This document shows, in pieces, positions 1 through 64,000 of a stretch of 64,000 nucleotides of DNA. Every line of letters starts with the position of its first letter. The first letter of the stretch is position 1. The notes beneath the pieces are model-generated. The model did not search any database and was not told the origin of the DNA. It saw only the letters and a program-made list of their open reading frames with translations. Source of the DNA: Bacteroidota bacterium (GTDB lineage Bacteria > Bacteroidota > Bacteroidia > Chitinophagales > Saprospiraceae); NCBI GenBank assembly GCA_019136675.1, contig JAGVTV010000078.1:1-64000 (forward strand), given 5' to 3'. A program made the position numbers and the translations under genes.

Positions 1-85
1 AATTACGTTCATTGCAATTATAGCAATGCCCGGCCAGAAATTATTTGCACAAAACTTTTATTCATGATATATTAAATTTTAAATT

Positions 86-114
86 AGCAGGGGCCGCAGC
101 CCCTGCTTTTGTTT
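86..114 (+). terminator. Rho-independent terminator of a gene upstream of the window
   Basis: A perfect 9-bp stem (AGCAGGGGC at 86-94 with GCCCCTGCT at 99-107) closes a CGCA tetraloop and is followed by TTTGTTTT. It has the normal form of an intrinsic terminator on the plus strand, so a plus-strand gene probably ends just outside the window. Confidence 0.8.
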
Positions 115-236
115 TACTACAATACTTTCTCACATATCTTGATAATGCCTATAACGATTACTATCGTTTTGAGCAAAATCATAGTGATATGGAAAAAAAT
201 CTGAAGGTCTAATTTAGATTCTTTTGGCCACATAAC

Positions 237-322
237 AAATGGTTTAAAGTTAGTAAATACCTACACCGTACTCTTGCGATGCTCAGGTATTATTCTACTT
301 AACTTTAAATTTGTGACCATTT
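237..322. repeat. Long imperfect inverted repeat, no ORF attached
   Basis: Three blocks pair in order around a 22-nt loop: AAATGGT (237-243) with ACCATTT (316-322), TTAAAGTTA (244-252) with TAACTTTAA (300-308), and AATACCT (256-262) with AGGTATT (285-291). The interruptions are asymmetric, as in the hairpin leaders at 431 and 890, but the sequence differs and the next gene is 265 nt downstream. It could be a structured RNA, the remnant of another such element, or a DNA hairpin. No function can be assigned. Confidence 0.5.
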
Positions 323-430
323 AGGTAAGAAATTTGAGCAAAGATAAGCCATAATTAAATACTTGTCAAGACCTATCTTAAATTATTTTCCTATTTTCTT
401 TTTACATCGTTGCAATCATGCTCCAATTTT

Positions 431-572
431 ATATGCAAGTTAGCAAGCCTGATCTCACTAAAACTCCTAAAAAGACTACGGCATAATGATCCGCTAATAG
501 CGGAATCAGCCTATGGCACTTATTCCGTTTCCTTTTTGGAGTTTTGATCAGCCTTGCACTGAATAAGCATAT
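431..572 (+). repeat. Structured hairpin leader, copy 1
   Basis: This 142-nt segment folds end to end. Outer pairs are ATATGC 431-436/GCATAT 567-572, GCAAG 443-447/CTTGC 553-557, CTGATC 449-454/GATCAG 546-551, AAACTCC 461-467/GGAGTTT 538-544 and AAAAAG 469-474/CTTTTT 532-537. Inside, ACGG 478-481/CCGT 525-528 and ATAA 483-486/TTAT 520-523 enclose two side hairpins, CCGCT-aat-AGCGG (491-503) and GCC-tat-GGC (509-517). The core 475-532 recurs almost unchanged at 930-986, while the outer stem differs in sequence yet still pairs. It ends 14 nt before the ATG at 587. It may be a 5' UTR regulatory RNA or a DNA hairpin used in mobilisation; the data do not decide. Confidence 0.75.
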
Positions 573-586
573 AAAATATATAGATC

Positions 587-820
587 ATGATTGATTTTCC
601 TACATTTCAGGCAGGGCCAGATGGCTCTTGTGTTTCTTGCAGCTCACCAGCATTAGGCATTTATAAGCAGGTGAGTAGATATGCTTTTCAGCGTCATGTA
701 CGTCGCAGATTTCTACTGTGGTCACCATCACCAGATATCAGGGTTTATCCACTTCCATGTGGCTGTTGTATTTGGGTGCATAAGGATGGCAGTAGATTCG
801 TCACCTCGTTACCTTACTAG
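587..820 (+). CDS. Orphan 77-aa protein, paralogue of the 1038-1271 product
   Basis: I do not recognise the family. The 77-residue product aligns without gaps to the 77-residue product at 1038-1271, with 28 identical positions. Shared blocks are SRYAFQ-x-H-x-RR (residues 30-40) and RVY-x-LPC-x-C-x-x-WV (52-64), and both end in LP plus an aromatic residue. Matching residues often use different codons (Arg AGA versus CGT, Ala GCT versus GCC, Phe TTT versus TTC), which indicates selection on the protein. There is no signal peptide or membrane segment. The conserved LPCxC could bind metal or form a disulfide, but only two cysteines are shared there. The gene follows the hairpin leader 431-572; no clear terminator is seen after it. 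Confidence 0.65.
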   Translation: MIDFPTFQAGPDGSCVSCSSPALGIYKQVSRYAFQRHVRRRFLLWSPSPDIRVYPLPCGCCIWVHKDGSRFVTSLPY

Positions 821-889
821 CGTGAGAGCTGATATGCAGCCATAAAATAGGCATCTACTGCATACGTGGAAGACCATAATAAATTTTAC

Positions 890-1022
890 TATGCAAAGTT
901 AGCAAGGGTTTTTATTTAAATCCCAAAAGACTACGGCATAATGATCCGCTATGGCGGAATCAGCCTACGGCACTTATTCCGTTTCCTTTTGGTCTTTAAT
1001 AACCCATGCACTTTTTAGCATA
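890..1022 (+). repeat. Structured hairpin leader, copy 2
   Basis: Second copy of the element at 431-572. Pairings: TATGC 890-894/GCATA 1018-1022, GCA 902-904/TGC 1007-1009, GGGTT 906-910/AACCC 1001-1005, CCAAAAG 923-929/CTTTTGG 986-992, ACGG 933-936/CCGT 979-982, ATAA 938-941/TTAT 974-977, and side hairpins CCGC-tatg-GCGG (946-957) and GCC-tac-GGC (963-971). The core 930-986 differs from copy 1 only in one arm tip and a single T/C change in a triloop. The stems outside the core have diverged with pairing kept, for example copy 1 CTGATC/GATCAG against GGGTT/AACCC here. It ends 15 nt before the ATG at 1038. Confidence 0.75.
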
Positions 1023-1037
1023 TTAAAATTTATCATT

Positions 1038-1271
1038 ATGGACAGTATTCCACGTATTTCGTCAGGCTCCCAGTCAGGTTGTAGCCATTTATCTCAGCTT
1101 CCCATCACAGAGCATTTACCTTTGTCTCGTTATGCCTTCCAGCATCATATTCGCAGATCTACATTAGCCCATACTACTTTGCATGGAGTCAGGGTCTACA
1201 GGCTACCATGTCATTGCTTTGTCTGGGTTTATCCTTCAGGTGAGCGAGAGCTTGCACCATTGCCCTTTTAG
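1038..1271 (+). CDS. Orphan 77-aa protein, paralogue of the 587-820 product
   Basis: Family not recognised. It has the same length as the 587-820 product and about 36% identity, with the same SRYAFQ-x-H-x-RR and RVY-x-LPC-x-C-x-x-WV blocks. I chose the ATG at 1038 rather than the in-frame ATG at 951. The upstream start lies inside the hairpin leader, and the paralogy begins exactly at 1038, giving 77 residues in both proteins. The TAG stop sits in the loop of the terminator at 1262-1284. The product is basic in its middle, cytosolic by appearance, and has no membrane segment. Confidence 0.65.
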   Translation: MDSIPRISSGSQSGCSHLSQLPITEHLPLSRYAFQHHIRRSTLAHTTLHGVRVYRLPCHCFVWVYPSGERELAPLPF

Positions 1272-1284
1272 TAGGGCTTTTTTT
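1262..1284 (+). terminator. Terminator overlapping the 77-aa gene's stop codon
   Basis: GCCCT (1262-1266) pairs with AGGGC (1273-1277), followed by seven T (1278-1284). The 6-nt loop contains the TAG stop codon (1269-1271) of the 77-aa gene, so the coding end and the terminator are the same sequence. Confidence 0.7.
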
Positions 1285-1287
1285 ATA

Positions 1288-1295
1288 TACCTTTG
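1288..1295 (+). promoter_or_regulatory. Bacteroidota -7 box TACCTTTG, near-leaderless
   Basis: TACCTTTG matches the TAnnTTTG consensus and ends only 4 nt before the ATG at 1300. Transcription starting a few bases after the box would give an mRNA with essentially no leader. Confidence 0.55.
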
Positions 1296-1299
1296 CAGA

Positions 1300-1845
1300 A
1301 TGAAAATAGGAATAATCGGTTGGGGTTCCCTAATTTGGGATCAAAGAGAATTGAAAACGAAAGGTGATTGGTTAAAGAATGGACCTGTAATCCCTATTGA
1401 GTTTTGTAGACTTTCAGCTGATGGGAGAATAACTTTAGTAATAAATAGCAAATTCAATCCAGTTCCTACACTTGTAATTGAGTCACTTTTTGAAACCTTG
1501 GATGAAGCTATTCATGACCTAGCTAAAAGGGAAGGCACAGAAGACATAACGAATATTGGACACTATGCCTATACTTCAGACTCTTTTCATTCTAGAGACA
1601 GAAACGACTTTGTTAAGGAAATTTTACAGCAATATAAAACGGATTTTGATGCTTTAATATGGTCTGATTTTGGAGTCAGATTTAAAGATAAAGGATTGGG
1701 GGATTTATCAGTTGAAAATATTATTAAACATATCGAATCTCTAGATCAAAATATGAAAGAAAAAGCAATTGAATACATCATAAAAACTCCGACCCAAGTA
1801 CAAACAACATTTAGACCGTTTTTAGAAGCACATTTTAAAAACTAA
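1300..1845 (+). CDS. WGSLIW-motif protein, gamma-glutamylcyclotransferase-like
   Basis: A 181-aa product starting MKIGIIGWGSLIWD. The G-x-GSLIW signature at residues 6-13 resembles the substrate loop of gamma-glutamylcyclotransferase/ChaC-like folds (usually YGSL), and full-length homologues with the WGSLIW start are widespread in bacteria, which supports this start codon over longer in-frame ones. Biochemical function is not established; assignment to the cyclotransferase superfamily is by motif only. The gene stands alone between the terminator at 1262-1284 and the bidirectional hairpin at 1847-1876, with its own TACCTTTG box directly upstream. Codon use is AT-rich, as in the rest of the accessory region. 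Confidence 0.7.
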   Translation: MKIGIIGWGSLIWDQRELKTKGDWLKNGPVIPIEFCRLSADGRITLVINSKFNPVPTLVIESLFETLDEAIHDLAKREGTEDITNIGHYAYTSDSFHSRDRNDFVKEILQQYKTDFDALIWSDFGVRFKDKGLGDLSVENIIKHIESLDQNMKEKAIEYIIKTPTQVQTTFRPFLEAHFKN

Positions 1846-1846
1846 A

Positions 1847-1876
1847 AAAGGCCCACCATACAAATGATGAGCCTTT
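1847..1876. terminator. Bidirectional terminator between convergent genes
   Basis: AAAGGC (1847-1852) pairs with GCCTTT (1871-1876), and CA/TG and CAT/ATG pairs separated by C-A mismatches continue the stem around an ACAA loop. It is flanked by A-run and T-run on both strands, so it can serve the plus gene ending at 1845 and the minus gene ending at 1900. Confidence 0.65.
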
Positions 1877-1899
1877 ATGCACATTAAGACAAAATAATT

Positions 1900-2655
1900 C
1901 TACATTCCGGAGACGTTCACGATCGTTAGGGCATTGAATGCTCCATTTTTCAAAGGGTACATCTGACCATTCACTTCTTGATAAAACTCCATTCCCATCA
2001 CCAAAAACAAAGGATGTGTACTATTGGCAGTTACGGCATTCGAAAGAGTAATTGCGGCAGTAGCGGTATTTCCTATAGCCAAAACAGCACTTTCCTTGGC
2101 ATCAATTACATACGTTTCATTCTCAAAATCAATTTCTGCACCTGCAGTTTCGATTTTAAAGTGTGTTGCCCCTGATGGAGCTGCAATCATGTTACCAGGC
2201 ACAAATGGCGGTACAACCACTTCCAAAGTTCCCGCAGTTCGGTCGATGTTTGTGGTATAAGGAGCATAAATGGTATTTTGAAGTTTACCTTTTAAGTTGA
2301 AATCAAACCCAACCAAAAGTTCAGCTTCACCATCTATTACATTCCTTTGCCCTCTTACATTTGTGGTATCCCCTTGGATCACCTTCACCATTTCAGCAGT
2401 CAAACGACCTACCATTCTGTTGTCCGCAGAATTTTGTAAGATCGTTCTGAACGCAGTTCTTAGCAATCTACCAGCTTTACCAGCAGCTCCAAATTCCGCA
2501 CCATTCTCCCTTGTCCTTTGAAAATTAGGATCATTAGCAATTCGATCAGCTTCGATTCCGCCTTTTTCTCTTGCAAGGTAGCCATCTTGTGACTTGTAAA
2601 AAGTTATACCACCAAGGGTACCATTCAATTTGATTAATCCCGATTGACGAGCCAT
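1900..2655 (-). CDS. Conserved Bacteroidota protein of unknown function (251 aa)
   Basis: The 251-aa product begins MARQSGLIKLNGTLGGITFY and has no signal peptide or transmembrane helix. The N-terminal part (K-x-NGTLGGITFYK, then a charged stretch with FQRTRENGAEFG) looks like a family I know from many Bacteroidota genomes, where it has no assigned function. The C-terminal two thirds is Val/Thr/Ala-rich and probably beta-structured. It lies 28 nt downstream of the SNase-like gene on the same strand and may be co-transcribed with it. A structural role (phage- or secretion-like particle) is possible, but nothing in the neighbourhood supports it. Confidence 0.6.
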   Translation of the reverse strand: MARQSGLIKLNGTLGGITFYKSQDGYLAREKGGIEADRIANDPNFQRTRENGAEFGAAGKAGRLLRTAFRTILQNSADNRMVGRLTAEMVKVIQGDTTNVRGQRNVIDGEAELLVGFDFNLKGKLQNTIYAPYTTNIDRTAGTLEVVVPPFVPGNMIAAPSGATHFKIETAGAEIDFENETYVIDAKESAVLAIGNTATAAITLSNAVTANSTHPLFLVMGMEFYQEVNGQMYPLKNGAFNALTIVNVSGM

Positions 2656-2683
2656 TTTAATTCAATTTAAGCGTTAAACAATA

Positions 2684-3193
2684 TTATAAAGCATTGCACC
2701 CTCGGCAATATCTAAATCTATACTTTGCATTGTACTCTCTGAAATGCCAAGGTGGACACACATTCTCTTTTCCACACTCCCACAACCCAAGTTTTCTATC
2801 TGATGCTCTTTTCATCACTTGTTCCAGCTTTTTATTCCTGTCATAATTGATGTAGTGCCAAGCCCAACCATTTCTGATTAAAAAAGAGTCAAGACTTCTT
2901 TTACCAATCTTTATTCTCCCAAGTTCCCTATCATACAAGTCTATTTTGACATATTCATAAGTCACATACTTTCCAAGAATCAGATCCCTAACCTTTGCCT
3001 GAGCTTGCAATCCCCAGCTTTGATTGAGTTCTGGAGCATCCACATTAAGCAATCTGACAGTCTTCAAACTTTCATTAACTTTCAACACATAAGTATCTCC
3101 ATCCTTCACTTGCATAACTCTTGCAGATACTTGTGAAATACCGTCAAAAGAGATCATCAGTACCAATAAAAAAGCTACTATTTTGCATTTCAT
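2684..3193 (-). CDS. Secreted thermonuclease-like (SNase domain) nuclease
   Basis: A 169-aa SNase-family protein with an N-terminal signal peptide (residues 1-21, ending GISQ). Expected catalytic positions are visible: DGDT (31-34), Arg47 and Asp52 with Glu55 in RLLNVDAPE, and Arg93 in YDRELGRI, so Ca2+-dependent phosphodiester cleavage is likely. The product would act outside the cytoplasm. The Cys-rich tail (CGKENVCPPW and YCRGC) could form disulfides or bind metal. I chose the ATG at 3193 over one 18 nt upstream because the upstream codons overlap the promoter box at 3198-3205 and the signal peptide begins at MKCK. Confidence 0.85.
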   Translation of the reverse strand: MKCKIVAFLLVLMISFDGISQVSARVMQVKDGDTYVLKVNESLKTVRLLNVDAPELNQSWGLQAQAKVRDLILGKYVTYEYVKIDLYDRELGRIKIGKRSLDSFLIRNGWAWHYINYDRNKKLEQVMKRASDRKLGLWECGKENVCPPWHFREYNAKYRFRYCRGCNAL

Positions 3194-3197
3194 ATGG

Positions 3198-3205
3198 CAA
3201 AAATA
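3198..3205 (-). promoter_or_regulatory. -7 box TATTTTTG for the SNase gene
   Basis: On the minus strand TATTTTTG (TAnnTTTG) ends 4 nt before the ATG at 3193. As with the gene at 1300, this implies a leaderless or nearly leaderless mRNA. Confidence 0.5.
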
Positions 3206-3302
3206 TAGCACATTTTACTTGTTTTAAAACAGCTACTTCCGATATTTCCGATAAGTCCACATTATGCCATAAAACACACTTTTACCACTCATTTATTCTT
3301 CG

Positions 3303-3310
3303 TATCTTTG
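3303..3310 (+). promoter_or_regulatory. -7 box TATCTTTG for the 62-aa gene
   Basis: TATCTTTG matches TAnnTTTG, 40 nt upstream of the ATG at 3351. Confidence 0.55.
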
Positions 3311-3350
3311 CCTTATTAAAAGCATATTAAAAGTATAGATAAAGTATCAA

Positions 3351-3539
3351 ATGAACAGACTGTGTATATATCCGAAAGACATTCAGATAATCACAGGCAA
3401 AAGCGATAGATATGGCAGATATATCATCAAGAAGATCAAAGATCATTTCAGTAAAGAGCAACACCAGCTTGTTACCATTGATGAGTTCTGCCAGTATATG
3501 GGTTTACAATACGATGCCGTAATTAAGGAAATCCGGTAA
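3351..3539 (+). CDS. Small conserved protein, possible DNA-binding (62 aa)
   Basis: A 62-aa basic protein beginning MNRLCIYPKDIQIITGKSDR. The pattern YPKDI-x-x-x-TGKS-x-RYGR followed by a helix and V-T-I-x-EFC-x-Y is familiar from short uncharacterised Bacteroidota proteins often found near mobile genes. Predicted helices suggest a compact helix-turn-helix-like fold and a regulatory role, but that is inference. It has its own promoter box and no convincing terminator. The following 290 nt to the next gene hold the hairpin element at 3659-3779. Confidence 0.6.
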   Translation: MNRLCIYPKDIQIITGKSDRYGRYIIKKIKDHFSKEQHQLVTIDEFCQYMGLQYDAVIKEIR

Positions 3540-3658
3540 ACCACACAAAAGCTGTAGCCTGTGACACAGCAACACCCTACTCCATACTTAACTTTTTACT
3601 TTCTCATCTTTTCCAATAGTTGTTCTTACTATCTCAAAGTACTCTTTACCATCCTAAG

Positions 3659-3779
3659 CAGGTACTAAGGTAGGTTCGATCTGCATATATGCAAGGTCTG
3701 CCTATCGGCTGGCATCTCGTCATGCTGACGAGACGATCCACCTTGCATTTATGCATCTCTTCACCTGGCATTGTACCTG
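3659..3779 (+). repeat. Structured hairpin leader, third type
   Basis: CAGGTAC (3659-3665) pairs with GTACCTG (3773-3779). Inside, the 16-nt arm 3682-3697 pairs with 3740-3755 with one mismatch. The head carries GCC-tatc-GGC (3700-3709) and TCTCGTC-atgct-GACGAGA (3715-3733). The sequence is unrelated to the leaders at 431 and 890 in its core. The layout is similar: a long interrupted stem containing TATGCAAG, a two-arm head, then an AT-rich run ending ATCATG at the start of a small gene 50 nt downstream. Confidence 0.6.
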
Positions 3780-3829
3780 ATAGGTTGGCATGGAGTCAGC
3801 CACATTTTTTACTTTATAAACATTTTATC

Positions 3830-4138
3830 ATGAGTAGTATTACTAAGTTATTTCCGTTAGGTTGTGTTTATATGACATCTGGAGTAGATTCAGTTTGTCA
3901 TCAGCATCCATCATTCTTTCAGTTCATTGCAGAATGCCTTACATCTCACTGTAGTGGTGATTTTGGCACCTTGTGTCATAGTGATATCGCCACTAATCAG
4001 GTAGCCATTCAGCACGGGGGTCGTGTCTTTTCATCGTATGCCATACCATCAGAGATTGATAGTTGTGGTGATAAGTTATGGGTCATCACCGAGTCAGATC
4101 GGTCATCTACTACAGTTTTGTTTCCAGGGGAGTATTAG
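3830..4138 (+). CDS. Plasmid/ICE-type conserved small protein (102 aa)
   Basis: The 102-aa product has the pattern SGDFG (residues 42-46), a HGGRVFSSY block (64-72), then KLWVITESDRSSTTVLFPGEY at the end. This matches a family of small uncharacterised proteins (SGDWG ... N-x-x-A-x-x-HG-x-R-x-x-S-x-Y ... WIITE-x-DRS-x-T-x-LLP-x-EY) common on plasmids and integrative elements next to anti-restriction genes. Function unknown. The ATG at 3830 was preferred to an in-frame start at 3689 because the latter lies in the hairpin 3659-3779 and the homologous part begins later. The stop codon is in the loop of the terminator at 4128-4151. An unusually Cys/His-rich N-terminal half is specific to this copy. 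Confidence 0.7.
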   Translation: MSSITKLFPLGCVYMTSGVDSVCHQHPSFFQFIAECLTSHCSGDFGTLCHSDIATNQVAIQHGGRVFSSYAIPSEIDSCGDKLWVITESDRSSTTVLFPGEY

Positions 4139-4151
4139 TGCTCCCTTTTTT
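4128..4151 (+). terminator. Terminator overlapping the 102-aa gene's stop codon
   Basis: GGGAG (4128-4132) pairs with CTCCC (4141-4145) followed by six T. The TAG stop (4136-4138) is within the 8-nt loop, the same arrangement as at 1262-1284. Confidence 0.75.
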
Positions 4152-4206
4152 ATACGATAATAATAAGTATAATTGTTAATTTTTTATTAACTAAGATATT
4201 TAATTG

Positions 4207-4214
4207 TACCTTTG
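4207..4214 (+). promoter_or_regulatory. -7 box TACCTTTG for the Panacea operon
   Basis: TACCTTTG matches TAnnTTTG, 26 nt before the ATG at 4240. It would drive the two-gene toxin-antitoxin-like unit. Confidence 0.6.
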
Positions 4215-4239
4215 CGGTCTTTATAAGAGTTATAGTATC

Positions 4240-4734
4240 ATGTCAATAATTCAATTAGCTAAATATGTCGTTCTTTATTGTAATTTAAATGGGATTGATA
4301 TATCTCATTTGAAACTACAAAAGTTACTTTATTACATACAAAGTTGGCATTTAGTGTATTTTGAAAAGGAATTACTGTTTAGCGATACACCAGAAGCATG
4401 GTTAAACGGTCCTGTTTATACAACTGTATATTCTGATTATTTTCATAAGCAAGGTTATAAAATGAATGATCTTATTGTTTTGGATCAGGACAATTCAAAT
4501 CTTGAGAAAGAGTATTCTGAGCTAAGTAACAAATTAGCAGATAAAGCAGCATTAGTTGACAAAGTATTATTAAAATATTCAACATTGACTGCAGAAAAGC
4601 TAGTTTTATTGACACACTGTGAAATGCCTTGGAGCAAAGCAAGAGAAAAGTGCGAAGACATGACATGTAGAGAGCCAATATCTATTGATGACATGTATTC
4701 TTATTATTCTAGCTTAATAACTAATAAAGCTTAG
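4240..4734 (+). CDS. Panacea-domain (DUF4065/GepA/SocA-like) antitoxin
   Basis: The 164-aa product has the Panacea/DUF4065 signature near its N-terminus: A-x-YVV..., then ISHLKLQKLLYYIQSWHL (residues 26-43), followed by AWLNGPVYTTVYSDY (59-73). The domain is known from the SocA proteolytic adaptor and from PanA antitoxins that neutralise many unrelated toxins. The ATG at 4240 starts the conserved MS-I-IQLAKY segment; an in-frame TTG at 4204 would overlap the promoter. The partner gene begins 14 nt after the stop, the spacing expected of an antitoxin-toxin operon. Confidence 0.85.
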   Translation: MSIIQLAKYVVLYCNLNGIDISHLKLQKLLYYIQSWHLVYFEKELLFSDTPEAWLNGPVYTTVYSDYFHKQGYKMNDLIVLDQDNSNLEKEYSELSNKLADKAALVDKVLLKYSTLTAEKLVLLTHCEMPWSKAREKCEDMTCREPISIDDMYSYYSSLITNKA

Positions 4735-4748
4735 CAAGTTGTTTATTT

Positions 4749-5241
4749 ATGTACGACCAAATAGGTGTTGAAATTTTACAGCAGTTAGACGAAGAAAACA
4801 TCAGTTTGAAATATGATCCCAAAAGAGAAGTTAATATAAAACAACCGCTTCATTGTAAACCGATCTTTGATTATCACTTTCTAAATATAGATATTGAACC
4901 ATCTTATTGTGTTTGTAAATCAGATTTACCAAAATGTTTATTTGCAATACTTTAGAAAGGTAAAAGAAATATCCAACAAGACTCTTAATAATTGTATTGA
5001 AAATCTCAAACATTTCAAGATTACTAGTCAGCCAAATAAAGAAGAAATTCGTTTATATAAATTATTAGTTCTAAAGAATGAAAACGCAAAAATTGATCAC
5101 AATAATATGCCATTGTTTGGTCATTTTGAACTTTGGACATCTGAAGAGTCTTCCCCACGAGTATTTTTTATAGTTGGGAGAATGGGTTTGTTAAATATAC
5201 TACTCATAGACTTTAATCATGAAATTCATCGTAGAAAATAA
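4749..5241 (+). pseudogene. Toxin-like partner ORF split by a +1 frameshift
   Basis: The first frame (ATG 4749) stops at TAG 4953-4955 after 68 codons. Reading shifted by +1 at the CTT-TAG junction (4950-4955) continues AGA AAG GTA to a stop at 5241, giving a 163-aa product. The join is natural: PIFDYHFLN...YCVCKSDLPKCLFAIL then RKVKEISNKTL resembles a small-protein family with a YC-x-x-C-x-x-x-D start, a helix and LS-x-x-TW. The tail VFFIVGRMGLLNILLIDFNHE looks like a beta-strand plus D-x-x-H ending often seen in small RNase-like toxins. Most likely an extra T disabled the gene. CUU-U is, however, also the +1 slip site used by prfB, so programmed frameshifting is possible, though no upstream SD-like stimulator is visible. 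Confidence 0.6.
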
Positions 5242-5278
5242 GAATTTTCTCTTGTTTTCTTTTCTTCCACCTACTTTT

Positions 5279-5332
5279 GTTGCCCAACCGTTGCCCAATC
5301 GCCTGAATCCCTTTATTTATAAGCATTTCAGG
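5279..5332. repeat. Direct 9-mer repeats and inverted repeat at the accessory-region edge
   Basis: GTTGCCCAA occurs at 5279-5287 and 5290-5298, followed by CCTGAA (5302-5307) and its inverse TTCAGG (5327-5332). They lie where the AT-rich accessory region gives way to ordinary chromosome-like genes. Clustered direct and inverted repeats could be an attachment or integrase-binding site, but no integrase or second boundary copy was found in the window. Confidence 0.3.
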
Positions 5333-5369
5333 ATAATGTATAGGAAAGTAAAAAATTAAACCCAATATC

Positions 5370-5774
5370 ATGAAGCTAAAATTTGAAGTGATATTAGCTA
5401 CTGAATTAAAAAGTGGCGATATGTTCTATCACACCGTTGATCCGGAGCTCAATGAAGTTGGCGACCATTATGAGTTAACTGGGACTGACCAAATATTCAT
5501 TATGGATGATGTATATGGCTGGGATGATATCGATGACATGGAGGAGGATGACGATATTGACTTGGATATACCACCACCTATTGCTGAAGATGCACATTAT
5601 GGCATCCTTGTCAATGGAGGCTGGACGATTTGGTTTGGGCAAGAAGAAAAGGTAGTTCGACTTGGGCATTATACCGACCTTATAAGAGTCATCGAAATGG
5701 TCAAAGAGGGTAATCCGGAAATGGATCTTGGGCCTAATGACATTAATACAAAAATTGAAAATTTAAAGGAATAA
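5370..5774 (+). CDS. Acidic protein of unknown function (134 aa)
   Basis: No family recognised. The 134-aa product starts MKLKFEVILATELKSGDMFY, a beta-rich start, and has a strongly acidic middle (WDDIDDMEEDDDIDLDI, residues 51-67) followed by an HYGILVNGGWTIWFG segment. There is no signal peptide or membrane helix. Acidic loop plus beta strands could suggest a small modification- or DNA-mimic-type protein, but this is speculation. It stands alone, 128 nt after the toxin-like ORF and 67 nt before the next gene. Confidence 0.6.
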   Translation: MKLKFEVILATELKSGDMFYHTVDPELNEVGDHYELTGTDQIFIMDDVYGWDDIDDMEEDDDIDLDIPPPIAEDAHYGILVNGGWTIWFGQEEKVVRLGHYTDLIRVIEMVKEGNPEMDLGPNDINTKIENLKE

Positions 5775-5798
5775 GACACTAAAATAAGGATGAGCATC

Positions 5799-5806
5799 TA
5801 TATTTG
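5799..5806 (+). promoter_or_regulatory. -7 box TATATTTG for the FG-GAP protein gene
   Basis: TATATTTG matches TAnnTTTG, 35 nt before the ATG at 5842. Confidence 0.55.
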
Positions 5807-5841
5807 TAAATTTATAACCTGTTAGACAAAATTATAACCCC

Positions 5842-7197
5842 ATGAAAAACCTCATCTCTGCGATGTTATTTTTGCTTATTGGCAATTGTCCCCTTTTTTC
5901 CCAGGTTTTGTTTGATGTAGAATCGTTTAACTTTAATCAGGATACTATTATATCTATGTCAGTAGGAGATCCTGATCAGGATGGAAAGGACGATATCTTT
6001 GTTACCATCCATAACAGCAACCTTGTGCAAAAGCTGCGTAATAACGGAAGCCAGTTTACCAAAACACCTTATTTTTCGAAAGAAAAGCCGGATATTTTTA
6101 CTATCCTTTCGCTTAACGGCGAGGATGATATAGTCTATACAGAAAAGGGAAAAAGTACAGTCCATATGATGTATGGAAAAGATTCATATTATACTGAGAA
6201 AGCATATATAACAGGGGTCGATCTGGGTTCTTCTGTACAAATTAAGAGTATCGGCGACGTACAGCCGGCCACCAATATTTTCAGCAATAGATTTTTATAT
6301 GCCATAGACCAAAACTCCAACATTCATATTTTGCCTGTTTACAACGGATCCTTTAACAGTGTAGGAAGCGAATTAAAGGCTTCAATTCCACTGGGAATAC
6401 CCGTACAGCAAGCTTGCGGTTACTATTTTGAAAACAGAATTTCAAGGCTCTACATTCCTGATACGGAAAACGGAAAACTTAAGGCTCTTGTAAGAAAATG
6501 GGATAATTTTCAGGGTCCCTTTTTTGAACCGAATATGGAGACCATTGATGAAAATCTCAATAAACCTGTAGGATGTCTCACCTACACTTCCGGGCAAAAC
6601 GGCGACGTGATGTTTGTGATTGACAAGGGTTCAAAATCATTGGTCGAATACTACCTTGAAGAAGGCTACCGCAAGGAAACCTTCAGCATAAATATTGATA
6701 ATCCCTCACTTATGTCTGCGGGGTTAATCGACAATAACGAGAGTGTTGATTTAATCATTCTTGATGGCAATAAATTATGGTTGTTATCTGACCTGCACCA
6801 AAAAGGAAATCCCGGGGCCTTACTTCAAACCCTGATTGTTGAAGAATCGAATAATATAAAAAATGTTAGGGTATCTGATTTTAACGGGGACGGCTATTCA
6901 GACATAATTTATAATCTGCAGGGAAGTAATCAGATCAGGGTCATGAAAAACGATATAAAATCATCCGTATCCGAACCCACTAAACAACTAAGCATACACC
7001 CTAATCCGGCCCAGGACAAACTTGATTTGGGCTTTCAGTTTGAAGAGATCTGGATTTACACCAGTTCGGGTGTGGAGGTACTGCGACAAGGTTATTCTGA
7101 TGAAGTCAACATAGGCCATCTTCCTAAGGGAGTGTACGTAGTAAAAACAAAGATTGCCAACAGAATACTCTCTGAAACCTTAATTATAAACCAGTAA
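5842..7197 (+). CDS. T9SS-exported FG-GAP/VCBS repeat protein
   Basis: A 451-aa secreted protein. Signal peptide at residues 1-21 (ending CPLFSQ). Calcium-binding FG-GAP/VCBS-type motifs are visible as VGDPDQDGKDDIFV near residue 42 and VSDFNGDGYSDIIY near 351, with diverged blades between, consistent with a beta-propeller. The last ~70 residues form a type A T9SS sorting domain: IHPNPAQDKLDL, then I-x-IYTSSGVEVL and LPKGVYVVK. The protein should be carried to the outer surface by the type IX system and anchored or released; ligand unknown. It converges with nhaC with only 3 nt between stop codons. Confidence 0.85.
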   Translation: MKNLISAMLFLLIGNCPLFSQVLFDVESFNFNQDTIISMSVGDPDQDGKDDIFVTIHNSNLVQKLRNNGSQFTKTPYFSKEKPDIFTILSLNGEDDIVYTEKGKSTVHMMYGKDSYYTEKAYITGVDLGSSVQIKSIGDVQPATNIFSNRFLYAIDQNSNIHILPVYNGSFNSVGSELKASIPLGIPVQQACGYYFENRISRLYIPDTENGKLKALVRKWDNFQGPFFEPNMETIDENLNKPVGCLTYTSGQNGDVMFVIDKGSKSLVEYYLEEGYRKETFSINIDNPSLMSAGLIDNNESVDLIILDGNKLWLLSDLHQKGNPGALLQTLIVEESNNIKNVRVSDFNGDGYSDIIYNLQGSNQIRVMKNDIKSSVSEPTKQLSIHPNPAQDKLDLGFQFEEIWIYTSSGVEVLRQGYSDEVNIGHLPKGVYVVKTKIANRILSETLIINQ

Positions 7198-7200
7198 ACT

Positions 7201-8679
7201 TTATTTGGCCAGCTCTTTGATTTTTATCCTCAGGGCGGCAAAGGTGAGTGTGGTAAAGGGGCTAATCCAGTTAAACACAGCATAGACAAAATAATCAGCC
7301 GTAGGTACACCCAGCACTCCGGCATTATAGGCACCGCAGGTATTCCAGGGCACCAATACTGAAGTGACGGTGCCTGTATCTTCCAGAGTGCGGCTCAGAT
7401 TTACAGGATGAAGTCCACGATCCCTGAATGCTTTATTGTACATCTTGCCGGGAATCACAAGGGCAAGATACTGGTCAGAAGCGGTGACGTTAATCGCAAG
7501 GCAGGAAAGGACCGTGCTTGCAAAAAGCCCGAATACTGTATGAAACATGTTGAGAAGGCTGCTGCTTATTCTGGCAAGGGCCCCTATGGCGTCCATCACC
7601 CCGCCAAAGACCATGGCACACAGGATCAGCCATATGGTGCTCATCATCCCTTCCATACCTTTGGCAGAAAACAGTTCGTTCAGGTCGGCATTGGGGGTTT
7701 CTATACTTATTTTGGTGGTGAGGGCTGTCATCACCCCCTTGTATCCGGTATTGAAATCCAAGCCTGTGCCTCCGGCGACCTTGACCACCAGATGAGGCTG
7801 GAAAATAAGGGCAGCAACACCTCCCAGCAGGGCGCCAATCATCAGGGCTACCAGGGGTTCGGTTTTGCGGATGATCATAAATATAACCACCGCCGGCACC
7901 AGAAAAAGGAGAGGAGAAATATTAAATGTGCTGTTTATGGCCGCCAGCTTGTCCGATATGTCAATGTTTCCGGTATGGTCGGCATTAAAACCTAGAAAAA
8001 GAAACACAAGTAAAGCAATGGAAACGGAAGGAATGGTCGTATAAAGCATGTATCTTACATGGTCAAACAACGCAGCTCCTGCCATCGCAGAGGCAAGATT
8101 GGTAGTATCTGACAACGGGGAAATCTTGTCTCCGAAATACGCTCCTGATATAACCGCTCCTGCCGTCATACCCGGGTTGATACCCATCGTCTGACCTATG
8201 CCGATCAGGGCGATGCCTACAGTGGCCGATGTGGACCACGAGCTGCCCGTGGCAAGGGATATGATTGAACAGATCACAAGGCTGGCGGCAAGAAAAATAG
8301 TGGGTGACAGCAATTGAAGGCCGTAATAGATCATCGAGGGTATAATACCGCTAAGCATCCATGTTCCAGCCAGGGCTCCCACCATAAGCAGGATAAGTAT
8401 GGCCCCTGAAGTGGATTTGATATTATGCCCCACCTCTTCGAGCATTTGCTTATAGGAAACCTTGTTTTTAAAACCTACGATTGCCGCCACGGCAGCCCCA
8501 AGCAGCAAAATAAACTGGTTGCTGCCTGACAGGGCAGCATCTTCAAAAATAAAGATATTGTATGCCAGCATACACACAAGGATAAAAACCGGAAGCAGTG
8601 CCTCCCAGATGGTCAATTCTCTGTTTACTATGATGGCCTCCTGTTCAGGGGTTTCCGGCTTGATGTCTTCACTTCGCAT
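7201..8679 (-). CDS. nhaC: NhaC family Na+/H+ antiporter
   Basis: A 492-aa, strongly hydrophobic protein with about 12 membrane spans and the usual length of NhaC. Family-type segments include LATGSSWSTSATVGIALIGIG (in the first half), GAYFGDKISPLSDTTNLASA and, near the end, LVPWNTCGAYNAGVLGVPT. It would exchange cytoplasmic Na+ for external H+ in pH and sodium homeostasis. NhaC-family members also include amino-acid antiporters, so the substrate is inferred from the family. Single gene, divergent from the efflux operon. Confidence 0.88.
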   Translation of the reverse strand: MRSEDIKPETPEQEAIIVNRELTIWEALLPVFILVCMLAYNIFIFEDAALSGSNQFILLLGAAVAAIVGFKNKVSYKQMLEEVGHNIKSTSGAILILLMVGALAGTWMLSGIIPSMIYYGLQLLSPTIFLAASLVICSIISLATGSSWSTSATVGIALIGIGQTMGINPGMTAGAVISGAYFGDKISPLSDTTNLASAMAGAALFDHVRYMLYTTIPSVSIALLVFLFLGFNADHTGNIDISDKLAAINSTFNISPLLFLVPAVVIFMIIRKTEPLVALMIGALLGGVAALIFQPHLVVKVAGGTGLDFNTGYKGVMTALTTKISIETPNADLNELFSAKGMEGMMSTIWLILCAMVFGGVMDAIGALARISSSLLNMFHTVFGLFASTVLSCLAINVTASDQYLALVIPGKMYNKAFRDRGLHPVNLSRTLEDTGTVTSVLVPWNTCGAYNAGVLGVPTADYFVYAVFNWISPFTTLTFAALRIKIKELAK

Positions 8680-8813
8680 GGCAATGGTCGGGTTTGGATG
8701 GCATTTATGTATGCAAGATAAAAACTCTTACGAATATCAGGATAAAGAGGCTTCAATTAAAAACAATATAGGCCAAAAAGCCATTTAAAACTTTGTGTCA
8801 ATTTCCAAATTTT

Positions 8814-9869
8814 ATGTATAATAAATGGATCCTCATAAGCCTGGTGACTGTTTTGGTGGCTTGTAAAAAGGAACAGCCGGCAGGATCCGGTAACAAGCCT
8901 GAAAATGCCGGACCACCCAAAGCAATGAAAGTGGATGGTATCATTGTGCATGATGAATTTTCTACCGGAAAACTTACCACGACAGGAAATGTATTACCTA
9001 ACGAAGAAATCGAGCTGAAAAGCGAGGTTTCGGGCAAAATCACGGGAATACATTTTAAGGAAGGCACATTTGTAAAACAGGGTCAGCTACTTGTAAAACT
9101 GGATGATGACGACCTCCAGGCCCAGCTTAACAAGTTGAAGATTGAGATCCAGCTGGCAGAACAAAAGGAGAAAAGACAGAAACAATTGCTGGCAGCATCA
9201 GCTATAAGTCAGGAAGAGTACGATATCTCTGAAACCAGTGTCAGCCTGCTTAAAGCCAATGAGAGGATTCTGCAGACCTCAATCGCCAAAACAAGGATAT
9301 CCTCACCATTCAGTGGTGTGATAGGACTTAAGAATGTAAGCCCGGGTGCCATCATAAACCCGTCGTCGGTGATAGCCTCACTGAAAAACACTCAGCCACT
9401 CAAGATAGAATTTTCCATTCCCGAAAAATACAACAACCTTATAGAAGCCGGCAAAACGATTGAATTCAGGGTAGCAGAGTCTGATGCTGTCTACAAGGCA
9501 ACTATTTACGCCAAAGAGCCGAGTGTGGATGAATCTACCCGGACTACCAGGGTGAGGGCCACATTTGCAAACCCGGGAGGAAAACTGTATCCGGGAGCTT
9601 TTGCAGAGATCACCATTGCAATAGGAGATAAAAGTAAGGTCAAAATGATTCCTACGATGGCCTGCATACCGGATTTAAGCGGGGCAAAGGTCATGGTGAA
9701 GCGAGGGGGCAAAGTAGTTAATGTGCCCGTTAAGACCGGCCTGAGGACAGAAAAAAGCATCCAGATACTTGACGGGTTAATCGAAGGGGATACGGTGATT
9801 ACTTCGGGTATCCTCCAGCTCAAACCAGGAAGCCCCGTAGAAGTGGATGTTAAGAATGTTACACAGTAA
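8814..9869 (+). CDS. RND efflux periplasmic adaptor (membrane fusion protein)
   Basis: The 351-aa protein begins MYNKWILISLVTVLVACKKE, a lipoprotein signal with Cys18 as lipidation site; the ATG at 8814 gives this signal directly and was preferred over an upstream in-frame TTG. Biotinyl-lipoyl-like hairpin halves (G-x-V-x-PNEEIELKSEVSGKI and the later ISSPFSGVIGLKNVSPGAIINPSS) flank a coiled-coil region, followed by the beta-barrel and membrane-proximal domains. It links the inner-membrane pump encoded 11 nt downstream to the outer-membrane channel. A weak promoter-like AAACTTTG precedes it. Confidence 0.9.
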   Translation: MYNKWILISLVTVLVACKKEQPAGSGNKPENAGPPKAMKVDGIIVHDEFSTGKLTTTGNVLPNEEIELKSEVSGKITGIHFKEGTFVKQGQLLVKLDDDDLQAQLNKLKIEIQLAEQKEKRQKQLLAASAISQEEYDISETSVSLLKANERILQTSIAKTRISSPFSGVIGLKNVSPGAIINPSSVIASLKNTQPLKIEFSIPEKYNNLIEAGKTIEFRVAESDAVYKATIYAKEPSVDESTRTTRVRATFANPGGKLYPGAFAEITIAIGDKSKVKMIPTMACIPDLSGAKVMVKRGGKVVNVPVKTGLRTEKSIQILDGLIEGDTVITSGILQLKPGSPVEVDVKNVTQ

Positions 9870-9880
9870 AGCGGCATAGG

Positions 9881-12800
9881 ATGAGACTCTCGGAGATAAG
9901 TATCCGCAGGCCCGTATTGGCCACCGTAATGTCTACACTCATCGTGTTGTTTGGGATTATTGGCTTTACATTTTTAGGAGTCCGGGATTATCCAAGTGTC
10001 GACCCTCCGGTAATCACCGTTAGCACCACCTACACCGGGGCTAACTCTGATGTAATTATCTCCCAGATCACCGAGCCCCTGGAAGAGTCAATCAACGGAA
10101 TCGACGGTGTAAAAGCCATCACCTCAACAAGCAGTGACGGGCGAAGCACCATCACAGTGGAGTTTGACCTGGATGTGGACCTGGAGACAGCGGCCAATGA
10201 CGTCAGGGACAGGGTATCACGTGCACAAAGAAACCTGCCACCTGATGCAAACCCACCCATCGTATCGAAGGCTGATGCCACCGCTCAGCCTATCCTGTCT
10301 ATGACGGTGCAGAGCGACCAAAGAAGCCTTCTTGAACTGACAGAAATAGGCAATAACCTGTTTAAGGAGAGGTTTCAGACCATACCCGGGGTAAGTGGCA
10401 TAAACATCTGGGGGGAAAAAAGATACTCCATGAAACTGTTTATGGACCCGGTCAAAATGGCGGCACAGGGCATAACACCTTCCGATGTAAGAAACGCCCT
10501 CACCAATGCAAATGTCGAACTGCCAACAGGCAAGATTGAAGGTGACGCCACCGAACTTACCATCCGGACTGTGGGCAGAATTGAGACTGTAGAAGAGTTC
10601 AATGATCTGATTATAAGAGAGAGGAACGGATTTGTGACACGATTCAGGGATATCGGGAAAGCTGAACTCAGGCCCGAAAACGAAAGGTCACTGCTGCGGG
10701 GCAACGGAGGTATTGCCATGATAGGCATAGCGGTGACCCCCCAACCCGGTGCAAATTATATAGCCATTTCGGAAGAGTTTTACAAAAGGCTCGAAAACAT
10801 CAAAAAGGAACTGCCTGCTGACCTTAAGCTGGGTATGGCACTTGATACAACCAAAGGGATTAAAAATGCCATTTCAGAAGTTGAGGAGACGATATTCATT
10901 GCATTTGGACTGGTAGTATTGGTAATTTTCCTTTTCCTTCGCAACTGGCGGTCAACGATTATTCCGGTGGTGGCGATACCTATTTCACTGGTTAGTGCCT
11001 TTTTTATTATGTACATGGCTGGTTTTTCCATCAATATCCTTACCCTGCTGGGTATAGTGCTGGCCACAGGTCTCGTGGTGGATGACGCCATTGTTGTACT
11101 CGAAAACATCTACCAGAAAATAGAGCAGGGCATGAGTCCCAGGGAAGCGGCATTCAAGGGGTCTGAAGAGATATTTTTTGCCATCGTATCTACAACGGTT
11201 ACGCTTGTGGCGGTATTTCTGCCAATCATGTTTTTGCAGGGGTTGACAGGAAGATTGTTCCGAGAGTTTGGAGTGGTGGTCGCCGGGGCGGTGCTGGTAT
11301 CTGCATTTGTGTCCCTGACGCTTACGCCCATGATGAGTGCCAATCTGCTACGGCACGGGGGCAATCAAAATGCCTTTTACCGGATCACAGAAAAATTTTT
11401 TACCGGCATGACCAACGGGTATGCGTGGGCACTGGACAGGTTTTTCAGGGTCAGATGGCTGTCTATCCTGATTATGATTCTTTCCGGATGGATGGTTTAC
11501 CAACTGGGAAGGTCATTGCCTACAGAGCTTGCTCCCATGGAAGACAAGGGCAGATTCAGCATTAACGCGACAGCTCCTGAAGGGACTTCCTTTGATTTTA
11601 TGAACAATTTTATCTCCAAAGTCATAGCGGATGCTGAGGCATTGCCGGAAAAAGAATCTATCCTGGCGGTTACCTCTCCTGGTTTTGGGGCCTCACAGGC
11701 GGCAAATACCGGTTTTGTACGCGTAAGTCTGGTTGAGCCGACAAAAAGGACCAAGACCCAGATGCAGATAGCAGACGAAATGAGCAAAGAGATCCGCAAG
11801 TATACCGAGGCCAGAGTTTTTATTAACCAGGAGCAGACCATTGGAGACCGCCGCGGCGGATTGCCGGTTCAGTATGTGATCATGGCACCAAATTTTGAAA
11901 ACCTGAAGCAGGTTATCCCTCCTTTTCTTGAAAAAGCCAGGCAGGACCAATCCTTTCAGGCTGTGGACATCAACCTTAAATTTAACAAACCTGAACTCAA
12001 GATTGACATAGACAGAAACAGGGCCCAGGCACTTGGGGTGTCTGTCATGGACATCGCCCAGACGCTGCAGTTTTATTTTGCTGAACAGCGGCTTGGATAT
12101 TTTATCAAAAACGGAAAACAGTACCAGGTCATAGGTATGGTGGACCGCAAGGACAGAGACCAGCCATCAGATATAAGTTCGCTCTATATCCGGTCAAAAT
12201 CCGGTGAGATGGTCCAGATGGATAACCTCATCAGGATGTCTGAGCAAAGTAATCCACCACAGCTTTTCAGATACAATCGTTATGTGTCAGCGACCATATC
12301 GGCCAGTACTGTTCCGGGGGTGTCTTTGGGGCAGGGCATAGATGCTATGCGTAAGATTGGGGGTGAGGTGCTGGATGAAAATTTTAAGACCGATCTTTCA
12401 GGACCCTCAAAGGAATTTGCCGAAAGTTCGTCCACTCTCCTTTTTGCGTTTATCCTGGCATTGGTGCTGGTTTACCTGATCCTTGCCGCCCAGTTTGAAA
12501 GTTTTATGGATCCGTTGATTATCATGCTTACGGTACCGCTTGCGTTGGCCGGGGCCGTCCTGGCACTGTGGTATACCGGCTCTACGCTCAATATTTTCAG
12601 CCAGATAGGCATCATAGTATTAATAGGTATCGTTACTAAAAATGGGATCCTGATCGTCGAGTTTGCCAATCAGCGTAAAGACGATGGCCTGTCCACCATA
12701 GAGGCGGTTAGGGAAGCTTCCATTTCGAGGCTGCGGCCAATATTAATGACGAGCCTGGCTACAGTACTGGGTGCATTGCCTATCGCTCTGGCCCTGGGGG

Positions 12801-12943
12801 CCGCGTCCCTTTCAAGGGTATCCATGGGTATTGTGGTGATAGGGGGACTTATGTTTTCACTTATACTGACCTTATTTGTCATTCCGGCCCTGTACACATT
12901 AATGTCAGGTCATAAAAGAATACTTGCTGATGAAGGCCACTAA
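9881..12943 (+). CDS. RND multidrug efflux pump, AcrB/MexB-type
   Basis: The 1020-aa product has the full AcrB layout: TM1 at the N-terminus (RRPVLATVMSTLIVLFGIIG), two large periplasmic loops and 12 membrane helices. The TM4 proton-relay segment contains GLVVDDAIVVLENI (Asp-Asp, residues ~405-418), matching D407/D408 of AcrB, and TM10 contains GIVTKNGILIVEFANQ (relay Lys). It exports hydrophobic compounds using the proton gradient. Second gene of the operon; its last 14 nt overlap the start of the TolC gene. Substrates cannot be predicted. Confidence 0.95.
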   Translation: MRLSEISIRRPVLATVMSTLIVLFGIIGFTFLGVRDYPSVDPPVITVSTTYTGANSDVIISQITEPLEESINGIDGVKAITSTSSDGRSTITVEFDLDVDLETAANDVRDRVSRAQRNLPPDANPPIVSKADATAQPILSMTVQSDQRSLLELTEIGNNLFKERFQTIPGVSGINIWGEKRYSMKLFMDPVKMAAQGITPSDVRNALTNANVELPTGKIEGDATELTIRTVGRIETVEEFNDLIIRERNGFVTRFRDIGKAELRPENERSLLRGNGGIAMIGIAVTPQPGANYIAISEEFYKRLENIKKELPADLKLGMALDTTKGIKNAISEVEETIFIAFGLVVLVIFLFLRNWRSTIIPVVAIPISLVSAFFIMYMAGFSINILTLLGIVLATGLVVDDAIVVLENIYQKIEQGMSPREAAFKGSEEIFFAIVSTTVTLVAVFLPIMFLQGLTGRLFREFGVVVAGAVLVSAFVSLTLTPMMSANLLRHGGNQNAFYRITEKFFTGMTNGYAWALDRFFRVRWLSILIMILSGWMVYQLGRSLPTELAPMEDKGRFSINATAPEGTSFDFMNNFISKVIADAEALPEKESILAVTSPGFGASQAANTGFVRVSLVEPTKRTKTQMQIADEMSKEIRKYTEARVFINQEQTIGDRRGGLPVQYVIMAPNFENLKQVIPPFLEKARQDQSFQAVDINLKFNKPELKIDIDRNRAQALGVSVMDIAQTLQFYFAEQRLGYFIKNGKQYQVIGMVDRKDRDQPSDISSLYIRSKSGEMVQMDNLIRMSEQSNPPQLFRYNRYVSATISASTVPGVSLGQGIDAMRKIGGEVLDENFKTDLSGPSKEFAESSSTLLFAFILALVLVYLILAAQFESFMDPLIIMLTVPLALAGAVLALWYTGSTLNIFSQIGIIVLIGIVTKNGILIVEFANQRKDDGLSTIEAVREASISRLRPILMTSLATVLGALPIALALGAASLSRVSMGIVVIGGLMFSLILTLFVIPALYTLMSGHKRILADEGH

Positions 12944-14243
12944 TTTTTTCATATCTGTTTTACTATTAATGATTACCGGGGTTGTATCGGCCCAGTCCCC
13001 GGTATTGAGTCTGGATGATGCCATTAAGCTGGCTGTTCAAAATAATTACAACATCCGGATAGCCCGTAATGAGGCGATTATTGACAAGACAAACAATACT
13101 CCCGGCAATGCCGGCATGCTGCCTGAAGTGGCCCTGAATTTTGGATCCACATCCAATATCAACAATACCAAACAGGAGTTTTTCAGCGGAGACGTGAGAC
13201 AAGGCTCAGGTGTAAACACATCCAATATTAATGCCAATGTCCAGCTGGGATGGACGATTTTTGACGGTATGCGGATGTTTGTAAGCAGGGACCGTCTCAG
13301 GGAAATTGAGGATATAGGCCAAGTAAATATCCGCCTGCAGATTGAGCAGACCATCTATCAGGTTATTTCGGCATATTATAATATTGAGCAGCAGAAAAAA
13401 CGGGTTTCAGCCATCGAAAAAGCCATTGAGATCTCAGCTGAAAGAAAAGCCATGGCAGAACTAAAACAAAATGTCGGAACAGGATCAATAATACCTGTAT
13501 TACAGGCAGAAGTGGATATAAATGCGGACAGTGCCTCACTCGAGCGGCAACTTTGGATGATAAAAAACTCCAAGGTGGGACTAAATGAGATTTTGGGCAG
13601 GTCACCGGAAACAGAGTTTGAGACGACTGCTGCTGCAGAGCCCGACCTGATTCCTGACTTTGAGAGCCTGGCCACTCAAGCAGAGCAAAGAAACAGCATG
13701 CTTGTCATGGCTGACAAGAATCTCAGGCTGGCAGAGCTCAATATCAAACAATGGGAGGGCAACAAGTATCCTACCTTTGATCTCAACCTCGGATATAACT
13801 TTAATCGTTCAAAAGCGGAGATCGGAATCCTGAAGTTCAATCAGAACTCCGGATTTTCATACGGACTGACAGGAAGATGGAACCTTTTTAACGGATTTAA
13901 CAACAAAAGGGAGATTCAGGTAGCCCGGCTAAGTCTCGAAAGCAGCAAACTGGCCATGGAACAACAACAATTGTCTGTACGTTCGGACCTGTATACATTT
14001 TATAACAATTACCTTGCAGCAAGCCGGTTATCCCGGTTTGAAGACGACAACCTGAAGGTGGCACGTCAAAACCTGACCATCACAACCGAAAAAATGAAGG
14101 CGGGCACCATTGATGCCCTGGAACTAAGGCAGGCACAACTCAACCTCGTGGATGCCGAATTCCGGAAAATAACCGCAGAATTTGAGGCACGGATGGCAAA
14201 ACTCGAGATCCAGAGACTTACCGGAAAATTCTTCCAAAACTAG
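12930..14243 (+). CDS. TolC family outer-membrane efflux channel
   Basis: A 437-aa exported protein with signal peptide (MKATNFFISVLLLMITG..., cleaved after VSAQ). Two OEP repeats are visible: LSLDDAIKLAVQNNYNIRIA near the start and a second with LNLGYNFNRSKA...YGLTGRWNLFNGFNNKREI, and the long Gln/Glu/Ala-rich helices typical of the trimeric tunnel. It supplies the outer-membrane exit for the adaptor and pump encoded upstream. ATG 12930 lies inside the end of the pump gene, indicating translational coupling. Confidence 0.92.
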   Translation: MKATNFFISVLLLMITGVVSAQSPVLSLDDAIKLAVQNNYNIRIARNEAIIDKTNNTPGNAGMLPEVALNFGSTSNINNTKQEFFSGDVRQGSGVNTSNINANVQLGWTIFDGMRMFVSRDRLREIEDIGQVNIRLQIEQTIYQVISAYYNIEQQKKRVSAIEKAIEISAERKAMAELKQNVGTGSIIPVLQAEVDINADSASLERQLWMIKNSKVGLNEILGRSPETEFETTAAAEPDLIPDFESLATQAEQRNSMLVMADKNLRLAELNIKQWEGNKYPTFDLNLGYNFNRSKAEIGILKFNQNSGFSYGLTGRWNLFNGFNNKREIQVARLSLESSKLAMEQQQLSVRSDLYTFYNNYLAASRLSRFEDDNLKVARQNLTITTEKMKAGTIDALELRQAQLNLVDAEFRKITAEFEARMAKLEIQRLTGKFFQN

Positions 14244-14252
14244 AAAACCTTT

Positions 14253-15041
14253 ATGTATCGAGTAGCCCACCTGTACATTTACCCGATAAAAAGCCTGGCA
14301 GGTATAGAGGTTTTGCAAGCACGGGCTTTACAATCCGGTTTTGAATACGACAGAAGGTGGATGCTTACAGACCAAAATGCACGGTTTCTGACCCAAAGGG
14401 AAATACCCATACTGAGCCTCTTTAAAACTCAAATAGCCGGAAGCACAATAAATGTCGAATACAAATCGGCATCCTTTTCCTTTGATGTGTCAGAATCCAC
14501 AGGCGAGCCGGTCAAAACCTGTGTTTTTGATGATCCTGCAGATACAGTTGTGGTCTCTGAAGAGGCCGACAGCTGGTTTTCTGCCCGACTGGGAAGGACC
14601 GTCAGACTTGTGAGACTCGCCTCAGATCGTGCCAGGGAACATTTTGTAAAGAAACACAACAACCTCATTCCGGTAAGCCTTGCCGACGGCTATCCCTACC
14701 TTCTGCTCGGCACGGAAAGCCTGAGAGGCTTGAATAATAAACTCACCGGTAAATTGTCTTTTGACAGGTTCCGGCCAAACATAGTTGTACAAACCACAGA
14801 GTCGCACGAAGAGGACCTGTGGCACAATATCGGTGCAGGCACAGCGGTATTTGAAAATGCAAAACCCTGTGGCCGGTGCCAGATAGTTACCATAAATCAG
14901 GAAACGGCAATCAGTGACAACGAGCCGCTTAAAGTACTTAATACATATCGCAGGTCAGCAAACTCCGTCCTGTTTGGCATCAATCTTATTTGTCGTCAGG
15001 ATGGCCTTGTAAGATCCGGCGACACTGTGCAGATCAGCTGA
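14253..15041 (+). CDS. MOSC domain protein (mARC/YcbX-like)
   Basis: A 262-aa protein with an N-terminal MOSC_N beta-barrel (LYIYPIKSLAGIEV, residues 7-20; FEYDRRWMLTD) and a MOSC domain. The motif FRPNIVV followed by CGRCQIVTIN contains the Cys that ligates molybdenum cofactor in mARC and YcbX. It likely reduces N-hydroxylated compounds using an external electron donor; unlike YcbX it lacks a fused ferredoxin domain. It starts 9 nt after the TolC gene, so it is probably read from the same transcript, and converges with the osmC gene with an 8-bp overlap. Confidence 0.88.
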   Translation: MYRVAHLYIYPIKSLAGIEVLQARALQSGFEYDRRWMLTDQNARFLTQREIPILSLFKTQIAGSTINVEYKSASFSFDVSESTGEPVKTCVFDDPADTVVVSEEADSWFSARLGRTVRLVRLASDRAREHFVKKHNNLIPVSLADGYPYLLLGTESLRGLNNKLTGKLSFDRFRPNIVVQTTESHEEDLWHNIGAGTAVFENAKPCGRCQIVTINQETAISDNEPLKVLNTYRRSANSVLFGINLICRQDGLVRSGDTVQIS

Positions 15042-15444
15042 GAGTGTACTCCGTGCTTATGGTGGTATTGAGCAACTTGCTGACGGGACAGTTTGTTTCA
15101 GCCTCCTTGACCAACTCTCCAAATTTTTCGGCATCAATCCCGGGTACACAAGCGGTGAGCACCAGTCTTGAAGAAGTAATGGCTCCGCCCTCCAGGGTGA
15201 TATGACATGTCGTGTGTAGCTCATCAGGCACAAATCCCGCACCGGACAGGAGAAAGGAAAGTTTCATAGAAAAACATCCCGCATGGGCTGCAGCGATGAG
15301 TTCCTCAGGATTTGTCCCTATGCCCTCCTCAAACCTTGACAGGTAGGAGTATTGTGTTTCGTTCAGGACACTACTTTGTGTCGTAAGGTGGCCTTTTCCT
15401 TCCTTACCGCTTCCGTTCCATACGGCTGTTGCTCTTCGTATCAT
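15034..15444 (-). CDS. OsmC family peroxiredoxin
   Basis: The 136-aa product has the OsmC layout: VWNGSGKEGKGHL at the N-terminus, GTNPEELIAAAHAGCFSM (residues 42-59) with the peroxidatic Cys58, and NCPVSKLL near the C-terminus with the resolving Cys118. It should reduce organic hydroperoxides with a lipoyl- or thiol-based donor. Length and both cysteines are typical of the OsmC rather than the YhfA subgroup. The gene is single and runs towards the MOSC gene, overlapping it by 8 bp. Confidence 0.92.
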   Translation of the reverse strand: MIRRATAVWNGSGKEGKGHLTTQSSVLNETQYSYLSRFEEGIGTNPEELIAAAHAGCFSMKLSFLLSGAGFVPDELHTTCHITLEGGAITSSRLVLTACVPGIDAEKFGELVKEAETNCPVSKLLNTTISTEYTLS

Positions 15445-15582
15445 ACTTTTGGATATTTTATTAATATTGGTAAATATACATAAATATCTAAAACTAATCG
15501 AAAAAGGTTACATAACCACTTCTCACATCATACATCCCGCCTATAATTTTTATTTTTCCTTCTTTTTCGAGCTCAGAAATTA

Positions 15583-17451
15583 TCAGGAAGATCGTTGAGC
15601 AATGGCGTGATACCTCTTGGTGTGGGGACCCAGGAAGATTCGTGCATACATTCTGATCAGGGCAATTCCTGAAATAACAAAACCCAACGAAAGGAAAAAA
15701 GCCAGAATTACCTGATCATAATCAATATGTGAAAATATTATATCCTCTCCAATAAATGTAGGCGTAATGGGAAATCCTGCCAGCCCGAGGCAGGCGACAA
15801 GAAACAAGAATGCAAGTTTAGGATATTCATATGCATGGCCCTGAAAACGGTTCAGGTCAACATCGGGTTCCAGGCTCTTTATGCGGTACAATACAAAATA
15901 CCCCAGGGCCGCGGCTACAACAATACCTGAAATATAATAAATAATCTCTGAAAAAGTAAGATCATCTTTGAAGGAGATGGCTAGAACTACCCAGAAATGG
16001 TTCATAACCAGAGTAGTCCAGGCAACAAAGATATTTTTCCTGGCCGCATAGGCCCGAAATACCAGCATAAGGCCGATAAACACAAAGATTCCCGGAATGA
16101 TTTCCACAATAAAAGGTGGCAGTTTGTAATGCATGACAAGGATGAGCAGACCAGCAAAATAGGTCGCCAGAGTGATGTAATACAGGTTACTGATATTGAT
16201 AAATCTCAAGGTGTTTCCCAGGTTTTTAAATGGCTTCCAGAGGAATCTGTCCAGAAGCTCGTCCATATTGTATTCCTTAATACTAAGCAGAAACAGTGAG
16301 TACTCGATCTTTTTTGAAAATTTTGTTTCGATGTTCTGGTGCTTGGGTTCAAAGTGGTAAAACTGCTCCCTGATGAGGTAACTTACCGCCGAAGGTGACA
16401 CCAGCAACTGGTATGTCCTGAGGAAGGCATTTCCCGCAAAATGGACCAATGCAACCGAATATAGACCCAGAGAAAGCTCGATAAAGATCAGTCCGATCTG
16501 GGCTATGGAGGCATAGGCTATCTGACTTTTGATAGAGGACTGTACCCTGCCGATCGAAGCTCCCGCGGCGGCCGATATAAGTCCGATGAGACCAATCATG
16601 ACCCGGGCAAAGATCTGGTGTTCCCAGAAAGGATGGGTACGAAGCAGCAGGAAAACGCCTAAATGAACGGACAGTGAACCGTAAAAAATGGCAGAGGAAG
16701 GTGTCGGGCCTTCCATAGCACGAGGCAGCCACGAGGAATACGGAAACTGGGCAGATTTGGCACACGCAGCGGTAAGAATCATCAGTGAAATGAAGATCCC
16801 GAAAAGCGAATGGTCCTCGAGATGATGACTTACGAGTTCGACGTTGAGCAATTTTTCAAAAGTGATATTATCATGCCACAGGTGATGGCTGGCCCACATA
16901 GCGAGGATAATGCCCACGTCTCCAATGCGGTAAATGGAAAAAACCTTATAGGCATTTTTGACAGGCAGATATCTGTCCCTGTAAAATGCCACCAAAAGAA
17001 ATGATGTAATGCCCAGGATCTCCCACCCGATAAAAAGAGTCTCCAGATTGCCTGAGAAAATGGCCAGGTTATATCCTGAATAAAAAAACAGGATGGTATA
17101 AAAAAACCGCTTGTAACCCGATTCTCTGTGCAGGTATATCCGGCTGTAAGTGGTCACCAGAAAAGTAAGCATCGCTCCTACGACACTGTATACCGCTGTG
17201 ACTTTGTCATAAAACAAGTCAATAAAGAAATTCATATCATGCCCCTCATACAGGCTGATCTCCTTGATGTTTATATGGTCCTGCCCGCTTGTCAGCCATA
17301 AGACCAGCAAGGTCAAAACCGCAATTAAATGGATACCGATCATTCCAAAAGCAAATCCCGAAATCAATCGTTCGCGGTTTTTGGGTAGGAACAGTGAAAT
17401 TACAAAAGCCAGGAATGGCCACATTACTATATATTCTACAAATCGTTCCAT
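15583..17451 (-). CDS. dabB: DabB: NuoL-like proton-channelling subunit of bicarbonate uptake
   Basis: The 622-aa protein is a complex I L-subunit (proton_antipo_M) homologue with about 14-15 helices. Diagnostic segments are TYSRIYLHRESGYKRFF, LFIGWEILGITSFLLVAFYRDR and CAKSAQFPYSSWLPRAMEGPTPSSAIFYGS, holding the membrane Lys/Glu residues of the proton channel. It is not part of a Nuo operon but lies 5 nt downstream of the DUF2309/DabA gene. That pairing defines the DAB inorganic-carbon accumulation system, in which DabB couples cation flow to CO2 hydration by DabA. This corresponds to the genes often labelled NDH-F-like next to DUF2309. Confidence 0.88.
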   Translation of the reverse strand: MERFVEYIVMWPFLAFVISLFLPKNRERLISGFAFGMIGIHLIAVLTLLVLWLTSGQDHINIKEISLYEGHDMNFFIDLFYDKVTAVYSVVGAMLTFLVTTYSRIYLHRESGYKRFFYTILFFYSGYNLAIFSGNLETLFIGWEILGITSFLLVAFYRDRYLPVKNAYKVFSIYRIGDVGIILAMWASHHLWHDNITFEKLLNVELVSHHLEDHSLFGIFISLMILTAACAKSAQFPYSSWLPRAMEGPTPSSAIFYGSLSVHLGVFLLLRTHPFWEHQIFARVMIGLIGLISAAAGASIGRVQSSIKSQIAYASIAQIGLIFIELSLGLYSVALVHFAGNAFLRTYQLLVSPSAVSYLIREQFYHFEPKHQNIETKFSKKIEYSLFLLSIKEYNMDELLDRFLWKPFKNLGNTLRFINISNLYYITLATYFAGLLILVMHYKLPPFIVEIIPGIFVFIGLMLVFRAYAARKNIFVAWTTLVMNHFWVVLAISFKDDLTFSEIIYYISGIVVAAALGYFVLYRIKSLEPDVDLNRFQGHAYEYPKLAFLFLVACLGLAGFPITPTFIGEDIIFSHIDYDQVILAFFLSLGFVISGIALIRMYARIFLGPHTKRYHAIAQRSS

Positions 17452-17456
17452 GGGTA

Positions 17457-19949
17457 TTATTTTATAAAAAAGACAGGAAGATTTTCCTTTTCGTGAGCAA
17501 ACAGGGCTTCGTGGTTTTCGATGCGGGACGGTAAAAATTCCGGATTGTACGATATAAACCGGCCATCAGCAAAGCGGTATAGTTTCCCGGTCTCAGGATG
17601 TACTACCACCAGATGTACCCATTCGTTGATAAACCATTCATACAGTTCCGGCGTGGTCTGGATGGTCTTAAGTACGGTTTCCGGCAGGTGCTCTACTATG
17701 ATCAATAATCTTAGGGGATCGTGTACTTCCACCATTTGATTGGGCAAACCCGGTCTGAGGTCACCGTCGATACCATTGGCTACTCCGATAAGACCCATCA
17801 CATTGTGGGGCAGCTTGGTACCTGCACCGAGTTTTAAATTGTCGACCCTGGAAAAATAATATTCAAGGTTTATTCCGCCACATACGGGAGCAGCGGCCTT
17901 GAGTATATTAAACAGGTATTTACCTTCCGGATCAATTGAGTAATCATAGGAGTTCATGAAGGCCCTCCTGTCCAGAAACAAATGGTTTGTCAACTCACGT
18001 CGACCCACTATGCACAAGCAATTTGTGGCATGATTGAGTTCTGGCCTCGGCTCAAATAGGGAAACCGATCGCTTTTTTACATTTTCGTGAAGCTTGCCCA
18101 GATTTGTGCGGTATTGCGTAGTGTCAAACCGTCGTGACCTCTCACGGGCATTTCTCGCCAGAGCATTTTGGAAGACCTTCTTATTGTGCTGGTGCAATTG
18201 GCTTTTTGCCAGGTCTGGAAAAATGTCATCATAAAACTCTATCTCGTCCCGGGTGGTATCATGCAAGGCACCTACAAAAATCGTGGTGGCGGGTATGTCT
18301 ATACCGCGTTGTCTAAGGATATTTCTGACCTCGGGATGATTGGCCATGTAACAAATTACACGGGCATTGACGGATCCCGGCCGACCACTGCAGGCCCCGC
18401 AGTCATAACCCGCATAATGAGTGTTGTTGACGCTGCTGGCACCGTGCCCTACCGCATATATGATAGGAGCAAAATCCGTGATCAATCCTATGCTTTTGAG
18501 CAGTCCTTCTACACGGTCGGCCATTTCATTTACCGTAAATCCTACTTGCAGTCCGTGCTCTTGTTCGTGATCACCGATGTTTTCAACAGAAAGCCTTGAA
18601 TGCTTGTCCATATGCCTGAACGACAGGGTGGTGGCTGGACTGAGCCGGGGGGTAAACACATTAATGAAAAGCCGTACAGCCGACCAGAACCCGATGGTAT
18701 GGGTAATCAACCACCCCCATACCAGTGAATGCGTATGCTCAGAAAAGTGGAAGTCCTTTTTATTCTTTTTGTTGTCAGAGACTTCCTTAATGAGATATTT
18801 GGGTGTAACCGGGGCAGGGCATACCTTCATGGTAAATTTGCCGTCCATAGGCTGAAAATAAAACTCCACCCCAAAGAAACCCGGAGTTCCATAGGTGCGG
18901 GCACCCGCATCTTCGTCCTCTATGTATCTTCTGAGGGAGCATTCGCGGTCATCAATGCAAAAGAGGGCCTGAAATCTTATTTTGGTACTACCACTGTTAT
19001 CTTGCTTGTTTAAGGCAATACCCGCCAGCACCTGGTCATAGTAAGACCACTCATATGCATCCTGCCATAGGTGTAACACCTCCCTGTATTCTGTAACAGG
19101 TACAGGTGCAAACAAAGCTTCGGGCTTGTTTTTAAGCCTCATAGCCATCGGGAGCCAGTTTTCACCAAACTTATTATCCAGGGTGTCAATCTCCAGCAAC
19201 AGCTCAAAAATGATGAATTCCTGCAATGTTATCCTTCTCTGGTCAAGCAATGAGCCCGGACTGTCTTCCAGTACAGAGACCATGCCTGACCATCCCGGAT
19301 GGGCAAACTGCTGGTCAAACAGGTAGTGTTCGTATAATGCCTCGTCACCTACAAGTATTTTCAGCAAGTCTGATATCTCACACTTTCTGTCCATGAGCAG
19401 CTGACGGGACCGCGGGGTCTTAAAAAAACTGGTATAGGTATTTCTTTCCATTTCACGAATGGAGGTCAGAAAACCCTTGTTCCAGACCGGAAAACCCCAG
19501 ATGGCAATACCCTGATCCAGATAACTGCATAAAAACCTGAACATAAAGGGCTGGATAGCAAGATCAAGGTCAATATTATAGAGATCCTTCCAGTTGTTTC
19601 TGAGGTGACTGCGTCTGCCGGCAAAGGAATCCTTGTACTGACCACTTATCATCCTAGCCTTCCATATCTCATCCTCGCCGGACGGTTTTTGGCTCCTTAG
19701 GATCTTATCGATTATTTCTTCCCGAATCTTGCCCTGATGATACAGGTCGCGGTATTCTGCCAGCGAAAGACTTGTTTTATAACCGAAAATACTGCTTGAT
19801 TCCGTCAGGGCTGTGTAAAAATTTTTATCCTGAAAGGCATGCAGGGTATTGTGATGGATAAAGTCCTTAAGCGGCGCCTGTGAAGGCAAAAAGTGCTTGA
19901 GGTGATGTATTACATTTTCTTCTCTGAAAATGCTTTCTTTAGTATTCAA
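17457..19949 (-). CDS. dabA: DabA (DUF2309): zinc carbonic-anhydrase-like subunit
   Basis: The 830-aa product matches the usual DabA length. Zinc-site residues known from Halothiobacillus DabA are recognisable: Cys331 and Asp333 in FCIDDREC, His502 in AVGHGASS and Cys517 in YDCGACSGRPGS. The His-to-Cys spacing of 15 is as in the characterised enzyme. In the DAB model it hydrates CO2 to bicarbonate unidirectionally at the cytoplasmic face, driven through DabB. In a heterotroph this would supply bicarbonate for carboxylases under low CO2. It precedes dabB by 5 nt and follows sulP by 91 nt on the same strand. Confidence 0.9.
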   Translation of the reverse strand: MNTKESIFREENVIHHLKHFLPSQAPLKDFIHHNTLHAFQDKNFYTALTESSSIFGYKTSLSLAEYRDLYHQGKIREEIIDKILRSQKPSGEDEIWKARMISGQYKDSFAGRRSHLRNNWKDLYNIDLDLAIQPFMFRFLCSYLDQGIAIWGFPVWNKGFLTSIREMERNTYTSFFKTPRSRQLLMDRKCEISDLLKILVGDEALYEHYLFDQQFAHPGWSGMVSVLEDSPGSLLDQRRITLQEFIIFELLLEIDTLDNKFGENWLPMAMRLKNKPEALFAPVPVTEYREVLHLWQDAYEWSYYDQVLAGIALNKQDNSGSTKIRFQALFCIDDRECSLRRYIEDEDAGARTYGTPGFFGVEFYFQPMDGKFTMKVCPAPVTPKYLIKEVSDNKKNKKDFHFSEHTHSLVWGWLITHTIGFWSAVRLFINVFTPRLSPATTLSFRHMDKHSRLSVENIGDHEQEHGLQVGFTVNEMADRVEGLLKSIGLITDFAPIIYAVGHGASSVNNTHYAGYDCGACSGRPGSVNARVICYMANHPEVRNILRQRGIDIPATTIFVGALHDTTRDEIEFYDDIFPDLAKSQLHQHNKKVFQNALARNARERSRRFDTTQYRTNLGKLHENVKKRSVSLFEPRPELNHATNCLCIVGRRELTNHLFLDRRAFMNSYDYSIDPEGKYLFNILKAAAPVCGGINLEYYFSRVDNLKLGAGTKLPHNVMGLIGVANGIDGDLRPGLPNQMVEVHDPLRLLIIVEHLPETVLKTIQTTPELYEWFINEWVHLVVVHPETGKLYRFADGRFISYNPEFLPSRIENHEALFAHEKENLPVFFIK

Positions 19950-20040
19950 TGATTATGAATTTTGTATTTAATTAAAATCAAACCTGATATTGCAATATTC
20001 CACTCCCTGATCTGGTCACATCGGGATATTTTCCTTTTCA

Positions 20041-21639
20041 TCAGAATTCTATCATTTTTTTCCTGGCAGAAAGAGCGTGCTTTGACAATGAAGTATGAGC
20101 CTCCAGTCCTGTTATCGTCACTGTGCCCCCTGTTGCTTCGTAATCATGCTTGAAATGCTCGAGGTTTTCCAATACTGTATGGTCAGTCAGGCGTGTATTT
20201 TTAAGGTCTACGGTAACGTGGAAACCGCAAGGAATACTTTCCAGCTTGTTTTTTATTCCAATGAAATTAGTAAACAATGCGGCTTTATCCACTTCCACCA
20301 GATATTCATTCCCTTCAAAGGAGATCTCCACGGGTGCCTTAAAAAGGGAGGAGAAAGGAGCTCCATTTATAAGATGTATGATCACCTTAAGGAGCATACC
20401 GGCAAAAATTCCTATCAGCAGGTCTTCATAAAGAGTAAAGAAAATGGTTACCAGAAAAATAGCCAATTGTTCCTTGCCTATCCTGAAGGTATGGACAAAC
20501 TCCTTGGGATGTGCCAGTTTTATTCCAACAGAAATAAGCATGGCGGCCAAGGCAGCATTGGGAATCATCTCTATGTATCTGGCAGCTAGAAGTACAAATA
20601 TCAGAATGAAGAAACCATGAAAAAAATTGGCCCACCTGGTCCGGGCACCATTGCTTACATTTGCTGAGCTTCTGGCTACCTCTGATATCATGGGAAGACC
20701 ACCAAGAATAGCAGTGATGGTGTTTCCGATGCCGATGGCAATGATGTCCTTGTTATAGTCTGATTTTCTTTTGTATGGATCGAGCATATCTACTGCTTTG
20801 ACAGTCAGAAGAGATTCGAGTGTACCTACAAGGGCAAACATAATCACGTATTTCATAAATAAAACGGGCTTGTCCAAGCCACCCATATTTACATTCAAAT
20901 GAAGGTTATTAATCAGGTCTCCAATTTTAACTAAAGAATACGAGGGTGCTGTATGATTAAAGTCAAAATATAATTCAGCCGGGATAGCTATGAGAAGTAC
21001 AATCAAAGGGGATGGAATCTTTCCTATTGGTAATTTTTTAAGATATGGCCAGCCCATCATTACTGCCAGGCTTATGATTCCGATCAAGGCACCATGAGGG
21101 TCCATGTGCTGTATCATGGATGGAATTTCATATAAAAGCTGAAAAGGTCCTTTTCCCCGGAGCAAAGCCGGATCGACATTAAAAAGAATAGGGATCTGTT
21201 TGGCAATGATAATGATACCAATGGCTGCAAGCATGCCGTGGATGGCAGACAGGGGAAAAAAGTCAGCCATTTTTCCAAACTTAAGCACACCAAAGGATAT
21301 CTGCACCAATGCTGCGACCAGCATGGCTCCCAGAGCCAGATGCCAGCCGGCCTCACCGCCGCCAAAATCCGTAACCGCTCCGGCCACAATTACAATTAGA
21401 CCTGCTGCCGGTCCCTTGATGGTCAGCCTGGAGCCTGCCAGCAGGCTAACGATTATTCCGCCTGTGATGGCTGTAATAAGCCCCATCAGAGGCGGAAACT
21501 CAGAAGCTTTTGCAATCCCCAAACTCAGGGGCAGAGCCAGAAGAAACACTATGAAACCCGAGATGGCGTCAGACGAAAAATTTTCTTTAAGTCCGGCTAT
21601 GCCGTCCTTGGGCATTGCCGATTTGTGATTTGAATCCAT
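20041..21639 (-). CDS. SulP family anion (bicarbonate/sulfate) transporter with STAS domain
   Basis: A 532-aa SLC26/SulP protein. The N-terminal half has the family pattern DAISGFIVFLLALPLSLGIAKA and GLITAITGGIIVSLLAGS; the last ~90 residues form a STAS-like domain (VDKAALFTNFIG, then VTVDLKNTRLTDHTVLENL). SulP proteins carry sulfate, bicarbonate or other anions. The position directly upstream of dabA and dabB makes bicarbonate (BicA-like, probably Na+-dependent) the best guess, but this is context only. Confidence 0.88.
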   Translation of the reverse strand: MDSNHKSAMPKDGIAGLKENFSSDAISGFIVFLLALPLSLGIAKASEFPPLMGLITAITGGIIVSLLAGSRLTIKGPAAGLIVIVAGAVTDFGGGEAGWHLALGAMLVAALVQISFGVLKFGKMADFFPLSAIHGMLAAIGIIIIAKQIPILFNVDPALLRGKGPFQLLYEIPSMIQHMDPHGALIGIISLAVMMGWPYLKKLPIGKIPSPLIVLLIAIPAELYFDFNHTAPSYSLVKIGDLINNLHLNVNMGGLDKPVLFMKYVIMFALVGTLESLLTVKAVDMLDPYKRKSDYNKDIIAIGIGNTITAILGGLPMISEVARSSANVSNGARTRWANFFHGFFILIFVLLAARYIEMIPNAALAAMLISVGIKLAHPKEFVHTFRIGKEQLAIFLVTIFFTLYEDLLIGIFAGMLLKVIIHLINGAPFSSLFKAPVEISFEGNEYLVEVDKAALFTNFIGIKNKLESIPCGFHVTVDLKNTRLTDHTVLENLEHFKHDYEATGGTVTITGLEAHTSLSKHALSARKKMIEF

Positions 21640-21684
21640 TATAAATAAAGATTGGAAATACGTTAATAGAACAAGATGTTAAAC

Positions 21685-21703
21685 TGCCTGATCAATCCAG
21701 GCA
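21685..21703 (-). other. Small hairpin upstream of sulP
   Basis: TGCCTG (21685-21690) pairs with CAGGCA (21698-21703) around a 7-nt loop, between the 124-aa gene ending at 21747 and the sulP start at 21639. It lacks a clear U-run on the minus strand, so it could be a weak terminator or part of the sulP leader. Confidence 0.35.
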
Positions 21704-21746
21704 TTTTCTCGGTGACAATTTTGTCAGCAGAGATTATTCTCTTTTT

Positions 21747-22121
21747 CTAAATGTGGTATTTCCAGCAATGGTATCTTATAAAAAGAGCTACCCCAGGAGA
21801 GTTGGTAGCCAGATATCTTCCAGACCTGCACGGCTGGTTTTGAGTATATCCTATATCGGAGCCGGAGTTGAGAATCAGACTGCCGGGGCCGGCTTTCTGA
21901 CAACGATGTTCATCTTCGTCTGATTCGCTGATTTCATTTTTCTCAAAAACCTCCGGAAGCAGCAGATTTGTATGGCCGCGGTCACAATAAATCCTTGCAG
22001 AGCTTTTTTGTAAATTAAACTGAATACTTTGACTCACAGGGCTGAAATCACTCTCTGCCTGCATACCGAAGATGGCAAACAGCTCAGTGATAAACGTCAA
22101 TATGAATAGCTTCACTCGCAC
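21747..22121 (-). CDS. Small exported protein of unknown function (124 aa)
   Basis: No family recognised. The 124-aa product has an N-terminal hydrophobic stretch (MRVKLFILTFITELFAIFG) that reads as a signal peptide or anchor, a polar Cys-containing middle (IYCDRGHTN, DEDEHRCQKAG) and an aromatic-rich end (ALFIRYHCWKYHI). It sits between nhaD and sulP on the same strand, separated from nhaD by the strong terminator at 22180-22233. The Cys/His content could suit metal binding. The absence of homology I can recognise leaves some doubt that it is translated. Confidence 0.45.
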   Translation of the reverse strand: MRVKLFILTFITELFAIFGMQAESDFSPVSQSIQFNLQKSSARIYCDRGHTNLLLPEVFEKNEISESDEDEHRCQKAGPGSLILNSGSDIGYTQNQPCRSGRYLATNSPGVALFIRYHCWKYHI

Positions 22122-22179
22122 CCTTACAAAATATTCTATCTCAATTTTATAAAAACGATTTCAAAAGTAAGTATTATAA

Positions 22180-22233
22180 AATAAAATTATGGCCGTTAAC
22201 GAAATATTAAACTTTAACGGCCATAATTTTATT
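22180..22233 (-). terminator. Strong hairpin terminator after nhaD
   Basis: A perfect 20-bp inverted repeat (22180-22199 with 22214-22233) around a 14-nt loop, with a G/C centre GGCCGTTAA and AT-rich ends. On the minus strand it lies 14 nt after the nhaD stop and ends in a TTTTATTTTAT run. Because it is symmetric it could also stop plus-strand transcription. Confidence 0.75.
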
Positions 22234-22247
22234 GCAAAGTGGGTGTA

Positions 22248-23648
22248 TTATTCTAAGTTTTGGCCTGCATCCTGTAACGGGGGCTGTATGATACCCTTAT
22301 CCTCATCTCTGGCTTTGCATTCCTGGGCTTTGCAGTTTATGGTAGGTTCAGTGTGGTGTTTGTTGTCTGCAGGTTCCCAGCCCATGGTCAGATATAAGGC
22401 AAAAAATCCGACCACATAGGCCAGGGCTACGTGCCATCCATTTTTTATCCATCCCCAGACATCCTTGCCATAAGGAAATTTATTGGTAATGGCCACACCT
22501 GCGGACGAACCAAACCAGATCATGGAGCCTCCAAACCCTACCGAATATGCCAGTATACCCCAGTCAAAATGCCCCTGCTCCAGACAAAGTTTGGTAAGAG
22601 GAATATTGTCAAATACTGCCGACACAAATCCAAGGATAAATGCTGTGACCCATGAAGCCCTCGGCAGGGTTTCCACCGGCATAAGTGAGGCTGCTGTAAC
22701 CAGGCAAAGCAAAAATATGGATCCCATTATGGAGGCAGAGACTTCATGCCATGGAATAGGACGGAAAAGGGCCCCTAAAAGGATGGCTATCCACACTCCA
22801 AGTGCAGGCAAATCATAGTAAATATTGGAAAGGATGGCACCTACCAAAATCATAAGCACGATAAGCAGTCGGCCGTAATCTATTTTAACTCCTTTTTTTG
22901 GATCTGAGACGATTTTCTGATATTTATCCTGCTGATGTGCACCAAACCAGGCAATAATAGCAAGGGCAACAAAAGCTGCGACATATGCATGCAGCACATT
23001 AAAGGCAGAAACACCATCGATCCACATCATGGTGGTGGTAGTATCTCCCACAATACTTCCGGATCCTCCTGCATTGCTGGCAGCCACAATGGCTGCTATA
23101 TATCCGATGTGTACTCTGTTGTTAAAAACTACGAGGGCGATGGAACCTCCGATCATTGCCGCAGCAATATTATCCAGGAATGACGATATAAAAAATACCA
23201 TGATTAGCAACACAGCCGGACCTTTCCAGTCATTAGGCAGGAATTTAGGCAGTAAGTCCGGAATGCCTGAGTCTTCAAAGATCTTGGCCAGGATGCCAAA
23301 ACCCAGCAATAGTCCGAGCAAATTTACGAGGATGCCCCATTCACCCTGCCTCATGTGTTTGTCTGTAATTTGAGTCCAAAGGTCATTCTGACCCATGAAA
23401 TGTTCCATAAAGGGATAGGAAGGGTCAAATATCAGCTTGTAAACCACAATAGTGGCAAGACCGATGATAGCGACCCAGAATGTCTGGTTGTGAAAAACTG
23501 CCACCCCCAGAAGTGTGAGTCCAAAAAGGATAAATTCTATTCGGATGCCCGCCAGTTCAGGACCATGTCCTCCTCCTGAAGCAAACAACAATAAGGGAAT
23601 CAGTGCAAACATAATTGCTGCAGAAACTGATTTAATTGATTTGTTCAT
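22248..23648 (-). CDS. nhaD: NhaD-type Na+/H+ antiporter (ArsB/NhaD superfamily)
   Basis: The 466-aa protein begins with a signal-like hydrophobic segment and then shows IT-superfamily features: FEDSGIPDLLPKFLPNDWKG, FFISSFLDNIAAAMIGGSIAL (residues ~155-175), AAIVAASNAGGSGSIVGDTTTTMMW and, in the second repeat, FVSAVFDNIPLTKLCLEQG. These repeated DN-x-x and GG-x-x-S-x-x-GD segments are typical of NhaD. The length and its place beside TerC, Trk and SulP fit sodium/proton homeostasis. Tail after ~430 is charged and Cys-containing. It begins 28 nt after the terC stop. Confidence 0.85.
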   Translation of the reverse strand: MNKSIKSVSAAIMFALIPLLLFASGGGHGPELAGIRIEFILFGLTLLGVAVFHNQTFWVAIIGLATIVVYKLIFDPSYPFMEHFMGQNDLWTQITDKHMRQGEWGILVNLLGLLLGFGILAKIFEDSGIPDLLPKFLPNDWKGPAVLLIMVFFISSFLDNIAAAMIGGSIALVVFNNRVHIGYIAAIVAASNAGGSGSIVGDTTTTMMWIDGVSAFNVLHAYVAAFVALAIIAWFGAHQQDKYQKIVSDPKKGVKIDYGRLLIVLMILVGAILSNIYYDLPALGVWIAILLGALFRPIPWHEVSASIMGSIFLLCLVTAASLMPVETLPRASWVTAFILGFVSAVFDNIPLTKLCLEQGHFDWGILAYSVGFGGSMIWFGSSAGVAITNKFPYGKDVWGWIKNGWHVALAYVVGFFALYLTMGWEPADNKHHTEPTINCKAQECKARDEDKGIIQPPLQDAGQNLE

Positions 23649-23676
23649 TTTTTATTGATTATTTAATGATATAAAA

Positions 23677-24642
23677 TTAATTGTTTTTTAAATCATGAAT
23701 GCCATGGCTCTCTTTGTATTTTAATGAAAGTAATATACCCACTAAAAGAGAGAAAAATATCACACTGAGGGATATTCCGATGTTCAGATGAAAGTGGTTT
23801 TCCAAAATGAGTTTAACCCCCACATATATCAGAATGACGGTAAGGCTGTGCTTTAGATAATGAAAGGAATCCAGCATGTTGGCTATAAAAAAATACATCG
23901 ACCTCAGGCCCAAAATAGCAAAAATATTGGATGTAAACACCAGGAAGGGGTCCCTGGTAATTCCCAGAATTGCCGGTATACTGTCCAGTGCAAAGAGGAT
24001 GTCCGTAAACTCGATCAGAACCAAAGCCAAAAACAAGGGAGTGGCAATTACAATATTCCTTTTTTTAATGAAAAAGTTTTCGCCGTTCAGATGACTTGAT
24101 ACCGGAAGAATCTTCCGAATAGACCTGTAAATAAAAGAATTGCGTGGGTCAAATTTATCTTCTTCTTTTGAAAAAGCCATCTTAAGGGCAGTAAGGATAA
24201 GGAATATCCCAAAAACATAACTTGTCCATGAAAACTTACTGATGAGATATACGCCAAATACGATCATAAGACCACGAAATACCAGGGCACCTAGGATACC
24301 CCAGAATAGCACCCTGTGCTGATTTTTTTTTGGTATCCTAAAAGATTTGAAAATGAGTGCGATTACAAATATATTGTCCACACTGAGGGTAAGTTCTATT
24401 ACATAGCCTGTAAGGTATTCCATGCATGCTTGCCACGGAGCATTGCCGCTTGCCCCGGGCCCGACCTGATATTTGTATATTATAAGGATTACAAAAGTAA
24501 ACAACAGGCCTACTGATGTCCATAATATGGTCCACCGGGTTGCCTCCTTGTATGAAATCTCATGTGATCCTTTGTTAAATACACCAAGGTCAAGGGCCAG
24601 GAGTACTCCAATAAGGCTAATAAATAAAAACCAAATCCACAT
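23677..24642 (-). CDS. TerC/Alx family membrane protein
   Basis: A 321-aa integral membrane protein with about 8-9 helices. TerC signatures: LTLSVDNIFVIALIFKSFRIP (residues ~84-104), HRVLFWGILGALVFRG, and in the second half VLIEFTDILFALDSIPAILG. The acidic residues in these two segments are believed to bind Mn2+ or other divalent metal. Members export manganese to support metalation of exported proteins or respond to alkaline pH (Alx), which suits the Na+/K+/pH cluster here. It starts 6 nt after the stop of the 152-aa gene, so they are probably co-transcribed. Confidence 0.9.
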   Translation of the reverse strand: MWIWFLFISLIGVLLALDLGVFNKGSHEISYKEATRWTILWTSVGLLFTFVILIIYKYQVGPGASGNAPWQACMEYLTGYVIELTLSVDNIFVIALIFKSFRIPKKNQHRVLFWGILGALVFRGLMIVFGVYLISKFSWTSYVFGIFLILTALKMAFSKEEDKFDPRNSFIYRSIRKILPVSSHLNGENFFIKKRNIVIATPLFLALVLIEFTDILFALDSIPAILGITRDPFLVFTSNIFAILGLRSMYFFIANMLDSFHYLKHSLTVILIYVGVKLILENHFHLNIGISLSVIFFSLLVGILLSLKYKESHGIHDLKNN

Positions 24643-24648
24643 TAGTAT

Positions 24649-25107
24649 CTAGTGTTTTCTTACAGAATTATTGATGATCTTCTCCCACTCATAAGCTGTC
24701 AGCAGGTCATTGCCGGGATGAGGATGTTTTTCAAGGTCAAAGATCGGTATATTGACCTCTTTATTACCAGTCTTGAGGCATAACTGTACCTTTTTAAGGA
24801 CACTTGTACTCTGACTGTGAATATTTTCATTCGAATAAGACTTTGAAACACTGCACCCCGAAATTTCACTCAGGTCTATAGATGTCAGATAATCGTTATT
24901 GGTAAAAAAAAGTTTTCCCTGTTTACTGTCGATTCCTATGGCATTATCCTGAAAAAGCCCGATTTTGTCAGGATCCAATCCCTGGCCGGCTGCACTTGAC
25001 TTAAATTCGTTTTTTCGGGCCTTATCCTTTTTATTTCCCAATAAGAAATATGCCATTGGTCCGCAGACCATGATGACCAAAATTAAGTTTAATATAATAG
25101 AAGACAT
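24649..25107 (-). CDS. Membrane-anchored protein of unknown function (152 aa)
   Basis: Residues 1-23 form one hydrophobic helix (SSIILNLILVIMVCGPMAYFLLG), followed by a basic linker (NKKDKARKNEF) and a soluble C-terminal domain with strands LFFTNNDYLTSIDLSEISGCSV and VQLCLKTGNKEVNIPIFD, ending in a Trp-containing helix. The topology suggests a small cytoplasmic domain tethered to the inner membrane. I know of no function. Its end is 6 nt from terC, so a role with TerC or potassium uptake is possible. Confidence 0.65.
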   Translation of the reverse strand: MSSIILNLILVIMVCGPMAYFLLGNKKDKARKNEFKSSAAGQGLDPDKIGLFQDNAIGIDSKQGKLFFTNNDYLTSIDLSEISGCSVSKSYSNENIHSQSTSVLKKVQLCLKTGNKEVNIPIFDLEKHPHPGNDLLTAYEWEKIINNSVRKH

Positions 25108-25191
25108 TTTTATAACTTTAAATAATAATAAATATTTTTCTTTCCGCTAACCGCCGATTTGGGTTAGATATTTATGAATGTAGTTTTGTGT

Positions 25192-25599
25192 TTACCAGAA
25201 AAAATGGAAAGGAAAAATAAGTACTCTGATCAATGCTTTTTGGGGGTAAAAGTCCAAAACCATGCAGGTCCGAGACGAAATGCGATCAGCAGCTATATTA
25301 TGTAAAAAGTGGCCGGGTACCAAATAATGTAAATGTTGCTTTAAGCCGCCATACTTTTGACTCGACTCTGCCGGAAAAGAGGTAGATTCATTTTTCAGGA
25401 TATTTAACGTGTAGCTTCCGGAATGGTCATCAATACTTGAGTGTTCGAGGGAAGACCGGGTAAATATTTCCGGCCATGGTTGAGTCTTGCCTGAAAATAC
25501 CAGAATTATTGCTGCAAGCAAAAAGGCAAGGATACCATCCGTGGATCGGGGTTTAATCAGATTGCCTGGTTTATTGTCAATATGACGAAAAGTAATCAA
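25192..25599 (-). CDS. Possible small membrane protein after trkA (135 aa, uncertain)
   Basis: An open frame starting with TTG immediately after the trkA stop and lasting 135 codons. It contains one hydrophobic helix (DGILAFLLAAIILVFSG, residues 21-37), a Ser/His-rich polar middle and an aromatic hydrophobic end (LIRVLIFPFHFFW). No homologue recognised and no ATG near the beginning. Its layout (one helix, polar Ser-rich stretch, aromatic His-containing end) resembles that of the 124-aa product at 21747-22121, but sequence similarity is not convincing. It may be a real small component of the cluster or chance. Confidence 0.35.
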   Translation of the reverse strand: MITFRHIDNKPGNLIKPRSTDGILAFLLAAIILVFSGKTQPWPEIFTRSSLEHSSIDDHSGSYTLNILKNESTSFPAESSQKYGGLKQHLHYLVPGHFLHNIAADRISSRTCMVLDFYPQKALIRVLIFPFHFFW

Positions 25600-26295
25600 T
25601 TACTGGTTTTCCTCTATGAATTTGTCAATATTATTTTTAGTCCCAAAAACCAAAAGAAGGTCATTTGCATCAAATGTGTATACGGAGTGGAGGATGCCAA
25701 AAACCTGTTTTTCGATAGTGTTGCCACCGAGGTAGTTTTTTACCTCTTCCTGCTTGATGACCGTTACAATGTGTGCATTATACCTTTTTTTGATGTCTAT
25801 CTCGCCGAGGGTTTTACCTATTATTTTGTTAGGTATGAGTACCTCCACGATTTCGTAGTCGCCATGAAGCTCCATGCTTTTTACGGCACCTTTGACCATG
25901 ATCCTGTTAGCCAGTTCGATGGCATACTCGGCTTCAGGCTCGATAATCTCATCTATCTGCATGGCCTCCAGCACGGTTTTGTGTACAGGGGTGAGCGACC
26001 GTGCGATGATGCGTCCGTTGAAATGTTTTTTAATATGGGCAGTAGTGGTGATAGATGCTCCCACATCCTCTCCTATGGCCACCACCACCAGATCACAGTC
26101 ATCCAGGGGCATGTAATTGATGGAAGATTCTTTGGACGAATCCAGGCCTACGGCATGATTGATCTTTGGCTGTATAAGTTCGACTTTCTCCGGATTCAGA
26201 TCAATGCCAAAAACTTCATGGCCATCTTCTGCAAGCTTAACCGCAAGATTGCCACCAAAATTACCAAGGCCTATTACTATTATTTTTTTTCTCAT
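25600..26295 (-). CDS. TrkA/KtrA K+ channel regulatory subunit (RCK)
   Basis: The 231-aa protein has an RCK_N Rossmann domain (VIGLGNFGGNLAVKLAEDGHEVFGIDLN, with the G-x-G-x-x-G nucleotide loop at residues 9-14 and the ribose-binding Asp at its end) and an RCK_C/TrkA_C domain after ~140 (VEVLIPNKIIGKTLGEIDIKK). It forms the cytoplasmic ring that gates the TrkH channel in response to ATP, ADP or NAD(H). Single-RCK length indicates KtrA type rather than tandem TrkA. It follows trkH by 14 nt. Confidence 0.93.
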   Translation of the reverse strand: MRKKIIVIGLGNFGGNLAVKLAEDGHEVFGIDLNPEKVELIQPKINHAVGLDSSKESSINYMPLDDCDLVVVAIGEDVGASITTTAHIKKHFNGRIIARSLTPVHKTVLEAMQIDEIIEPEAEYAIELANRIMVKGAVKSMELHGDYEIVEVLIPNKIIGKTLGEIDIKKRYNAHIVTVIKQEEVKNYLGGNTIEKQVFGILHSVYTFDANDLLLVFGTKNNIDKFIEENQ

Positions 26296-26309
26296 TGGTC
26301 TACCCTTTT

Positions 26310-28088
26310 TTAGTTGATAAATACGTTTTCTTTAGGATAATAAGGGGTTGAGCCGGACTTTTGCTCCATAAAGCTGCTGAATACCCCCATCAGGAAGGTG
26401 AGAAAACTCACCCGGCCCAAAAACATCAGAAATATCAGGACAATGTTTCCAAACGGAGATATGGAGGGTGTGATGCCCACACTTAAACCTACAGTGGAAT
26501 ATGCCGAGATGCACTCAAAAAGAAGGTCCTTAAACAGGATATCGGGATTATCAAATGACAGTAGGAAAGTGCCAAAACTAATGGCAAAAATAGAAAGCAG
26601 GATTACAGCGTTTACCTGCAATATGGCATTGCCTGGTATTTCCTTATATCTTATCACAAGTTTTTCCTTACCAATAATCTGGTTCCAAAGGCTGAGCAGG
26701 GCAAGGGCAAAGGTTGTGGTCTTGATACCACCACCGGTAGATCCGGGAGATGCCCCAACCCACATAAGTGCCATGATCAGCATAAATGAAGGTATCCCAA
26801 GCTGACCCATATTTATATTGTTAAAGCCGGCAGTCCTTGGTGTAACCGAATTAAAAAAGGACACAACAATTTTACCAAAAAATGAATGTTCGGCGAGTGT
26901 TCCGTTGTATTCAGCAAAGAAAAACAAAACTGTACCCGCAACAAGCAGGATCACAGTGGTGACCATTATCAGCCAGTTGTTGGTTGTAAATTTTACCATT
27001 TCTTTCTGATAATTTAATCCCAGATACCTGATGGACGAAAGTCTTCTCAGGACAGAATTTTTCATCAGCACGTAGTGGTTGATCATAACTGAATAGCTGA
27101 TACCGCCTGTGATGATAAGCCAGGCGACCGTAAGATGCAGCGGATAGTTAAACCGTGTCGTGGATTCATACAGCGAATTGGTCAATGTGCTGAAGCCCGC
27201 ATTGCAAAAGGCAGAAACTGAATGAAAAACGGCAAAAAATGTTGGCTTGTCTGTAATTCCCTGTCCGTATATTGAAAGATATATCAAAAGGGCACCTATA
27301 GCCTCGACCAGAAAGGTGATGAATATGATCTTGAATAATGAGCTGAATGTATTTTTATTATCAAGGACCTTGATCATGTCGCTGACCATCATCCTGTTGC
27401 GAAAAGTGTTTGATGACTTAAAGATAAGGGCAAATACATTGGTGACCGTGAGTATGCCCAATCCACCAAGCTGAATGAGGATCAGAATTACAACCTGACC
27501 AAACAGAGTATAATCCTTGCCGGTATCCAACACTGCCAGGCCGGTAACTGTTACAGCACTGGTGGAAGTAAATAGTGCCTGGATGAAAGTGATTTCCTTT
27601 GTGGTAGCAGCCGGCATCATGAGGCATATGGCCCCGAATAATATCAAAAACATAAAACTCAGCACAAAAAGTAATGCCGGATGGATATTTGTATTTCCCA
27701 GACTGGCTATCTTAAAAGATATTGCAAGAAATCCGATAAATGTGGCGAGAAAAAGCCTGAATCCTTCAATATCAATGAAATACTGAAAAAAGCCCATGCA
27801 CCAGATCACCGATACAACAAAATACGTAACAGTAGTAACTAGAAATATTAATCGGGCCAACCGCACATACAGGTTTTTTGCCGATTGAAAGAGGTAAAGA
27901 CCTATAAGCACCGAAATGATGCTGAATAAAAGGTTCAGAGATTTGTAAATAATAAGGAATATGCCGTTGTTGGTGAGTCCAAATCCTGATTCGGTGATTT
28001 GCCCCAAAATGATAAGAATAGCAAGAAAGAAAACTATATTGACAATGTGTTTGAAGTGCTTGTCACCAAACCTTACCAGAGTATCCAT
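26310..28088 (-). CDS. TrkH/KtrB K+ uptake channel
   Basis: The 592-aa protein contains four pore repeats with the conserved filter glycine: TSAVTVTGLAVLD, FHSVSAFCNAGFSTL, FFNSVTPRTAGFNN and ECISAYSTVGLSVG. Between the third and later repeats is MWVGASPGSTGGGIKTTTF, the typical TrkH segment. Compared with KtrB (~440 aa) it has ~140 extra N-terminal residues with about four helices, as in other Bacteroidota members. With TrkA it takes up K+, probably Na+- or H+-coupled. It begins 94 nt after the dedA stop and its own promoter is not obvious. Confidence 0.93.
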   Translation of the reverse strand: MDTLVRFGDKHFKHIVNIVFFLAILIILGQITESGFGLTNNGIFLIIYKSLNLLFSIISVLIGLYLFQSAKNLYVRLARLIFLVTTVTYFVVSVIWCMGFFQYFIDIEGFRLFLATFIGFLAISFKIASLGNTNIHPALLFVLSFMFLILFGAICLMMPAATTKEITFIQALFTSTSAVTVTGLAVLDTGKDYTLFGQVVILILIQLGGLGILTVTNVFALIFKSSNTFRNRMMVSDMIKVLDNKNTFSSLFKIIFITFLVEAIGALLIYLSIYGQGITDKPTFFAVFHSVSAFCNAGFSTLTNSLYESTTRFNYPLHLTVAWLIITGGISYSVMINHYVLMKNSVLRRLSSIRYLGLNYQKEMVKFTTNNWLIMVTTVILLVAGTVLFFFAEYNGTLAEHSFFGKIVVSFFNSVTPRTAGFNNINMGQLGIPSFMLIMALMWVGASPGSTGGGIKTTTFALALLSLWNQIIGKEKLVIRYKEIPGNAILQVNAVILLSIFAISFGTFLLSFDNPDILFKDLLFECISAYSTVGLSVGITPSISPFGNIVLIFLMFLGRVSFLTFLMGVFSSFMEQKSGSTPYYPKENVFIN

Positions 28089-28182
28089 TTTCAGTTTTAA
28101 AAAGCAATGTTCCTTATCTCATTACGGGGCGTAAATGTACACGGATTTTTATTAAATATCCATTATAATGGCAATTATAATC

Positions 28183-28839
28183 TCAGGGACCTTTTAACCT
28201 ATTCATTTTGATAAGAAAAGGAACTGTCGTAAAAATCACAATGGCCAAAACGATATATCCAAGGTATTCTGTAATATCCAACTGAAAATTTGATATCAGG
28301 TAGCCGTGCAGATAATGACCTGACAGAATAAAAGAAGTAGTCCAAGCGAAACAGCCGGCAATATTATAAAACATGAATTTTTTGTATTCCATTTTTACTA
28401 TCCCTGCCACGATCGGGGCAAAGGTGCGTACAAAAGGTATGAAGCGTGCCAGAAAGATGGTAAGTGGACCGTGTTTATCAAAGTATGACTTGGCATCCCT
28501 CAGGTATTTATGTTTAAAGAAAAACGTGTCCTTCTGATCATATAGTTTTTCGCCACCCTTTTTGCCAAAATAATAACCAAACATATTGCCCAGAATACCC
28601 GACAGGGATATGAGCAGGATAAGCATTAATAGGTTAAACCAATGACTATGGCCTGGAAGGAGTTCTTCCATCAGTTTGTGGCTATACACACCAGTAACAA
28701 ATAGCAGCGAATCTCCGGGCAGGAAAAACCCGGCAAAGAGACCGGTTTCTGCAAAAACAATAAACATGATGAGGAGTACCCCGCCATTGGCCACATACCA
28801 CTGTGGCTGCAAAAGATCTGTAAAATGAAGAAGGTCCAT
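28183..28839 (-). CDS. DedA family membrane protein
   Basis: A 218-aa protein with the DedA pattern: FAETGLFAGFFLPGDSLLFVTG (residues ~28-49), GILGNMFGYYFGKKGG (~84-99) and FLARFIPFVRTFAPIVAGIVKM (~133-154). The Glu, Asp and Arg residues essential in E. coli DedA proteins are present. DedA/UptA-type proteins flip undecaprenyl phosphate or phosphatidylethanolamine and support membrane energetics and alkaline-pH fitness. It heads the ion-transport cluster on this strand. Confidence 0.9.
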   Translation of the reverse strand: MDLLHFTDLLQPQWYVANGGVLLIMFIVFAETGLFAGFFLPGDSLLFVTGVYSHKLMEELLPGHSHWFNLLMLILLISLSGILGNMFGYYFGKKGGEKLYDQKDTFFFKHKYLRDAKSYFDKHGPLTIFLARFIPFVRTFAPIVAGIVKMEYKKFMFYNIAGCFAWTTSFILSGHYLHGYLISNFQLDITEYLGYIVLAIVIFTTVPFLIKMNRLKGP

Positions 28840-28902
28840 CCTGCTTTTTTAGTTCATCCCTGATCCTCAGATATCTGGCAGGATTAGTGCCAATTGCTGC
28901 CG

Positions 28903-28943
28903 GACAAGACAAACCCACGACAGTGCCGTGGGTCTGTTCTGTC
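28903..28943 (-). terminator. Hairpin after the M4 protease gene
   Basis: ACCCACG (28913-28919) pairs with CGTGGGT (28927-28933) around a 7-nt loop, and imperfect pairing extends outward to 28903/28943. It lies 15 nt after the protease stop on the minus strand. The following U-run is poor, so termination is probable rather than certain. Confidence 0.5.
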
Positions 28944-28957
28944 AAAACAGGTATATC

Positions 28958-31900
28958 TTATTGTTTTACAAATGTTAATGTTTTAGGTGTTGCCGCAGTC
29001 CGGAGAGTGACAAAATACAGGCCAGGTCGCAAAGACACTGTATCAATGACATTTACGCCGGCGTGTATGGCACCGGTACGGTATATCTCCTTTCCTGCTG
29101 GGTCTGTGATGCTGAGTGATGCTCCGTGGGTAAGATTTTTTAAAATGTCTACCACCAGTGTCTCAGACACGGGATTTTGTCTTATACTGAATGTTTCGGA
29201 AGTATTGGCACCGGGTTCTGTCGTGCCGGACAATACCCTCTGACCGTTGCTAAACCAAACTCCCCATCTTCTTCCGGAGATGAATAATGCAGGATTGGAT
29301 GCCGCCTCAATCTTGGAGGTTTTCAGGTTGACTATACCCAGATTGAATGTGTTGTTAGTCACATTTTCATTGTCGAATATCAGCTTGTTGTCTTTGCTGC
29401 TGAAATTAGGATATCCCAGGGTATTGTTTTTGTTGTAGATGGCTGAAGCTGTTCCGGACTCGATATTGGCCCCAACGATGCTGATAAATTCACTTTCGTC
29501 AAGATAATCAAAGGCGATGATATAAGGGCTGTTTTTAGAAAACACCGGGTTTCCCACACTGACTTTTTCCGGCAGTGAACTGAACAGCTTACTTACTTTT
29601 CCCAGAGAAAAGGTATTGGTTTCATTGTTCCACACCTTTATGAAACTAATGTCCCAATAGGAAATGGACCCTGCAGTCGAGCTGGAAATTTCGTTTTCGG
29701 CATCATACATGATGTTTTCACCGGTTATATCAAATTCCATGGCATCGGCATACAATACGTCTCCGGTGGTGACTCCCTGGCTATAGGTAGGATTGTAGAG
29801 CTCAAAGGTGTTCTGGGTGACCGATGGTCCGCCAAAATAAAATACCTGAATCTCATTAACCTTATCCTGGGTAACTGCGGCAATCTTAAGACCGTCTTTT
29901 GAGATGATGGCACTTCTCCATACCGGCGAACTACCCAGGATCTGCTCCTGTGGGGTAATATTGGTCTGATTCCAGTCAATAAATATATAGTGAATCTTTT
30001 TGTCCGTACCTACAAAGATTATCTCGCTGCCATTGTCGGTTACGGAAGGTTTTGAGAGGACTTCAGTGGCTGATATCTGCCCAAGGTTGTTCCCATTGGT
30101 GTCATAGACAAAAAGTCCTGTATTGTTGGTTCCGGTGACAAGTACAAATTCCTGGCCCGGGTTGTTGTCCAGGTCGTTTTCGTAGTCTCCTGCCTGATCG
30201 CCGAGGATACCCACCTGGTCAAATGCGGTTTTGGCTGCGTTGATTTCAGCAGTGCCGTAAAGGTCTGTTGCGGCCTTGACCACGGCAACACGACAATCCA
30301 CAAATTTGGAAGACTTGGTAAGATAATTGGTCAGTGCCCGATAGTAGACCTTCTCTGCTTTGTCCTTGCCCACAGCAGTGGCAAATTTAAAGAAAGCCCA
30401 GTTGGGGATACCGCTGTTGATGTGTACGCCGCCATTGTCTTCGGTGCCTCTGTAACGCTCGTCATAGTGCCTGGGTTGCCAGCCACGGTTGAAGTCATTG
30501 GTGGCAGCACCGTTGTGAGGATCCTGCATGTCCCTAAGTGCTCCGGACGGAAAGGCAGATGTTTTAACCACATCTTCGCCGATCTTCCAGTCATCACGGT
30601 CTATCATAGCCCCAAAAATATCAGCAAAGGATTCATTGAGTGCTCCAGACTCACCTTCATAGGTTAGATTGGCGGTGCTTTCTACCACACCGTGGGTCAT
30701 CTCATGGCCGGCAACGTCCAGACCTCTTGCCAGAGGCAAAAAAGCATTATCCCCATTGCCGTAAAACATGGCCTGTCCGTTCCAAAAGGCATTTCCCATT
30801 GATGATCCGTCCTCATCGGCCACATTTATCAGGGCCACAATATTTCCTCCTGTTCCATTGATGGATTTACGATTGTGTATATTGCGGTAATATTCGTAGG
30901 CTGTGCCTCCATTAAAATGTGCAGACACGGATGTCTTGTTGCTCCAGGTGTTGCTTGAAGAGGTCACATGGTCGTAATTAAAATTGTCTTTGGCCGGGGA
31001 TGTATTAAATGCATCTATGGTCCAGATAACACCTTCCGGGTCATTGGGCATTTGATTGGGCAAAGAGGCAAACATATCTCGGGAGCCGTCTATCAGGTAA
31101 AATTTAGTGCCTACCTGATAGGTATTGATGAGTCTGCTTATATTGAAGAGGTCCACCGCATTGGCCGTTGCTTTACCGTCCAGAAAAGAGCTGGTTTCTT
31201 CACTGTGTGTCTGATCGCATTTTTCGCCGGCTGAATGGTTATGAAACTTGCAAATGGCGAGGTGTTTGTGAACAATCTTACCGGTACTGGCATCGACAAA
31301 ATATTCCCATCTTTCAGCCAAATTCTTGTAGGTGGTTATGTGAAAGACAAGTATCATTTTTCCCTCAAAAGGGTAGATTGTCAGCTCATTTTTTTCTGAA
31401 AGTCCGGAAAAAAGCTTTTTTACCTCGGGGCTGTACTGAACATAGGTTCCTATGTCATTTGCCACTTGGCTCAGACTGGCCTGTGCCGTAATGCCGGGTG
31501 TAATGTTTATATCAACTGTCGGATAGTATATGCCGTTAAGAAAATTGAAACTCCGGCCCCTGCCATGTATGATTACTTCTGCTCCGTAAACCGGAATACC
31601 TTTGTATACCTGACGGGCACGTACATGGGTCATGCCCAGGTCATCTGTATCGGATGACAGAATCTCAAACTCTGCGGCAGGGTCGCTTATCCGCATGATC
31701 GGGGATGCAGCCTTGAGATAATCCATAGCCAACTCTTCGGTGCTGCGGCTACCGCTGCCAGGGTTGTCAGGCGTTCCTTCGATGTATGCAGGTACATTTC
31801 TTTCGGTCATAAATCCCGGCTTAAGTCCTGTGGAAACACCAAGCAACTGTACGGATTGGATGGGTTTTACATCGACTGTCCTGAACTTCTTTTGATCTCC

Positions 31901-32041
31901 GTAGGCTACGACAGGTTTGCTCTTCAGCACCGTCTGATCCCGGGAAATCTTAACTGTAGGGTCAAATTTTACTTGTTTTAACTGGGCCGACAATCCGAGT
32001 CCGCTGACCATAAAAAGTAAGAGCAGATAAAGATTTTTCAT
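28958..32041 (-). CDS. Secreted thermolysin-family (M4) metalloprotease with T9SS domain
   Basis: A 1027-aa exported zinc protease. Signal peptide (1-19, ending LSAQ), FTP/PepSY propeptide (~80-270), M4 catalytic domain with HEMTH near residues 446-450 and the third-ligand motif ALNESFADIFG near 467, and a downstream active-site block (DNGGVHINSGIPN). Residues ~620-930 look like a beta-propeller with WD/PD40-type strands (SPVWRSAIISKDGLKIAAVT). The last ~75 residues are a T9SS type A sorting domain (RQNPVSETLVVDI, LRPGLYFVTL). It should digest extracellular protein. The gene is followed by a hairpin and preceded, 26 nt away, by a lipoprotein gene. Confidence 0.92.
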   Translation of the reverse strand: MKNLYLLLLFMVSGLGLSAQLKQVKFDPTVKISRDQTVLKSKPVVAYGDQKKFRTVDVKPIQSVQLLGVSTGLKPGFMTERNVPAYIEGTPDNPGSGSRSTEELAMDYLKAASPIMRISDPAAEFEILSSDTDDLGMTHVRARQVYKGIPVYGAEVIIHGRGRSFNFLNGIYYPTVDINITPGITAQASLSQVANDIGTYVQYSPEVKKLFSGLSEKNELTIYPFEGKMILVFHITTYKNLAERWEYFVDASTGKIVHKHLAICKFHNHSAGEKCDQTHSEETSSFLDGKATANAVDLFNISRLINTYQVGTKFYLIDGSRDMFASLPNQMPNDPEGVIWTIDAFNTSPAKDNFNYDHVTSSSNTWSNKTSVSAHFNGGTAYEYYRNIHNRKSINGTGGNIVALINVADEDGSSMGNAFWNGQAMFYGNGDNAFLPLARGLDVAGHEMTHGVVESTANLTYEGESGALNESFADIFGAMIDRDDWKIGEDVVKTSAFPSGALRDMQDPHNGAATNDFNRGWQPRHYDERYRGTEDNGGVHINSGIPNWAFFKFATAVGKDKAEKVYYRALTNYLTKSSKFVDCRVAVVKAATDLYGTAEINAAKTAFDQVGILGDQAGDYENDLDNNPGQEFVLVTGTNNTGLFVYDTNGNNLGQISATEVLSKPSVTDNGSEIIFVGTDKKIHYIFIDWNQTNITPQEQILGSSPVWRSAIISKDGLKIAAVTQDKVNEIQVFYFGGPSVTQNTFELYNPTYSQGVTTGDVLYADAMEFDITGENIMYDAENEISSSTAGSISYWDISFIKVWNNETNTFSLGKVSKLFSSLPEKVSVGNPVFSKNSPYIIAFDYLDESEFISIVGANIESGTASAIYNKNNTLGYPNFSSKDNKLIFDNENVTNNTFNLGIVNLKTSKIEAASNPALFISGRRWGVWFSNGQRVLSGTTEPGANTSETFSIRQNPVSETLVVDILKNLTHGASLSITDPAGKEIYRTGAIHAGVNVIDTVSLRPGLYFVTLRTAATPKTLTFVKQ

Positions 32042-32067
32042 CTTAATGTTTAAATGGTGTGTTAAAA

Positions 32068-32499
32068 TTAATTTTTATTCCCAAGGTCTTTAACCGATTT
32101 CATGAGAATCTGGTAGAAGGTCTCCACACTGGTCTCAGTAAGGGGTTGTTTTCCCCATTTTAATGTCAAATCCAGGTTTTTTACCCGGTGGCCTATAAAG
32201 TAGTATTTGTTACCCGGCTCGTTTAGGGTCAATTTATCCATACCCAACGTTGTGAAATTCTTAAAAATCTGTGTACTGGTGTTTTTGCTCAAGCTTCCCA
32301 GTTTTTCATTTCCACCGGTGCCGGATGTCCAGACAGAACCGTCCCTCAGAAGGTAGTATTTTTTAATCTGGCCGGTAAAACCCCCGCCATTGCCAAAACT
32401 GATGTAGTCTTTTTTGCTGGTTTCCGGGTCAAAGGCTTGTTTAGTACTTGTACAGGAAAGGGCAAAGAGCATCATGGAAAAAAATATAAATTTTTGCAT
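32068..32499 (-). CDS. Small lipoprotein of unknown function (143 aa)
   Basis: Lipoprotein signal MQKFIFFSMMLFALSC with lipid-carrying Cys16. The mature part has a glycine-rich strand pair (YISFGNGGGFTGQIKKYYLLRDGSVW) like a small beta domain, and a C-terminal helix (ETFYQILMKSVKDLG). Similar short lipoproteins occur in Bacteroidota without assigned function. It lies 26 nt before the M4 protease on the same strand and may be co-transcribed with it. Confidence 0.65.
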   Translation of the reverse strand: MQKFIFFSMMLFALSCTSTKQAFDPETSKKDYISFGNGGGFTGQIKKYYLLRDGSVWTSGTGGNEKLGSLSKNTSTQIFKNFTTLGMDKLTLNEPGNKYYFIGHRVKNLDLTLKWGKQPLTETSVETFYQILMKSVKDLGNKN

Positions 32500-32573
32500 T
32501 GCTGAAGGTTAACTATCAAAAACTTATCATAAACAAATATTTATTTCCAAAGATTCGCAAATGACATAAAAAA

Positions 32574-33560
32574 TCAGTTGTTCCTGAAAATTAGCTGGTC
32601 TGTCAGGTCTTTAAATACTTCTTTTCCTTTTTCAGGCATTTTTGTGGCATAAAGGTGCGAAACCGCCAGGTCTCTGTAAGCTTCAATAAGCTGCCTGCTA
32701 TATTCCAATACATTGACGGAGCGAAATATAGTTGTCACCGTATCGATCTTCTCATCATCAGGGAGTATCATTTTTCCCGAATAAAGATCCACCAGGTTAT
32801 TTCTCTGCTTTTCGCCGGCTAGTTCCAGTGACTTCAGGTACAGATACGTCTTTTTGTTACGCAGGATGTCACCGCCTATTTTTTTGCCTACCTGACCGGG
32901 GTCACCAAAGGTGTCGAGTACGTCATCCTGAAGCTGAAAAGCAAGCCCGTAATTTTTGCCAAACTCATAGATATGGTCCTGGTCTGTGGTGTCGGCCCCA
33001 CCGATCAGGGCACCCATGCGGATAGCTGCTCCGATGAGTACCGAGGTTTTCAGGGTGATCATTTCGAGGTATTCGGTTATGGATACATTGCTGAGTTTTT
33101 CAAAATCCATATCCATTTGCTGGCCCTCGCATACCTCAAAGGCCATTTTATTAAAAATATCAAGCAGAGGCTTTATAAGGTTTGGATCTCCGATATCAAG
33201 AATCTGCTGATAGGCCATGATCATCATGACATCACCCGACAGGATACCTGCATTGATACCATATTTTTTATTGACAGTAGGCTTGCCCCGTCGCAGACCG
33301 GCCTCATCCATAATGTCGTCATGCAACAGGGTAAAATTGTGAAAAAGTTCTACCGCCATCGCAGCATTTAGTGCTTTTTGTGGCTTGTCAGACCATGCAC
33401 CGCATCCCATAAGCACAAATACCGGCCTCAGCCGTTTTCCCCCCAGATCCAGGATGTATTTAACAGGTTCGTAAAGTGATTCAGGCTTGCGATTCGGTTG
33501 GTTTGCCTGCAGGTGACTTTCAAACATTTGCCGGTAACGGGCGATGATTTCCATAAACAT
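32574..33560 (-). CDS. Polyprenyl (geranylgeranyl-type) diphosphate synthase
   Basis: The 328-aa protein has all trans-prenyltransferase motifs: GGKRLRPVFVLMG (residues 34-46), the first Asp-rich motif LLHDDIMDEAGLRRGKPTV (~78-96), GDVMMIMAYQ and the second Asp-rich motif FQLQDDVLDTFGDPGQVGKKIGGDI (~211-235). It condenses isopentenyl diphosphate with allylic diphosphates. The residues before the first motif suggest a medium-to-long product, but chain length cannot be read with certainty. Its promoter box is at 33580-33587 and it is divergent from nothing nearby. Confidence 0.92.
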   Translation of the reverse strand: MFMEIIARYRQMFESHLQANQPNRKPESLYEPVKYILDLGGKRLRPVFVLMGCGAWSDKPQKALNAAMAVELFHNFTLLHDDIMDEAGLRRGKPTVNKKYGINAGILSGDVMMIMAYQQILDIGDPNLIKPLLDIFNKMAFEVCEGQQMDMDFEKLSNVSITEYLEMITLKTSVLIGAAIRMGALIGGADTTDQDHIYEFGKNYGLAFQLQDDVLDTFGDPGQVGKKIGGDILRNKKTYLYLKSLELAGEKQRNNLVDLYSGKMILPDDEKIDTVTTIFRSVNVLEYSRQLIEAYRDLAVSHLYATKMPEKGKEVFKDLTDQLIFRNN

Positions 33561-33579
33561 ACTGAAGGATGATCAGACG

Positions 33580-33587
33580 CAAAAATA
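33580..33587 (-). promoter_or_regulatory. -7 box TATTTTTG for the prenyl synthase gene
   Basis: TATTTTTG on the minus strand, 19 nt before the start codon at 33560. Confidence 0.55.
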
Positions 33588-33612
33588 CATTAATGTGGTT
33601 GCCCAATCCAAT

Positions 33613-34305
33613 TTAGTTGATGCGAAACCGCACATATTTTATTTTTCTTCCGTCAGAGAGGTGCTCCATCTCATAATGAGTCTTAAAGCGGAGTTCCTCA
33701 AATTCCAGCGGATTGGCGTAAATGTCATTGTTGTGATAAATTATTTGGCAGGCAGGATCTGCTTGCAGAGTATGGAGTGTATACTCGTAAAGGGTGGAGT
33801 CATCGGTCTTGAGATGCATTAATGCACCCGGAGCAAGGAAATTGCGGTAAAGACTGAGGAATCTGGCCGAGGTAAGTCTTTTGTCGGACTTACTTGTCCT
33901 TAAAAATGGATCGGGAAAAGTGATCCAGATCTCGGAGACCTCACCCGGGCCAAAAAAAAGGTCAGCCTGCTCTATACGGGTTCGGAGAAAAGCGGCATTT
34001 GACAATCCTTTTTGCATGGAAATGCTGGCTCCCTGCCACATCCGGGCTCCTTTTACATCCACGCCAATATAATTTTTTGTGGGATACGCCTCGGCAAGTG
34101 CCACGGTATATTCGCCGCGGCCACACGCCAGTTCGAGGGTGATGGGATAATTGTTATGGAAATGGGCCATGTTCCATTTTCCCTTCAGGTCCACACGGAT
34201 ATTGTCCTGTGCGGTCAAACCCGGATTTCTGGGATCCTGGTTTTCATACACATGCGGATAACTGTGCAGGTCTTCAAACTTTTTAAGCTTGTTTTTTTTG
34301 CCCAT
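33613..34305 (-). CDS. trmB: tRNA (guanine-N7-)-methyltransferase TrmB
   Basis: The 230-aa protein has the class I methyltransferase SAM loop as LELACGRGEYTVALAEAYP (residues ~56-74), NYIGVDVKGARMWQGA, and the TrmB-specific ISEIWITFPDPF (~124-135) followed by KSDKRLTSARFL. It makes m7G46 in the variable loop of tRNAs. Start codon ATG at 34305 with a Lys-rich N-terminus (MGKKNKLKKFED), usual for Bacteroidota TrmB. Confidence 0.95.
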   Translation of the reverse strand: MGKKNKLKKFEDLHSYPHVYENQDPRNPGLTAQDNIRVDLKGKWNMAHFHNNYPITLELACGRGEYTVALAEAYPTKNYIGVDVKGARMWQGASISMQKGLSNAAFLRTRIEQADLFFGPGEVSEIWITFPDPFLRTSKSDKRLTSARFLSLYRNFLAPGALMHLKTDDSTLYEYTLHTLQADPACQIIYHNNDIYANPLEFEELRFKTHYEMEHLSDGRKIKYVRFRIN

Positions 34306-34324
34306 AGGGTCGGATATGAGCCCG

Positions 34325-34332
34325 CAAAACTA
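34325..34332 (-). promoter_or_regulatory. -7 box TAGTTTTG for trmB
   Basis: TAGTTTTG (TAnnTTTG) on the minus strand, 19 nt before the ATG at 34305. Confidence 0.55.
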
Positions 34333-34439
34333 ACATTTTCCCGGCAGATGACAGCTCCCGACCGGTTTTAACATTTTATTTTGACCTCCGTATACAGCGA
34401 AAAATCGGATCTCTGCGTTTAACCCATGGTTTAATTGTG

Positions 34440-34447
34440 TACCTTTG
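34440..34447 (+). promoter_or_regulatory. -7 box TACCTTTG for the outer-membrane barrel gene
   Basis: TACCTTTG, 28 nt upstream of the ATG at 34476; together with the box at 34325 it makes a divergent promoter region with trmB. Confidence 0.6.
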
Positions 34448-34475
34448 TCCATGTAAAAGTCTTACAACCTCTAAG

Positions 34476-35333
34476 ATGACAAGATATTTTTTAACCTGCC
34501 TTGCAGTACTATTTTTAGTGATTCAGGCATTTTCGCAGAGTTTCGGTATTAGGGCAGGACTCAATTATACGAAATTCGGAAGCCCTCTCGAACAGGGAGT
34601 CACAGAAAAATACAGCCTGGCAAACGGATTTCATTTTGGAATAAATTATGCGTATAAATTTGCTGACAAACTGGCATTAAGGGGAGAATTTCTGTATACC
34701 CAGATCGGCACCAATTATGAATTTCATGGAGAATCTTTCTACAAAGTTCCGATCGGATCGGCATTTGTCTATGAAAGGGGAAAGGCCGATATTACCATGA
34801 AGGTTTCCAATGCATATATCAGCATACCACTTACCTTTCAGTGGCAAATGACAAGAAAGCTTGAGTTAAGTGCTGGTGTTTACGGTGCTTTCCTTATCGG
34901 ACCAAGAGGCAATGGCACGATCTATTTTGAAAAGAACAAAGACAGCCTCTTTTTTAAACAATCTCTGATCCATAATTACAACAAGGACAAAGCCGGAGGC
35001 ATCTCATCAGGTGCAGTAGGTTCGGCGATTTATGTAGATGGCAAGGTGGTGGTTTTGGCCAGGGATGCTGGGGCTTATTATAATTATCTGGAAACAGAAA
35101 AAGCCGGTAAACTGTACAACTTTTTTGATTTTGGCCTCACGGGCTCACTCAATTATTTTATCAATAAAGGCTTCTATTTCGGTGTAAGATATAATTATGG
35201 TCTGCTAGACATTACCAACAATAAGGTGGACTATATCCGCAATACCTACGACAAGGAAAACAATCGTTTTCTTTTCAGCAATGATTTTGATAGAAACCTT
35301 GGGCTCGAATTTTCTTTTGGCTTCAGGTTTTAA
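34476..35333 (+). CDS. Outer-membrane beta-barrel (OMP_b-brl/PorT-like) protein
   Basis: A 285-aa exported barrel. Signal peptide MTRYFLTCLAVLFLVIQAFS with cleavage near FSQ. Alternating aromatic/polar strands follow: FGIRAGLNYTKFG, GFHFGINYAYKF, KLALRGEFLYTQIG, and the chain ends LGLEFSFGFRF with a C-terminal Phe typical of BAM substrates. Ligand or function unknown. The ATG at 34476 starts the signal peptide; an in-frame TTG upstream would fall in the promoter. The DUF2461 gene begins 9 nt after the stop. Confidence 0.85.
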   Translation: MTRYFLTCLAVLFLVIQAFSQSFGIRAGLNYTKFGSPLEQGVTEKYSLANGFHFGINYAYKFADKLALRGEFLYTQIGTNYEFHGESFYKVPIGSAFVYERGKADITMKVSNAYISIPLTFQWQMTRKLELSAGVYGAFLIGPRGNGTIYFEKNKDSLFFKQSLIHNYNKDKAGGISSGAVGSAIYVDGKVVVLARDAGAYYNYLETEKAGKLYNFFDFGLTGSLNYFINKGFYFGVRYNYGLLDITNNKVDYIRNTYDKENNRFLFSNDFDRNLGLEFSFGFRF

Positions 35334-35342
35334 CCGGAAATT

Positions 35343-36032
35343 ATGATAGACCAAGCCACATTAGATTTTCTGAGAGAACTCAAAGTAAACAACAACAAAG
35401 AATGGTTTGATAAAAACCGCAAGAGATATGACGCCGTCAAGGCTGATTACCTATCACTCGCTGAAACTATCCTGGACTCCATGAAAAAAGTGGACCCTAT
35501 GCTTGAAATGACCTCGGCCAAAGACTGCATATTCAGGATAAACCGGGATGTAAGGTTTTCGGCAGACAAATCGCCCTACAAGACCAACCTGGGTATAGCA
35601 TTACATGCCGGAAATAAAAAGTTTAATCTTGCCGCATATTATCTGCATATAGAGCCGGATGGGTCCTCTTTTGCGGGAGGAGGTATGTGGATGCCCGAAG
35701 CCCCACTGCTTGCTTCCATAAGGAGGGAGATTCATAACTTTTATCCGGACCTCCGTGCTATACTGGACGATCCGGGATTTATAAAAACCTACGGCACCCT
35801 GGATGTGGAAGAAGGCCAGAAACTGACCAGGCCTCCTAAGGGATATGACGAAAACGATCCGGCCATTGAATATTTAAAACTCAAAAGTTTTACAGCCTCT
35901 GCCACAGTGCCTGCGGAAATTCTGACCACCGATAAATTTTTGCCCTTCGTCATCAAAACACTTACTGCCTTAAAACCATTTATTGGTTTTCTTAACAGGG
36001 GACTCAGAAGCGACGCCGAAGGAGGACTCTGA
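35343..36032 (+). CDS. DUF2461 family protein
   Basis: The 229-aa product fits DUF2461 (TIGR02453): TLDFLRELKVNNNKEWFDKNRKRY at the N-terminus (residues 5-28), CIFRINRDVRFSADKSPYKTN (~60-80), and a central GGGMWMPEAPLL segment. The family is common in bacteria and fungi with no proven activity. It starts 9 nt after the barrel gene and precedes cinA by 16 nt, so the three genes are likely one transcript. Confidence 0.9.
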   Translation: MIDQATLDFLRELKVNNNKEWFDKNRKRYDAVKADYLSLAETILDSMKKVDPMLEMTSAKDCIFRINRDVRFSADKSPYKTNLGIALHAGNKKFNLAAYYLHIEPDGSSFAGGGMWMPEAPLLASIRREIHNFYPDLRAILDDPGFIKTYGTLDVEEGQKLTRPPKGYDENDPAIEYLKLKSFTASATVPAEILTTDKFLPFVIKTLTALKPFIGFLNRGLRSDAEGGL

Positions 36033-36048
36033 TAAAATCAATCAGCCT

Positions 36049-37290
36049 ATGAATGCCGCAATAATGACCGTCGGAGACGAGATTCTCATAGGTCAGATCG
36101 TTGATACCAATTCAGCTTGGTTGGGTCAAAAACTTACCGATCTGGGCATTTCGGTGGTGAGGGCACTCTCGGTGGGAGACGACCACAAAATGATTATCAA
36201 TGGGCTGGAGCAGTGTCTGGAATCTGCCGACATCGTGTTTATGACAGGAGGCCTCGGACCGACCAAGGACGATATTACTAAAAAAGCTCTGGCAGATTTC
36301 CTGGGAGTAGGGCTTTATTTTCACCAGCCTACATTTGACAGGATAAAGGCTATGTTTGAAAAACTGGGAAGAAAACTGTCTGACCACCACCATGACCAGT
36401 GCTTAATGCCTGAAGGTGCTGACATCCTGCGAAATGCAATGGGCACTGCTCCCGGCATGATGATGAAGGTTGCTGACAAAAGGATTATATCCATGCCCGG
36501 CGTACCCTTTGAGATGAAATCGATTATGGAGGAGGTTGTCCTCCCAATGCTTGCCGCAGAGTCCGATACTGTTATCTTTCATCGTACTATCCTCACTTGC
36601 GGAGCCGGGGAGACGCAGATCGAGAATGCCATTGCAGATATTGTGGGAGATTTTCCGCCCGCAATAGGCATAGCTTATCTTCCTGCCATCGGCCAGGTAA
36701 GGCTTAGGCTTACCGCCAAAGGTAATGACAAGGCCTCATTGAGACAGGATTTGGACACGTTTACAAAAAAGATCACAGACAGGATATCTGATCTGGTTTA
36801 TGGATACGACGGATCATCTCTGGAGGCAGAGTTGAAAAACATTTGCACAGCCAGAGGGATTTTTATAGCTACCGCAGAGAGTTGTACCGGAGGCAATGTA
36901 GCGGCCACCATTGTTTCTGTACCTGGTTCATCAGCTTACTTTTCGGGAGGAACAGTGGCCTATGCAAATGATATCAAGACCAAAACCCTTGGCGTAAGCC
37001 CGGAAACTCTCCTCAATTACGGGGCTGTGTCAGAGGAGACCGTCATCGAAATGGCGAGGGGAGTTATTGCTTTATCAGGAGCAGATGTATCCGTTGCGGT
37101 CTCCGGTATAGCCGGACCCGAAGGAGGCACCCCCGAAAAGCCGGTCGGCACCATATGGATATGTGCCGGAAACACGGAAAAACATATAACCTACCTCCTC
37201 AAGTCAGGTAAGGACAGAAAGCTTAACATCGAAGCAGCCACAACCTATAGCCTTATCCTTCTGCGGCGATTTATCCTGGATAATTACTGA
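36049..37290 (+). CDS. cinA: CinA family protein (competence/damage-inducible, NMN amidase/pyrophosphatase)
   Basis: The 413-aa product has the N-terminal MoCF-like domain (AAIMTVGDEILIGQIVDTNSAW, residues 3-24; FMTGGLGPTKDDITK) of the ADP-ribose/FAD pyrophosphatase and the C-terminal CinA domain with ATAESCTGGNVAATI and AVSGIAGPEGGTPEKPVGT of nicotinamide-mononucleotide deamidase. It probably recycles pyridine nucleotides. I placed the start at the ATG 36049 because MNAAIMTVGDE is the standard CinA beginning; the longer frame would overlap the DUF2461 gene. Confidence 0.93.
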   Translation: MNAAIMTVGDEILIGQIVDTNSAWLGQKLTDLGISVVRALSVGDDHKMIINGLEQCLESADIVFMTGGLGPTKDDITKKALADFLGVGLYFHQPTFDRIKAMFEKLGRKLSDHHHDQCLMPEGADILRNAMGTAPGMMMKVADKRIISMPGVPFEMKSIMEEVVLPMLAAESDTVIFHRTILTCGAGETQIENAIADIVGDFPPAIGIAYLPAIGQVRLRLTAKGNDKASLRQDLDTFTKKITDRISDLVYGYDGSSLEAELKNICTARGIFIATAESCTGGNVAATIVSVPGSSAYFSGGTVAYANDIKTKTLGVSPETLLNYGAVSEETVIEMARGVIALSGADVSVAVSGIAGPEGGTPEKPVGTIWICAGNTEKHITYLLKSGKDRKLNIEAATTYSLILLRRFILDNY

Positions 37291-37358
37291 AAATTTCACT
37301 TTAAATGCTCTGACATCCCCCTGTGGAAAGAGCCGATTGCATTGTGCGGCATATTTTG

Positions 37359-37366
37359 TAATTTTG
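37359..37366 (+). promoter_or_regulatory. -7 box TAATTTTG for the E2 gene
   Basis: TAATTTTG (TAnnTTTG), 32 nt before the ATG at 37399. Confidence 0.6.
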
Positions 37367-37398
37367 CAGCCGGATTCCTAACCTAACAATCAGAAATA

Positions 37399-38721
37399 AT
37401 GGCCAAAATTGAATTATTGATGCCCAAGATGGGTGAAAGCATCATCGAAGCCACCATCCTTAAATGGGTCAAAAAGGTCGGGGACCCGGTCTCTGTGGAT
37501 GATACAGTGCTGGAAATAGCTACTGACAAGGTCGACTCAGAAATTTTATCACCAGCTGACGGTGTTATCTCGGAGATCCTGTTTCCCGAAAACAGTGTAG
37601 TGGGTGTAGGAAAGGTTTTGGCTTATATCTCCACTAACGGCGAACAGCCATCAATGGTGACTCAGGATACAAAACCAGCAGCCCCTGCCGAAAAGCCCGA
37701 AGAAAAGGCTGAGGTCATAATGCAGGATATGGCTGCAGCAAGGGAGACAGTCCAGGTAATGGTACCGGCACAGGACGTGAGTCGGGAAGGAAGATTTTAT
37801 TCTCCTCTTGTCAAAAACATAGCAAAGGAAGAAAATATTGGCGCTGCTGAGCTGGACAGGATTCCGGGAACCGGGGCAAACAACCGGGTGACCAAACAGG
37901 ACATGCTGGCCTATATCGCAGGCCGTGCCAAAGGTACTGCCTCAGTAAATGCGGCCGCTAATATTCAGCCACCTTCCGAAACTGCAGCGACTACTTCTTC
38001 ATCAATTTCCGGCAACGTCGAGATTATGGAGATGGACAGAATGAGGAAAATGATATCAGACCATATGGTTATGTCAAAACATACCTCACCGCATGTGACT
38101 TCATTTGTTGAGACAGATGTGACAAATATGGTAAACTGGAGGGAACGGAACAAGAAGAAATTCCAGGAAAAATATGGTGAGAATATTACCTATACGCCGC
38201 TGTTTATCGAGGCCGTCGTCAAATCACTCAAGGAGTTTCCAATGGTCAATGTTTCTCTTGACGGGTACAGGATCATCCGGAAAAAAGATCTCAATATAGG
38301 TATGGCGGCTGCACTTCCAAGCGGAAACCTCATCGTACCCGTGATTAAAAATGCTGATATGCTCAGCCTTGTCGGGCTTACAAAACAAGTCAATGACCTT
38401 GCCAGGCGTGCACGTGAAAACAAACTAAAGCCGGAAGACATACAGGAGGGCACATTTACCATTACCAATGTGGGTACTTTTGGCAATCTAATGGGCACAC
38501 CTATAATAAATCAGCCTCAGGTAGCGATACTTGCGACAGGTGCCATCGTCAAAAAACCGGCGGTCATTGAAACAGAGTACGGAGATGTGATCGCTATCAG
38601 GCATATGATGTTTCTTTCACTTTCATACGACCACAGGATTGTGGACGGAGCACTGGGGGGAAGTTTCCTGAAAAGAGTGTCTGACCATCTGGAGCGATTT
38701 GATATAAACATTGAAATTTAA
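37399..38721 (+). CDS. Dihydrolipoamide acyltransferase E2 of a branched-chain-type 2-oxoacid dehydrogenase
   Basis: The 440-aa protein contains one lipoyl domain with Lys44 in TDKVDSEI, a Pro/Ala-rich linker, a peripheral-subunit-binding domain (YSPLVKNIAKEENIGAAELD, ~134-153) and the acyltransferase core with active-site His in SYDHRIVDGALGG (near 413). The DKVDSE rather than DKA lipoyl motif and the core sequence favour the 2-oxoisovalerate (BCKDH) type. Its E1 is likely the fused alpha-beta protein at 55263-57299. The next gene begins 3 nt downstream. Confidence 0.9.
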   Translation: MAKIELLMPKMGESIIEATILKWVKKVGDPVSVDDTVLEIATDKVDSEILSPADGVISEILFPENSVVGVGKVLAYISTNGEQPSMVTQDTKPAAPAEKPEEKAEVIMQDMAAARETVQVMVPAQDVSREGRFYSPLVKNIAKEENIGAAELDRIPGTGANNRVTKQDMLAYIAGRAKGTASVNAAANIQPPSETAATTSSSISGNVEIMEMDRMRKMISDHMVMSKHTSPHVTSFVETDVTNMVNWRERNKKKFQEKYGENITYTPLFIEAVVKSLKEFPMVNVSLDGYRIIRKKDLNIGMAAALPSGNLIVPVIKNADMLSLVGLTKQVNDLARRARENKLKPEDIQEGTFTITNVGTFGNLMGTPIINQPQVAILATGAIVKKPAVIETEYGDVIAIRHMMFLSLSYDHRIVDGALGGSFLKRVSDHLERFDINIEI

Positions 38722-38724
38722 AAA

Positions 38725-40890
38725 ATGAGGTTTTACGGCATTACCACGGTATTACTGCTTTTAACACTTGCTTTTCAGGGGGCAGCCCAAAAGTCCTCCA
38801 GGAAAAACGGAGATACTTACTTTGAAGCCGGCAAATATCGTGAAGCCATAAAATCCTACCAGGAATACAGTAAGACCGAAAAGGAACCGGCCACCCTTAT
38901 CAAAAGGGGAAGAGCATACCTGTACACCAACCAACCGGATGCCTGCATTGCTGATATGGCCGCAGCTTTTAAGCTTAAGGCCCTCGATCTTAGGCTGTTT
39001 AAATACTCAGCTCAGGCGTATTTTGCAAAAAAAGAATATGACGAAGCTGCCAGATTTTACAAATCGTATCTCAATACCTTAAAAAGAAACGATAAAGACT
39101 GGGATGAAACGGTGACACAGATCAGGAAATGTGGTCTGGCCCTGAATTACAAATACACTGTTCCGATTGCCTTTACAGAGAATCTCGGCAACAGGGTAAA
39201 CACAATTTATGATGAATTTGGCCCTGTACTTAGTCCCACCAAACCAGACAGGTATTATTTCTCGTCCTCGCGTGAAGGATCCACAGGAGGCCTCCGGGAT
39301 GCAAACGGAATTGCAGATGTAGTCAGAGGCCATTATTCGGCCGATATGTATCTTGTGGACCTTAAGGATGGTAACTGGAGTAATGTCCTGCCTTTTGAAC
39401 AACTGTTAAACTCACCGAGGCATGACATTCTGCAAGACTTCAGTCAGGATGGATCGATTCTTTACTATACCAAATCCAATGACCTCAGGACAGGTACTCT
39501 TTACTCTGACACCTTCAGTATAGACAGGGACCCTGCCAGATTGCCGGTGCCAGCGGTCATGCCTTTTCAGGCAGAAAGGGGAGACAGGGACTTGTTTATA
39601 TTCAGCGATACCACAATCCTGTTTGCAGCCAATATCACGGGAGGCTTTGGCGGGTATGACATTTACTACGCGGCAAAAAAGGATAGCCTGTGGGGTGAAC
39701 CGGTAAATCTGGGTCCGGCCATCAATACGGCCGCCAATGAGATCGCTCCATTTTTAATCAAAAATGGCAAGACCTTATATTTTTCATCTGACCGGCTTGA
39801 GTCCCTGGGGGGGTATGATATTTATTGTATAAAACACGACCAGAAGGAAGGCTGGAAAAACCTGAAAAACCTGGGGTATCCGGTCAGTTCCCCAGGCAAC
39901 GATACGGATATCGAACTTTCATATGACGGTATGTCTGCCGTTTTTACTTCTGACAGGGTGGAGTCATTGGGAGGCAAGGATCTTTACATGGCCTATTTTA
40001 AGGAACAGGTCACCGGACAGTTGGAATATGCTGAGATTCCTTCTTTTTTGGATACGCTGAGAGCCACAATAGTTAATGACAGTCTGACTGCTATTATACC
40101 CTCAGTTGAAGAAGTTAAGACAGAACAACCCGTCAAAGATTACCTGTGCAAACCCCTTTATTTTTTAAAAGACGATGATGTTCTGAGCAACAACAATCTC
40201 AATGAGCTGAAAAAAGCGTCAGAGTTGATGATAGTATTTCCGGAACTGAACATCCTGCTGACATCTCATCTTATCAGCGAAGGAAGGACGGAACTTGACC
40301 TATATTTTTCCCTCAAAAGGGCGGAGAAGGTAGCAGATCAGCTGATCAAGTCGGGTATAAGTCCTCACCGTATCCATTTACAGGGCTGCGGTGCGGGATT
40401 TCCACTTGCCTCTCCATTTATCAACGGCATTCCATCAAGCCTGGCCGAAAGAACCAACTTCAGGATCGACGTTCAGTTTATAAATACAGACACTAAAAAA
40501 CTGCGTATCCTGTATGACCAGCCTGTTGTAGCCAGCCAGTTCAGGGATACGGTGTGGGACGAGTTTGAACGGAAAAATAAGGGACTTACATTCAGAGTCA
40601 GGTTTGCAAAAACCTCTCAGATGCTAAAGAGCGATGTACTCAAATGGAGGCCTGACATTATCATTGAAAAGCAAGCCAATCAGGAGATGTTTGCCTACAC
40701 CATGGGCAATTTTCAGGAATACGCATCAGCACAGCTTCTCCGGGACGAATTCCTCAGAAACGGGTTTTATGAAGCCCGGATCGTCCCGTACTTAGGAGGA
40801 GTAGAGGTCGAAAACGATAAGATTCCGGATCTGATGCCGCAATGGACCGAACTGGAAAAATTTTATCGGGCTGAGTATAAAAAGGAATAG
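38725..40890 (+). CDS. TPR/PD40/OmpA/SPOR-like envelope protein (PorE-like)
   Basis: The 721-aa exported protein has a signal peptide (cleaved near GAAQ), TPR-like repeats (GDTYFEAGKYREAIKSYQEY, residues 28-47), PD40/WD40-type blades (YYFSSSREGSTGGLRDANG; TLYFSSDRLESLGGYDIY; AVFTSDRVESLGGKDLY) and an OmpA_C-like domain (LNILLTSHLISEG... SLKRAEKVADQLIKSGISPHRIHLQGCG). A terminal ~100 residues with YTMGNFQEYASAQLLRDEFL resemble a SPOR fold. The TPR-propeller-OmpA order is that of PorE, the peptidoglycan-bound T9SS component, but PorE is a lipoprotein and this has no lipobox. The OmpA residues that bind diaminopimelate look degenerate. It may link the T9SS or outer membrane to the cell wall. Confidence 0.75.
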   Translation: MRFYGITTVLLLLTLAFQGAAQKSSRKNGDTYFEAGKYREAIKSYQEYSKTEKEPATLIKRGRAYLYTNQPDACIADMAAAFKLKALDLRLFKYSAQAYFAKKEYDEAARFYKSYLNTLKRNDKDWDETVTQIRKCGLALNYKYTVPIAFTENLGNRVNTIYDEFGPVLSPTKPDRYYFSSSREGSTGGLRDANGIADVVRGHYSADMYLVDLKDGNWSNVLPFEQLLNSPRHDILQDFSQDGSILYYTKSNDLRTGTLYSDTFSIDRDPARLPVPAVMPFQAERGDRDLFIFSDTTILFAANITGGFGGYDIYYAAKKDSLWGEPVNLGPAINTAANEIAPFLIKNGKTLYFSSDRLESLGGYDIYCIKHDQKEGWKNLKNLGYPVSSPGNDTDIELSYDGMSAVFTSDRVESLGGKDLYMAYFKEQVTGQLEYAEIPSFLDTLRATIVNDSLTAIIPSVEEVKTEQPVKDYLCKPLYFLKDDDVLSNNNLNELKKASELMIVFPELNILLTSHLISEGRTELDLYFSLKRAEKVADQLIKSGISPHRIHLQGCGAGFPLASPFINGIPSSLAERTNFRIDVQFINTDTKKLRILYDQPVVASQFRDTVWDEFERKNKGLTFRVRFAKTSQMLKSDVLKWRPDIIIEKQANQEMFAYTMGNFQEYASAQLLRDEFLRNGFYEARIVPYLGGVEVENDKIPDLMPQWTELEKFYRAEYKKE

Positions 40891-40893
40891 TTT

Positions 40894-41484
40894 TTAATCT
40901 TCCAGCAACTCAAAGATTCTGTCCATTTCGCCAAAGGACTTAAATCCCTTCTTTTCTTCCTTGCCGCCGCGTAGGATGATACCATAAACAGGTAGTTTTT
41001 CCAGAAGGCCAGGCAGGTCTTCCGGAGTAAATGGAATATCCAGGTACACCTGTCCCCTTTTTATCAAATGGTCCAGTTTCTGCCAGTCAGCACCCGAAAA
41101 CTGTGACAAGGGCAGGTCCGTCCTGAGTACCGGGAAATCGGTCCCTGCCATATCCTCGGCGGAGGTGTTTTCAAAGATAAAATCTCGGAAGACAGGCACA
41201 TTGAAGCCTTCGGAATAATCGGCCAGAACACCGAAGTGTACGGCATGGCCTATGCCTGAATTAAGGATAGCCCGCACCTCGGATTCTTCCTGGAATCCTT
41301 CAAATTCCGGGACAATCTGCGGGCCCTCCACCCATGAGGCAATTTCCTGGATGCGTGCGGGGGTACAATAGTATTCCGTCCCTGTATTGCAGCAAAACCC
41401 CAGGTAATCCACTCCCATGGCAGCAAAGTATCTGGCATTGGTAAGGTTGTCCACTTTACTGACTTTGATCCGGATCTTCTGCAT
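40894..41484 (-). CDS. TrpF-like (phosphoribosylanthranilate isomerase fold) protein, active-site Cys missing
   Basis: The 196-aa product begins MQKIRIKVSKVDNLTNARYFAAMGVDYLGF, clearly a TrpF (beta/alpha) barrel start, but the catalytic Cys of the TrpF K-x-C-G motif is Ser9 here. The C-terminal phosphate-binding end GIILRGGKEEKKGFKSFGEMDRIF is recognisable. There are no other trp genes near it. It may be a pseudoenzyme or a repurposed isomerase. It converges with the PorE-like gene (3 nt gap) and diverges from the alkyltransferase-like gene. Confidence 0.75.
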   Translation of the reverse strand: MQKIRIKVSKVDNLTNARYFAAMGVDYLGFCCNTGTEYYCTPARIQEIASWVEGPQIVPEFEGFQEESEVRAILNSGIGHAVHFGVLADYSEGFNVPVFRDFIFENTSAEDMAGTDFPVLRTDLPLSQFSGADWQKLDHLIKRGQVYLDIPFTPEDLPGLLEKLPVYGIILRGGKEEKKGFKSFGEMDRIFELLED

Positions 41485-41500
41485 TAATCTTATTTTTACG

Positions 41501-41508
41501 CAAATTTA
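41501..41508 (-). promoter_or_regulatory. -7 box TAAATTTG for the TrpF-like gene
   Basis: TAAATTTG on the minus strand, 16 nt before the ATG at 41484, in the divergent gap. Confidence 0.5.
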
Positions 41509-41517
41509 ACACCTCAA

Positions 41518-41874
41518 GTGACGGATAAAAAGCAGATGCCCCAAAAAGACCATTATTTTTCACGGGTCTACGATGTTACATGCCTGGTACCTCAGGGAAG
41601 GGTGACTACCTATGGAGCCATAGCCGATTACCTTGGGCTGGGATCTGCCAGGATGGTGGGCTGGGCCCTTAACCACTGCCACCATTCAGATATTGTTATC
41701 CCTGCCCACCGGGTAGTAAACCGGTTGGGTGAGCTTTCGGGAAGGTTGCATTTTGCGACTCCTACGCTGATGCAGGAAAGGCTTGAAGCGGAGGGTGTCA
41801 AGGTGGATGATAATAAAGTAGCAGAAATGGACAGGCTTTTCTGGCATCCCCGTGAGTTGGACGAAATCCTCTGA
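41518..41874 (+). CDS. Alkyltransferase-like (ATL) DNA-repair protein
   Basis: The 118-aa protein has the MGMT DNA-binding domain: VTCLVPQGRVTTYGAIADYLG, GSARMVGWALNHC and the active-site stretch VIPAHRVVNRLGELSG. In true methyltransferases this is PCHRV; here the acceptor Cys is Ala, as ATLs have Trp or Ala, so it should bind alkylated guanine without transferring the group and flag it for excision repair. The annotated start is GTG 41518; an in-frame ATG at 41536 is equally plausible. Confidence 0.88.
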   Translation: MTDKKQMPQKDHYFSRVYDVTCLVPQGRVTTYGAIADYLGLGSARMVGWALNHCHHSDIVIPAHRVVNRLGELSGRLHFATPTLMQERLEAEGVKVDDNKVAEMDRLFWHPRELDEIL

Positions 41875-41935
41875 TTATCCGAATGTCGGGAACAGATATG
41901 CAACTGGAATTGTTAATAGAATAAAATTTTAAAAA

Positions 41936-42358
41936 ATGACTAGGACCTTGTTTATCGCATTATTGAGTTTACTTTTTGTTCCGGCATTTGGCCAAAGCCC
42001 AGTCGGTATCTGGAAAAACCTGGACGACACCGACGGAAAGGAAAAATCACACATTGAAATCTACGAGCAAAACGGAAAGCTCAGGGGCAAGGTGATCAAA
42101 CTCCTGCCGGCAGCGACTATCACCAGGTGCGACAAATGTTCCGGAGCCAACAAGGGTAAGAGCCTGGTAGGAATGGATATACTCTGGGATATGCAAAAGA
42201 CCGGAAGCGAGTGGGATAATGGCCATATACTGGACCCTAAAAACGGAAAGATCTACCGATGCAAAATTAGCCTTGACGGCACGGACAAACTTCAGGTAAG
42301 GGGCTACATCGGCATATCTGTTTTTGGCCGGACACAGACATGGTACAAGGTAAAATAA
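41936..42358 (+). CDS. Exported DUF2147 protein
   Basis: A 140-aa protein with a signal peptide (MTRTLFIALLSLLFVPAFG, cleaved near FGQ) and the DUF2147 lipocalin-like pattern: GIWKNLDDTDGKEKSHIEIYEQNGKLRGKV (residues 24-53), a CDKCSG pair of cysteines and GHILDPKNGKIYRCKI with LQVRGYIG-x-S-x-FGRTQTW. The family is periplasmic and uncharacterised; an added CxxC may form a disulfide. It is a single gene. Confidence 0.88.
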   Translation: MTRTLFIALLSLLFVPAFGQSPVGIWKNLDDTDGKEKSHIEIYEQNGKLRGKVIKLLPAATITRCDKCSGANKGKSLVGMDILWDMQKTGSEWDNGHILDPKNGKIYRCKISLDGTDKLQVRGYIGISVFGRTQTWYKVK

Positions 42359-42438
42359 ATCCTTTTAGGTAAATTACCGGTTCAGAATAATTGTTTAAAA
42401 AGTCTTGTTTCGCACAATAAAGTACCTATGTTATAAGT

Positions 42439-42479
42439 TTAAGGGTAGTAATTCATCATTCAATACATGACCCTTAAAT
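42439..42479. repeat. 9-bp inverted repeat upstream of the 71-aa gene
   Basis: TTTAAGGGT (42439-42447) and ACCCTTAAA (42471-42479) are perfect complements around 23 nt and end 7 nt before the ATG at 42487. The position suits an operator or a 5' UTR hairpin controlling the small gene. No T-run follows. Confidence 0.45.
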
Positions 42480-42486
42480 CCATTGC

Positions 42487-42702
42487 ATGACACACACCTA
42501 CACTGATCAACAGATTATCCGGTTTATTTATAGCGAGTGCGATCTCTTCGAAAAACTCGAAATGGAGTTTGCCATGGAAGATGACAGTACTCTCCTTGAA
42601 ACATACCACGAACTAAAGGAAGGATTTGATGCCCTGCCGCGTGTAACGTTTTCACCACGGAAATCATCAATTGATGCCATTCTGGCGTACAGTTGCAGAT
42701 AG
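42487..42702 (+). CDS. Small conserved Bacteroidota protein (71 aa)
   Basis: The 71-aa acidic protein has the pattern YTDQQIIRFIYSECDLFEKLEMEFAM, then ELKEGFDALPRVTFSPRKSSIDAILAYS at the end. Short proteins of this form (two helices, a LP-x-V-x-F-x-P-x-x-x-x-x-x-x-IL-x-Y tail) are common in Bacteroidota. They look like the cytoplasmic N-terminal part of anti-sigma factors without the membrane half. Function is unknown. An inverted repeat just upstream may control it. It converges with murQ. Confidence 0.75.
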   Translation: MTHTYTDQQIIRFIYSECDLFEKLEMEFAMEDDSTLLETYHELKEGFDALPRVTFSPRKSSIDAILAYSCR

Positions 42703-42716
42703 CTATTTTTTTTTAC

Positions 42717-43532
42717 TCAGGACTTATTGGCAAAATATTGGTCCACGGCCTTGCGGACAGAACCCGTTTCTTGCAGGAGAAGGCTGGCTTCATCATAATT
42801 TAATCCGGTCTTTTCCATCACCATTTTGACCCCGCGGTCTACAAGTTTGGTATTGCTTAGCTGCATATCTACCATACGATTGTCTCGGACCCTGCCGAGA
42901 CGAATCATGACGCTTGTGCTTAGCATATTGAGTACCAATTTCTGGGCAGTTCCGGACTTCATGCGGGTACTGCCTGTGACATACTCCGGACCTACCACCA
43001 CCTCTACAGGATATTTTACTACTTCAGATACCGGAGCACCGGGATTGCAGGAGATGCTTCCTGTGATGATACCGTGAGAGTTTGCTGCCTTAAGTCCGTG
43101 GATGACGTAAGGAGTAGTGCCGGAAGCGGCAATACCTACCAGCACATCCTTGTCACAGATGTCATACTCACAGAGATCCTTCCATGCCTGGCCGGGATCG
43201 TCTTCCGCTTTTTCGACAGAATTTCTAAGGGCCGTATCGCCGCCTGCAATGAGACCTATTACGAGTCCTTTGGGTACACCATAGGTAGGCGGGCATTCGG
43301 ATGCATCAAGCACTCCAAGCCTGCCTGATGTGCCGGCTCCGATATAAAACAATCTGCCTCCTGCCATCATTTTATCTACGATAGCCAAAGCCAGTTTTTC
43401 GATTTGTGGTATGGCTTCCCTTACCGCCAGGGCTACTTTCTGATCTTCGGTGTTGATATCTTCAAGTATCTCCCTTACCAGCTTTTGCTCCAGGTGCCTG
43501 TAGTGTGATGGTTCCTCAGTGATTTTACGCAT
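42717..43532 (-). CDS. murQ: N-acetylmuramic acid 6-phosphate etherase MurQ
   Basis: The 271-aa product is a SIS-domain etherase: TEEPSHYRHLEQKLVREIL, AGGRLFYIGAGTSGRLGVLDASECPPTYG (residues ~55-83) and GPEYVTGSTRMKSGTAQKLVLNML are classic MurQ signatures, with the catalytic Glu in SECPPT. It cleaves the lactyl ether of MurNAc-6-P during peptidoglycan recycling. The start at 43532 (MRKITEEPS) matches the family start. The ATG overlaps the stop of the upstream symporter gene by 8 nt, indicating a shared transcript. No MurNAc kinase gene (anmK/murK) is nearby. Confidence 0.95.
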   Translation of the reverse strand: MRKITEEPSHYRHLEQKLVREILEDINTEDQKVALAVREAIPQIEKLALAIVDKMMAGGRLFYIGAGTSGRLGVLDASECPPTYGVPKGLVIGLIAGGDTALRNSVEKAEDDPGQAWKDLCEYDICDKDVLVGIAASGTTPYVIHGLKAANSHGIITGSISCNPGAPVSEVVKYPVEVVVGPEYVTGSTRMKSGTAQKLVLNMLSTSVMIRLGRVRDNRMVDMQLSNTKLVDRGVKMVMEKTGLNYDEASLLLQETGSVRKAVDQYFANKS

Positions 43533-45051
43533 CAGTGCTTCTTTTTTCTGAAATGGTCCAAAGTCCGGCAAAGGTAACCAATCCGTTAAGAATCAGGATC
43601 TCAATTCCGAGTTTGAAATCGCCAAACAACGTTCGGGTGAAATTGGTTAGACTACCCGCTATGGGCTCACTTATCGCCAGTTTGCGAATAAACCATTCGG
43701 AGTTATTAGCGACATCCAGGCCCAGTATGAAGAGCGGAGACATAAGGCAGACCCAAATTACCAGATGGTCCCGGACTTTTCTGCGTGTAAAAATGCCAAA
43801 GGCAAACATACCCAGCAAAGGGCCGTAGGTATAGCCCGCCAGCTTCAGGATTACATCGATGATGGATTTGTCATCAATCCACTTAAATAGCAGCACAAGA
43901 AGAAAAAATATAAGTGTAAAGCTGAGGTGTACCTTGAGTCTTTTGTTTTTTTTAGCCTCATCTGTGGATACTGTGTCTTTCTGCATGCCTAGTATATCTA
44001 TACAGAAAGAAGAAGTCATGGCCGTGAGGGCTCCGTCAGCACTGGGAAACAAGGCCGAAATAAGGCCTATGATAAAAATGATGCCTATCGCAGATGTTAA
44101 GTGATTGCCCAGGGCTATGCCCGGAAAAATATCGTCGCCTTTAAGGTTCAGGCCTTCCTTGCCGGCATACAGGTATAGTAACCCCCCCAGAAAGAGAAAA
44201 AGGATATTGACCAGTAAAAGTATAAACGAAAGGGTAACCACGTTTTTCTGGCTTCCGCCAAGGGTTTTAACGCTTATGTTTTTTTGCATCATCTCCTGAT
44301 CCAGACCGGTCATGGTGATGGTGATGAATGCCCCTCCGAGTATCTGCTTTACAAAAAACCCCGCTGAATTATAATCTGTGTTGAAAATCTTTGTATAACC
44401 CTGCTCCCCCAAGGCAGTAAATGTACGGAGGAGCCCCATGTCCAGTTTATCCATCAGGGCCCATATGCAGATAATCATTCCGCCCAGCATGAAGGTCGTC
44501 TGTAGCGTGTCGGTGTACACGATTGTCTTGACCCCTCCTTCAAATGTGTAAAGCAAGATAAGGATTAGGATTACCAGTGTAGTGACTATAAAAGGTACCC
44601 CCATGGCATCCAGGATAAAGATCTGCAGAATGTTGATCACGAGGTACATTCTTGCAGTAGCTCCCAGGGATCTTGAGATGATAAAAAATATAGCTCCTGT
44701 GCGGTAAGAAACCCTGCCAAACCGCTCCTCCAGGAACCTGTAGATAGAGGTTAGGTTCATCCTGTAATACAGCGGAAGCAGGATAAATGCAATGGCAAAA
44801 TATCCCAAAAAGTAACCGATGACCACCTGGTAATAGCTGAATCCGCCAGATCCCACCGTGCCGGGCACACTGACAAAGGTCACCCCGCTGAGAGAAGTTC
44901 CGACCATACCAAATGCCACCAGCTTCCAGTTGCTGTTTCTGTTGCCAATAAAAAATGCATCGTTGCCGGAGTTTCTGGAAGTACGCCAGGCTACGGCCAG
45001 CAACAGTAAAAAATATCCTGATACACAAAATAGCAGCAGCTGTGGAGACAT
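43525..45051 (-). CDS. SSS-family Na+/solute symporter, probable cell-wall sugar importer
   Basis: The 508-aa membrane protein (about 13-14 helices) has SSS signatures: NSNWKLVAFGMVGTSLSGVTFVSVPG near the start, YRFLEERFGRVSYRTGAIFFIISRSLG, and GLISALFPSADGALTAMTSSF. ATG 45051 starts at MSPQLLLFCVSGYF; further upstream codons have no family match. Overlap with murQ suggests the substrate is MurNAc, anhydro-MurNAc or a related amino sugar, but SSS substrate choice cannot be read from sequence alone. Confidence 0.88.
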   Translation of the reverse strand: MSPQLLLFCVSGYFLLLLAVAWRTSRNSGNDAFFIGNRNSNWKLVAFGMVGTSLSGVTFVSVPGTVGSGGFSYYQVVIGYFLGYFAIAFILLPLYYRMNLTSIYRFLEERFGRVSYRTGAIFFIISRSLGATARMYLVINILQIFILDAMGVPFIVTTLVILILILLYTFEGGVKTIVYTDTLQTTFMLGGMIICIWALMDKLDMGLLRTFTALGEQGYTKIFNTDYNSAGFFVKQILGGAFITITMTGLDQEMMQKNISVKTLGGSQKNVVTLSFILLLVNILFLFLGGLLYLYAGKEGLNLKGDDIFPGIALGNHLTSAIGIIFIIGLISALFPSADGALTAMTSSFCIDILGMQKDTVSTDEAKKNKRLKVHLSFTLIFFLLVLLFKWIDDKSIIDVILKLAGYTYGPLLGMFAFGIFTRRKVRDHLVIWVCLMSPLFILGLDVANNSEWFIRKLAISEPIAGSLTNFTRTLFGDFKLGIEILILNGLVTFAGLWTISEKRSTDA

Positions 45052-45256
45052 AGGGCCCTGTTTGCATTTGATTGACCTCCACAAGATATTGGTAAATGGC
45101 GAATGACGGAAATTTTATCTGTAAAAGTTAGTCAGGCCCGTGTAGTGCGATAAATATCACAAACCTTCATGACTACAATCACAGTCCGTCATCCTTGATT
45201 ACGTAACAGCGGAAGTAATTTTACAGAAATTATTTGTATCAATAAATCAAAAACCA

Positions 45257-46633
45257 ATGAACCATAAAAAATCGTGGGCCGAACCCTACAAGATAAAGAT
45301 GGTGGAACTGCTGAAGATGACCACTGAAAAGGACAGAAAAAAGGCGATCAGGGAGGCCGGATACAACACCTTCCTGCTTAGGTCTGCAGACGTCTACATA
45401 GACCTGCTGACTGACAGCGGCACCAATGCCATGAGTGATGGCCAGTGGAGTGCATTTATGACAGGTGACGAAGCATACGCCGGCAGCAAGAGTTACTACA
45501 ATATGGAAAAAGCCGTGCAGAAATACTATGGTTACAAATATGTCGTACCTACGCACCAGGGTCGTGGAGCTGAAAACATCCTGTCAAAGATCCTGATTAA
45601 AGAGGGAGATATCGTCCCCGGCAATATGTATTTTACCACTACCAGACTGCATCAGGAACTGGCAGGCGGCACTTTCAGGGATATCATCATCAACGAGGCC
45701 CATGATCCCCTGAGCGAACACCCCTTTAAAGGGAACGTGGACCTTGATAAGCTTGACGCCTTGGTTAAACAATACGGCCCCTCAAAGATACCCTACATCA
45801 GCATAGCAACCAATGTAAATATGGCAGGCGGCCAACCTATAAGCATGGCCAACCTTAAAGAGCTGCGTGAATACACACACAGGCACGGCATCAGGATCAT
45901 CCACGATATGACTCGTGTGGCCGAGAATGCATACTTTATCCAGCAAAGAGAAGATGGTTACCACCAGACTAAAATAGCGGATATCGTAAAAGAGATCTGC
46001 AGCCTTACTGACGGGGCTACCATGTCTGCTAAAAAAGATGCTTTGGTAAACATCGGGGGTTTTATGGCCACCAATGAGTGGGATGTCTATGAAGAGGCCA
46101 GAAACCTTGTAGTGGTCTACGAAGGATTGCACACTTATGGCGGACTGGCGGGCAGGGATATGGAGGCCATAGCCGTGGGTATACCTGAAAGCCTGGACGA
46201 TAACCATCAGCACGCAAGGGTAGGGCAGGTCGAATACCTGGGACACAGGATGATGGATTTTGGTATACCAATCGTCAGGCCCATAGGCGGTCACGGCATT
46301 TTTGTCGATGCAAAGGCTTTTTTACCACACCTGACTCAGGACCAGTTTCCGGCACAATGTCTGGCTGCTGAAGTGTACACTGATTCAGGGGTCAGGACTA
46401 TGGAAAGGGGCATCGTTTCGGCCGGAAGAAAACCGGACGGCAGCCACTATTACCCAAACCTCGAGCTGGTGCGTTTTACCATACCGAGGCGGGTCTATAC
46501 CCAAGCCCATATGGACGTGGTGGCTGAGTCGGTGGCCAATGTCTACGACCGCAGGAAAAAGATCAAGGGTCTGAAAATGGTATATGAGCCCAAATATCTG
46601 CGGTTTTTCCAGGCACGCTTTGAAAAACTGTAA
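45257..46633 (+). CDS. tnaA: Tryptophanase / beta-eliminating lyase
   Basis: The 458-aa PLP enzyme has the tryptophanase/tyrosine phenol-lyase layout: YNTFLLRSADVYIDLLTDSGT (residues ~36-56), QGRGAENILSKIL, and the PLP lysine in TMSAKKDALVNIGG (near 258). Discriminating positions (the substrate-ring pocket) favour tryptophanase, with tyrosine phenol-lyase a minor alternative. It would split tryptophan to indole, pyruvate and ammonia. No tnaC leader peptide or tnaB was seen; the 205-nt upstream gap holds no recognised control element. An Rrf2 regulator follows 64 nt downstream. Confidence 0.88.
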   Translation: MNHKKSWAEPYKIKMVELLKMTTEKDRKKAIREAGYNTFLLRSADVYIDLLTDSGTNAMSDGQWSAFMTGDEAYAGSKSYYNMEKAVQKYYGYKYVVPTHQGRGAENILSKILIKEGDIVPGNMYFTTTRLHQELAGGTFRDIIINEAHDPLSEHPFKGNVDLDKLDALVKQYGPSKIPYISIATNVNMAGGQPISMANLKELREYTHRHGIRIIHDMTRVAENAYFIQQREDGYHQTKIADIVKEICSLTDGATMSAKKDALVNIGGFMATNEWDVYEEARNLVVVYEGLHTYGGLAGRDMEAIAVGIPESLDDNHQHARVGQVEYLGHRMMDFGIPIVRPIGGHGIFVDAKAFLPHLTQDQFPAQCLAAEVYTDSGVRTMERGIVSAGRKPDGSHYYPNLELVRFTIPRRVYTQAHMDVVAESVANVYDRRKKIKGLKMVYEPKYLRFFQARFEKL

Positions 46634-46663
46634 ACTCTGATCTTTGCTTGGTATTTTCGGCTT

Positions 46664-46671
46664 TATTTTTG
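46664..46671 (+). promoter_or_regulatory. -7 box TATTTTTG for the Rrf2 gene
   Basis: TATTTTTG (TAnnTTTG), 26 nt before the ATG at 46698. Confidence 0.55.
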
Positions 46672-46697
46672 ATACATTAGCTAAAATATAGTTTAGT

Positions 46698-47129
46698 ATG
46701 TTTTCAAAAACCTGCCAATACGCTATACGGGCATGTATCTATATAGCCCATCAATCCATGGAGGGTAAAAGGGTAAGCCTTGAAATGGTGTCGGGAAAGA
46801 TAGAATCACCCGAAGCCTTTACTGCAAAAATCCTCCAGAAGCTGGTGAAAAACAAGATCATCAACTCTGTTAAGGGGCCTGGAGGCGGATTTGAAGTAGA
46901 CCTTCAGGGTATGTCAGGTACAAGCCTGAAAAGTATTGTGGAGGCCATAGACGGAAATATATTAGGTCAGTGTTCGTTGGGACTCAATGAGTGTTCTGAT
47001 ATACAGCCCTGCCCGTTTCATAAGATTTACAAGCCGGTAAAGGAAAAGATGATAGGCATCTATGAAAAAACCGCCCTTTTTGACCTTGCCACAGCATTCA
47101 GCGAAGGGGAGACCTTCCTCAAACTTTAA
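46698..47129 (+). CDS. Rrf2 family transcriptional regulator, probable Fe-S sensor
   Basis: The 143-aa protein starts FSKTCQYAIRACIYIAHQS, the standard Rrf2 winged-helix start, with the recognition wing VKGPGGGFEVD. Three cysteines in QCSLGLNECSDIQPCPFH (about residues 94-111) have the IscR/NsrR spacing for an iron-sulfur cluster that senses NO, oxygen or cluster supply. Targets are unknown; its own promoter region or tnaA are candidates. It ends at a strong bidirectional terminator. Confidence 0.92.
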   Translation: MFSKTCQYAIRACIYIAHQSMEGKRVSLEMVSGKIESPEAFTAKILQKLVKNKIINSVKGPGGGFEVDLQGMSGTSLKSIVEAIDGNILGQCSLGLNECSDIQPCPFHKIYKPVKEKMIGIYEKTALFDLATAFSEGETFLKL

Positions 47130-47161
47130 AAAAAAGGCCTCCCGATTTGGGAAGCCTTTTT
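47130..47161. terminator. Bidirectional terminator
   Basis: GGC-c-TCCC (47136-47143) pairs with GGGA-a-GCC (47149-47156), loop GATTT, with an A-run before and T-run after, so it can stop both the Rrf2 transcript and the convergent haloperoxidase transcript. Confidence 0.85.
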
Positions 47162-47181
47162 ATACTAAGCCAATGAAAAGT

Positions 47182-48585
47182 CTATTTTTTCCAGGGTAAC
47201 CTGTTTACAGCACGGCCTATTTCTGTGCCATACCTGACACCCTCTTCTGCATCCATTCGGTAATGCACACCCAGAGGTACCCTTGACCAGGCATTTTCCA
47301 AAGCCATCTCATAAAGGCTGCTGAAACTCCTAGGATAGCCAGAAAACTCCGCTCTGTTCTTGTGGCAATTGTCTGTCATACCGTAAGAATATCCAAAGAC
47401 ACTTGCCAGTGCCTCAGCCGCTGCAGCACCAAAAGTGGCGTGACCTGAAGGATATGCCGGAAAAGATGGGGAAATTCCCAGATCACCTGTCAGTGGGTTA
47501 TCAAGGTTTGGTTCCCAACTTGGGTCTATAATTCTTTTGATATAGGTTTCCGGCCTTTCAAGGTTATAAAAGTACTTGGAATTCCATGCTCCGATTGCTG
47601 CATCATGCAGAGCCACTCCAACCTTTGCATTTGCCACAATGGCTTCTTCCAGATTTGCATTTTCGTTTTTATACACCTGGTCTGCTATAGCGAGCCATCG
47701 GCTGGGCGGACTGAAGGTCAGACCTAAAAGGTCATCGCTCCAAAATTCGCCAACCCACTCTGTCTGATAAGAAAGGGAAGGGGTATTTTGAGCCATCACC
47801 TCCAGTGCCTGAACATACAACCCTGATCCGGCAGCCTCACTGTATTCACCAACATAATCCTTGTAGTTTTTACATATTCTGAGGTCGTTTTTTATAGCCA
47901 GGGTCCTGCCTTTTCCCCAATAGGGAAACATACCTTCACCAGGCCCCGGTACCGTAGGCACCCAAGCACCAGGCTCATTTATCCTGTCTCTCCACACATT
48001 TTCCTTAAACGGATTTCTGTATCCGTCAAAAGTGGCTGCATCTGCTTTCATCCATTCCCAGACAGCTGCTGCTACAGCCTCTCCGTGATTTTTTGACCGG
48101 AAGAAAGTCTCCTGCGAAGTTTCAGTCAGGAAAATCTTCTCATTCTTATCATTCAAGGCTTTGATTTTTTCAAATTTTTCAGAAGCTACTTCCACAAAGA
48201 GCCTTGACATCAGATAATGCTGTGAGGCATTGACTACAGCTGGCCAGTAATATTCTTTGCCTCCATCTGTTGCCGGGATGTTTAAACCCTGGTACAGGTG
48301 TGCCAGTGATGCGTAGCCTGGCATACCATCAAGGCATGCTTCATAGGATGCCAGTTCGAGATAACCCAAGGCATTGGCAGTAGGGCAGGGTCTGTACCCC
48401 TCTGCATATCTTTCTACCTCAAGAAACAAATCATTCCATTCGTGGACGATACGGTAATCAAATTTATCAACTGTCTTGGATACAATCGTATCATTATCAG
48501 AAGCATCCTTCTTACAGGATGAAACAGTAAATAATAATGACGCTGTAAGCATCAAAAGCAAAAAGGGTAAAAATCTTGTTTTCAT
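47182..48585 (-). CDS. Vanadium-dependent haloperoxidase-like lipoprotein (PAP2 superfamily)
   Basis: The 467-aa protein has a lipobox (LLFTVSSC, Cys at about residue 24). Its C-terminal half carries the vanadate/phosphate site: SPSFPAYPSGHATFGAAAAEALASVFG and SRVPLGVHYRMDAEEGVRYGTEIG, matching the SGH and R-x-x-x-x-x-H blocks of vanadium chloroperoxidase/PAP2 enzymes; helices dominate. It may oxidise halides with H2O2 or act as an acid phosphatase; the family cannot be split by eye. As a lipoprotein it should be anchored in the cell envelope. Confidence 0.85.
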   Translation of the reverse strand: MKTRFLPFLLLMLTASLLFTVSSCKKDASDNDTIVSKTVDKFDYRIVHEWNDLFLEVERYAEGYRPCPTANALGYLELASYEACLDGMPGYASLAHLYQGLNIPATDGGKEYYWPAVVNASQHYLMSRLFVEVASEKFEKIKALNDKNEKIFLTETSQETFFRSKNHGEAVAAAVWEWMKADAATFDGYRNPFKENVWRDRINEPGAWVPTVPGPGEGMFPYWGKGRTLAIKNDLRICKNYKDYVGEYSEAAGSGLYVQALEVMAQNTPSLSYQTEWVGEFWSDDLLGLTFSPPSRWLAIADQVYKNENANLEEAIVANAKVGVALHDAAIGAWNSKYFYNLERPETYIKRIIDPSWEPNLDNPLTGDLGISPSFPAYPSGHATFGAAAAEALASVFGYSYGMTDNCHKNRAEFSGYPRSFSSLYEMALENAWSRVPLGVHYRMDAEEGVRYGTEIGRAVNRLPWKK

Positions 48586-48610
48586 TTTTTAAAATATTTA
48601 AAATACCGGA

Positions 48611-48618
48611 CAAATATA
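48611..48618 (-). promoter_or_regulatory. -7 box TATATTTG for the haloperoxidase gene
   Basis: TATATTTG on the minus strand, 25 nt before the ATG at 48585. The rest of the 300-nt gap (48619-48862) is AT-rich and shows no other feature I can support. Confidence 0.55.
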
Positions 48619-48862
48619 TCCGCTATATTTTAAACCACCAAAAAAAGTCATAACAAAAATTTATAAAGACATAAATATTTATTATTAGATGTTCATTTAT
48701 CACAAATACAACTGTTTACAAACTTAAATTCTTATGCGATTGCCTGATAATCAAGCCTTGCAGGTACAATTGAAAGAGAAAACAATGGGTTTAACAAGAA
48801 GGACGGTCGCTTTAGTGAAGGATTTATTGTGATCCGTTGATAATAAAATAGCTATTCCATGT

Positions 48863-48870
48863 TATCTTTG
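48863..48870 (+). promoter_or_regulatory. -7 box TATCTTTG for the DinB gene
   Basis: TATCTTTG (TAnnTTTG), 16 nt upstream of the ATG at 48887. Confidence 0.55.
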
Positions 48871-48886
48871 GTAAAAAAGTAAAGTC

Positions 48887-49387
48887 ATGACAGCACTTGA
48901 TTTGATTCGAAAATACACGGAATTTAATGTGTGGGCAAACCAGCAAATGTCAGATTGGCTGGAAGGAAGGGACCAGTCTCTGATGGAAGCCGAACTGAAA
49001 AGCAGCTTTCCCACCATAAATAAGACACTGGCCCACATCTGGTTTGGCGAGCACATTTGGATGAAGAGGATTTTGGGACAGCCATTTGAAAACATCAACC
49101 TGGTGTGTGAAGGCAAACCATCTACCTTTATTTGCGAAGGGCTCTTACACCAGTCTCGCGAATTTGCGGAATTTGCCGGCAAATTGACTGAAGAAGATGC
49201 TTCCGGAATGGTCAATTACAAGCTGATGTCCGGAGAATCCTCAGCCTCACCGATAGTCGAGATCATCCACCACATCATGAACCACGGCAGCTACCACAGG
49301 GGTCAGCTTGTAACCATGGGCAGAGAGTTGGGATTTACTGATCCGCCTAAGACCGACTTTATCCATTTCTGCAGGCTGAAAATCTGA
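48887..49387 (+). CDS. DinB/YfiT-like metal-dependent protein
   Basis: The 166-aa protein is a four-helix DinB-type fold: LIRKYTEFNVWANQQMSDWLEG at the start, a first His in LAHIWFGEHIW (about residues 46-56) and the paired histidines in IVEIIHHIMNHGSYHRGQL (~125-143), making the three-His metal site. The superfamily includes thiol transferases (bacillithiol, mycothiol) and damage-induced proteins; which applies is not known. Single gene. Confidence 0.88.
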   Translation: MTALDLIRKYTEFNVWANQQMSDWLEGRDQSLMEAELKSSFPTINKTLAHIWFGEHIWMKRILGQPFENINLVCEGKPSTFICEGLLHQSREFAEFAGKLTEEDASGMVNYKLMSGESSASPIVEIIHHIMNHGSYHRGQLVTMGRELGFTDPPKTDFIHFCRLKI

Positions 49388-49423
49388 CAAGTCATTTAAT
49401 TTTTAGCAGCACCACCAGGATGC

Positions 49424-51121
49424 TTAAATCAACAAGAGATAATACCTTTTCAGACGACTCTCCCGTGTAGAAGGGTCCAGAAAAGGAAGTGATACCAGTG
49501 ATACGGAATATCCTTTAAACACTACTTCCTGAAGGGGTTTTAGTCCCTTGTCAAGCAGGTCCTGCCGGCAAATCTCGTCTGTGTAGATCCAGAAGTGAGT
49601 ACCTGCCTTGGGGAGAATATCCTCAGGGTTGAGGTTGGGTATGATATTTCCAAAGTAAAAATCCATGGCTGAGCTACGGGCTTCGTACTTGCATACACTT
49701 TTTACATCGGCTTTTTGACTTATGAGGTATCTGGCTGCATTGGCAGGAGCCTGGTACTTCAGAAGGTTTGGATAAAAATGAAGAGCCATAAACAGGTTAA
49801 AAAGGACGGCTGTCACAGCTGCTGCCGTGATAATACGACGGCCAGATCCCTGGAGAAATCTCCACAGGGTAATCAAACCGATATAGCATCCGAACACAAG
49901 CAGTGTAAATACCCAGTTGACGGCACCATTTTTAAATGGAAAAAACCACAGCAGCCCTGTCACCATCAGTACATACAGTAACGTCATAGTAGCCAGATGT
50001 AAATATGAGAGAGGTTTTAAGAATCTCTCAGAAGCACGGACCATAAAATCGGCTGTCATCACGGCTGCTGCCGGAAACAGTATAAAGATGTAATGGGGCA
50101 GCTTGTAGGAAGAAAGGGAAAAGGCAAAAAACATCAGGCAAAAGCCACCCAGGGTGATGTTTTCAGGGCTTGCTGTTATACCCTGCCTGATAAGCCTGAA
50201 CAACCGATGAGCCAAAGCCGGTATAAGAAACAACACCCAAGGCTGAAAATCCCACAGGATGCTCTGTACAAAAAATAAAAACCCGGCATTGTTTTTCCAG
50301 TATATCTCTCCGGTGATCCGCCCGAAACTCTGTGTCCAGAAATAAAACCTGAGACCACTTGGGCCCTTTAGGTCGTAGACAATCTTATCAGGATGCATGT
50401 CAAACTGCATATAAAGTCCGTAACACATTGGCAGGAGGATCACAGCAATGCCTGCCGCAGCGATAAGCCAGTGAGGGTTAAGAATGTTTTTCCATTGCCT
50501 TTTGGATAAAAACTCGAAGCCAAAGGCAAGTACCGGATATACCAGTGCCACGGGACCTTTTACCAGCATTCCGGCTCCGATGCCTATGCTGATCAGGAGC
50601 AGGTTATTTATCGTGCGTTTCCGGAGGTATACAGCAATCCGCCAGAAAGAAAATGCCGTGGCTCCCATAAGAATGGTATCTGTCCGCACGTCATTGGTAA
50701 TCATAAACATAGCCTGGCTGGTTGCGAGGACGAGGGCCGCCAGCAGGGATGTTTGGCGGCTGTAATAGACCATGGCAAACTTGTATGTGCTGAATATGGC
50801 AAGCAAGGCAAAAAGAAAGGACGGAAACTTATAAGCAAAGTTATTGACACCAAACACTGCCATGGAGGCTGATGACAGCCAGAATAACAAAGGGGGTTTA
50901 TCAAGGTAGTCATAACCCTGCTCGTATACCTGAAGAAAGCTGCCGGTTTGGAGCATTTCCATGGATATCATGGCGTATTGTGAGGCATCTACCTCCATGA
51001 TATCGATAAACAGGTTGCAAATAAACACAAGCAGAGGTCCGGTCCACCAGTATCTGCGAAGCCAGGGCCAGACTAAGTCAGCTATGTCACCGATGTGCCT
51101 AAAATTCACACTATTACGCAA
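49424..51121 (-). CDS. Glycosyltransferase family 39/ArnT-like membrane transferase
   Basis: The 565-aa protein has about 11 membrane helices and the GT-C signature: an acidic pair in the first periplasmic loop (DIMEVDASQYAMIS, residues ~41-54), QGYDYLDKPPLLFWL, and FLSKRQ/GLYMQFDMHPDK loops, ending in a soluble domain. ArnT-like enzymes move a sugar from a polyprenyl carrier to lipid A, protein or other envelope acceptors. The frame opens at TTG 51121, overlapping the preceding stop by 8 nt, with GTG 51109 as an alternative start. Confidence 0.85.
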   Translation of the reverse strand: MRNSVNFRHIGDIADLVWPWLRRYWWTGPLLVFICNLFIDIMEVDASQYAMISMEMLQTGSFLQVYEQGYDYLDKPPLLFWLSSASMAVFGVNNFAYKFPSFLFALLAIFSTYKFAMVYYSRQTSLLAALVLATSQAMFMITNDVRTDTILMGATAFSFWRIAVYLRKRTINNLLLISIGIGAGMLVKGPVALVYPVLAFGFEFLSKRQWKNILNPHWLIAAAGIAVILLPMCYGLYMQFDMHPDKIVYDLKGPSGLRFYFWTQSFGRITGEIYWKNNAGFLFFVQSILWDFQPWVLFLIPALAHRLFRLIRQGITASPENITLGGFCLMFFAFSLSSYKLPHYIFILFPAAAVMTADFMVRASERFLKPLSYLHLATMTLLYVLMVTGLLWFFPFKNGAVNWVFTLLVFGCYIGLITLWRFLQGSGRRIITAAAVTAVLFNLFMALHFYPNLLKYQAPANAARYLISQKADVKSVCKYEARSSAMDFYFGNIIPNLNPEDILPKAGTHFWIYTDEICRQDLLDKGLKPLQEVVFKGYSVSLVSLPFLDPSTRESRLKRYYLLLI

Positions 51122-51380
51122 ACCACTTCATGGCAATTGCCGCAAGGAAAACAACCAGCAAAAGGTAATAAATGTAAATGCCGTATTCATGAATGGCGGT
51201 AAAATCATCTTTGGCCAGAAGCAATCCCACGGCCAAAAGGCCAAGGGCCACCACTTCCAACCATGCCAGTTCAAAATAGTCGGCCGGTATAAGCAGAAAC
51301 AACCCTGCTATGACCAATAGCCAGGTCCTAAGGCTAAACGCCGAAAGCAGTCCTGATAATCTCTGTTTGTTGTTCATCAT
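51114..51380 (-). CDS. Small membrane protein overlapping sucA and the GT39 gene (88 aa)
   Basis: The 88-aa product (MMNNKQRLSGLLSAFSLRTW...) has three predicted helices: LRTWLLVIAGLFLLIPADYF, LAWLEVVALGLLAVGLLLA and IYIYYLLLVVFLAAIAMKW. No family recognised. Its start (ATG 51380 or 51377) lies within the last 47 nt of sucA in another frame and its end overlaps the GT39 start by 8 nt, so the three appear translationally coupled. The overlap at both ends and coherent helices support a real gene. Confidence 0.7.
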   Translation of the reverse strand: MMNNKQRLSGLLSAFSLRTWLLVIAGLFLLIPADYFELAWLEVVALGLLAVGLLLAKDDFTAIHEYGIYIYYLLLVVFLAAIAMKWFA

Positions 51381-54066
51381 GTACCTTTTTAAATCCTGTG
51401 GCCGGTGATGCACTGGCCTTTCTGGCTACAAGCTCTATGGGGTCTTTTCTGAAATAATTCATAAGATATGACCAGGCACCCATATTGGCTGATTCTTCCT
51501 GTACCCACAAGTATGTTGCACCGGCATTCTGTTTCATAATGTCCCGGATCTCCTTTTCCGGTAGCGGGTACAACTGTTCGACCCTTACGATCGCGGCATC
51601 CTTTATATTGTTGTTGCGTCTGAATTCATCCAGCTCATAATATATCTTTCCGGAGCAGAAAAGAACTCTTTTAGCTTTTTTGACACCAGCATCCGGAATC
51701 ACTTCCATAAAACCTGTTTTGTCTGTAAAATCACGCATGTCTGATACACACTCGGGATGTCTGAGCAGGGATTTAGGAGAAAAATGCACCAGAGGCTTCC
51801 TGTAAGGCATGGCCATCTGTCTCCTGATCAGGTGAAAAAAGTTAGCCGGTGTGGTGGTATTGGCTATAATCCAGTTAAAATTGGCACAATTTTGCAGAAA
51901 ACGCTCTATCCTCCCGCTTGAGTGCTCAGGGCCCTGTCCTTCCATACCGTGGGGCAGGAGCATGACCAGTCCGCTCATACGCTGCCACTTGCTTTCGCTG
52001 GAGCAAATAAACTGGTCTACTATGGTCTGGGCTCCGTTGTAAAAGTCTCCAAACTGTGCTTCCCAAATGGTAAGGTGGTCAGGTGATGCCTGAGAGTATC
52101 CGTATTCAAAGCCGAGGACAGCAAACTCAGACAGCAAAGAGTTGTATATCAAAAACTTCCCTTTGGCACCATCCAGGGTATTAAGCCTGTTGTAGCCCTC
52201 ATTGGTCTTTTCGTCAAAAAACACGGCATGCCTGTGAGAAAAGGTGCCCCTCTTGACATCCTGGCCGCTCATCCTCACATTTTTACCCTCCATCATCAGC
52301 GACCCATATGCCATTAGCTCAGCCATAGCCCAGTCCAGTTTACCCTTTTTGAGCAAATCGTCCTTGGACTTCATCAGCCTTTTAATCTTCGGGTTGGGGT
52401 TGAAGTTGCCGGGCAGGGACTGCAGATGGTCCTGAATCTTGCCGGCATCTTTTTGGGTAATTCCCGTCACCGGACTTACCATATCAGCTGTGTCAAGTGT
52501 CTTTTTGAGTTTCCTCCATTGCTGTTCGGGCTCCTGATAGACATAAGGAAGCACTTTTTGCTTGACCATGTCCAGCCTGTCCTGGAGGTCCGCCCAGTAT
52601 TTCTTTTCAAGTTCTTCGCCTATTTTGGCGTCGACATCCCCCCTCGCAATCAGCCTCTCAAGGTATACCTCTCTGGGGTTTTTATGCGATTCAATGATCT
52701 CGTACATCTGCGGTTGGGTAAACTTGGGATCATCACCCTCGTTGTGTCCATGCCTGCGGTAGCATACCATATCAATAAAGACATCATTGTTGAATTTCTG
52801 GCGATATTCAAAGGCCAGTTCGGAGGCAAAAATGACGGCTTCGGGATCATCACCATTGACATGGAATACGGGAGCCTGCACCAGCCCGGCTGCCGCCGTA
52901 CAGTAGGTCGAGGACCTTGCATCGTCAAAGTCGGTCGTGAAGCCTATCTGGTTATTAATCACAAAATGAATGGTTCCACCGGTAAAGTATCCGTCAAGCT
53001 GGCTCATCTGTACCGTTTCGTACACGATACCCTGACCCACCACGGCACTGTCCCCATGGATCAGGACAGGCAGGATACGGTCGTATTCGCCACTATAAAG
53101 TACATCTGCCTTAGCCCTGGTAAAACCTTCTAAAACCGGATTTACAGCTTCAAGGTGTGAAGGGTTTGGCACCAGCTTGAGATGCATGATCTTACCTGCC
53201 TCCATCTCGACCTGTGAAGAAAATCCAAGGTGATACTTAACGTCGCCGTCTCCAAAACTCTGGTCAAGGATGGCCGTACCTTCAAACTCGTTAAAGATCT
53301 GGTCATAGGTCTTGCCCAGGATATTGGCCAGCACATTGAGCCTTCCCCGGTGGGCCATAGCCATGACTACTTCCTCCACTTTATCTTTTGAGGCCATTCT
53401 TATGATGGAATCCAGTGCGGCAATGGTGGTCTCTCCCCCTTCAAGTGAAAAACGTTTCTGACCCACGTATTTTGTGTGGAGAAATTTTTCAAAGATCACC
53501 GCACCGTTGAGTTTGGTCAGGATCCTGTGTTTTTCCTGACTGTCAAGGCCATAATCCGGACTGAGATTTCGGTTTTCAATTCTCTCCCGGAGCCATTTCC
53601 TTTTCTCAAGATTCTCAATATGATTGTATTCAAAGCCTATATTGCCACAATATATGGTCCTGAGCTTGTCGACAATCTGTCCCAGAGTGGCATCCTTAAG
53701 ACCAATCTCGGCACCGGCCCCGAAAACAGTATTTTTATCTGATTCTTCCAGGTTGTAGTCGGACAGGTCCAGAAAAGGCTTTCTGTCTCTGCGGGGTTTG
53801 ATGGGATTGGTGGTAGACAGAAGGTGTCCCCGGTTTCTGTACCCGTAGATCAGTGACATCACACTGAAATCTTTTTGTGAAAGTCCAGTTCCGGTCTCTG
53901 CTGTCAACTGTCCGTTGGTGCCGTTTCCGTTACTGTTGAATTCAAACCCGTCAAAAAACAACCTCCATCCTGTGTCTACCGAAGCGGGGTCCTGCCGATA
54001 ATTTTTGTACATAGACTCGATGTACGACGGATGTGCATTAAAAACATAACTATAATCCTTCATCAC
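51334..54066 (-). CDS. sucA: 2-oxoglutarate dehydrogenase E1 component
   Basis: The 910-aa thiamine enzyme of the TCA cycle has the SucA layout: N-terminal YVFNAHPSYIESMYKNYRQDPASVD, then FSLEGGETTIAALDSII (residues ~204-220), MAMAHRGRLNVLANILGK, the TPP site HGDSAVVGQGIVYETVQMSQL and NNQIGFTT, and the C-terminal LLPHGMEGQGPEHSSGRIERFLQ (about 710-732). It decarboxylates 2-oxoglutarate and passes succinyl to a SucB E2, which is not in the window (the E2 at 37399 looks branched-chain type). Own promoter box at 54112-54119. Confidence 0.96.
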   Translation of the reverse strand: MMKDYSYVFNAHPSYIESMYKNYRQDPASVDTGWRLFFDGFEFNSNGNGTNGQLTAETGTGLSQKDFSVMSLIYGYRNRGHLLSTTNPIKPRRDRKPFLDLSDYNLEESDKNTVFGAGAEIGLKDATLGQIVDKLRTIYCGNIGFEYNHIENLEKRKWLRERIENRNLSPDYGLDSQEKHRILTKLNGAVIFEKFLHTKYVGQKRFSLEGGETTIAALDSIIRMASKDKVEEVVMAMAHRGRLNVLANILGKTYDQIFNEFEGTAILDQSFGDGDVKYHLGFSSQVEMEAGKIMHLKLVPNPSHLEAVNPVLEGFTRAKADVLYSGEYDRILPVLIHGDSAVVGQGIVYETVQMSQLDGYFTGGTIHFVINNQIGFTTDFDDARSSTYCTAAAGLVQAPVFHVNGDDPEAVIFASELAFEYRQKFNNDVFIDMVCYRRHGHNEGDDPKFTQPQMYEIIESHKNPREVYLERLIARGDVDAKIGEELEKKYWADLQDRLDMVKQKVLPYVYQEPEQQWRKLKKTLDTADMVSPVTGITQKDAGKIQDHLQSLPGNFNPNPKIKRLMKSKDDLLKKGKLDWAMAELMAYGSLMMEGKNVRMSGQDVKRGTFSHRHAVFFDEKTNEGYNRLNTLDGAKGKFLIYNSLLSEFAVLGFEYGYSQASPDHLTIWEAQFGDFYNGAQTIVDQFICSSESKWQRMSGLVMLLPHGMEGQGPEHSSGRIERFLQNCANFNWIIANTTTPANFFHLIRRQMAMPYRKPLVHFSPKSLLRHPECVSDMRDFTDKTGFMEVIPDAGVKKAKRVLFCSGKIYYELDEFRRNNNIKDAAIVRVEQLYPLPEKEIRDIMKQNAGATYLWVQEESANMGAWSYLMNYFRKDPIELVARKASASPATGFKKVHDEQQTEIIRTAFGV

Positions 54067-54111
54067 TTTGATAACTTAATGTCTGATAACTGTTTAATTA
54101 TAATACCATGC

Positions 54112-54119
54112 CAAAAATA
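54112..54119 (-). promoter_or_regulatory. -7 box TATTTTTG for sucA
   Basis: TATTTTTG on the minus strand, 45 nt before the ATG at 54066, in the 233-nt gap divergent with rpsT. Confidence 0.55.
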
Positions 54120-54254
54120 TGAAATTGTGGTCTTGAACCCATAAAACTGAAAAGTCATTAACGTTCAATAAACAAATTTTAGCCTAACCGGTAAAAAATA
54201 ATAATAATCCCAGCCATTTTTTGTTTAAAATTTCTTGGTTAAATGAAAATAATA

Positions 54255-54262
54255 TAATTTTG
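54255..54262 (+). promoter_or_regulatory. -7 box TAATTTTG for rpsT
   Basis: TAATTTTG (TAnnTTTG), 37 nt before the ATG at 54300; the leader between them is AT-rich. Confidence 0.65.
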
Positions 54263-54299
54263 CACTCCATTTTCAAAATGATCGATTAAAAATAAAAAT

Positions 54300-54554
54300 A
54301 TGGCACATCACGCTTCGTCCAAGAAAAGAATCAGACAGGGCATCGTCATCAGGCTTCGTAACAGGTATTATAAGAAATCTGCCAGGACCTCTATATCCAA
54401 GCTGAGGAGTATAACCGACAAGAAGGAGGCAGAATCATTCCTTCCCAAGGTGATCAGTATGGTAGACAAGCTGGCCAAAAAAAATACCTGGCACAGGAAC
54501 AAGGCCTCTAATCTTAAGAGCAAGTTGACCAAGTATGTAAACAGCCTGGGATAA
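54300..54554 (+). CDS. rpsT: 30S ribosomal protein S20
   Basis: The 84-aa very basic protein beginning [21 protein letters not shown], with [26 protein letters not shown] at the end, is S20, a primary 16S rRNA-binding protein of the 30S subunit. The length is usual. Monocistronic: its promoter box is at 54255-54262 and a terminator follows at 54584-54617. Confidence 0.96.
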
Positions 54555-54583
54555 TTTCCCGGATTAACGTGTTAATATGATAT

Positions 54584-54617
54584 AAAGGTGGATACGGAAA
54601 TGTATCCGCCTTTTTTT
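54584..54617 (+). terminator. rpsT terminator
   Basis: GGATAC (54590-54595) pairs with GTATCC (54602-54607), a G-T wobble and GG/CC plus AAA/TTT pairs extend the stem, and seven T follow (54611-54617). Confidence 0.88.
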
Positions 54618-54689
54618 GTTTATATAAGAATTGTCAGCATTGTTGCCGGGCTGGGTTGTAGCTATTAACTTTACACAAAAATCTTTCTC

Positions 54690-55193
54690 ATGGCAAGTTT
54701 CAGGATTCGGCCCCGTTTTGAGATGACGACAGAAAAGACCATGGAGCAAATCATTCAAGTGGTCAAAGACAATTTAAAGGATAATAAACGCCATCTGCAT
54801 GGTGAGGCGATGCATGACCACATCACCATAAAGGTGGACAAGGATCAGCGTCATTACTGGTCACCCCAACTAAGTATACTGATGTACAGGGAGCCTGAAG
54901 ACAAGGTCACTACCATCAAAGGGGTTTACGGGCCTATGCCTAACGTGTGGACACTTTTTGCACTCTCTTATCTGGCCATAGGTGTCCTGGCCGTTTTTAT
55001 CAGCATAGCCGGATTGTCGCAGAAGGCCCTGGGAATTGAAAACAAAATACTGTGGGTCATACCTATCCTGGCCATTGTGGCATCAGTTCTTTATATCATA
55101 AGCCAGATGGGGCAGAAACTCGGAGCTTCGCAAACCTATGCAATCCATTATTTTTTACAGGATGCCCTGGGTGAGGAAGTGCCGGATATTTAG
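54690..55193 (+). CDS. Two-helix membrane protein of unknown function (167 aa)
   Basis: The N-terminal ~85 residues form a soluble domain (FRIRPRFEMTTEKTMEQIIQVV, then a HYWSPQLSILMYREPEDKVTTIKGVYGPMPNVWT segment), followed by two membrane helices (LFALSYLAIGVLAVFISIAGL and KILWVIPILAIVASVLYIISQMG) and a short cytoplasmic tail. Proteins of this form are conserved in Bacteroidota without function known to me. It is between rpsT and the E1 gene; no promoter box is clear (TAACTTTA upstream has one mismatch). Confidence 0.65.
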   Translation: MASFRIRPRFEMTTEKTMEQIIQVVKDNLKDNKRHLHGEAMHDHITIKVDKDQRHYWSPQLSILMYREPEDKVTTIKGVYGPMPNVWTLFALSYLAIGVLAVFISIAGLSQKALGIENKILWVIPILAIVASVLYIISQMGQKLGASQTYAIHYFLQDALGEEVPDI

Positions 55194-55235
55194 TCATCGC
55201 TAACCACTTTTTTGGATTTCCTGCCAACAATTTCC

Positions 55236-55243
55236 TAATTTTG
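55236..55243 (+). promoter_or_regulatory. -7 box TAATTTTG for the fused E1 gene
   Basis: TAATTTTG (TAnnTTTG), 19 nt before the TTG start codon at 55263. Confidence 0.55.
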
Positions 55244-55262
55244 GCACTCAAAATACAACCAT

Positions 55263-57299
55263 TTGAACAAGGAGATACGCAGGAAGGCTTATTCTTTGCT
55301 TTGTACAGCCAAGTCCATCACCGATACTTACGACCAGAATTTTAAGCTTGTTTCAAAATATGTCCACGCCACATCCAGGGGCCATGAGGCCGTACAGGTG
55401 GCCCTGGGCATGCAACTCAAACCCTGTGATTTTGTGTCACCTTACTACAGGGATGATGCCATGCTTCTGGCGTTGGGTATGGAGCCTTATGAAATCATGT
55501 TGCAGGTCCTGGCTAAAAGAGATGATCCTTTTTCGGGGGGGAGGTCATACTATTGTCATCCGAGCCTGAGAGACGCAGATAAGCCACAAATACCTCACCA
55601 GTCATCGGCTACAGGTATGCAGGCAATCCCTGCTACCGGAGTGGCCCTGGGACTGAGATACAGGGAAGTCACAGGTTTAAACCATCAGGAAGGTGCCGTG
55701 GCGGTGTGCTCACTGGGTGATGCTTCCGTTACCGAAGGGGAAGTGGCCGAGGCCTTCCAGATGGCAGCCCTTAAGCAATTGCCTATTCTGTACCTTGTCC
55801 AGGATAATGGGTGGGATATTTCGGCTACAGCCGCAGAGACAAGAGCCATGGACGCATTTGTATATGCCAAAGGATTTCCTGGCATAGAAGCCATATCGAT
55901 TGACGGCAGCGATTTTGAAGAAAGCTACCAGACCATTGAATATATTTTGAAAGAGATACGGACAGCACGAAGACCTTTTTTACTTCACGCAAAAGTACCC
56001 TTGCTCAATCATCACACTTCCGGAGTCCGCAAAGAATGGTATCGGCATGACCTGGAAGAGCATAAAAAAAACGACCCGTATCCAAAATTGAGGGATGTTT
56101 TACTCAGAAACGGATTTTCTCAGTCTGACCTGGAGGAAATAGAGTCTGAGGTAAATGATAAAGTTAACTCAGATTTTCATAGGGCACTGGAGGCAGAAGA
56201 CCCACGGCCATCAGATCTGTTTACCCATGATTTTGCACCTTCACCTGTCACACAGGAGACTGGCGAACGCAGTCCGGAGGGAGCGGAAGAAAAAGTAATG
56301 GTAGACTGTGCTCTAATAGCCATCCAGGAACTGATGGAGGACCATCCCGAATGCCTGCTGTACGGACAGGATGTCGGCCGGAGGTTGGGTGGCGTATTTC
56401 GGGAGGCTGCCACCCTGGCTGAAAAATTTGGGGATGAGAGGGTATTTAACACAGCCATCCAGGAAGCTTTTATTGTGGGAAGTACTGTGGGAGTGTCTGC
56501 TGTCGGCCTTAAGCCTATAGTGGAGGTGCAGTTTGCCGACTACATTTGGCCGGGTCTCAATCAGCTTTTTACTGAGGTGAGCAGAAGTTGTTATCTGTCT
56601 GATGGTAAATGGCCGGTAAGCATGGTGCTAAGGGTACCTATAGGGGCATACGGCAGCGGTGGCCCCTACCACAGCTCAAGCGTGGAATCTGTCTTGTGCA
56701 ACATCAAGGGCATTAAGATCGTATATCCCAGCAATGGTGCCGACATGAAGGGTCTGATGAAAGCCGCCTTTCATGACCCAAATCCAGTGGTAATCCTGGA
56801 ACATAAAGGACTTTACTGGAGCAAAGTCAAAGGTACGGAAACAGCAAAAAGCATATTGCCTTTAAAGGACTATATCCTGCCGCTTGGTGTGGCGTGCATG
56901 GTCAGAGAGTCGGAAGATCCCCAAAAAAATAATCATGTATTGGTAGTCACCTACGGTATGGGGGTACATTGGGCCCTGAATGCAGATGATGATCTTATAC
57001 CCCAAACTGGTATCCTTGATCTCCGCACACTATACCCCCTTGACGAAAAATTAATTTTTGCCAAGTGCCGTGAATACGGTAAGATAATCGTAGTAACGGA
57101 GGAGCCCGTGCACTGCACTTTTGCCCAAAGCCTTGCCGCCAGGATACAGGAAAACTGCTGGGAATATCTGGATGCACCGGTTATGACGCTGGGAGCAGAA
57201 AATCTGCCTGCCATACCGCTGAATGAAGTGCTGGAAAAGACCATGTTACCTAATGCAGCAAAACTGAGTGTTGCATTACGCAAACTTTTGGCCTATTGA
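55263..57299 (+). CDS. 2-oxoisovalerate (branched-chain) dehydrogenase E1, fused alpha-beta
   Basis: The 678-aa protein joins both E1 subunits. The alpha part (1-~335) has SRGHEAVQVALGMQL, VSPYYRDDAMLLALG, HQSSATGMQAIPATGVALGL and the TPP motif GDASVTEGEVAEAFQMAAL...QDNGWDIS (from ~152). The beta part (~345-678) has LYGQDVGRRLGGVFREAATLAEKFG, FNTAIQEAFIVGSTVGVSAVGL and GPYHSSSVESVL. It would decarboxylate branched-chain 2-oxoacids and acylate the E2 (candidate 37399-38721). The start is a TTG 19 nt after the promoter box; no ATG lies near the conserved MNKEIRRKAY beginning. Confidence 0.93.
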   Translation: MNKEIRRKAYSLLCTAKSITDTYDQNFKLVSKYVHATSRGHEAVQVALGMQLKPCDFVSPYYRDDAMLLALGMEPYEIMLQVLAKRDDPFSGGRSYYCHPSLRDADKPQIPHQSSATGMQAIPATGVALGLRYREVTGLNHQEGAVAVCSLGDASVTEGEVAEAFQMAALKQLPILYLVQDNGWDISATAAETRAMDAFVYAKGFPGIEAISIDGSDFEESYQTIEYILKEIRTARRPFLLHAKVPLLNHHTSGVRKEWYRHDLEEHKKNDPYPKLRDVLLRNGFSQSDLEEIESEVNDKVNSDFHRALEAEDPRPSDLFTHDFAPSPVTQETGERSPEGAEEKVMVDCALIAIQELMEDHPECLLYGQDVGRRLGGVFREAATLAEKFGDERVFNTAIQEAFIVGSTVGVSAVGLKPIVEVQFADYIWPGLNQLFTEVSRSCYLSDGKWPVSMVLRVPIGAYGSGGPYHSSSVESVLCNIKGIKIVYPSNGADMKGLMKAAFHDPNPVVILEHKGLYWSKVKGTETAKSILPLKDYILPLGVACMVRESEDPQKNNHVLVVTYGMGVHWALNADDDLIPQTGILDLRTLYPLDEKLIFAKCREYGKIIVVTEEPVHCTFAQSLAARIQENCWEYLDAPVMTLGAENLPAIPLNEVLEKTMLPNAAKLSVALRKLLAY

Positions 57300-57353
57300 T
57301 GCAACCAAATGACTACAGGTTTCGTCTTTCAATAGTACCAAGCCATGATACCA

Positions 57354-58034
57354 ATGAAAAAGTTGATTTATTCCATCTTCGTACTATCAATCTGTGTTTT
57401 GGGTCTGAATGCCCAAAGTAAAAATCTGGAGGATTTTAGCTATCTCAGTACAAGCGGAGACGTAAAGGTCACCCTCAGGAAGGGAAATCCCCGTGCAGAA
57501 TACAGGATTATTAATGGCAATGCGGACGGTCTGACTATCGAAGTCAGAGGTAGCGAACTTGTGGTAAAAACAGAATCAAATTACAAATTCTGGAAAAAGG
57601 ACCGTACCAGGGCAGAAGTTACGGTGTACTACAACCATTTGTCAGGCATCGACTGTTCTGCAGGCTCAAGAGTTATTGCCGACGAAACCATAGCTGCTGA
57701 AAGATTTGAAGTAGAGTCATCAAGCGGCTCATCCTGTACCGTGCCAGTAGAAGCAGGTGACCTGAAAGCGGACGTATCATCAGGAGGTAAAATCACTTTG
57801 AGTGGCAAAAGCAAGTCTGCTGCATTTGATGCATCTTCTGGTGGAAGTATCGAAGCCGACGAGCTCATTACATCTGTATCAGATGCTGAAGTCTCCTCCG
57901 GAGCAAGCATTGACCTTTTTGTGACCAAAGAACTAAAGGCGAATGCAAGCTCGGGAGGAAGTATAAGATACAGAGGTAATCCGACGAGGACAGACCTGAA
58001 TTCCTCAGTGGCAGGAAGTATAAAATCTTACTGA
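57354..58034 (+). CDS. Exported head-GIN domain (DUF2807) protein
   Basis: The 226-aa product has a signal peptide (MKKLIYSIFVLSICVLG, cleaved near LNAQ) and a DUF2807/GIN beta-helix: repeated ASSGGSIEADEL, SSGASIDLFV, ASSGGSIRYRG rungs typical of putative auto-transporter-like adhesin folds in Bacteroidota. It is likely periplasmic or outer-membrane associated. The ATG at 57354 starts the signal; a further ATG 9 nt upstream is possible. It converges with a lipoprotein gene. Confidence 0.85.
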   Translation: MKKLIYSIFVLSICVLGLNAQSKNLEDFSYLSTSGDVKVTLRKGNPRAEYRIINGNADGLTIEVRGSELVVKTESNYKFWKKDRTRAEVTVYYNHLSGIDCSAGSRVIADETIAAERFEVESSSGSSCTVPVEAGDLKADVSSGGKITLSGKSKSAAFDASSGGSIEADELITSVSDAEVSSGASIDLFVTKELKANASSGGSIRYRGNPTRTDLNSSVAGSIKSY

Positions 58035-58046
58035 AACTGCGATAAT

Positions 58047-58679
58047 TTACTTCTTTAGTTTAGAATAGGGTAGCTTTTTACTGGCAATACGCATCACCTC
58101 GTTGACCAGTTGTTCTGAGGTGCTGAATAACCCTCCTGACAAAGCATGGCTGAAATTCCAGATCATCTTCTGAGATTTCCTGTCATACAATTCCATGTTA
58201 ACCACAACTTGATTGGTGGTGCCAAAGCCAAAAAGTACCGATGTGACAATAGCCGCACCTGTTGACATAGGTTTGGTAAGTTTGTATGTCGATAGCAAAA
58301 CAGCATCTACATCCAGGGTTTCAGCCATGTTAAGTGGGGTCATAATTTTTGATCCGTCAGAAGCATTTGTTAATGTAGCTATAGTAGTGCTTGCGTCCAG
58401 GACATCAACATTAATTTTTCCGTCTCTTTGTCGTTTCAATAGCCAGGAGACCATCTCATACTGAAAAGACTCTGATTCCTTGGCTGCGAGGTCACTGACC
58501 TCCTGTGGGGTCAATTTTTTCTGTGGAGGGATGGTCACTTTTGGAGAGGCAACAGCTATGATACGGTGGTCGCGACATAGTCTGAGGGCATCAGGGCTAT
58601 GATAGACTTTGGCACAGGAAGTCAGAAATAATAACATCGTAATACCAGCCAGAAAAAATGTAAATTTTGTGTTTTTCAT
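58047..58679 (-). CDS. Lipoprotein of unknown function (210 aa)
   Basis: Lipobox FLTSC (Cys at ~22) after MKNTKFTFFLAGITMLL. The mature part has a ligand-like strand HRIIAVASPKVTIPPQKKLTP, a helix rich in Glu/Ser (SDLAAKESESFQYEMVSWLLKRQR) and GAAIVTSVLFGFGTTNQVVVNMELYDRKSQKMIWNFSHALSGG, a pattern shared with CsgG/TolB-like periplasmic lipoproteins that sense or assemble envelope components. Exact family not recognised. It is followed 29 nt away, on the same strand upstream, by the thioredoxin-like gene. Confidence 0.7.
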   Translation of the reverse strand: MKNTKFTFFLAGITMLLFLTSCAKVYHSPDALRLCRDHRIIAVASPKVTIPPQKKLTPQEVSDLAAKESESFQYEMVSWLLKRQRDGKINVDVLDASTTIATLTNASDGSKIMTPLNMAETLDVDAVLLSTYKLTKPMSTGAAIVTSVLFGFGTTNQVVVNMELYDRKSQKMIWNFSHALSGGLFSTSEQLVNEVMRIASKKLPYSKLKK

Positions 58680-58708
58680 GGAATGAAGATTTTAGATAAA
58701 TAAATAAA

Positions 58709-59701
58709 TTATGATTTCCACCATACTGTTTCGATTTTGTCGGAAAGATGGCTTTGTGTGTTAGCGGAGTTTAGCCAACCTAGTTGGCGTGGAGACAGAT
58801 AGATATCAGGATTCCGGCCGGTACCCAGGGCCCTGTTGACTTTCATTTTCTGTAATTCAGTCATGGGTATATTTTTGTATGCTGACCCATAGATATAGTA
58901 TTTGTCTTCCTTGTCTTTCCTGTACGGTCCTGCAGGTTTTACCACGATATTTTCGCCTGCTCTGACTGAGCCGTAGACATCATCTGCACATCCTTTTTTA
59001 CCTGCCTTTTGATACAGATCTGCCAGTTTGACCCTGTCGGGCCTGTAGGACACTCTTACCACTTCCTGGCCGTGCATATACCCTGCTTCGGTAGAAAGCA
59101 CACCGTCCAGACCGCCTATCTCCTTCTCTCCTGACCAAAAGCAATACATGCTGAAATACACGTCAGTCAAGTTACCGTTTTCCCTGGCATCTGCCTCTTC
59201 CAGCATAAGGTCAAGATATGTTGGGACCTCATGTCCTGAAGCTGTTATGCCTTTTGCCAAGGATGCCAGTGTTTTTGACATAGACCTGAAGTCAGGCTGC
59301 CGTGATACCAGATCAAGACCTTTGTGATCCACGATTCGTATGACCGGATTGTTCCAGGAAGGTTCATTGTATTTTTTAAGGATCTCACTGTCATGTCCGG
59401 ACTGATTGTTATAGATGCACAGTGGTATAAAACATGTCTCAATGGCTTCTACAACAAGCGGGTGAGACAAAATTTCATTGCCAAATTTTGTGCAGTTGGA
59501 ACATCCCGGTACTTCCTGAAAAAGAATCAGTACAGGCAATTCCTTTTGCTTAGCCGCAGCAATAGCTTCGTTATAGTTTCTGAGCCATGCTACTTTGCCC
59601 AACTCAATGGGATTGTTTTTTGGATATCCGGCTTTTTGACCAATGACATTCATTGCTAAAACTGAAAAAAAAGTAAGTATAATCAAAGCCGATGCTTTCA
59701 T
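58709..59701 (-). CDS. Exported thioredoxin-fold protein with an MsrA-like domain
   Basis: The 330-aa protein has a signal peptide (cleaved near VIGQ), a thioredoxin-like domain (PVLILFQEVPGCSNCTKFGNEILSHPLVVEAI, with a CSNC active-site pair near residues 67-70) and then a region resembling peptide methionine sulfoxide reductase A: MYCFWSGEKEIGGLDGVLSTEAGY and VVRVSYRPDRVKLADLYQKAG. The MsrA active-site Cys in (G)CFW is kept as YCFW, but the usual EVIF and following stretches are altered. It might repair oxidised envelope proteins or act as a redox scaffold. TATATTTG promoter lies upstream. Confidence 0.7.
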   Translation of the reverse strand: MKASALIILTFFSVLAMNVIGQKAGYPKNNPIELGKVAWLRNYNEAIAAAKQKELPVLILFQEVPGCSNCTKFGNEILSHPLVVEAIETCFIPLCIYNNQSGHDSEILKKYNEPSWNNPVIRIVDHKGLDLVSRQPDFRSMSKTLASLAKGITASGHEVPTYLDLMLEEADARENGNLTDVYFSMYCFWSGEKEIGGLDGVLSTEAGYMHGQEVVRVSYRPDRVKLADLYQKAGKKGCADDVYGSVRAGENIVVKPAGPYRKDKEDKYYIYGSAYKNIPMTELQKMKVNRALGTGRNPDIYLSPRQLGWLNSANTQSHLSDKIETVWWKS

Positions 59702-59721
59702 GATTTTATACTAATTTCAGA

Positions 59722-59729
59722 CAAATATA
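59722..59729 (-). promoter_or_regulatory. -7 box TATATTTG for the thioredoxin/MsrA-like gene
   Basis: TATATTTG on the minus strand, 20 nt before the ATG at 59701. Confidence 0.5.
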
Positions 59730-59842
59730 AATATTCCGACACGAAAACAGTAAATCAGTCAAAACTTAACTTTTATTTAGTGAATCTGTTGACTGGCCGG
59801 TTTGGAAGGAAGTCTAACCGAAAAAGCAATGTAACTTATAGC

Positions 59843-59850
59843 TATTTTTG
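59843..59850 (+). promoter_or_regulatory. -7 box TATTTTTG for the 514-aa gene
   Basis: TATTTTTG (TAnnTTTG), 22 nt before the ATG at 59873; a near copy TAGTTTTTTG lies closer to the start. Confidence 0.5.
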
Positions 59851-59872
59851 TTGCGAAAAATAGTTTTTTGCC

Positions 59873-61417
59873 ATGCCCAGTCAGCAGACACAAAGACTGA
59901 TAACCCTTATCAAGTCAATGACAAGGTCAGAAAAAAGGGTGTTCCGCCTTATATACGGCCGTAATAAGCCTGCTGCCGACCAGCTTTATATAGAGTTGTT
60001 TGATTTTATAGATAAGTCTCAAGTGTATAATGAAAAACAACTGCTTGTCAGATGCCCCGGGATAAAAAAAGAACAACTCTCAAACATTAAGACCAACCTG
60101 CTGGAGCATATACTCGAAGCCCTTAGACACCTGCATCTTAAAGCCAATACGGACATGGAGATCAGGCAGCTCCTGGACTATGCAAAGGTATACCAGCTAA
60201 AAGGCATGACCACTTCAGTCCTCGAGACCCTGTACAAGGCCCGAAGTCTGGCACAAAGATCAAACCAGGACGTACTTGCCTACCATGTACTGGACGAAGA
60301 ACGCAACACAGAGACTCAGCACATCACCCGGAGTTCGTTTCAGAAAGCTTATGCTATCCGGGAAGATGCTGTAAAAACCCTGGAAACCCTGGAGCTGAGA
60401 GACAGGCTTGCCAATCTGTCCTTAATGCTTTACGGGCTGTATCTCCGCAACGGCTATGTCAGGTCCAACGAAGAATATCAGGAGATGTTGCTCTATTTCA
60501 ACTCCCGGATACCTGATGTTGATCCCGGTAATATGGGTTTTTATGAAAAAGTCTTTTACTACCAGTCTCACGTTTGGTTTAACCATATGACACAAAATTT
60601 TGCTGCCTATTACCGGTATTCACAAAAGTGGGTCGACTGCTTCCATGATGATGAGAAAATGATATCCATTGACCCGCTTTTGTATCTGAAGGGCCTCCAT
60701 AATACCCTCAACGCACTGTTTATGGCCAATAAGGCGGATAAGTTTCTGGTCAATTTTGAAAGATATATAAGGTTTGGCGAAAGCCTGACCCACAGGATAC
60801 CAGAGAGTCATCAATCGGCATACAGACTCTTTTTTTACATACATCAGCTCAATGCCATTTTTCTGACCGGTGATTATGAACAGGGGATCAACAGGATTAG
60901 CGGACTGACAGAAGAGCTCAACTCAAGCCAGCATTTCTGGGACCAAAATCGTGAGATAGTATTTTATTACAAAGTAGCTTGTGTATACTTCGGAGCTGAT
61001 GACTACGACCGTACCCTGGATTATCTCAACAAGATAATAAGCCGGCCGGTTTCAGGACTCAGGGACGATATCCATTGTTTTGCCAGGATACTTACGCTCA
61101 TCTGCCACTACGAGATGGGAAACGACCTGCACGTAAGCCATCAGATAAGGGCGGTATTCCGTTTTCTAAAAAAGATGCACAATCTCCAGGCCGTGCAGAG
61201 GGATATTCTGCAGTTTCTAAGGAGGACTCCCGGCATGAACCGAAAAGATATGGTGAAAGAGTTTATAGCCCTGAGGGAAAAACTGGCCCCATACCAGAAA
61301 GACCCGTATGAAAGAAGGCCGTTTTTGTACCTTGACATTATATCCTGGCTTGACAGCAAGATTCAGGGCAGAAAGATCAGGGAGGTCATAAAGGAAAAGG
61401 TCAATTACGGTCAGTAA
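59873..61417 (+). CDS. Large helical protein of unknown function (514 aa)
   Basis: No named family recognised. The 514-aa protein is almost wholly alpha-helical, basic, without signal or membrane segment. It begins PSQQTQRLITLIKSMTRSEKRVFRLIY and contains short TPR-like helix pairs (YAKVYQLKGMTTSVLETLYKARSLAQ; YFGADDYDRTLDYLNKIIS). Its repeat solenoid suggests a protein-protein scaffold. Similar hypothetical proteins are seen in saprospirian-type genomes, to my knowledge. It converges with the hybrid kinase gene (21 nt gap) and has its own promoter. Confidence 0.75.
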   Translation: MPSQQTQRLITLIKSMTRSEKRVFRLIYGRNKPAADQLYIELFDFIDKSQVYNEKQLLVRCPGIKKEQLSNIKTNLLEHILEALRHLHLKANTDMEIRQLLDYAKVYQLKGMTTSVLETLYKARSLAQRSNQDVLAYHVLDEERNTETQHITRSSFQKAYAIREDAVKTLETLELRDRLANLSLMLYGLYLRNGYVRSNEEYQEMLLYFNSRIPDVDPGNMGFYEKVFYYQSHVWFNHMTQNFAAYYRYSQKWVDCFHDDEKMISIDPLLYLKGLHNTLNALFMANKADKFLVNFERYIRFGESLTHRIPESHQSAYRLFFYIHQLNAIFLTGDYEQGINRISGLTEELNSSQHFWDQNREIVFYYKVACVYFGADDYDRTLDYLNKIISRPVSGLRDDIHCFARILTLICHYEMGNDLHVSHQIRAVFRFLKKMHNLQAVQRDILQFLRRTPGMNRKDMVKEFIALREKLAPYQKDPYERRPFLYLDIISWLDSKIQGRKIREVIKEKVNYGQ

Positions 61418-61438
61418 CAGGTACAAAAGGCGATGTTA

Positions 61439-64000
61439 TCACAGACCAAATTCTGACTTAAGGCCTTGTATTGTCCTCCAAAGTGTTTGGTCAACTTTGT
61501 CCAGTAAGGCAGGTATAGTGGTATCTCTATTATTTTCCTTACCGAATTTTTCGAGCTTACGTATAGTTTGACCAATACTCTCGATGCCGAGGTTGTCGAT
61601 ACTGGGCTTTATCTTATGTGCGGTCTTGCCCATAAGCTCAAGATCACCTTCTGCAAAAGCTTTTTTCATGTTATATACCTCCCCGGGAGTCTGCTCACAG
61701 AACAATTTTACCATATTCTTTACAAATTCCTGGTCACCACGGCTTATTTCACGCAGATTTGACAGATTGTATTCCGCTTTTTCAATAGAGGTAACCGGAG
61801 TTTTATTTTTATCTTTTTTCTCAATTTGTGGCTCCACAGACCTGAGGGAGTTAAGGTCTATCCATTTGATGATGAGAGAGATAAGGTCGTCTTCTTTGTA
61901 GGGTTTTGAAAGATAGTCATTCATACCTGCCTTGATACATTTTTCATATTCCCCTTTTATGGCGTTAGCTGTTACAGCTATCACCGGTATATGATTTCCG
62001 GAATTTCTGAGCACTTTGGTGGCATCAAATCCATCCATTACAGGCATCTGTATGTCCATGAGCACGATTTCCGGTCTAAGCTTTTCGATAGCTTCCAGGG
62101 CTTCCTTACCATTGACCGCCTCATGTATTTTCATATTGTATTGTTTTAGGATGGTTGAAGCCACAAGACGGTTCATTTCATTGTCATCTACTATAAGGAT
62201 TACCCTGGAGTCAAGTACAGCCGTATTTTTTATAAGTGAAACATCTGCTTCCAGAGTCTCTTCATTGCCTTTTGCAAACTCGCAGGCTACAGATACCATT
62301 GTACCCACATTCTTTTTACTTTCCACGTAAATCTCGCCTCCCATAAGTGCCAATAGTTCACGGGTGATGGCCATACCCAGACCAGTACCGCCAAAAACCC
62401 TTGACACACTTCTGTCTTCCTGACTAAATTTGGTGAATAATTTTCTGACAAAGTTTTCGTCCATTCCTATGCCTGTATCTATGACATTTATTTTAAGAGT
62501 CTGCCGGTCAGGAGTGTCATTGGTTACAGTAACATTAAGCGAAATAGAGCCTTTTTCTGTAAATTTAACCGCATTGGACATAATATTGAGTAAAACCTGT
62601 CCAAGCCTGACAGGGTCGCCTATTAAAACCGGATTAATGTCCGGATCGAATGATGATTTTATTAAAAGGCCTTTTTCTTCTATCTTATGTCGAAGTAGCT
62701 TAATTACACCTGCAAAAACCTTGCGGGGGTCGAAGCCAATGGATTCAATGGTCATTTTACCGGCTTCCAGCTTGGAGAGGTCCAGAATGTCATTGATGAT
62801 AACCAGAAGATTTTCAGTTGCATTGTTTATCGTGTCAATATAAAACCTTTGATTTTCATCCAGATCAGTCTTTTGCAGCTGACCCGCCATACCTACGATC
62901 GCGTTCATGGGGGTGCGAATCTCGTGGCTCATATTGGCTAGAAAATTCTGCTTAATCTTGGCAAGTTCCTCAGATTCTTTTTTGGCTAGTCTGAGTTGCT
63001 TTTCTGCTACTACCCGGTCTGTAATATCCACACCGAAACTGATCACGTACGGGGCTTTACCAGGTTCTTCCTGAAGAAAATTGTTGTATAGTGTATAGAC
63101 TTTGTTACCATTTTTTGCTATAACGGTATTAATACCTGAAGCTTGCCTGTCACGGACGATTCTCTGGAGATAGTCGGCATAAAAGAGGTGCTGATCTTTT
63201 TTAGGCATGAATTCCGCTACAGGCCGACCCACAAGTTCCTCTTCCATGTATCCAAATAAGTTTGAAACAATCGGATTGATGGCAGTAAACCGCCCCTGGA
63301 GGTCATGGGTGGAGATTATGGCCAGACTGTTTTCATATATGTCGCGGTACTTCTTCTCACTTTCTTCGGCCTTTTTAAGAGCTATTTTGACTGACGTGAT
63401 ATCAACTCCGTAACAAACCACCATCCCTGTCCCAGACTTGAGTCCTGGCACAGGGTAAAAGTTGTAAAGCATATATCTTGCTAGTCCATCCTTGTCGGTT
63501 ATAACCTTCTCAAATGACTGGAGTTTTCCGGTCTTTCTGGCAGTAGTGATAATTTTACTCCAGGCACTTTCCTGGACAGGGTCCCGGTATACTTCACTGA
63601 GCGTTTTGCCCTGCATCCATTTTCTGGATAAGTCCTCAAGGTGTGCCACTGGGTTGACATACAAAAACGTGTCACTATCATCAAGTACTGAAATCTCCAC
63701 AGGCGAATTGGTAAGGATCTGTTCGTAAAACATCCTCTGCCTTTCTATTTCCTGTTCCAGTTCTTTCTGGCTGGTTATATCAGTGTGTGTGCCTATGATG
63801 AGCAGCGGATTTTTATCCTGGTCTTTTTCTATCACAACACCCCTGTCAAGTACCCATCTTGTCTTTCCGGATGAATCGATCATACGGTATTCCATTACAT
63901 GGTTGTCTATGGAGGCGTTTTTATATTTCCGGTCATTTTCCTTCAATATTTTCTTGTCGTCCTCATGCACACTGTCCCACCACAACTTGTCCAGCGGCAT
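61439..64000 (-). CDS. Hybrid sensor histidine kinase (PAS-HisKA-HATPase-REC-HPt), N-terminus outside the window
   Basis: 853 residues are visible; the frame runs off the window inside the first PAS domain, so the gene is partial. Order: PAS_3 remnant (1-~75, ending GTHTDIT), PAS (~85-205), PAS (~215-335, YRDIYENSLAIISTHDLQG), HisKA with phospho-His in NMSHEIRTPMNAIVG (~360), HATPase_c (N-box NAVKFTEKG, DTGIGM, GGTGLGMAI), a receiver with phospho-Asp in IVLMDIQMPVMDG (~650) and an HPt with His in TAHKIKPS (~794). No transmembrane helix is seen in this part. It can carry a complete phosphorelay; target regulator and ligand are unknown. Confidence 0.92.
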   Translation of the reverse strand: MPLDKLWWDSVHEDDKKILKENDRKYKNASIDNHVMEYRMIDSSGKTRWVLDRGVVIEKDQDKNPLLIIGTHTDITSQKELEQEIERQRMFYEQILTNSPVEISVLDDSDTFLYVNPVAHLEDLSRKWMQGKTLSEVYRDPVQESAWSKIITTARKTGKLQSFEKVITDKDGLARYMLYNFYPVPGLKSGTGMVVCYGVDITSVKIALKKAEESEKKYRDIYENSLAIISTHDLQGRFTAINPIVSNLFGYMEEELVGRPVAEFMPKKDQHLFYADYLQRIVRDRQASGINTVIAKNGNKVYTLYNNFLQEEPGKAPYVISFGVDITDRVVAEKQLRLAKKESEELAKIKQNFLANMSHEIRTPMNAIVGMAGQLQKTDLDENQRFYIDTINNATENLLVIINDILDLSKLEAGKMTIESIGFDPRKVFAGVIKLLRHKIEEKGLLIKSSFDPDINPVLIGDPVRLGQVLLNIMSNAVKFTEKGSISLNVTVTNDTPDRQTLKINVIDTGIGMDENFVRKLFTKFSQEDRSVSRVFGGTGLGMAITRELLALMGGEIYVESKKNVGTMVSVACEFAKGNEETLEADVSLIKNTAVLDSRVILIVDDNEMNRLVASTILKQYNMKIHEAVNGKEALEAIEKLRPEIVLMDIQMPVMDGFDATKVLRNSGNHIPVIAVTANAIKGEYEKCIKAGMNDYLSKPYKEDDLISLIIKWIDLNSLRSVEPQIEKKDKNKTPVTSIEKAEYNLSNLREISRGDQEFVKNMVKLFCEQTPGEVYNMKKAFAEGDLELMGKTAHKIKPSIDNLGIESIGQTIRKLEKFGKENNRDTTIPALLDKVDQTLWRTIQGLKSEFGL

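Follow-up and report, generated by a model that had tools for sequence, protein, structure and literature searches.

What is the role of a structured element that stands, in two copies with closely similar cores, ahead of two paralogous 77-aa genes in a Bacteroidota contig? A first-pass annotation of the window (the whole stretch of 64,000 nt analysed here) had placed hairpins at the two positions listed in Table 1, and both were found to be real there, with strong folds. Folded as RNA, they reached z-scores of -6.3 (copy 1) and -5.1 (copy 2), and none of 200 shuffled sequences was equally stable when the minus strand was folded as DNA. Whichever strand is folded, both hairpins far exceed shuffled sequences in stability.

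Conservation and fold of the two hairpins

The two cores align with 55 identities, 2 mismatches and 1 gap, against 28 of 77 residues shared by the proteins, in agreement with the initial claim that the cores are better conserved than the genes behind them. A two-arm head and compensatory outer stems had also been described, and both are real. Covariation, whose absence had been named as an argument against the element, is present: in a 21-sequence core alignment, 37 cells were changed on both sides, compared with 15.7 in shuffles, and these compensatory changes fall in the first arm, which is variable, and in the core pairs furthest out. The genome to which the window belongs holds only these two copies of the core, and the contig starts 430 nt upstream of copy 1.

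Table 1. Features of the hairpin loci in the window, with proposed roles.
Feature	Position	Strand	Observations
Hairpin copy 1	431-572	-	DNA fold z -7.8; covariance-model match of 73 bits; proposed role as folded minus-strand DNA
-7 box, copy 1	435-442	-	TAACTTGC, TAnnTTGY type; proposed; off consensus
-33 element, copy 1	468-471	-	TTTA (consensus TTTG); proposed; linear spacing to -7 box 25 nt
Core of copy 1	474-532		GACTACGGCATAA...TTATTCCGTTTCC, two arms; common to at least 122 sites; alignment A2
Template-arm spacer, copy 1	539-557		19 nt; proposed
77-aa gene A	587-820	+	ORF; family of 14 sequences; proposed transcription from copy 1
Hairpin copy 2	890-1022	-	DNA fold z -6.4; covariance-model match of 81 bits; proposed role as folded minus-strand DNA
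-7 box, copy 2	894-901	-	TAACTTTG, exact consensus; proposed
-33 element, copy 2	924-927	-	TTTG; proposed; linear spacing 22 nt
Core of copy 2	929-986		Common to at least 122 sites; alignment A2
Template-arm spacer, copy 2	992-1010		19 nt; proposed
77-aa gene B	1038-1271	+	ORF, 28/77 identical to gene A; proposed transcription from copy 2
Second hairpin	3660-3802	-	TTG-N19-TACCTTAG at base, boxes at 3692-3694 and 3665-3672; promoter geometry like that of the core hairpins
102-aa gene behind second hairpin	3830-4138	+	Family also behind G007 copies L203, L205 and L206

Distribution of the core

At least 122 distinct sites in Bacteroidota carry the core (CTACGGCATAA...TTATTCCGTTT), most of them in elements that are conjugative or mobilizable. 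When genome contigs were scanned with the 18-mer CTTATTCCGTTTCCTTTT, at least 119 stretches were returned; the 122-site set required the 5' half of the core, and a few loci from the window's own genome, its relatives and viral contigs were added. According to their record titles, these sites belong to Bacteroidota or to unclassified bacteria, with Flavobacterium, Chryseobacterium, Sphingobacterium, Mucilaginibacter, Pedobacter, Dyadobacter, Sediminibacterium and Dysgonomonas among the genera represented. Of 395 genomes drawn from across the phylum, 21 had matches to a covariance model, and covariance model R1 found none in eight genomes of other phyla with chance 18-mer matches. The 18-mer matches in Paenibacillus, Hungatella, Treponema and other non-Bacteroidota were rejected, as they are not accompanied by the 5' core. 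Among close relatives, G053 has the same two-copy locus as the window, and G004 has three copies, the first of which precedes a DUF6943 gene and not a 77-aa gene. A further match in G053 (C52) was dropped because it is not a hairpin copy, and weak BLAST matches to the hairpin in other relatives (E 0.005-0.1) were excluded. Neither the hairpin nor the 77-aa protein had a match among PLSDB plasmids, and the hairpin had none among phage records, so that the distribution is drawn from genome contigs; in IMG/VR, two contigs carry true copies.

No family in Rfam 15 matched the hairpin at the gathering threshold (the best relaxed match, E 0.82, is irrelevant), and the core sequences were not found in the open-access literature. 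The initial statement that no described family has this layout thus holds against Rfam and the open literature, and the hairpin family, widespread in Bacteroidota mobile DNA, is apparently undescribed.

Gene context of the hairpins

Neighbouring ORFs were clustered and representatives scanned with Pfam and NCBIfam, integrases and excisionase-like proteins being named by eye. The core sits upstream of ssb, DUF932, ParB-like, DUF6943 or 77-aa genes, or near MobC/relaxase genes, and the neighbour families comprise MobC_2, PF03432 relaxases, DUF3408, SSB, DUF932, PRTRC, DUF5712 and T4SS coupling proteins. SSB is the first plus-strand gene at 11 sites, at 94-175 nt from the core, and DUF932 and ParB-like genes are likewise linked to hairpins. 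In G443, three hairpins in the same direction precede a ParB-like gene, a DUF932 gene and a small ORF, respectively, and genes for SSB, DUF6876, DUF5712 and a coupling protein follow, all sharing the hairpin direction. Adjacent plus-strand genes are present in the SSB, DUF932, DUF6943 and 77-aa types and absent in the DUF3408 types. The protein partner of the core varies, and none is fixed. The hairpin had at first been paired with the 77-aa genes, with the expectation that its matches would always lie ahead of that family; the association is real but represents one case among a wider set of conjugation-linked genes, the core preceding many other families across Bacteroidota.

Short-armed hairpins with the same core, two or three per element and about 2-4 kb apart, were observed in the Flavobacteriaceae elements L197 (G443), L198 (G415) and L199 (G174). 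They precede ParB-like and DUF932 genes, and some carry TAnnTTGC, not TAnnTTTG.

The cassette-like array of hairpin-ORF-hairpin-ORF and the frequent proximity of relaxase genes would suit an origin of transfer, an IS end or a cassette recombination site. We find such an identity scarcely credible, however: there are several copies per element, each preceding a gene, a promoter box on one side only (see below) is unexpected for an oriT or an IS end, and the tyrosine integrases present look like those of element ends. Among the protein clusters, part of which were scanned with Pfam, no transposase or integron integrase was recurrent as immediate neighbour, and the core does not look like a known IS end, a possibility raised at the outset, no transposase recurring beside it. 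Integron attC sites are also single-strand hairpins alternating with small ORFs; unlike them, the Bacteroidota hairpin precedes each ORF, has a conserved internal core, occurs in many element types and has no integron integrase seen adjoining it. The idea of integron cassettes was dropped given the ssb, DUF932 and relaxase contexts.

A promoter-like signature on the minus strand

In Bacteroidota, the -7 box of sigma-A promoters, TAnnTTTG, is accompanied by TTTG at about -33 (PMC7366714; PMC9723704), although F. johnsoniae data did not show the -33 motif (PMC7366714); in Flavobacterium psychrophilum, TAnnTTGY corresponds to motif SM5 (PMC9723704). Such a -7 box, directed out of the hairpin base, is present in the left arm of the hairpin when this is read on the minus strand. 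The exact TAnnTTTG was present in 59 of 121 left arms (minus strand) and in 0 of 121 right arms (plus strand), compared with a mean of 10.3 and a maximum of 19 in dinucleotide shuffles of the left arms, counts that overstate independence because the 121 sites are related. The box is retained across types whose outer stems otherwise differ.

Along the linear sequence, TTTG and the box are separated by anything from 19 to 43 nt, and in most sites by a distance outside 17-23 nt. When each minus strand was folded with DNA parameters, the spacing measured along the template arm of the predicted fold was 18-20 nt in 71 of 94 scored sites. The -7 box is partly paired in most predicted folds.

The box might instead be an ordinary double-stranded promoter of the gene on the left, with the hairpin as its operator or attenuator. 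Some IME types do have a minus-strand ORF (f6) that starts left of the hairpin, and the linear spacing of the Flavobacterium type is about 22 nt. Nevertheless, most other types have the boxes too far apart on the linear sequence, neither Pfam nor NCBIfam contains a match to f6, and the left neighbour in the 77-aa and DUF6943 types is a plus-strand gene ending about 100 nt away, to which the transcript would be antisense, all of which makes this explanation highly improbable.

A structured 5' RNA leader or cis-regulatory RNA, transcribed from an upstream double-stranded promoter, would account for the strong RNA folds, the compensatory changes and the constant position before genes, and the triloop region can form a C(UNCG)G tetraloop on plus-strand RNA. 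However, the stems show no excess of G.U, the downstream genes are unrelated and some neighbours antisense, the promoter box is on the opposite strand and there is no Rfam match, so we judge an RNA leader decidedly unlikely. Unique 1x1 stem mismatches numbered 7 for G.T and 6 for A.C, a small sample in which G.T is about as rare as A.C, which argues against RNA on either strand. The one-arm box, the spacing in the fold, this similar rarity of G.T and A.C and the relaxase orientation described below all favour a minus-strand DNA hairpin over an RNA leader. Of the options offered by the first-pass annotation, a DNA hairpin used for mobility fits best, while a riboregulator, a toxin-antitoxin RNA and a guide RNA found no support; its functional-RNA proposal is at odds with the lack of G.U bias, the opposite-strand promoter box at the base and the variable protein partner.

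On the minus strand, 91 of 97 sites close the mini-hairpin as C(GNA)G, with an outer pair that alternates between C-G and G-C. As a discriminator between RNA and DNA the triloop fails, since it reads C(UNCG)G on plus-strand RNA and C(GNA)G on minus-strand DNA.

A second hairpin with the same geometry

The second hairpin in Table 1, for which the DNA fold of 3640-3835 gave a z-score of -6.5, has no similarity to the core. Its layout, with a spacing of 19 or 20, recurs in G053 and four times in G007, and five related copies in G000, G053 and G007 lie ahead of one and the same protein family wherever the ORF is complete. These copies are homologous and thus represent one further case of the geometry. 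In a scan of viral contigs for this class, 19 pattern matches were obtained, none of them with promoter geometry.

Orientation relative to relaxase genes

The orientation of 68 hairpins was compared with that of the nearest PF03432 relaxase on the same contig. Among pairs more than 3 kb apart, 26 of 29 had the same orientation (p=1.5e-5, uncorrected for relatedness). Near pairs fall into two blocks: one with the relaxase to the right of the hairpin and in the same orientation (n=27), and the Flavobacterium type with MobC/relaxase, in which the relaxase lies to the left and in opposite orientation (12 of 12). Relaxase operons enter last on F and RP4. If they do so here, the same-orientation pattern would imply that it is the hairpin's minus strand that is transferred; the Flavobacterium block is in conflict with minus-strand transfer, unless the oriT lies elsewhere in these elements.

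In Flavobacterium loci such as L085, L097, L103 and L124, the MobC/relaxase pair is inverted relative to the hairpin, and the neighbours f6 and DUF3408 keep their place in several loci.

A putative promoter in single-stranded DNA

We consider it fairly probable that the hairpins are single-stranded DNA promoters of Bacteroidota conjugative and mobilizable elements, working like Frpo of the F plasmid. On F, Frpo is reported to be a stem-loop that rebuilds the -10 and -35 boxes upstream of ssb and drives early expression in the recipient (PMC9849209; PMC11541004). The proposal is built on sequence, predicted fold, spacing, strand asymmetry and gene context, from which we infer recognition by RNA polymerase and its sigma factor, transcription, the identity of the transferred strand, priming and a role for the core. 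The one-arm box, the spacing in the fold, the similar rarity of G.T and A.C, the relaxase orientation at a distance, the C(GNA)G triloop, the conjugation-gene context, the second hairpin with the same geometry and the Frpo precedent argue for it.

According to this proposal, the minus strand, when single-stranded (as the transferred strand would be in the recipient), would fold into the hairpin, whose arms would rebuild a double-stranded sigma-A promoter: TTTG (-33) would be paired, TAnnTTTG (-7) would lie within or next to a weakly paired bubble at the base of the hairpin, and the spacer would measure about 19 nt along the template arm. Transcription by RNA polymerase would begin at this base and continue onto the single strand, through the adjoining plus-strand gene, so that 77-aa, ssb, DUF932, ParB-like and other genes could be expressed before second-strand synthesis. 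For most copies the distance between the boxes is too great in double-stranded DNA, and there the promoter would be silent. Priming of the second strand could be a further use of the RNA, and would account for copies with no plus-strand gene directly downstream.

Several findings count against the promoter proposal. About half of the sites are without an exact TAnnTTTG, and both boxes of copy 1 are off consensus (TTTA, TAACTTGC). In the Chryseobacterium/Sphingobacterium type, the right-hand gene, DUF3408, is on the minus strand. No PF03432 relaxase was found near the checked 77-aa loci, including that of Sediminibacterium sp. C3. Finally, a promoter would not require a core as invariant as this one; one possibility is that its partner is a host-wide binding protein.

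The hairpin could be solely a single-strand initiation site (ssi/sso), its core being bound on the transferred strand by a host primase, PriA or an element protein to prime the second strand, with the boxes secondary. A core that is nearly invariant across very different elements, as expected for the binding site of a host-wide protein, and the many copies with no immediate downstream plus-strand gene are in line with this, and the title of Masai and Arai (1997) itself assigns both promoter and priming roles to Frpo. Initiation alone nevertheless predicts neither a TAnnTTTG confined to one arm, nor the 19-nt folded spacing, nor the steady placement 14-175 nt before SSB, DUF932, DUF6943 and 77-aa genes, and we hold it unlikely. 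Known single-strand origins, such as the sso of ICEBs1 (PMC4595007), and primase-type ssi of plasmids resemble the Bacteroidota hairpins as strand-specific hairpins of conjugative elements that are conserved between elements, but the hairpins described here carry promoter-like boxes and directly precede genes.

The Frpo/ssi sequences of F, ColIb-P9 and related plasmids (Masai and Arai 1997; PMC9849209; PMC11541004) share several features with the promoter that we propose: a single-stranded DNA stem-loop that rebuilds both promoter boxes (in our case as predicted), a location ahead of ssb and further small genes, an orientation that follows the gene, and several copies per element. They differ in their boxes, TTGACA/TATAAT in Frpo/ssi and TTTG/TAnnTTTG in Bacteroidota; compared by description, the Bacteroidota hairpins are further set apart from Frpo by a conserved two-arm core, their ICE/IME-type elements and another phylum. 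The likeness is one of apparent function, as distinct from demonstrated membership of the Frpo family. In the literature searched, single-stranded DNA promoters have so far been described mainly in Proteobacteria plasmids, and the leading-region survey PMC11541004 and its 2026 follow-up contain no word beginning with "Bacteroid".

The chances appear evenly balanced that this is a phylum-wide, independently evolved system of single-stranded DNA promoters, in which at least two unrelated hairpin classes have converged on the -33/19-nt/-7 arrangement and mark the first-expressed genes. If so, the 77-aa family, DUF6943, DUF932 and the 102-aa family would become candidates for a role in anti-defence or establishment. 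With a signature that can be searched for in Bacteroidota, the earliest-expressed genes of conjugative elements could be flagged, transfer polarity could be approached, and candidates for anti-defence functions could be picked out in a phylum that is dominant in gut, soil and water communities. A puzzling structured "leader" would thereby become a directly testable mechanism.

Organization of the 77-aa loci

The usual order in loci of this type is hairpin, DUF6943, hairpin, 77-aa gene (once or twice) and a convergent gene for a protein of about 250 aa. The 77-aa gene A has no relative in Pfam, NCBIfam, PHROG, PADLOC or PDB, and AlphaFold2 modelling of the family (mean pLDDT 67) gave no meaningful fold match. 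In the window, the convergent gene (1900-2655, minus strand) encodes a 251-aa protein (MARQSG...) that matched nothing in Pfam, NCBIfam, PHROG or PADLOC and is convergent to 77-aa genes in 33 hairpin sites. In Sediminibacterium sp. C3, the locus adjoins ORFs that by-eye annotation likens to McrB/McrC and helicase-type defence genes.

Further along the window lie genes for an SNase-domain protein (2684-3211, minus strand) and a SocA/Panacea antitoxin-like protein (4204-4734, plus strand), which suggests a mobile-element remnant or an insertion hotspot extending up to about 5 kb. Ahead of their first hairpin, the DUF6943/77-aa loci also share 0.5-0.9 kb of conserved sequence that is probably non-coding (L074:4130-5020, L035:1170-1668, L042:435-1284 and others). 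This region contains a long inverted repeat, AACATAATG...CATTATGTT, and is a possible oriT or element end.
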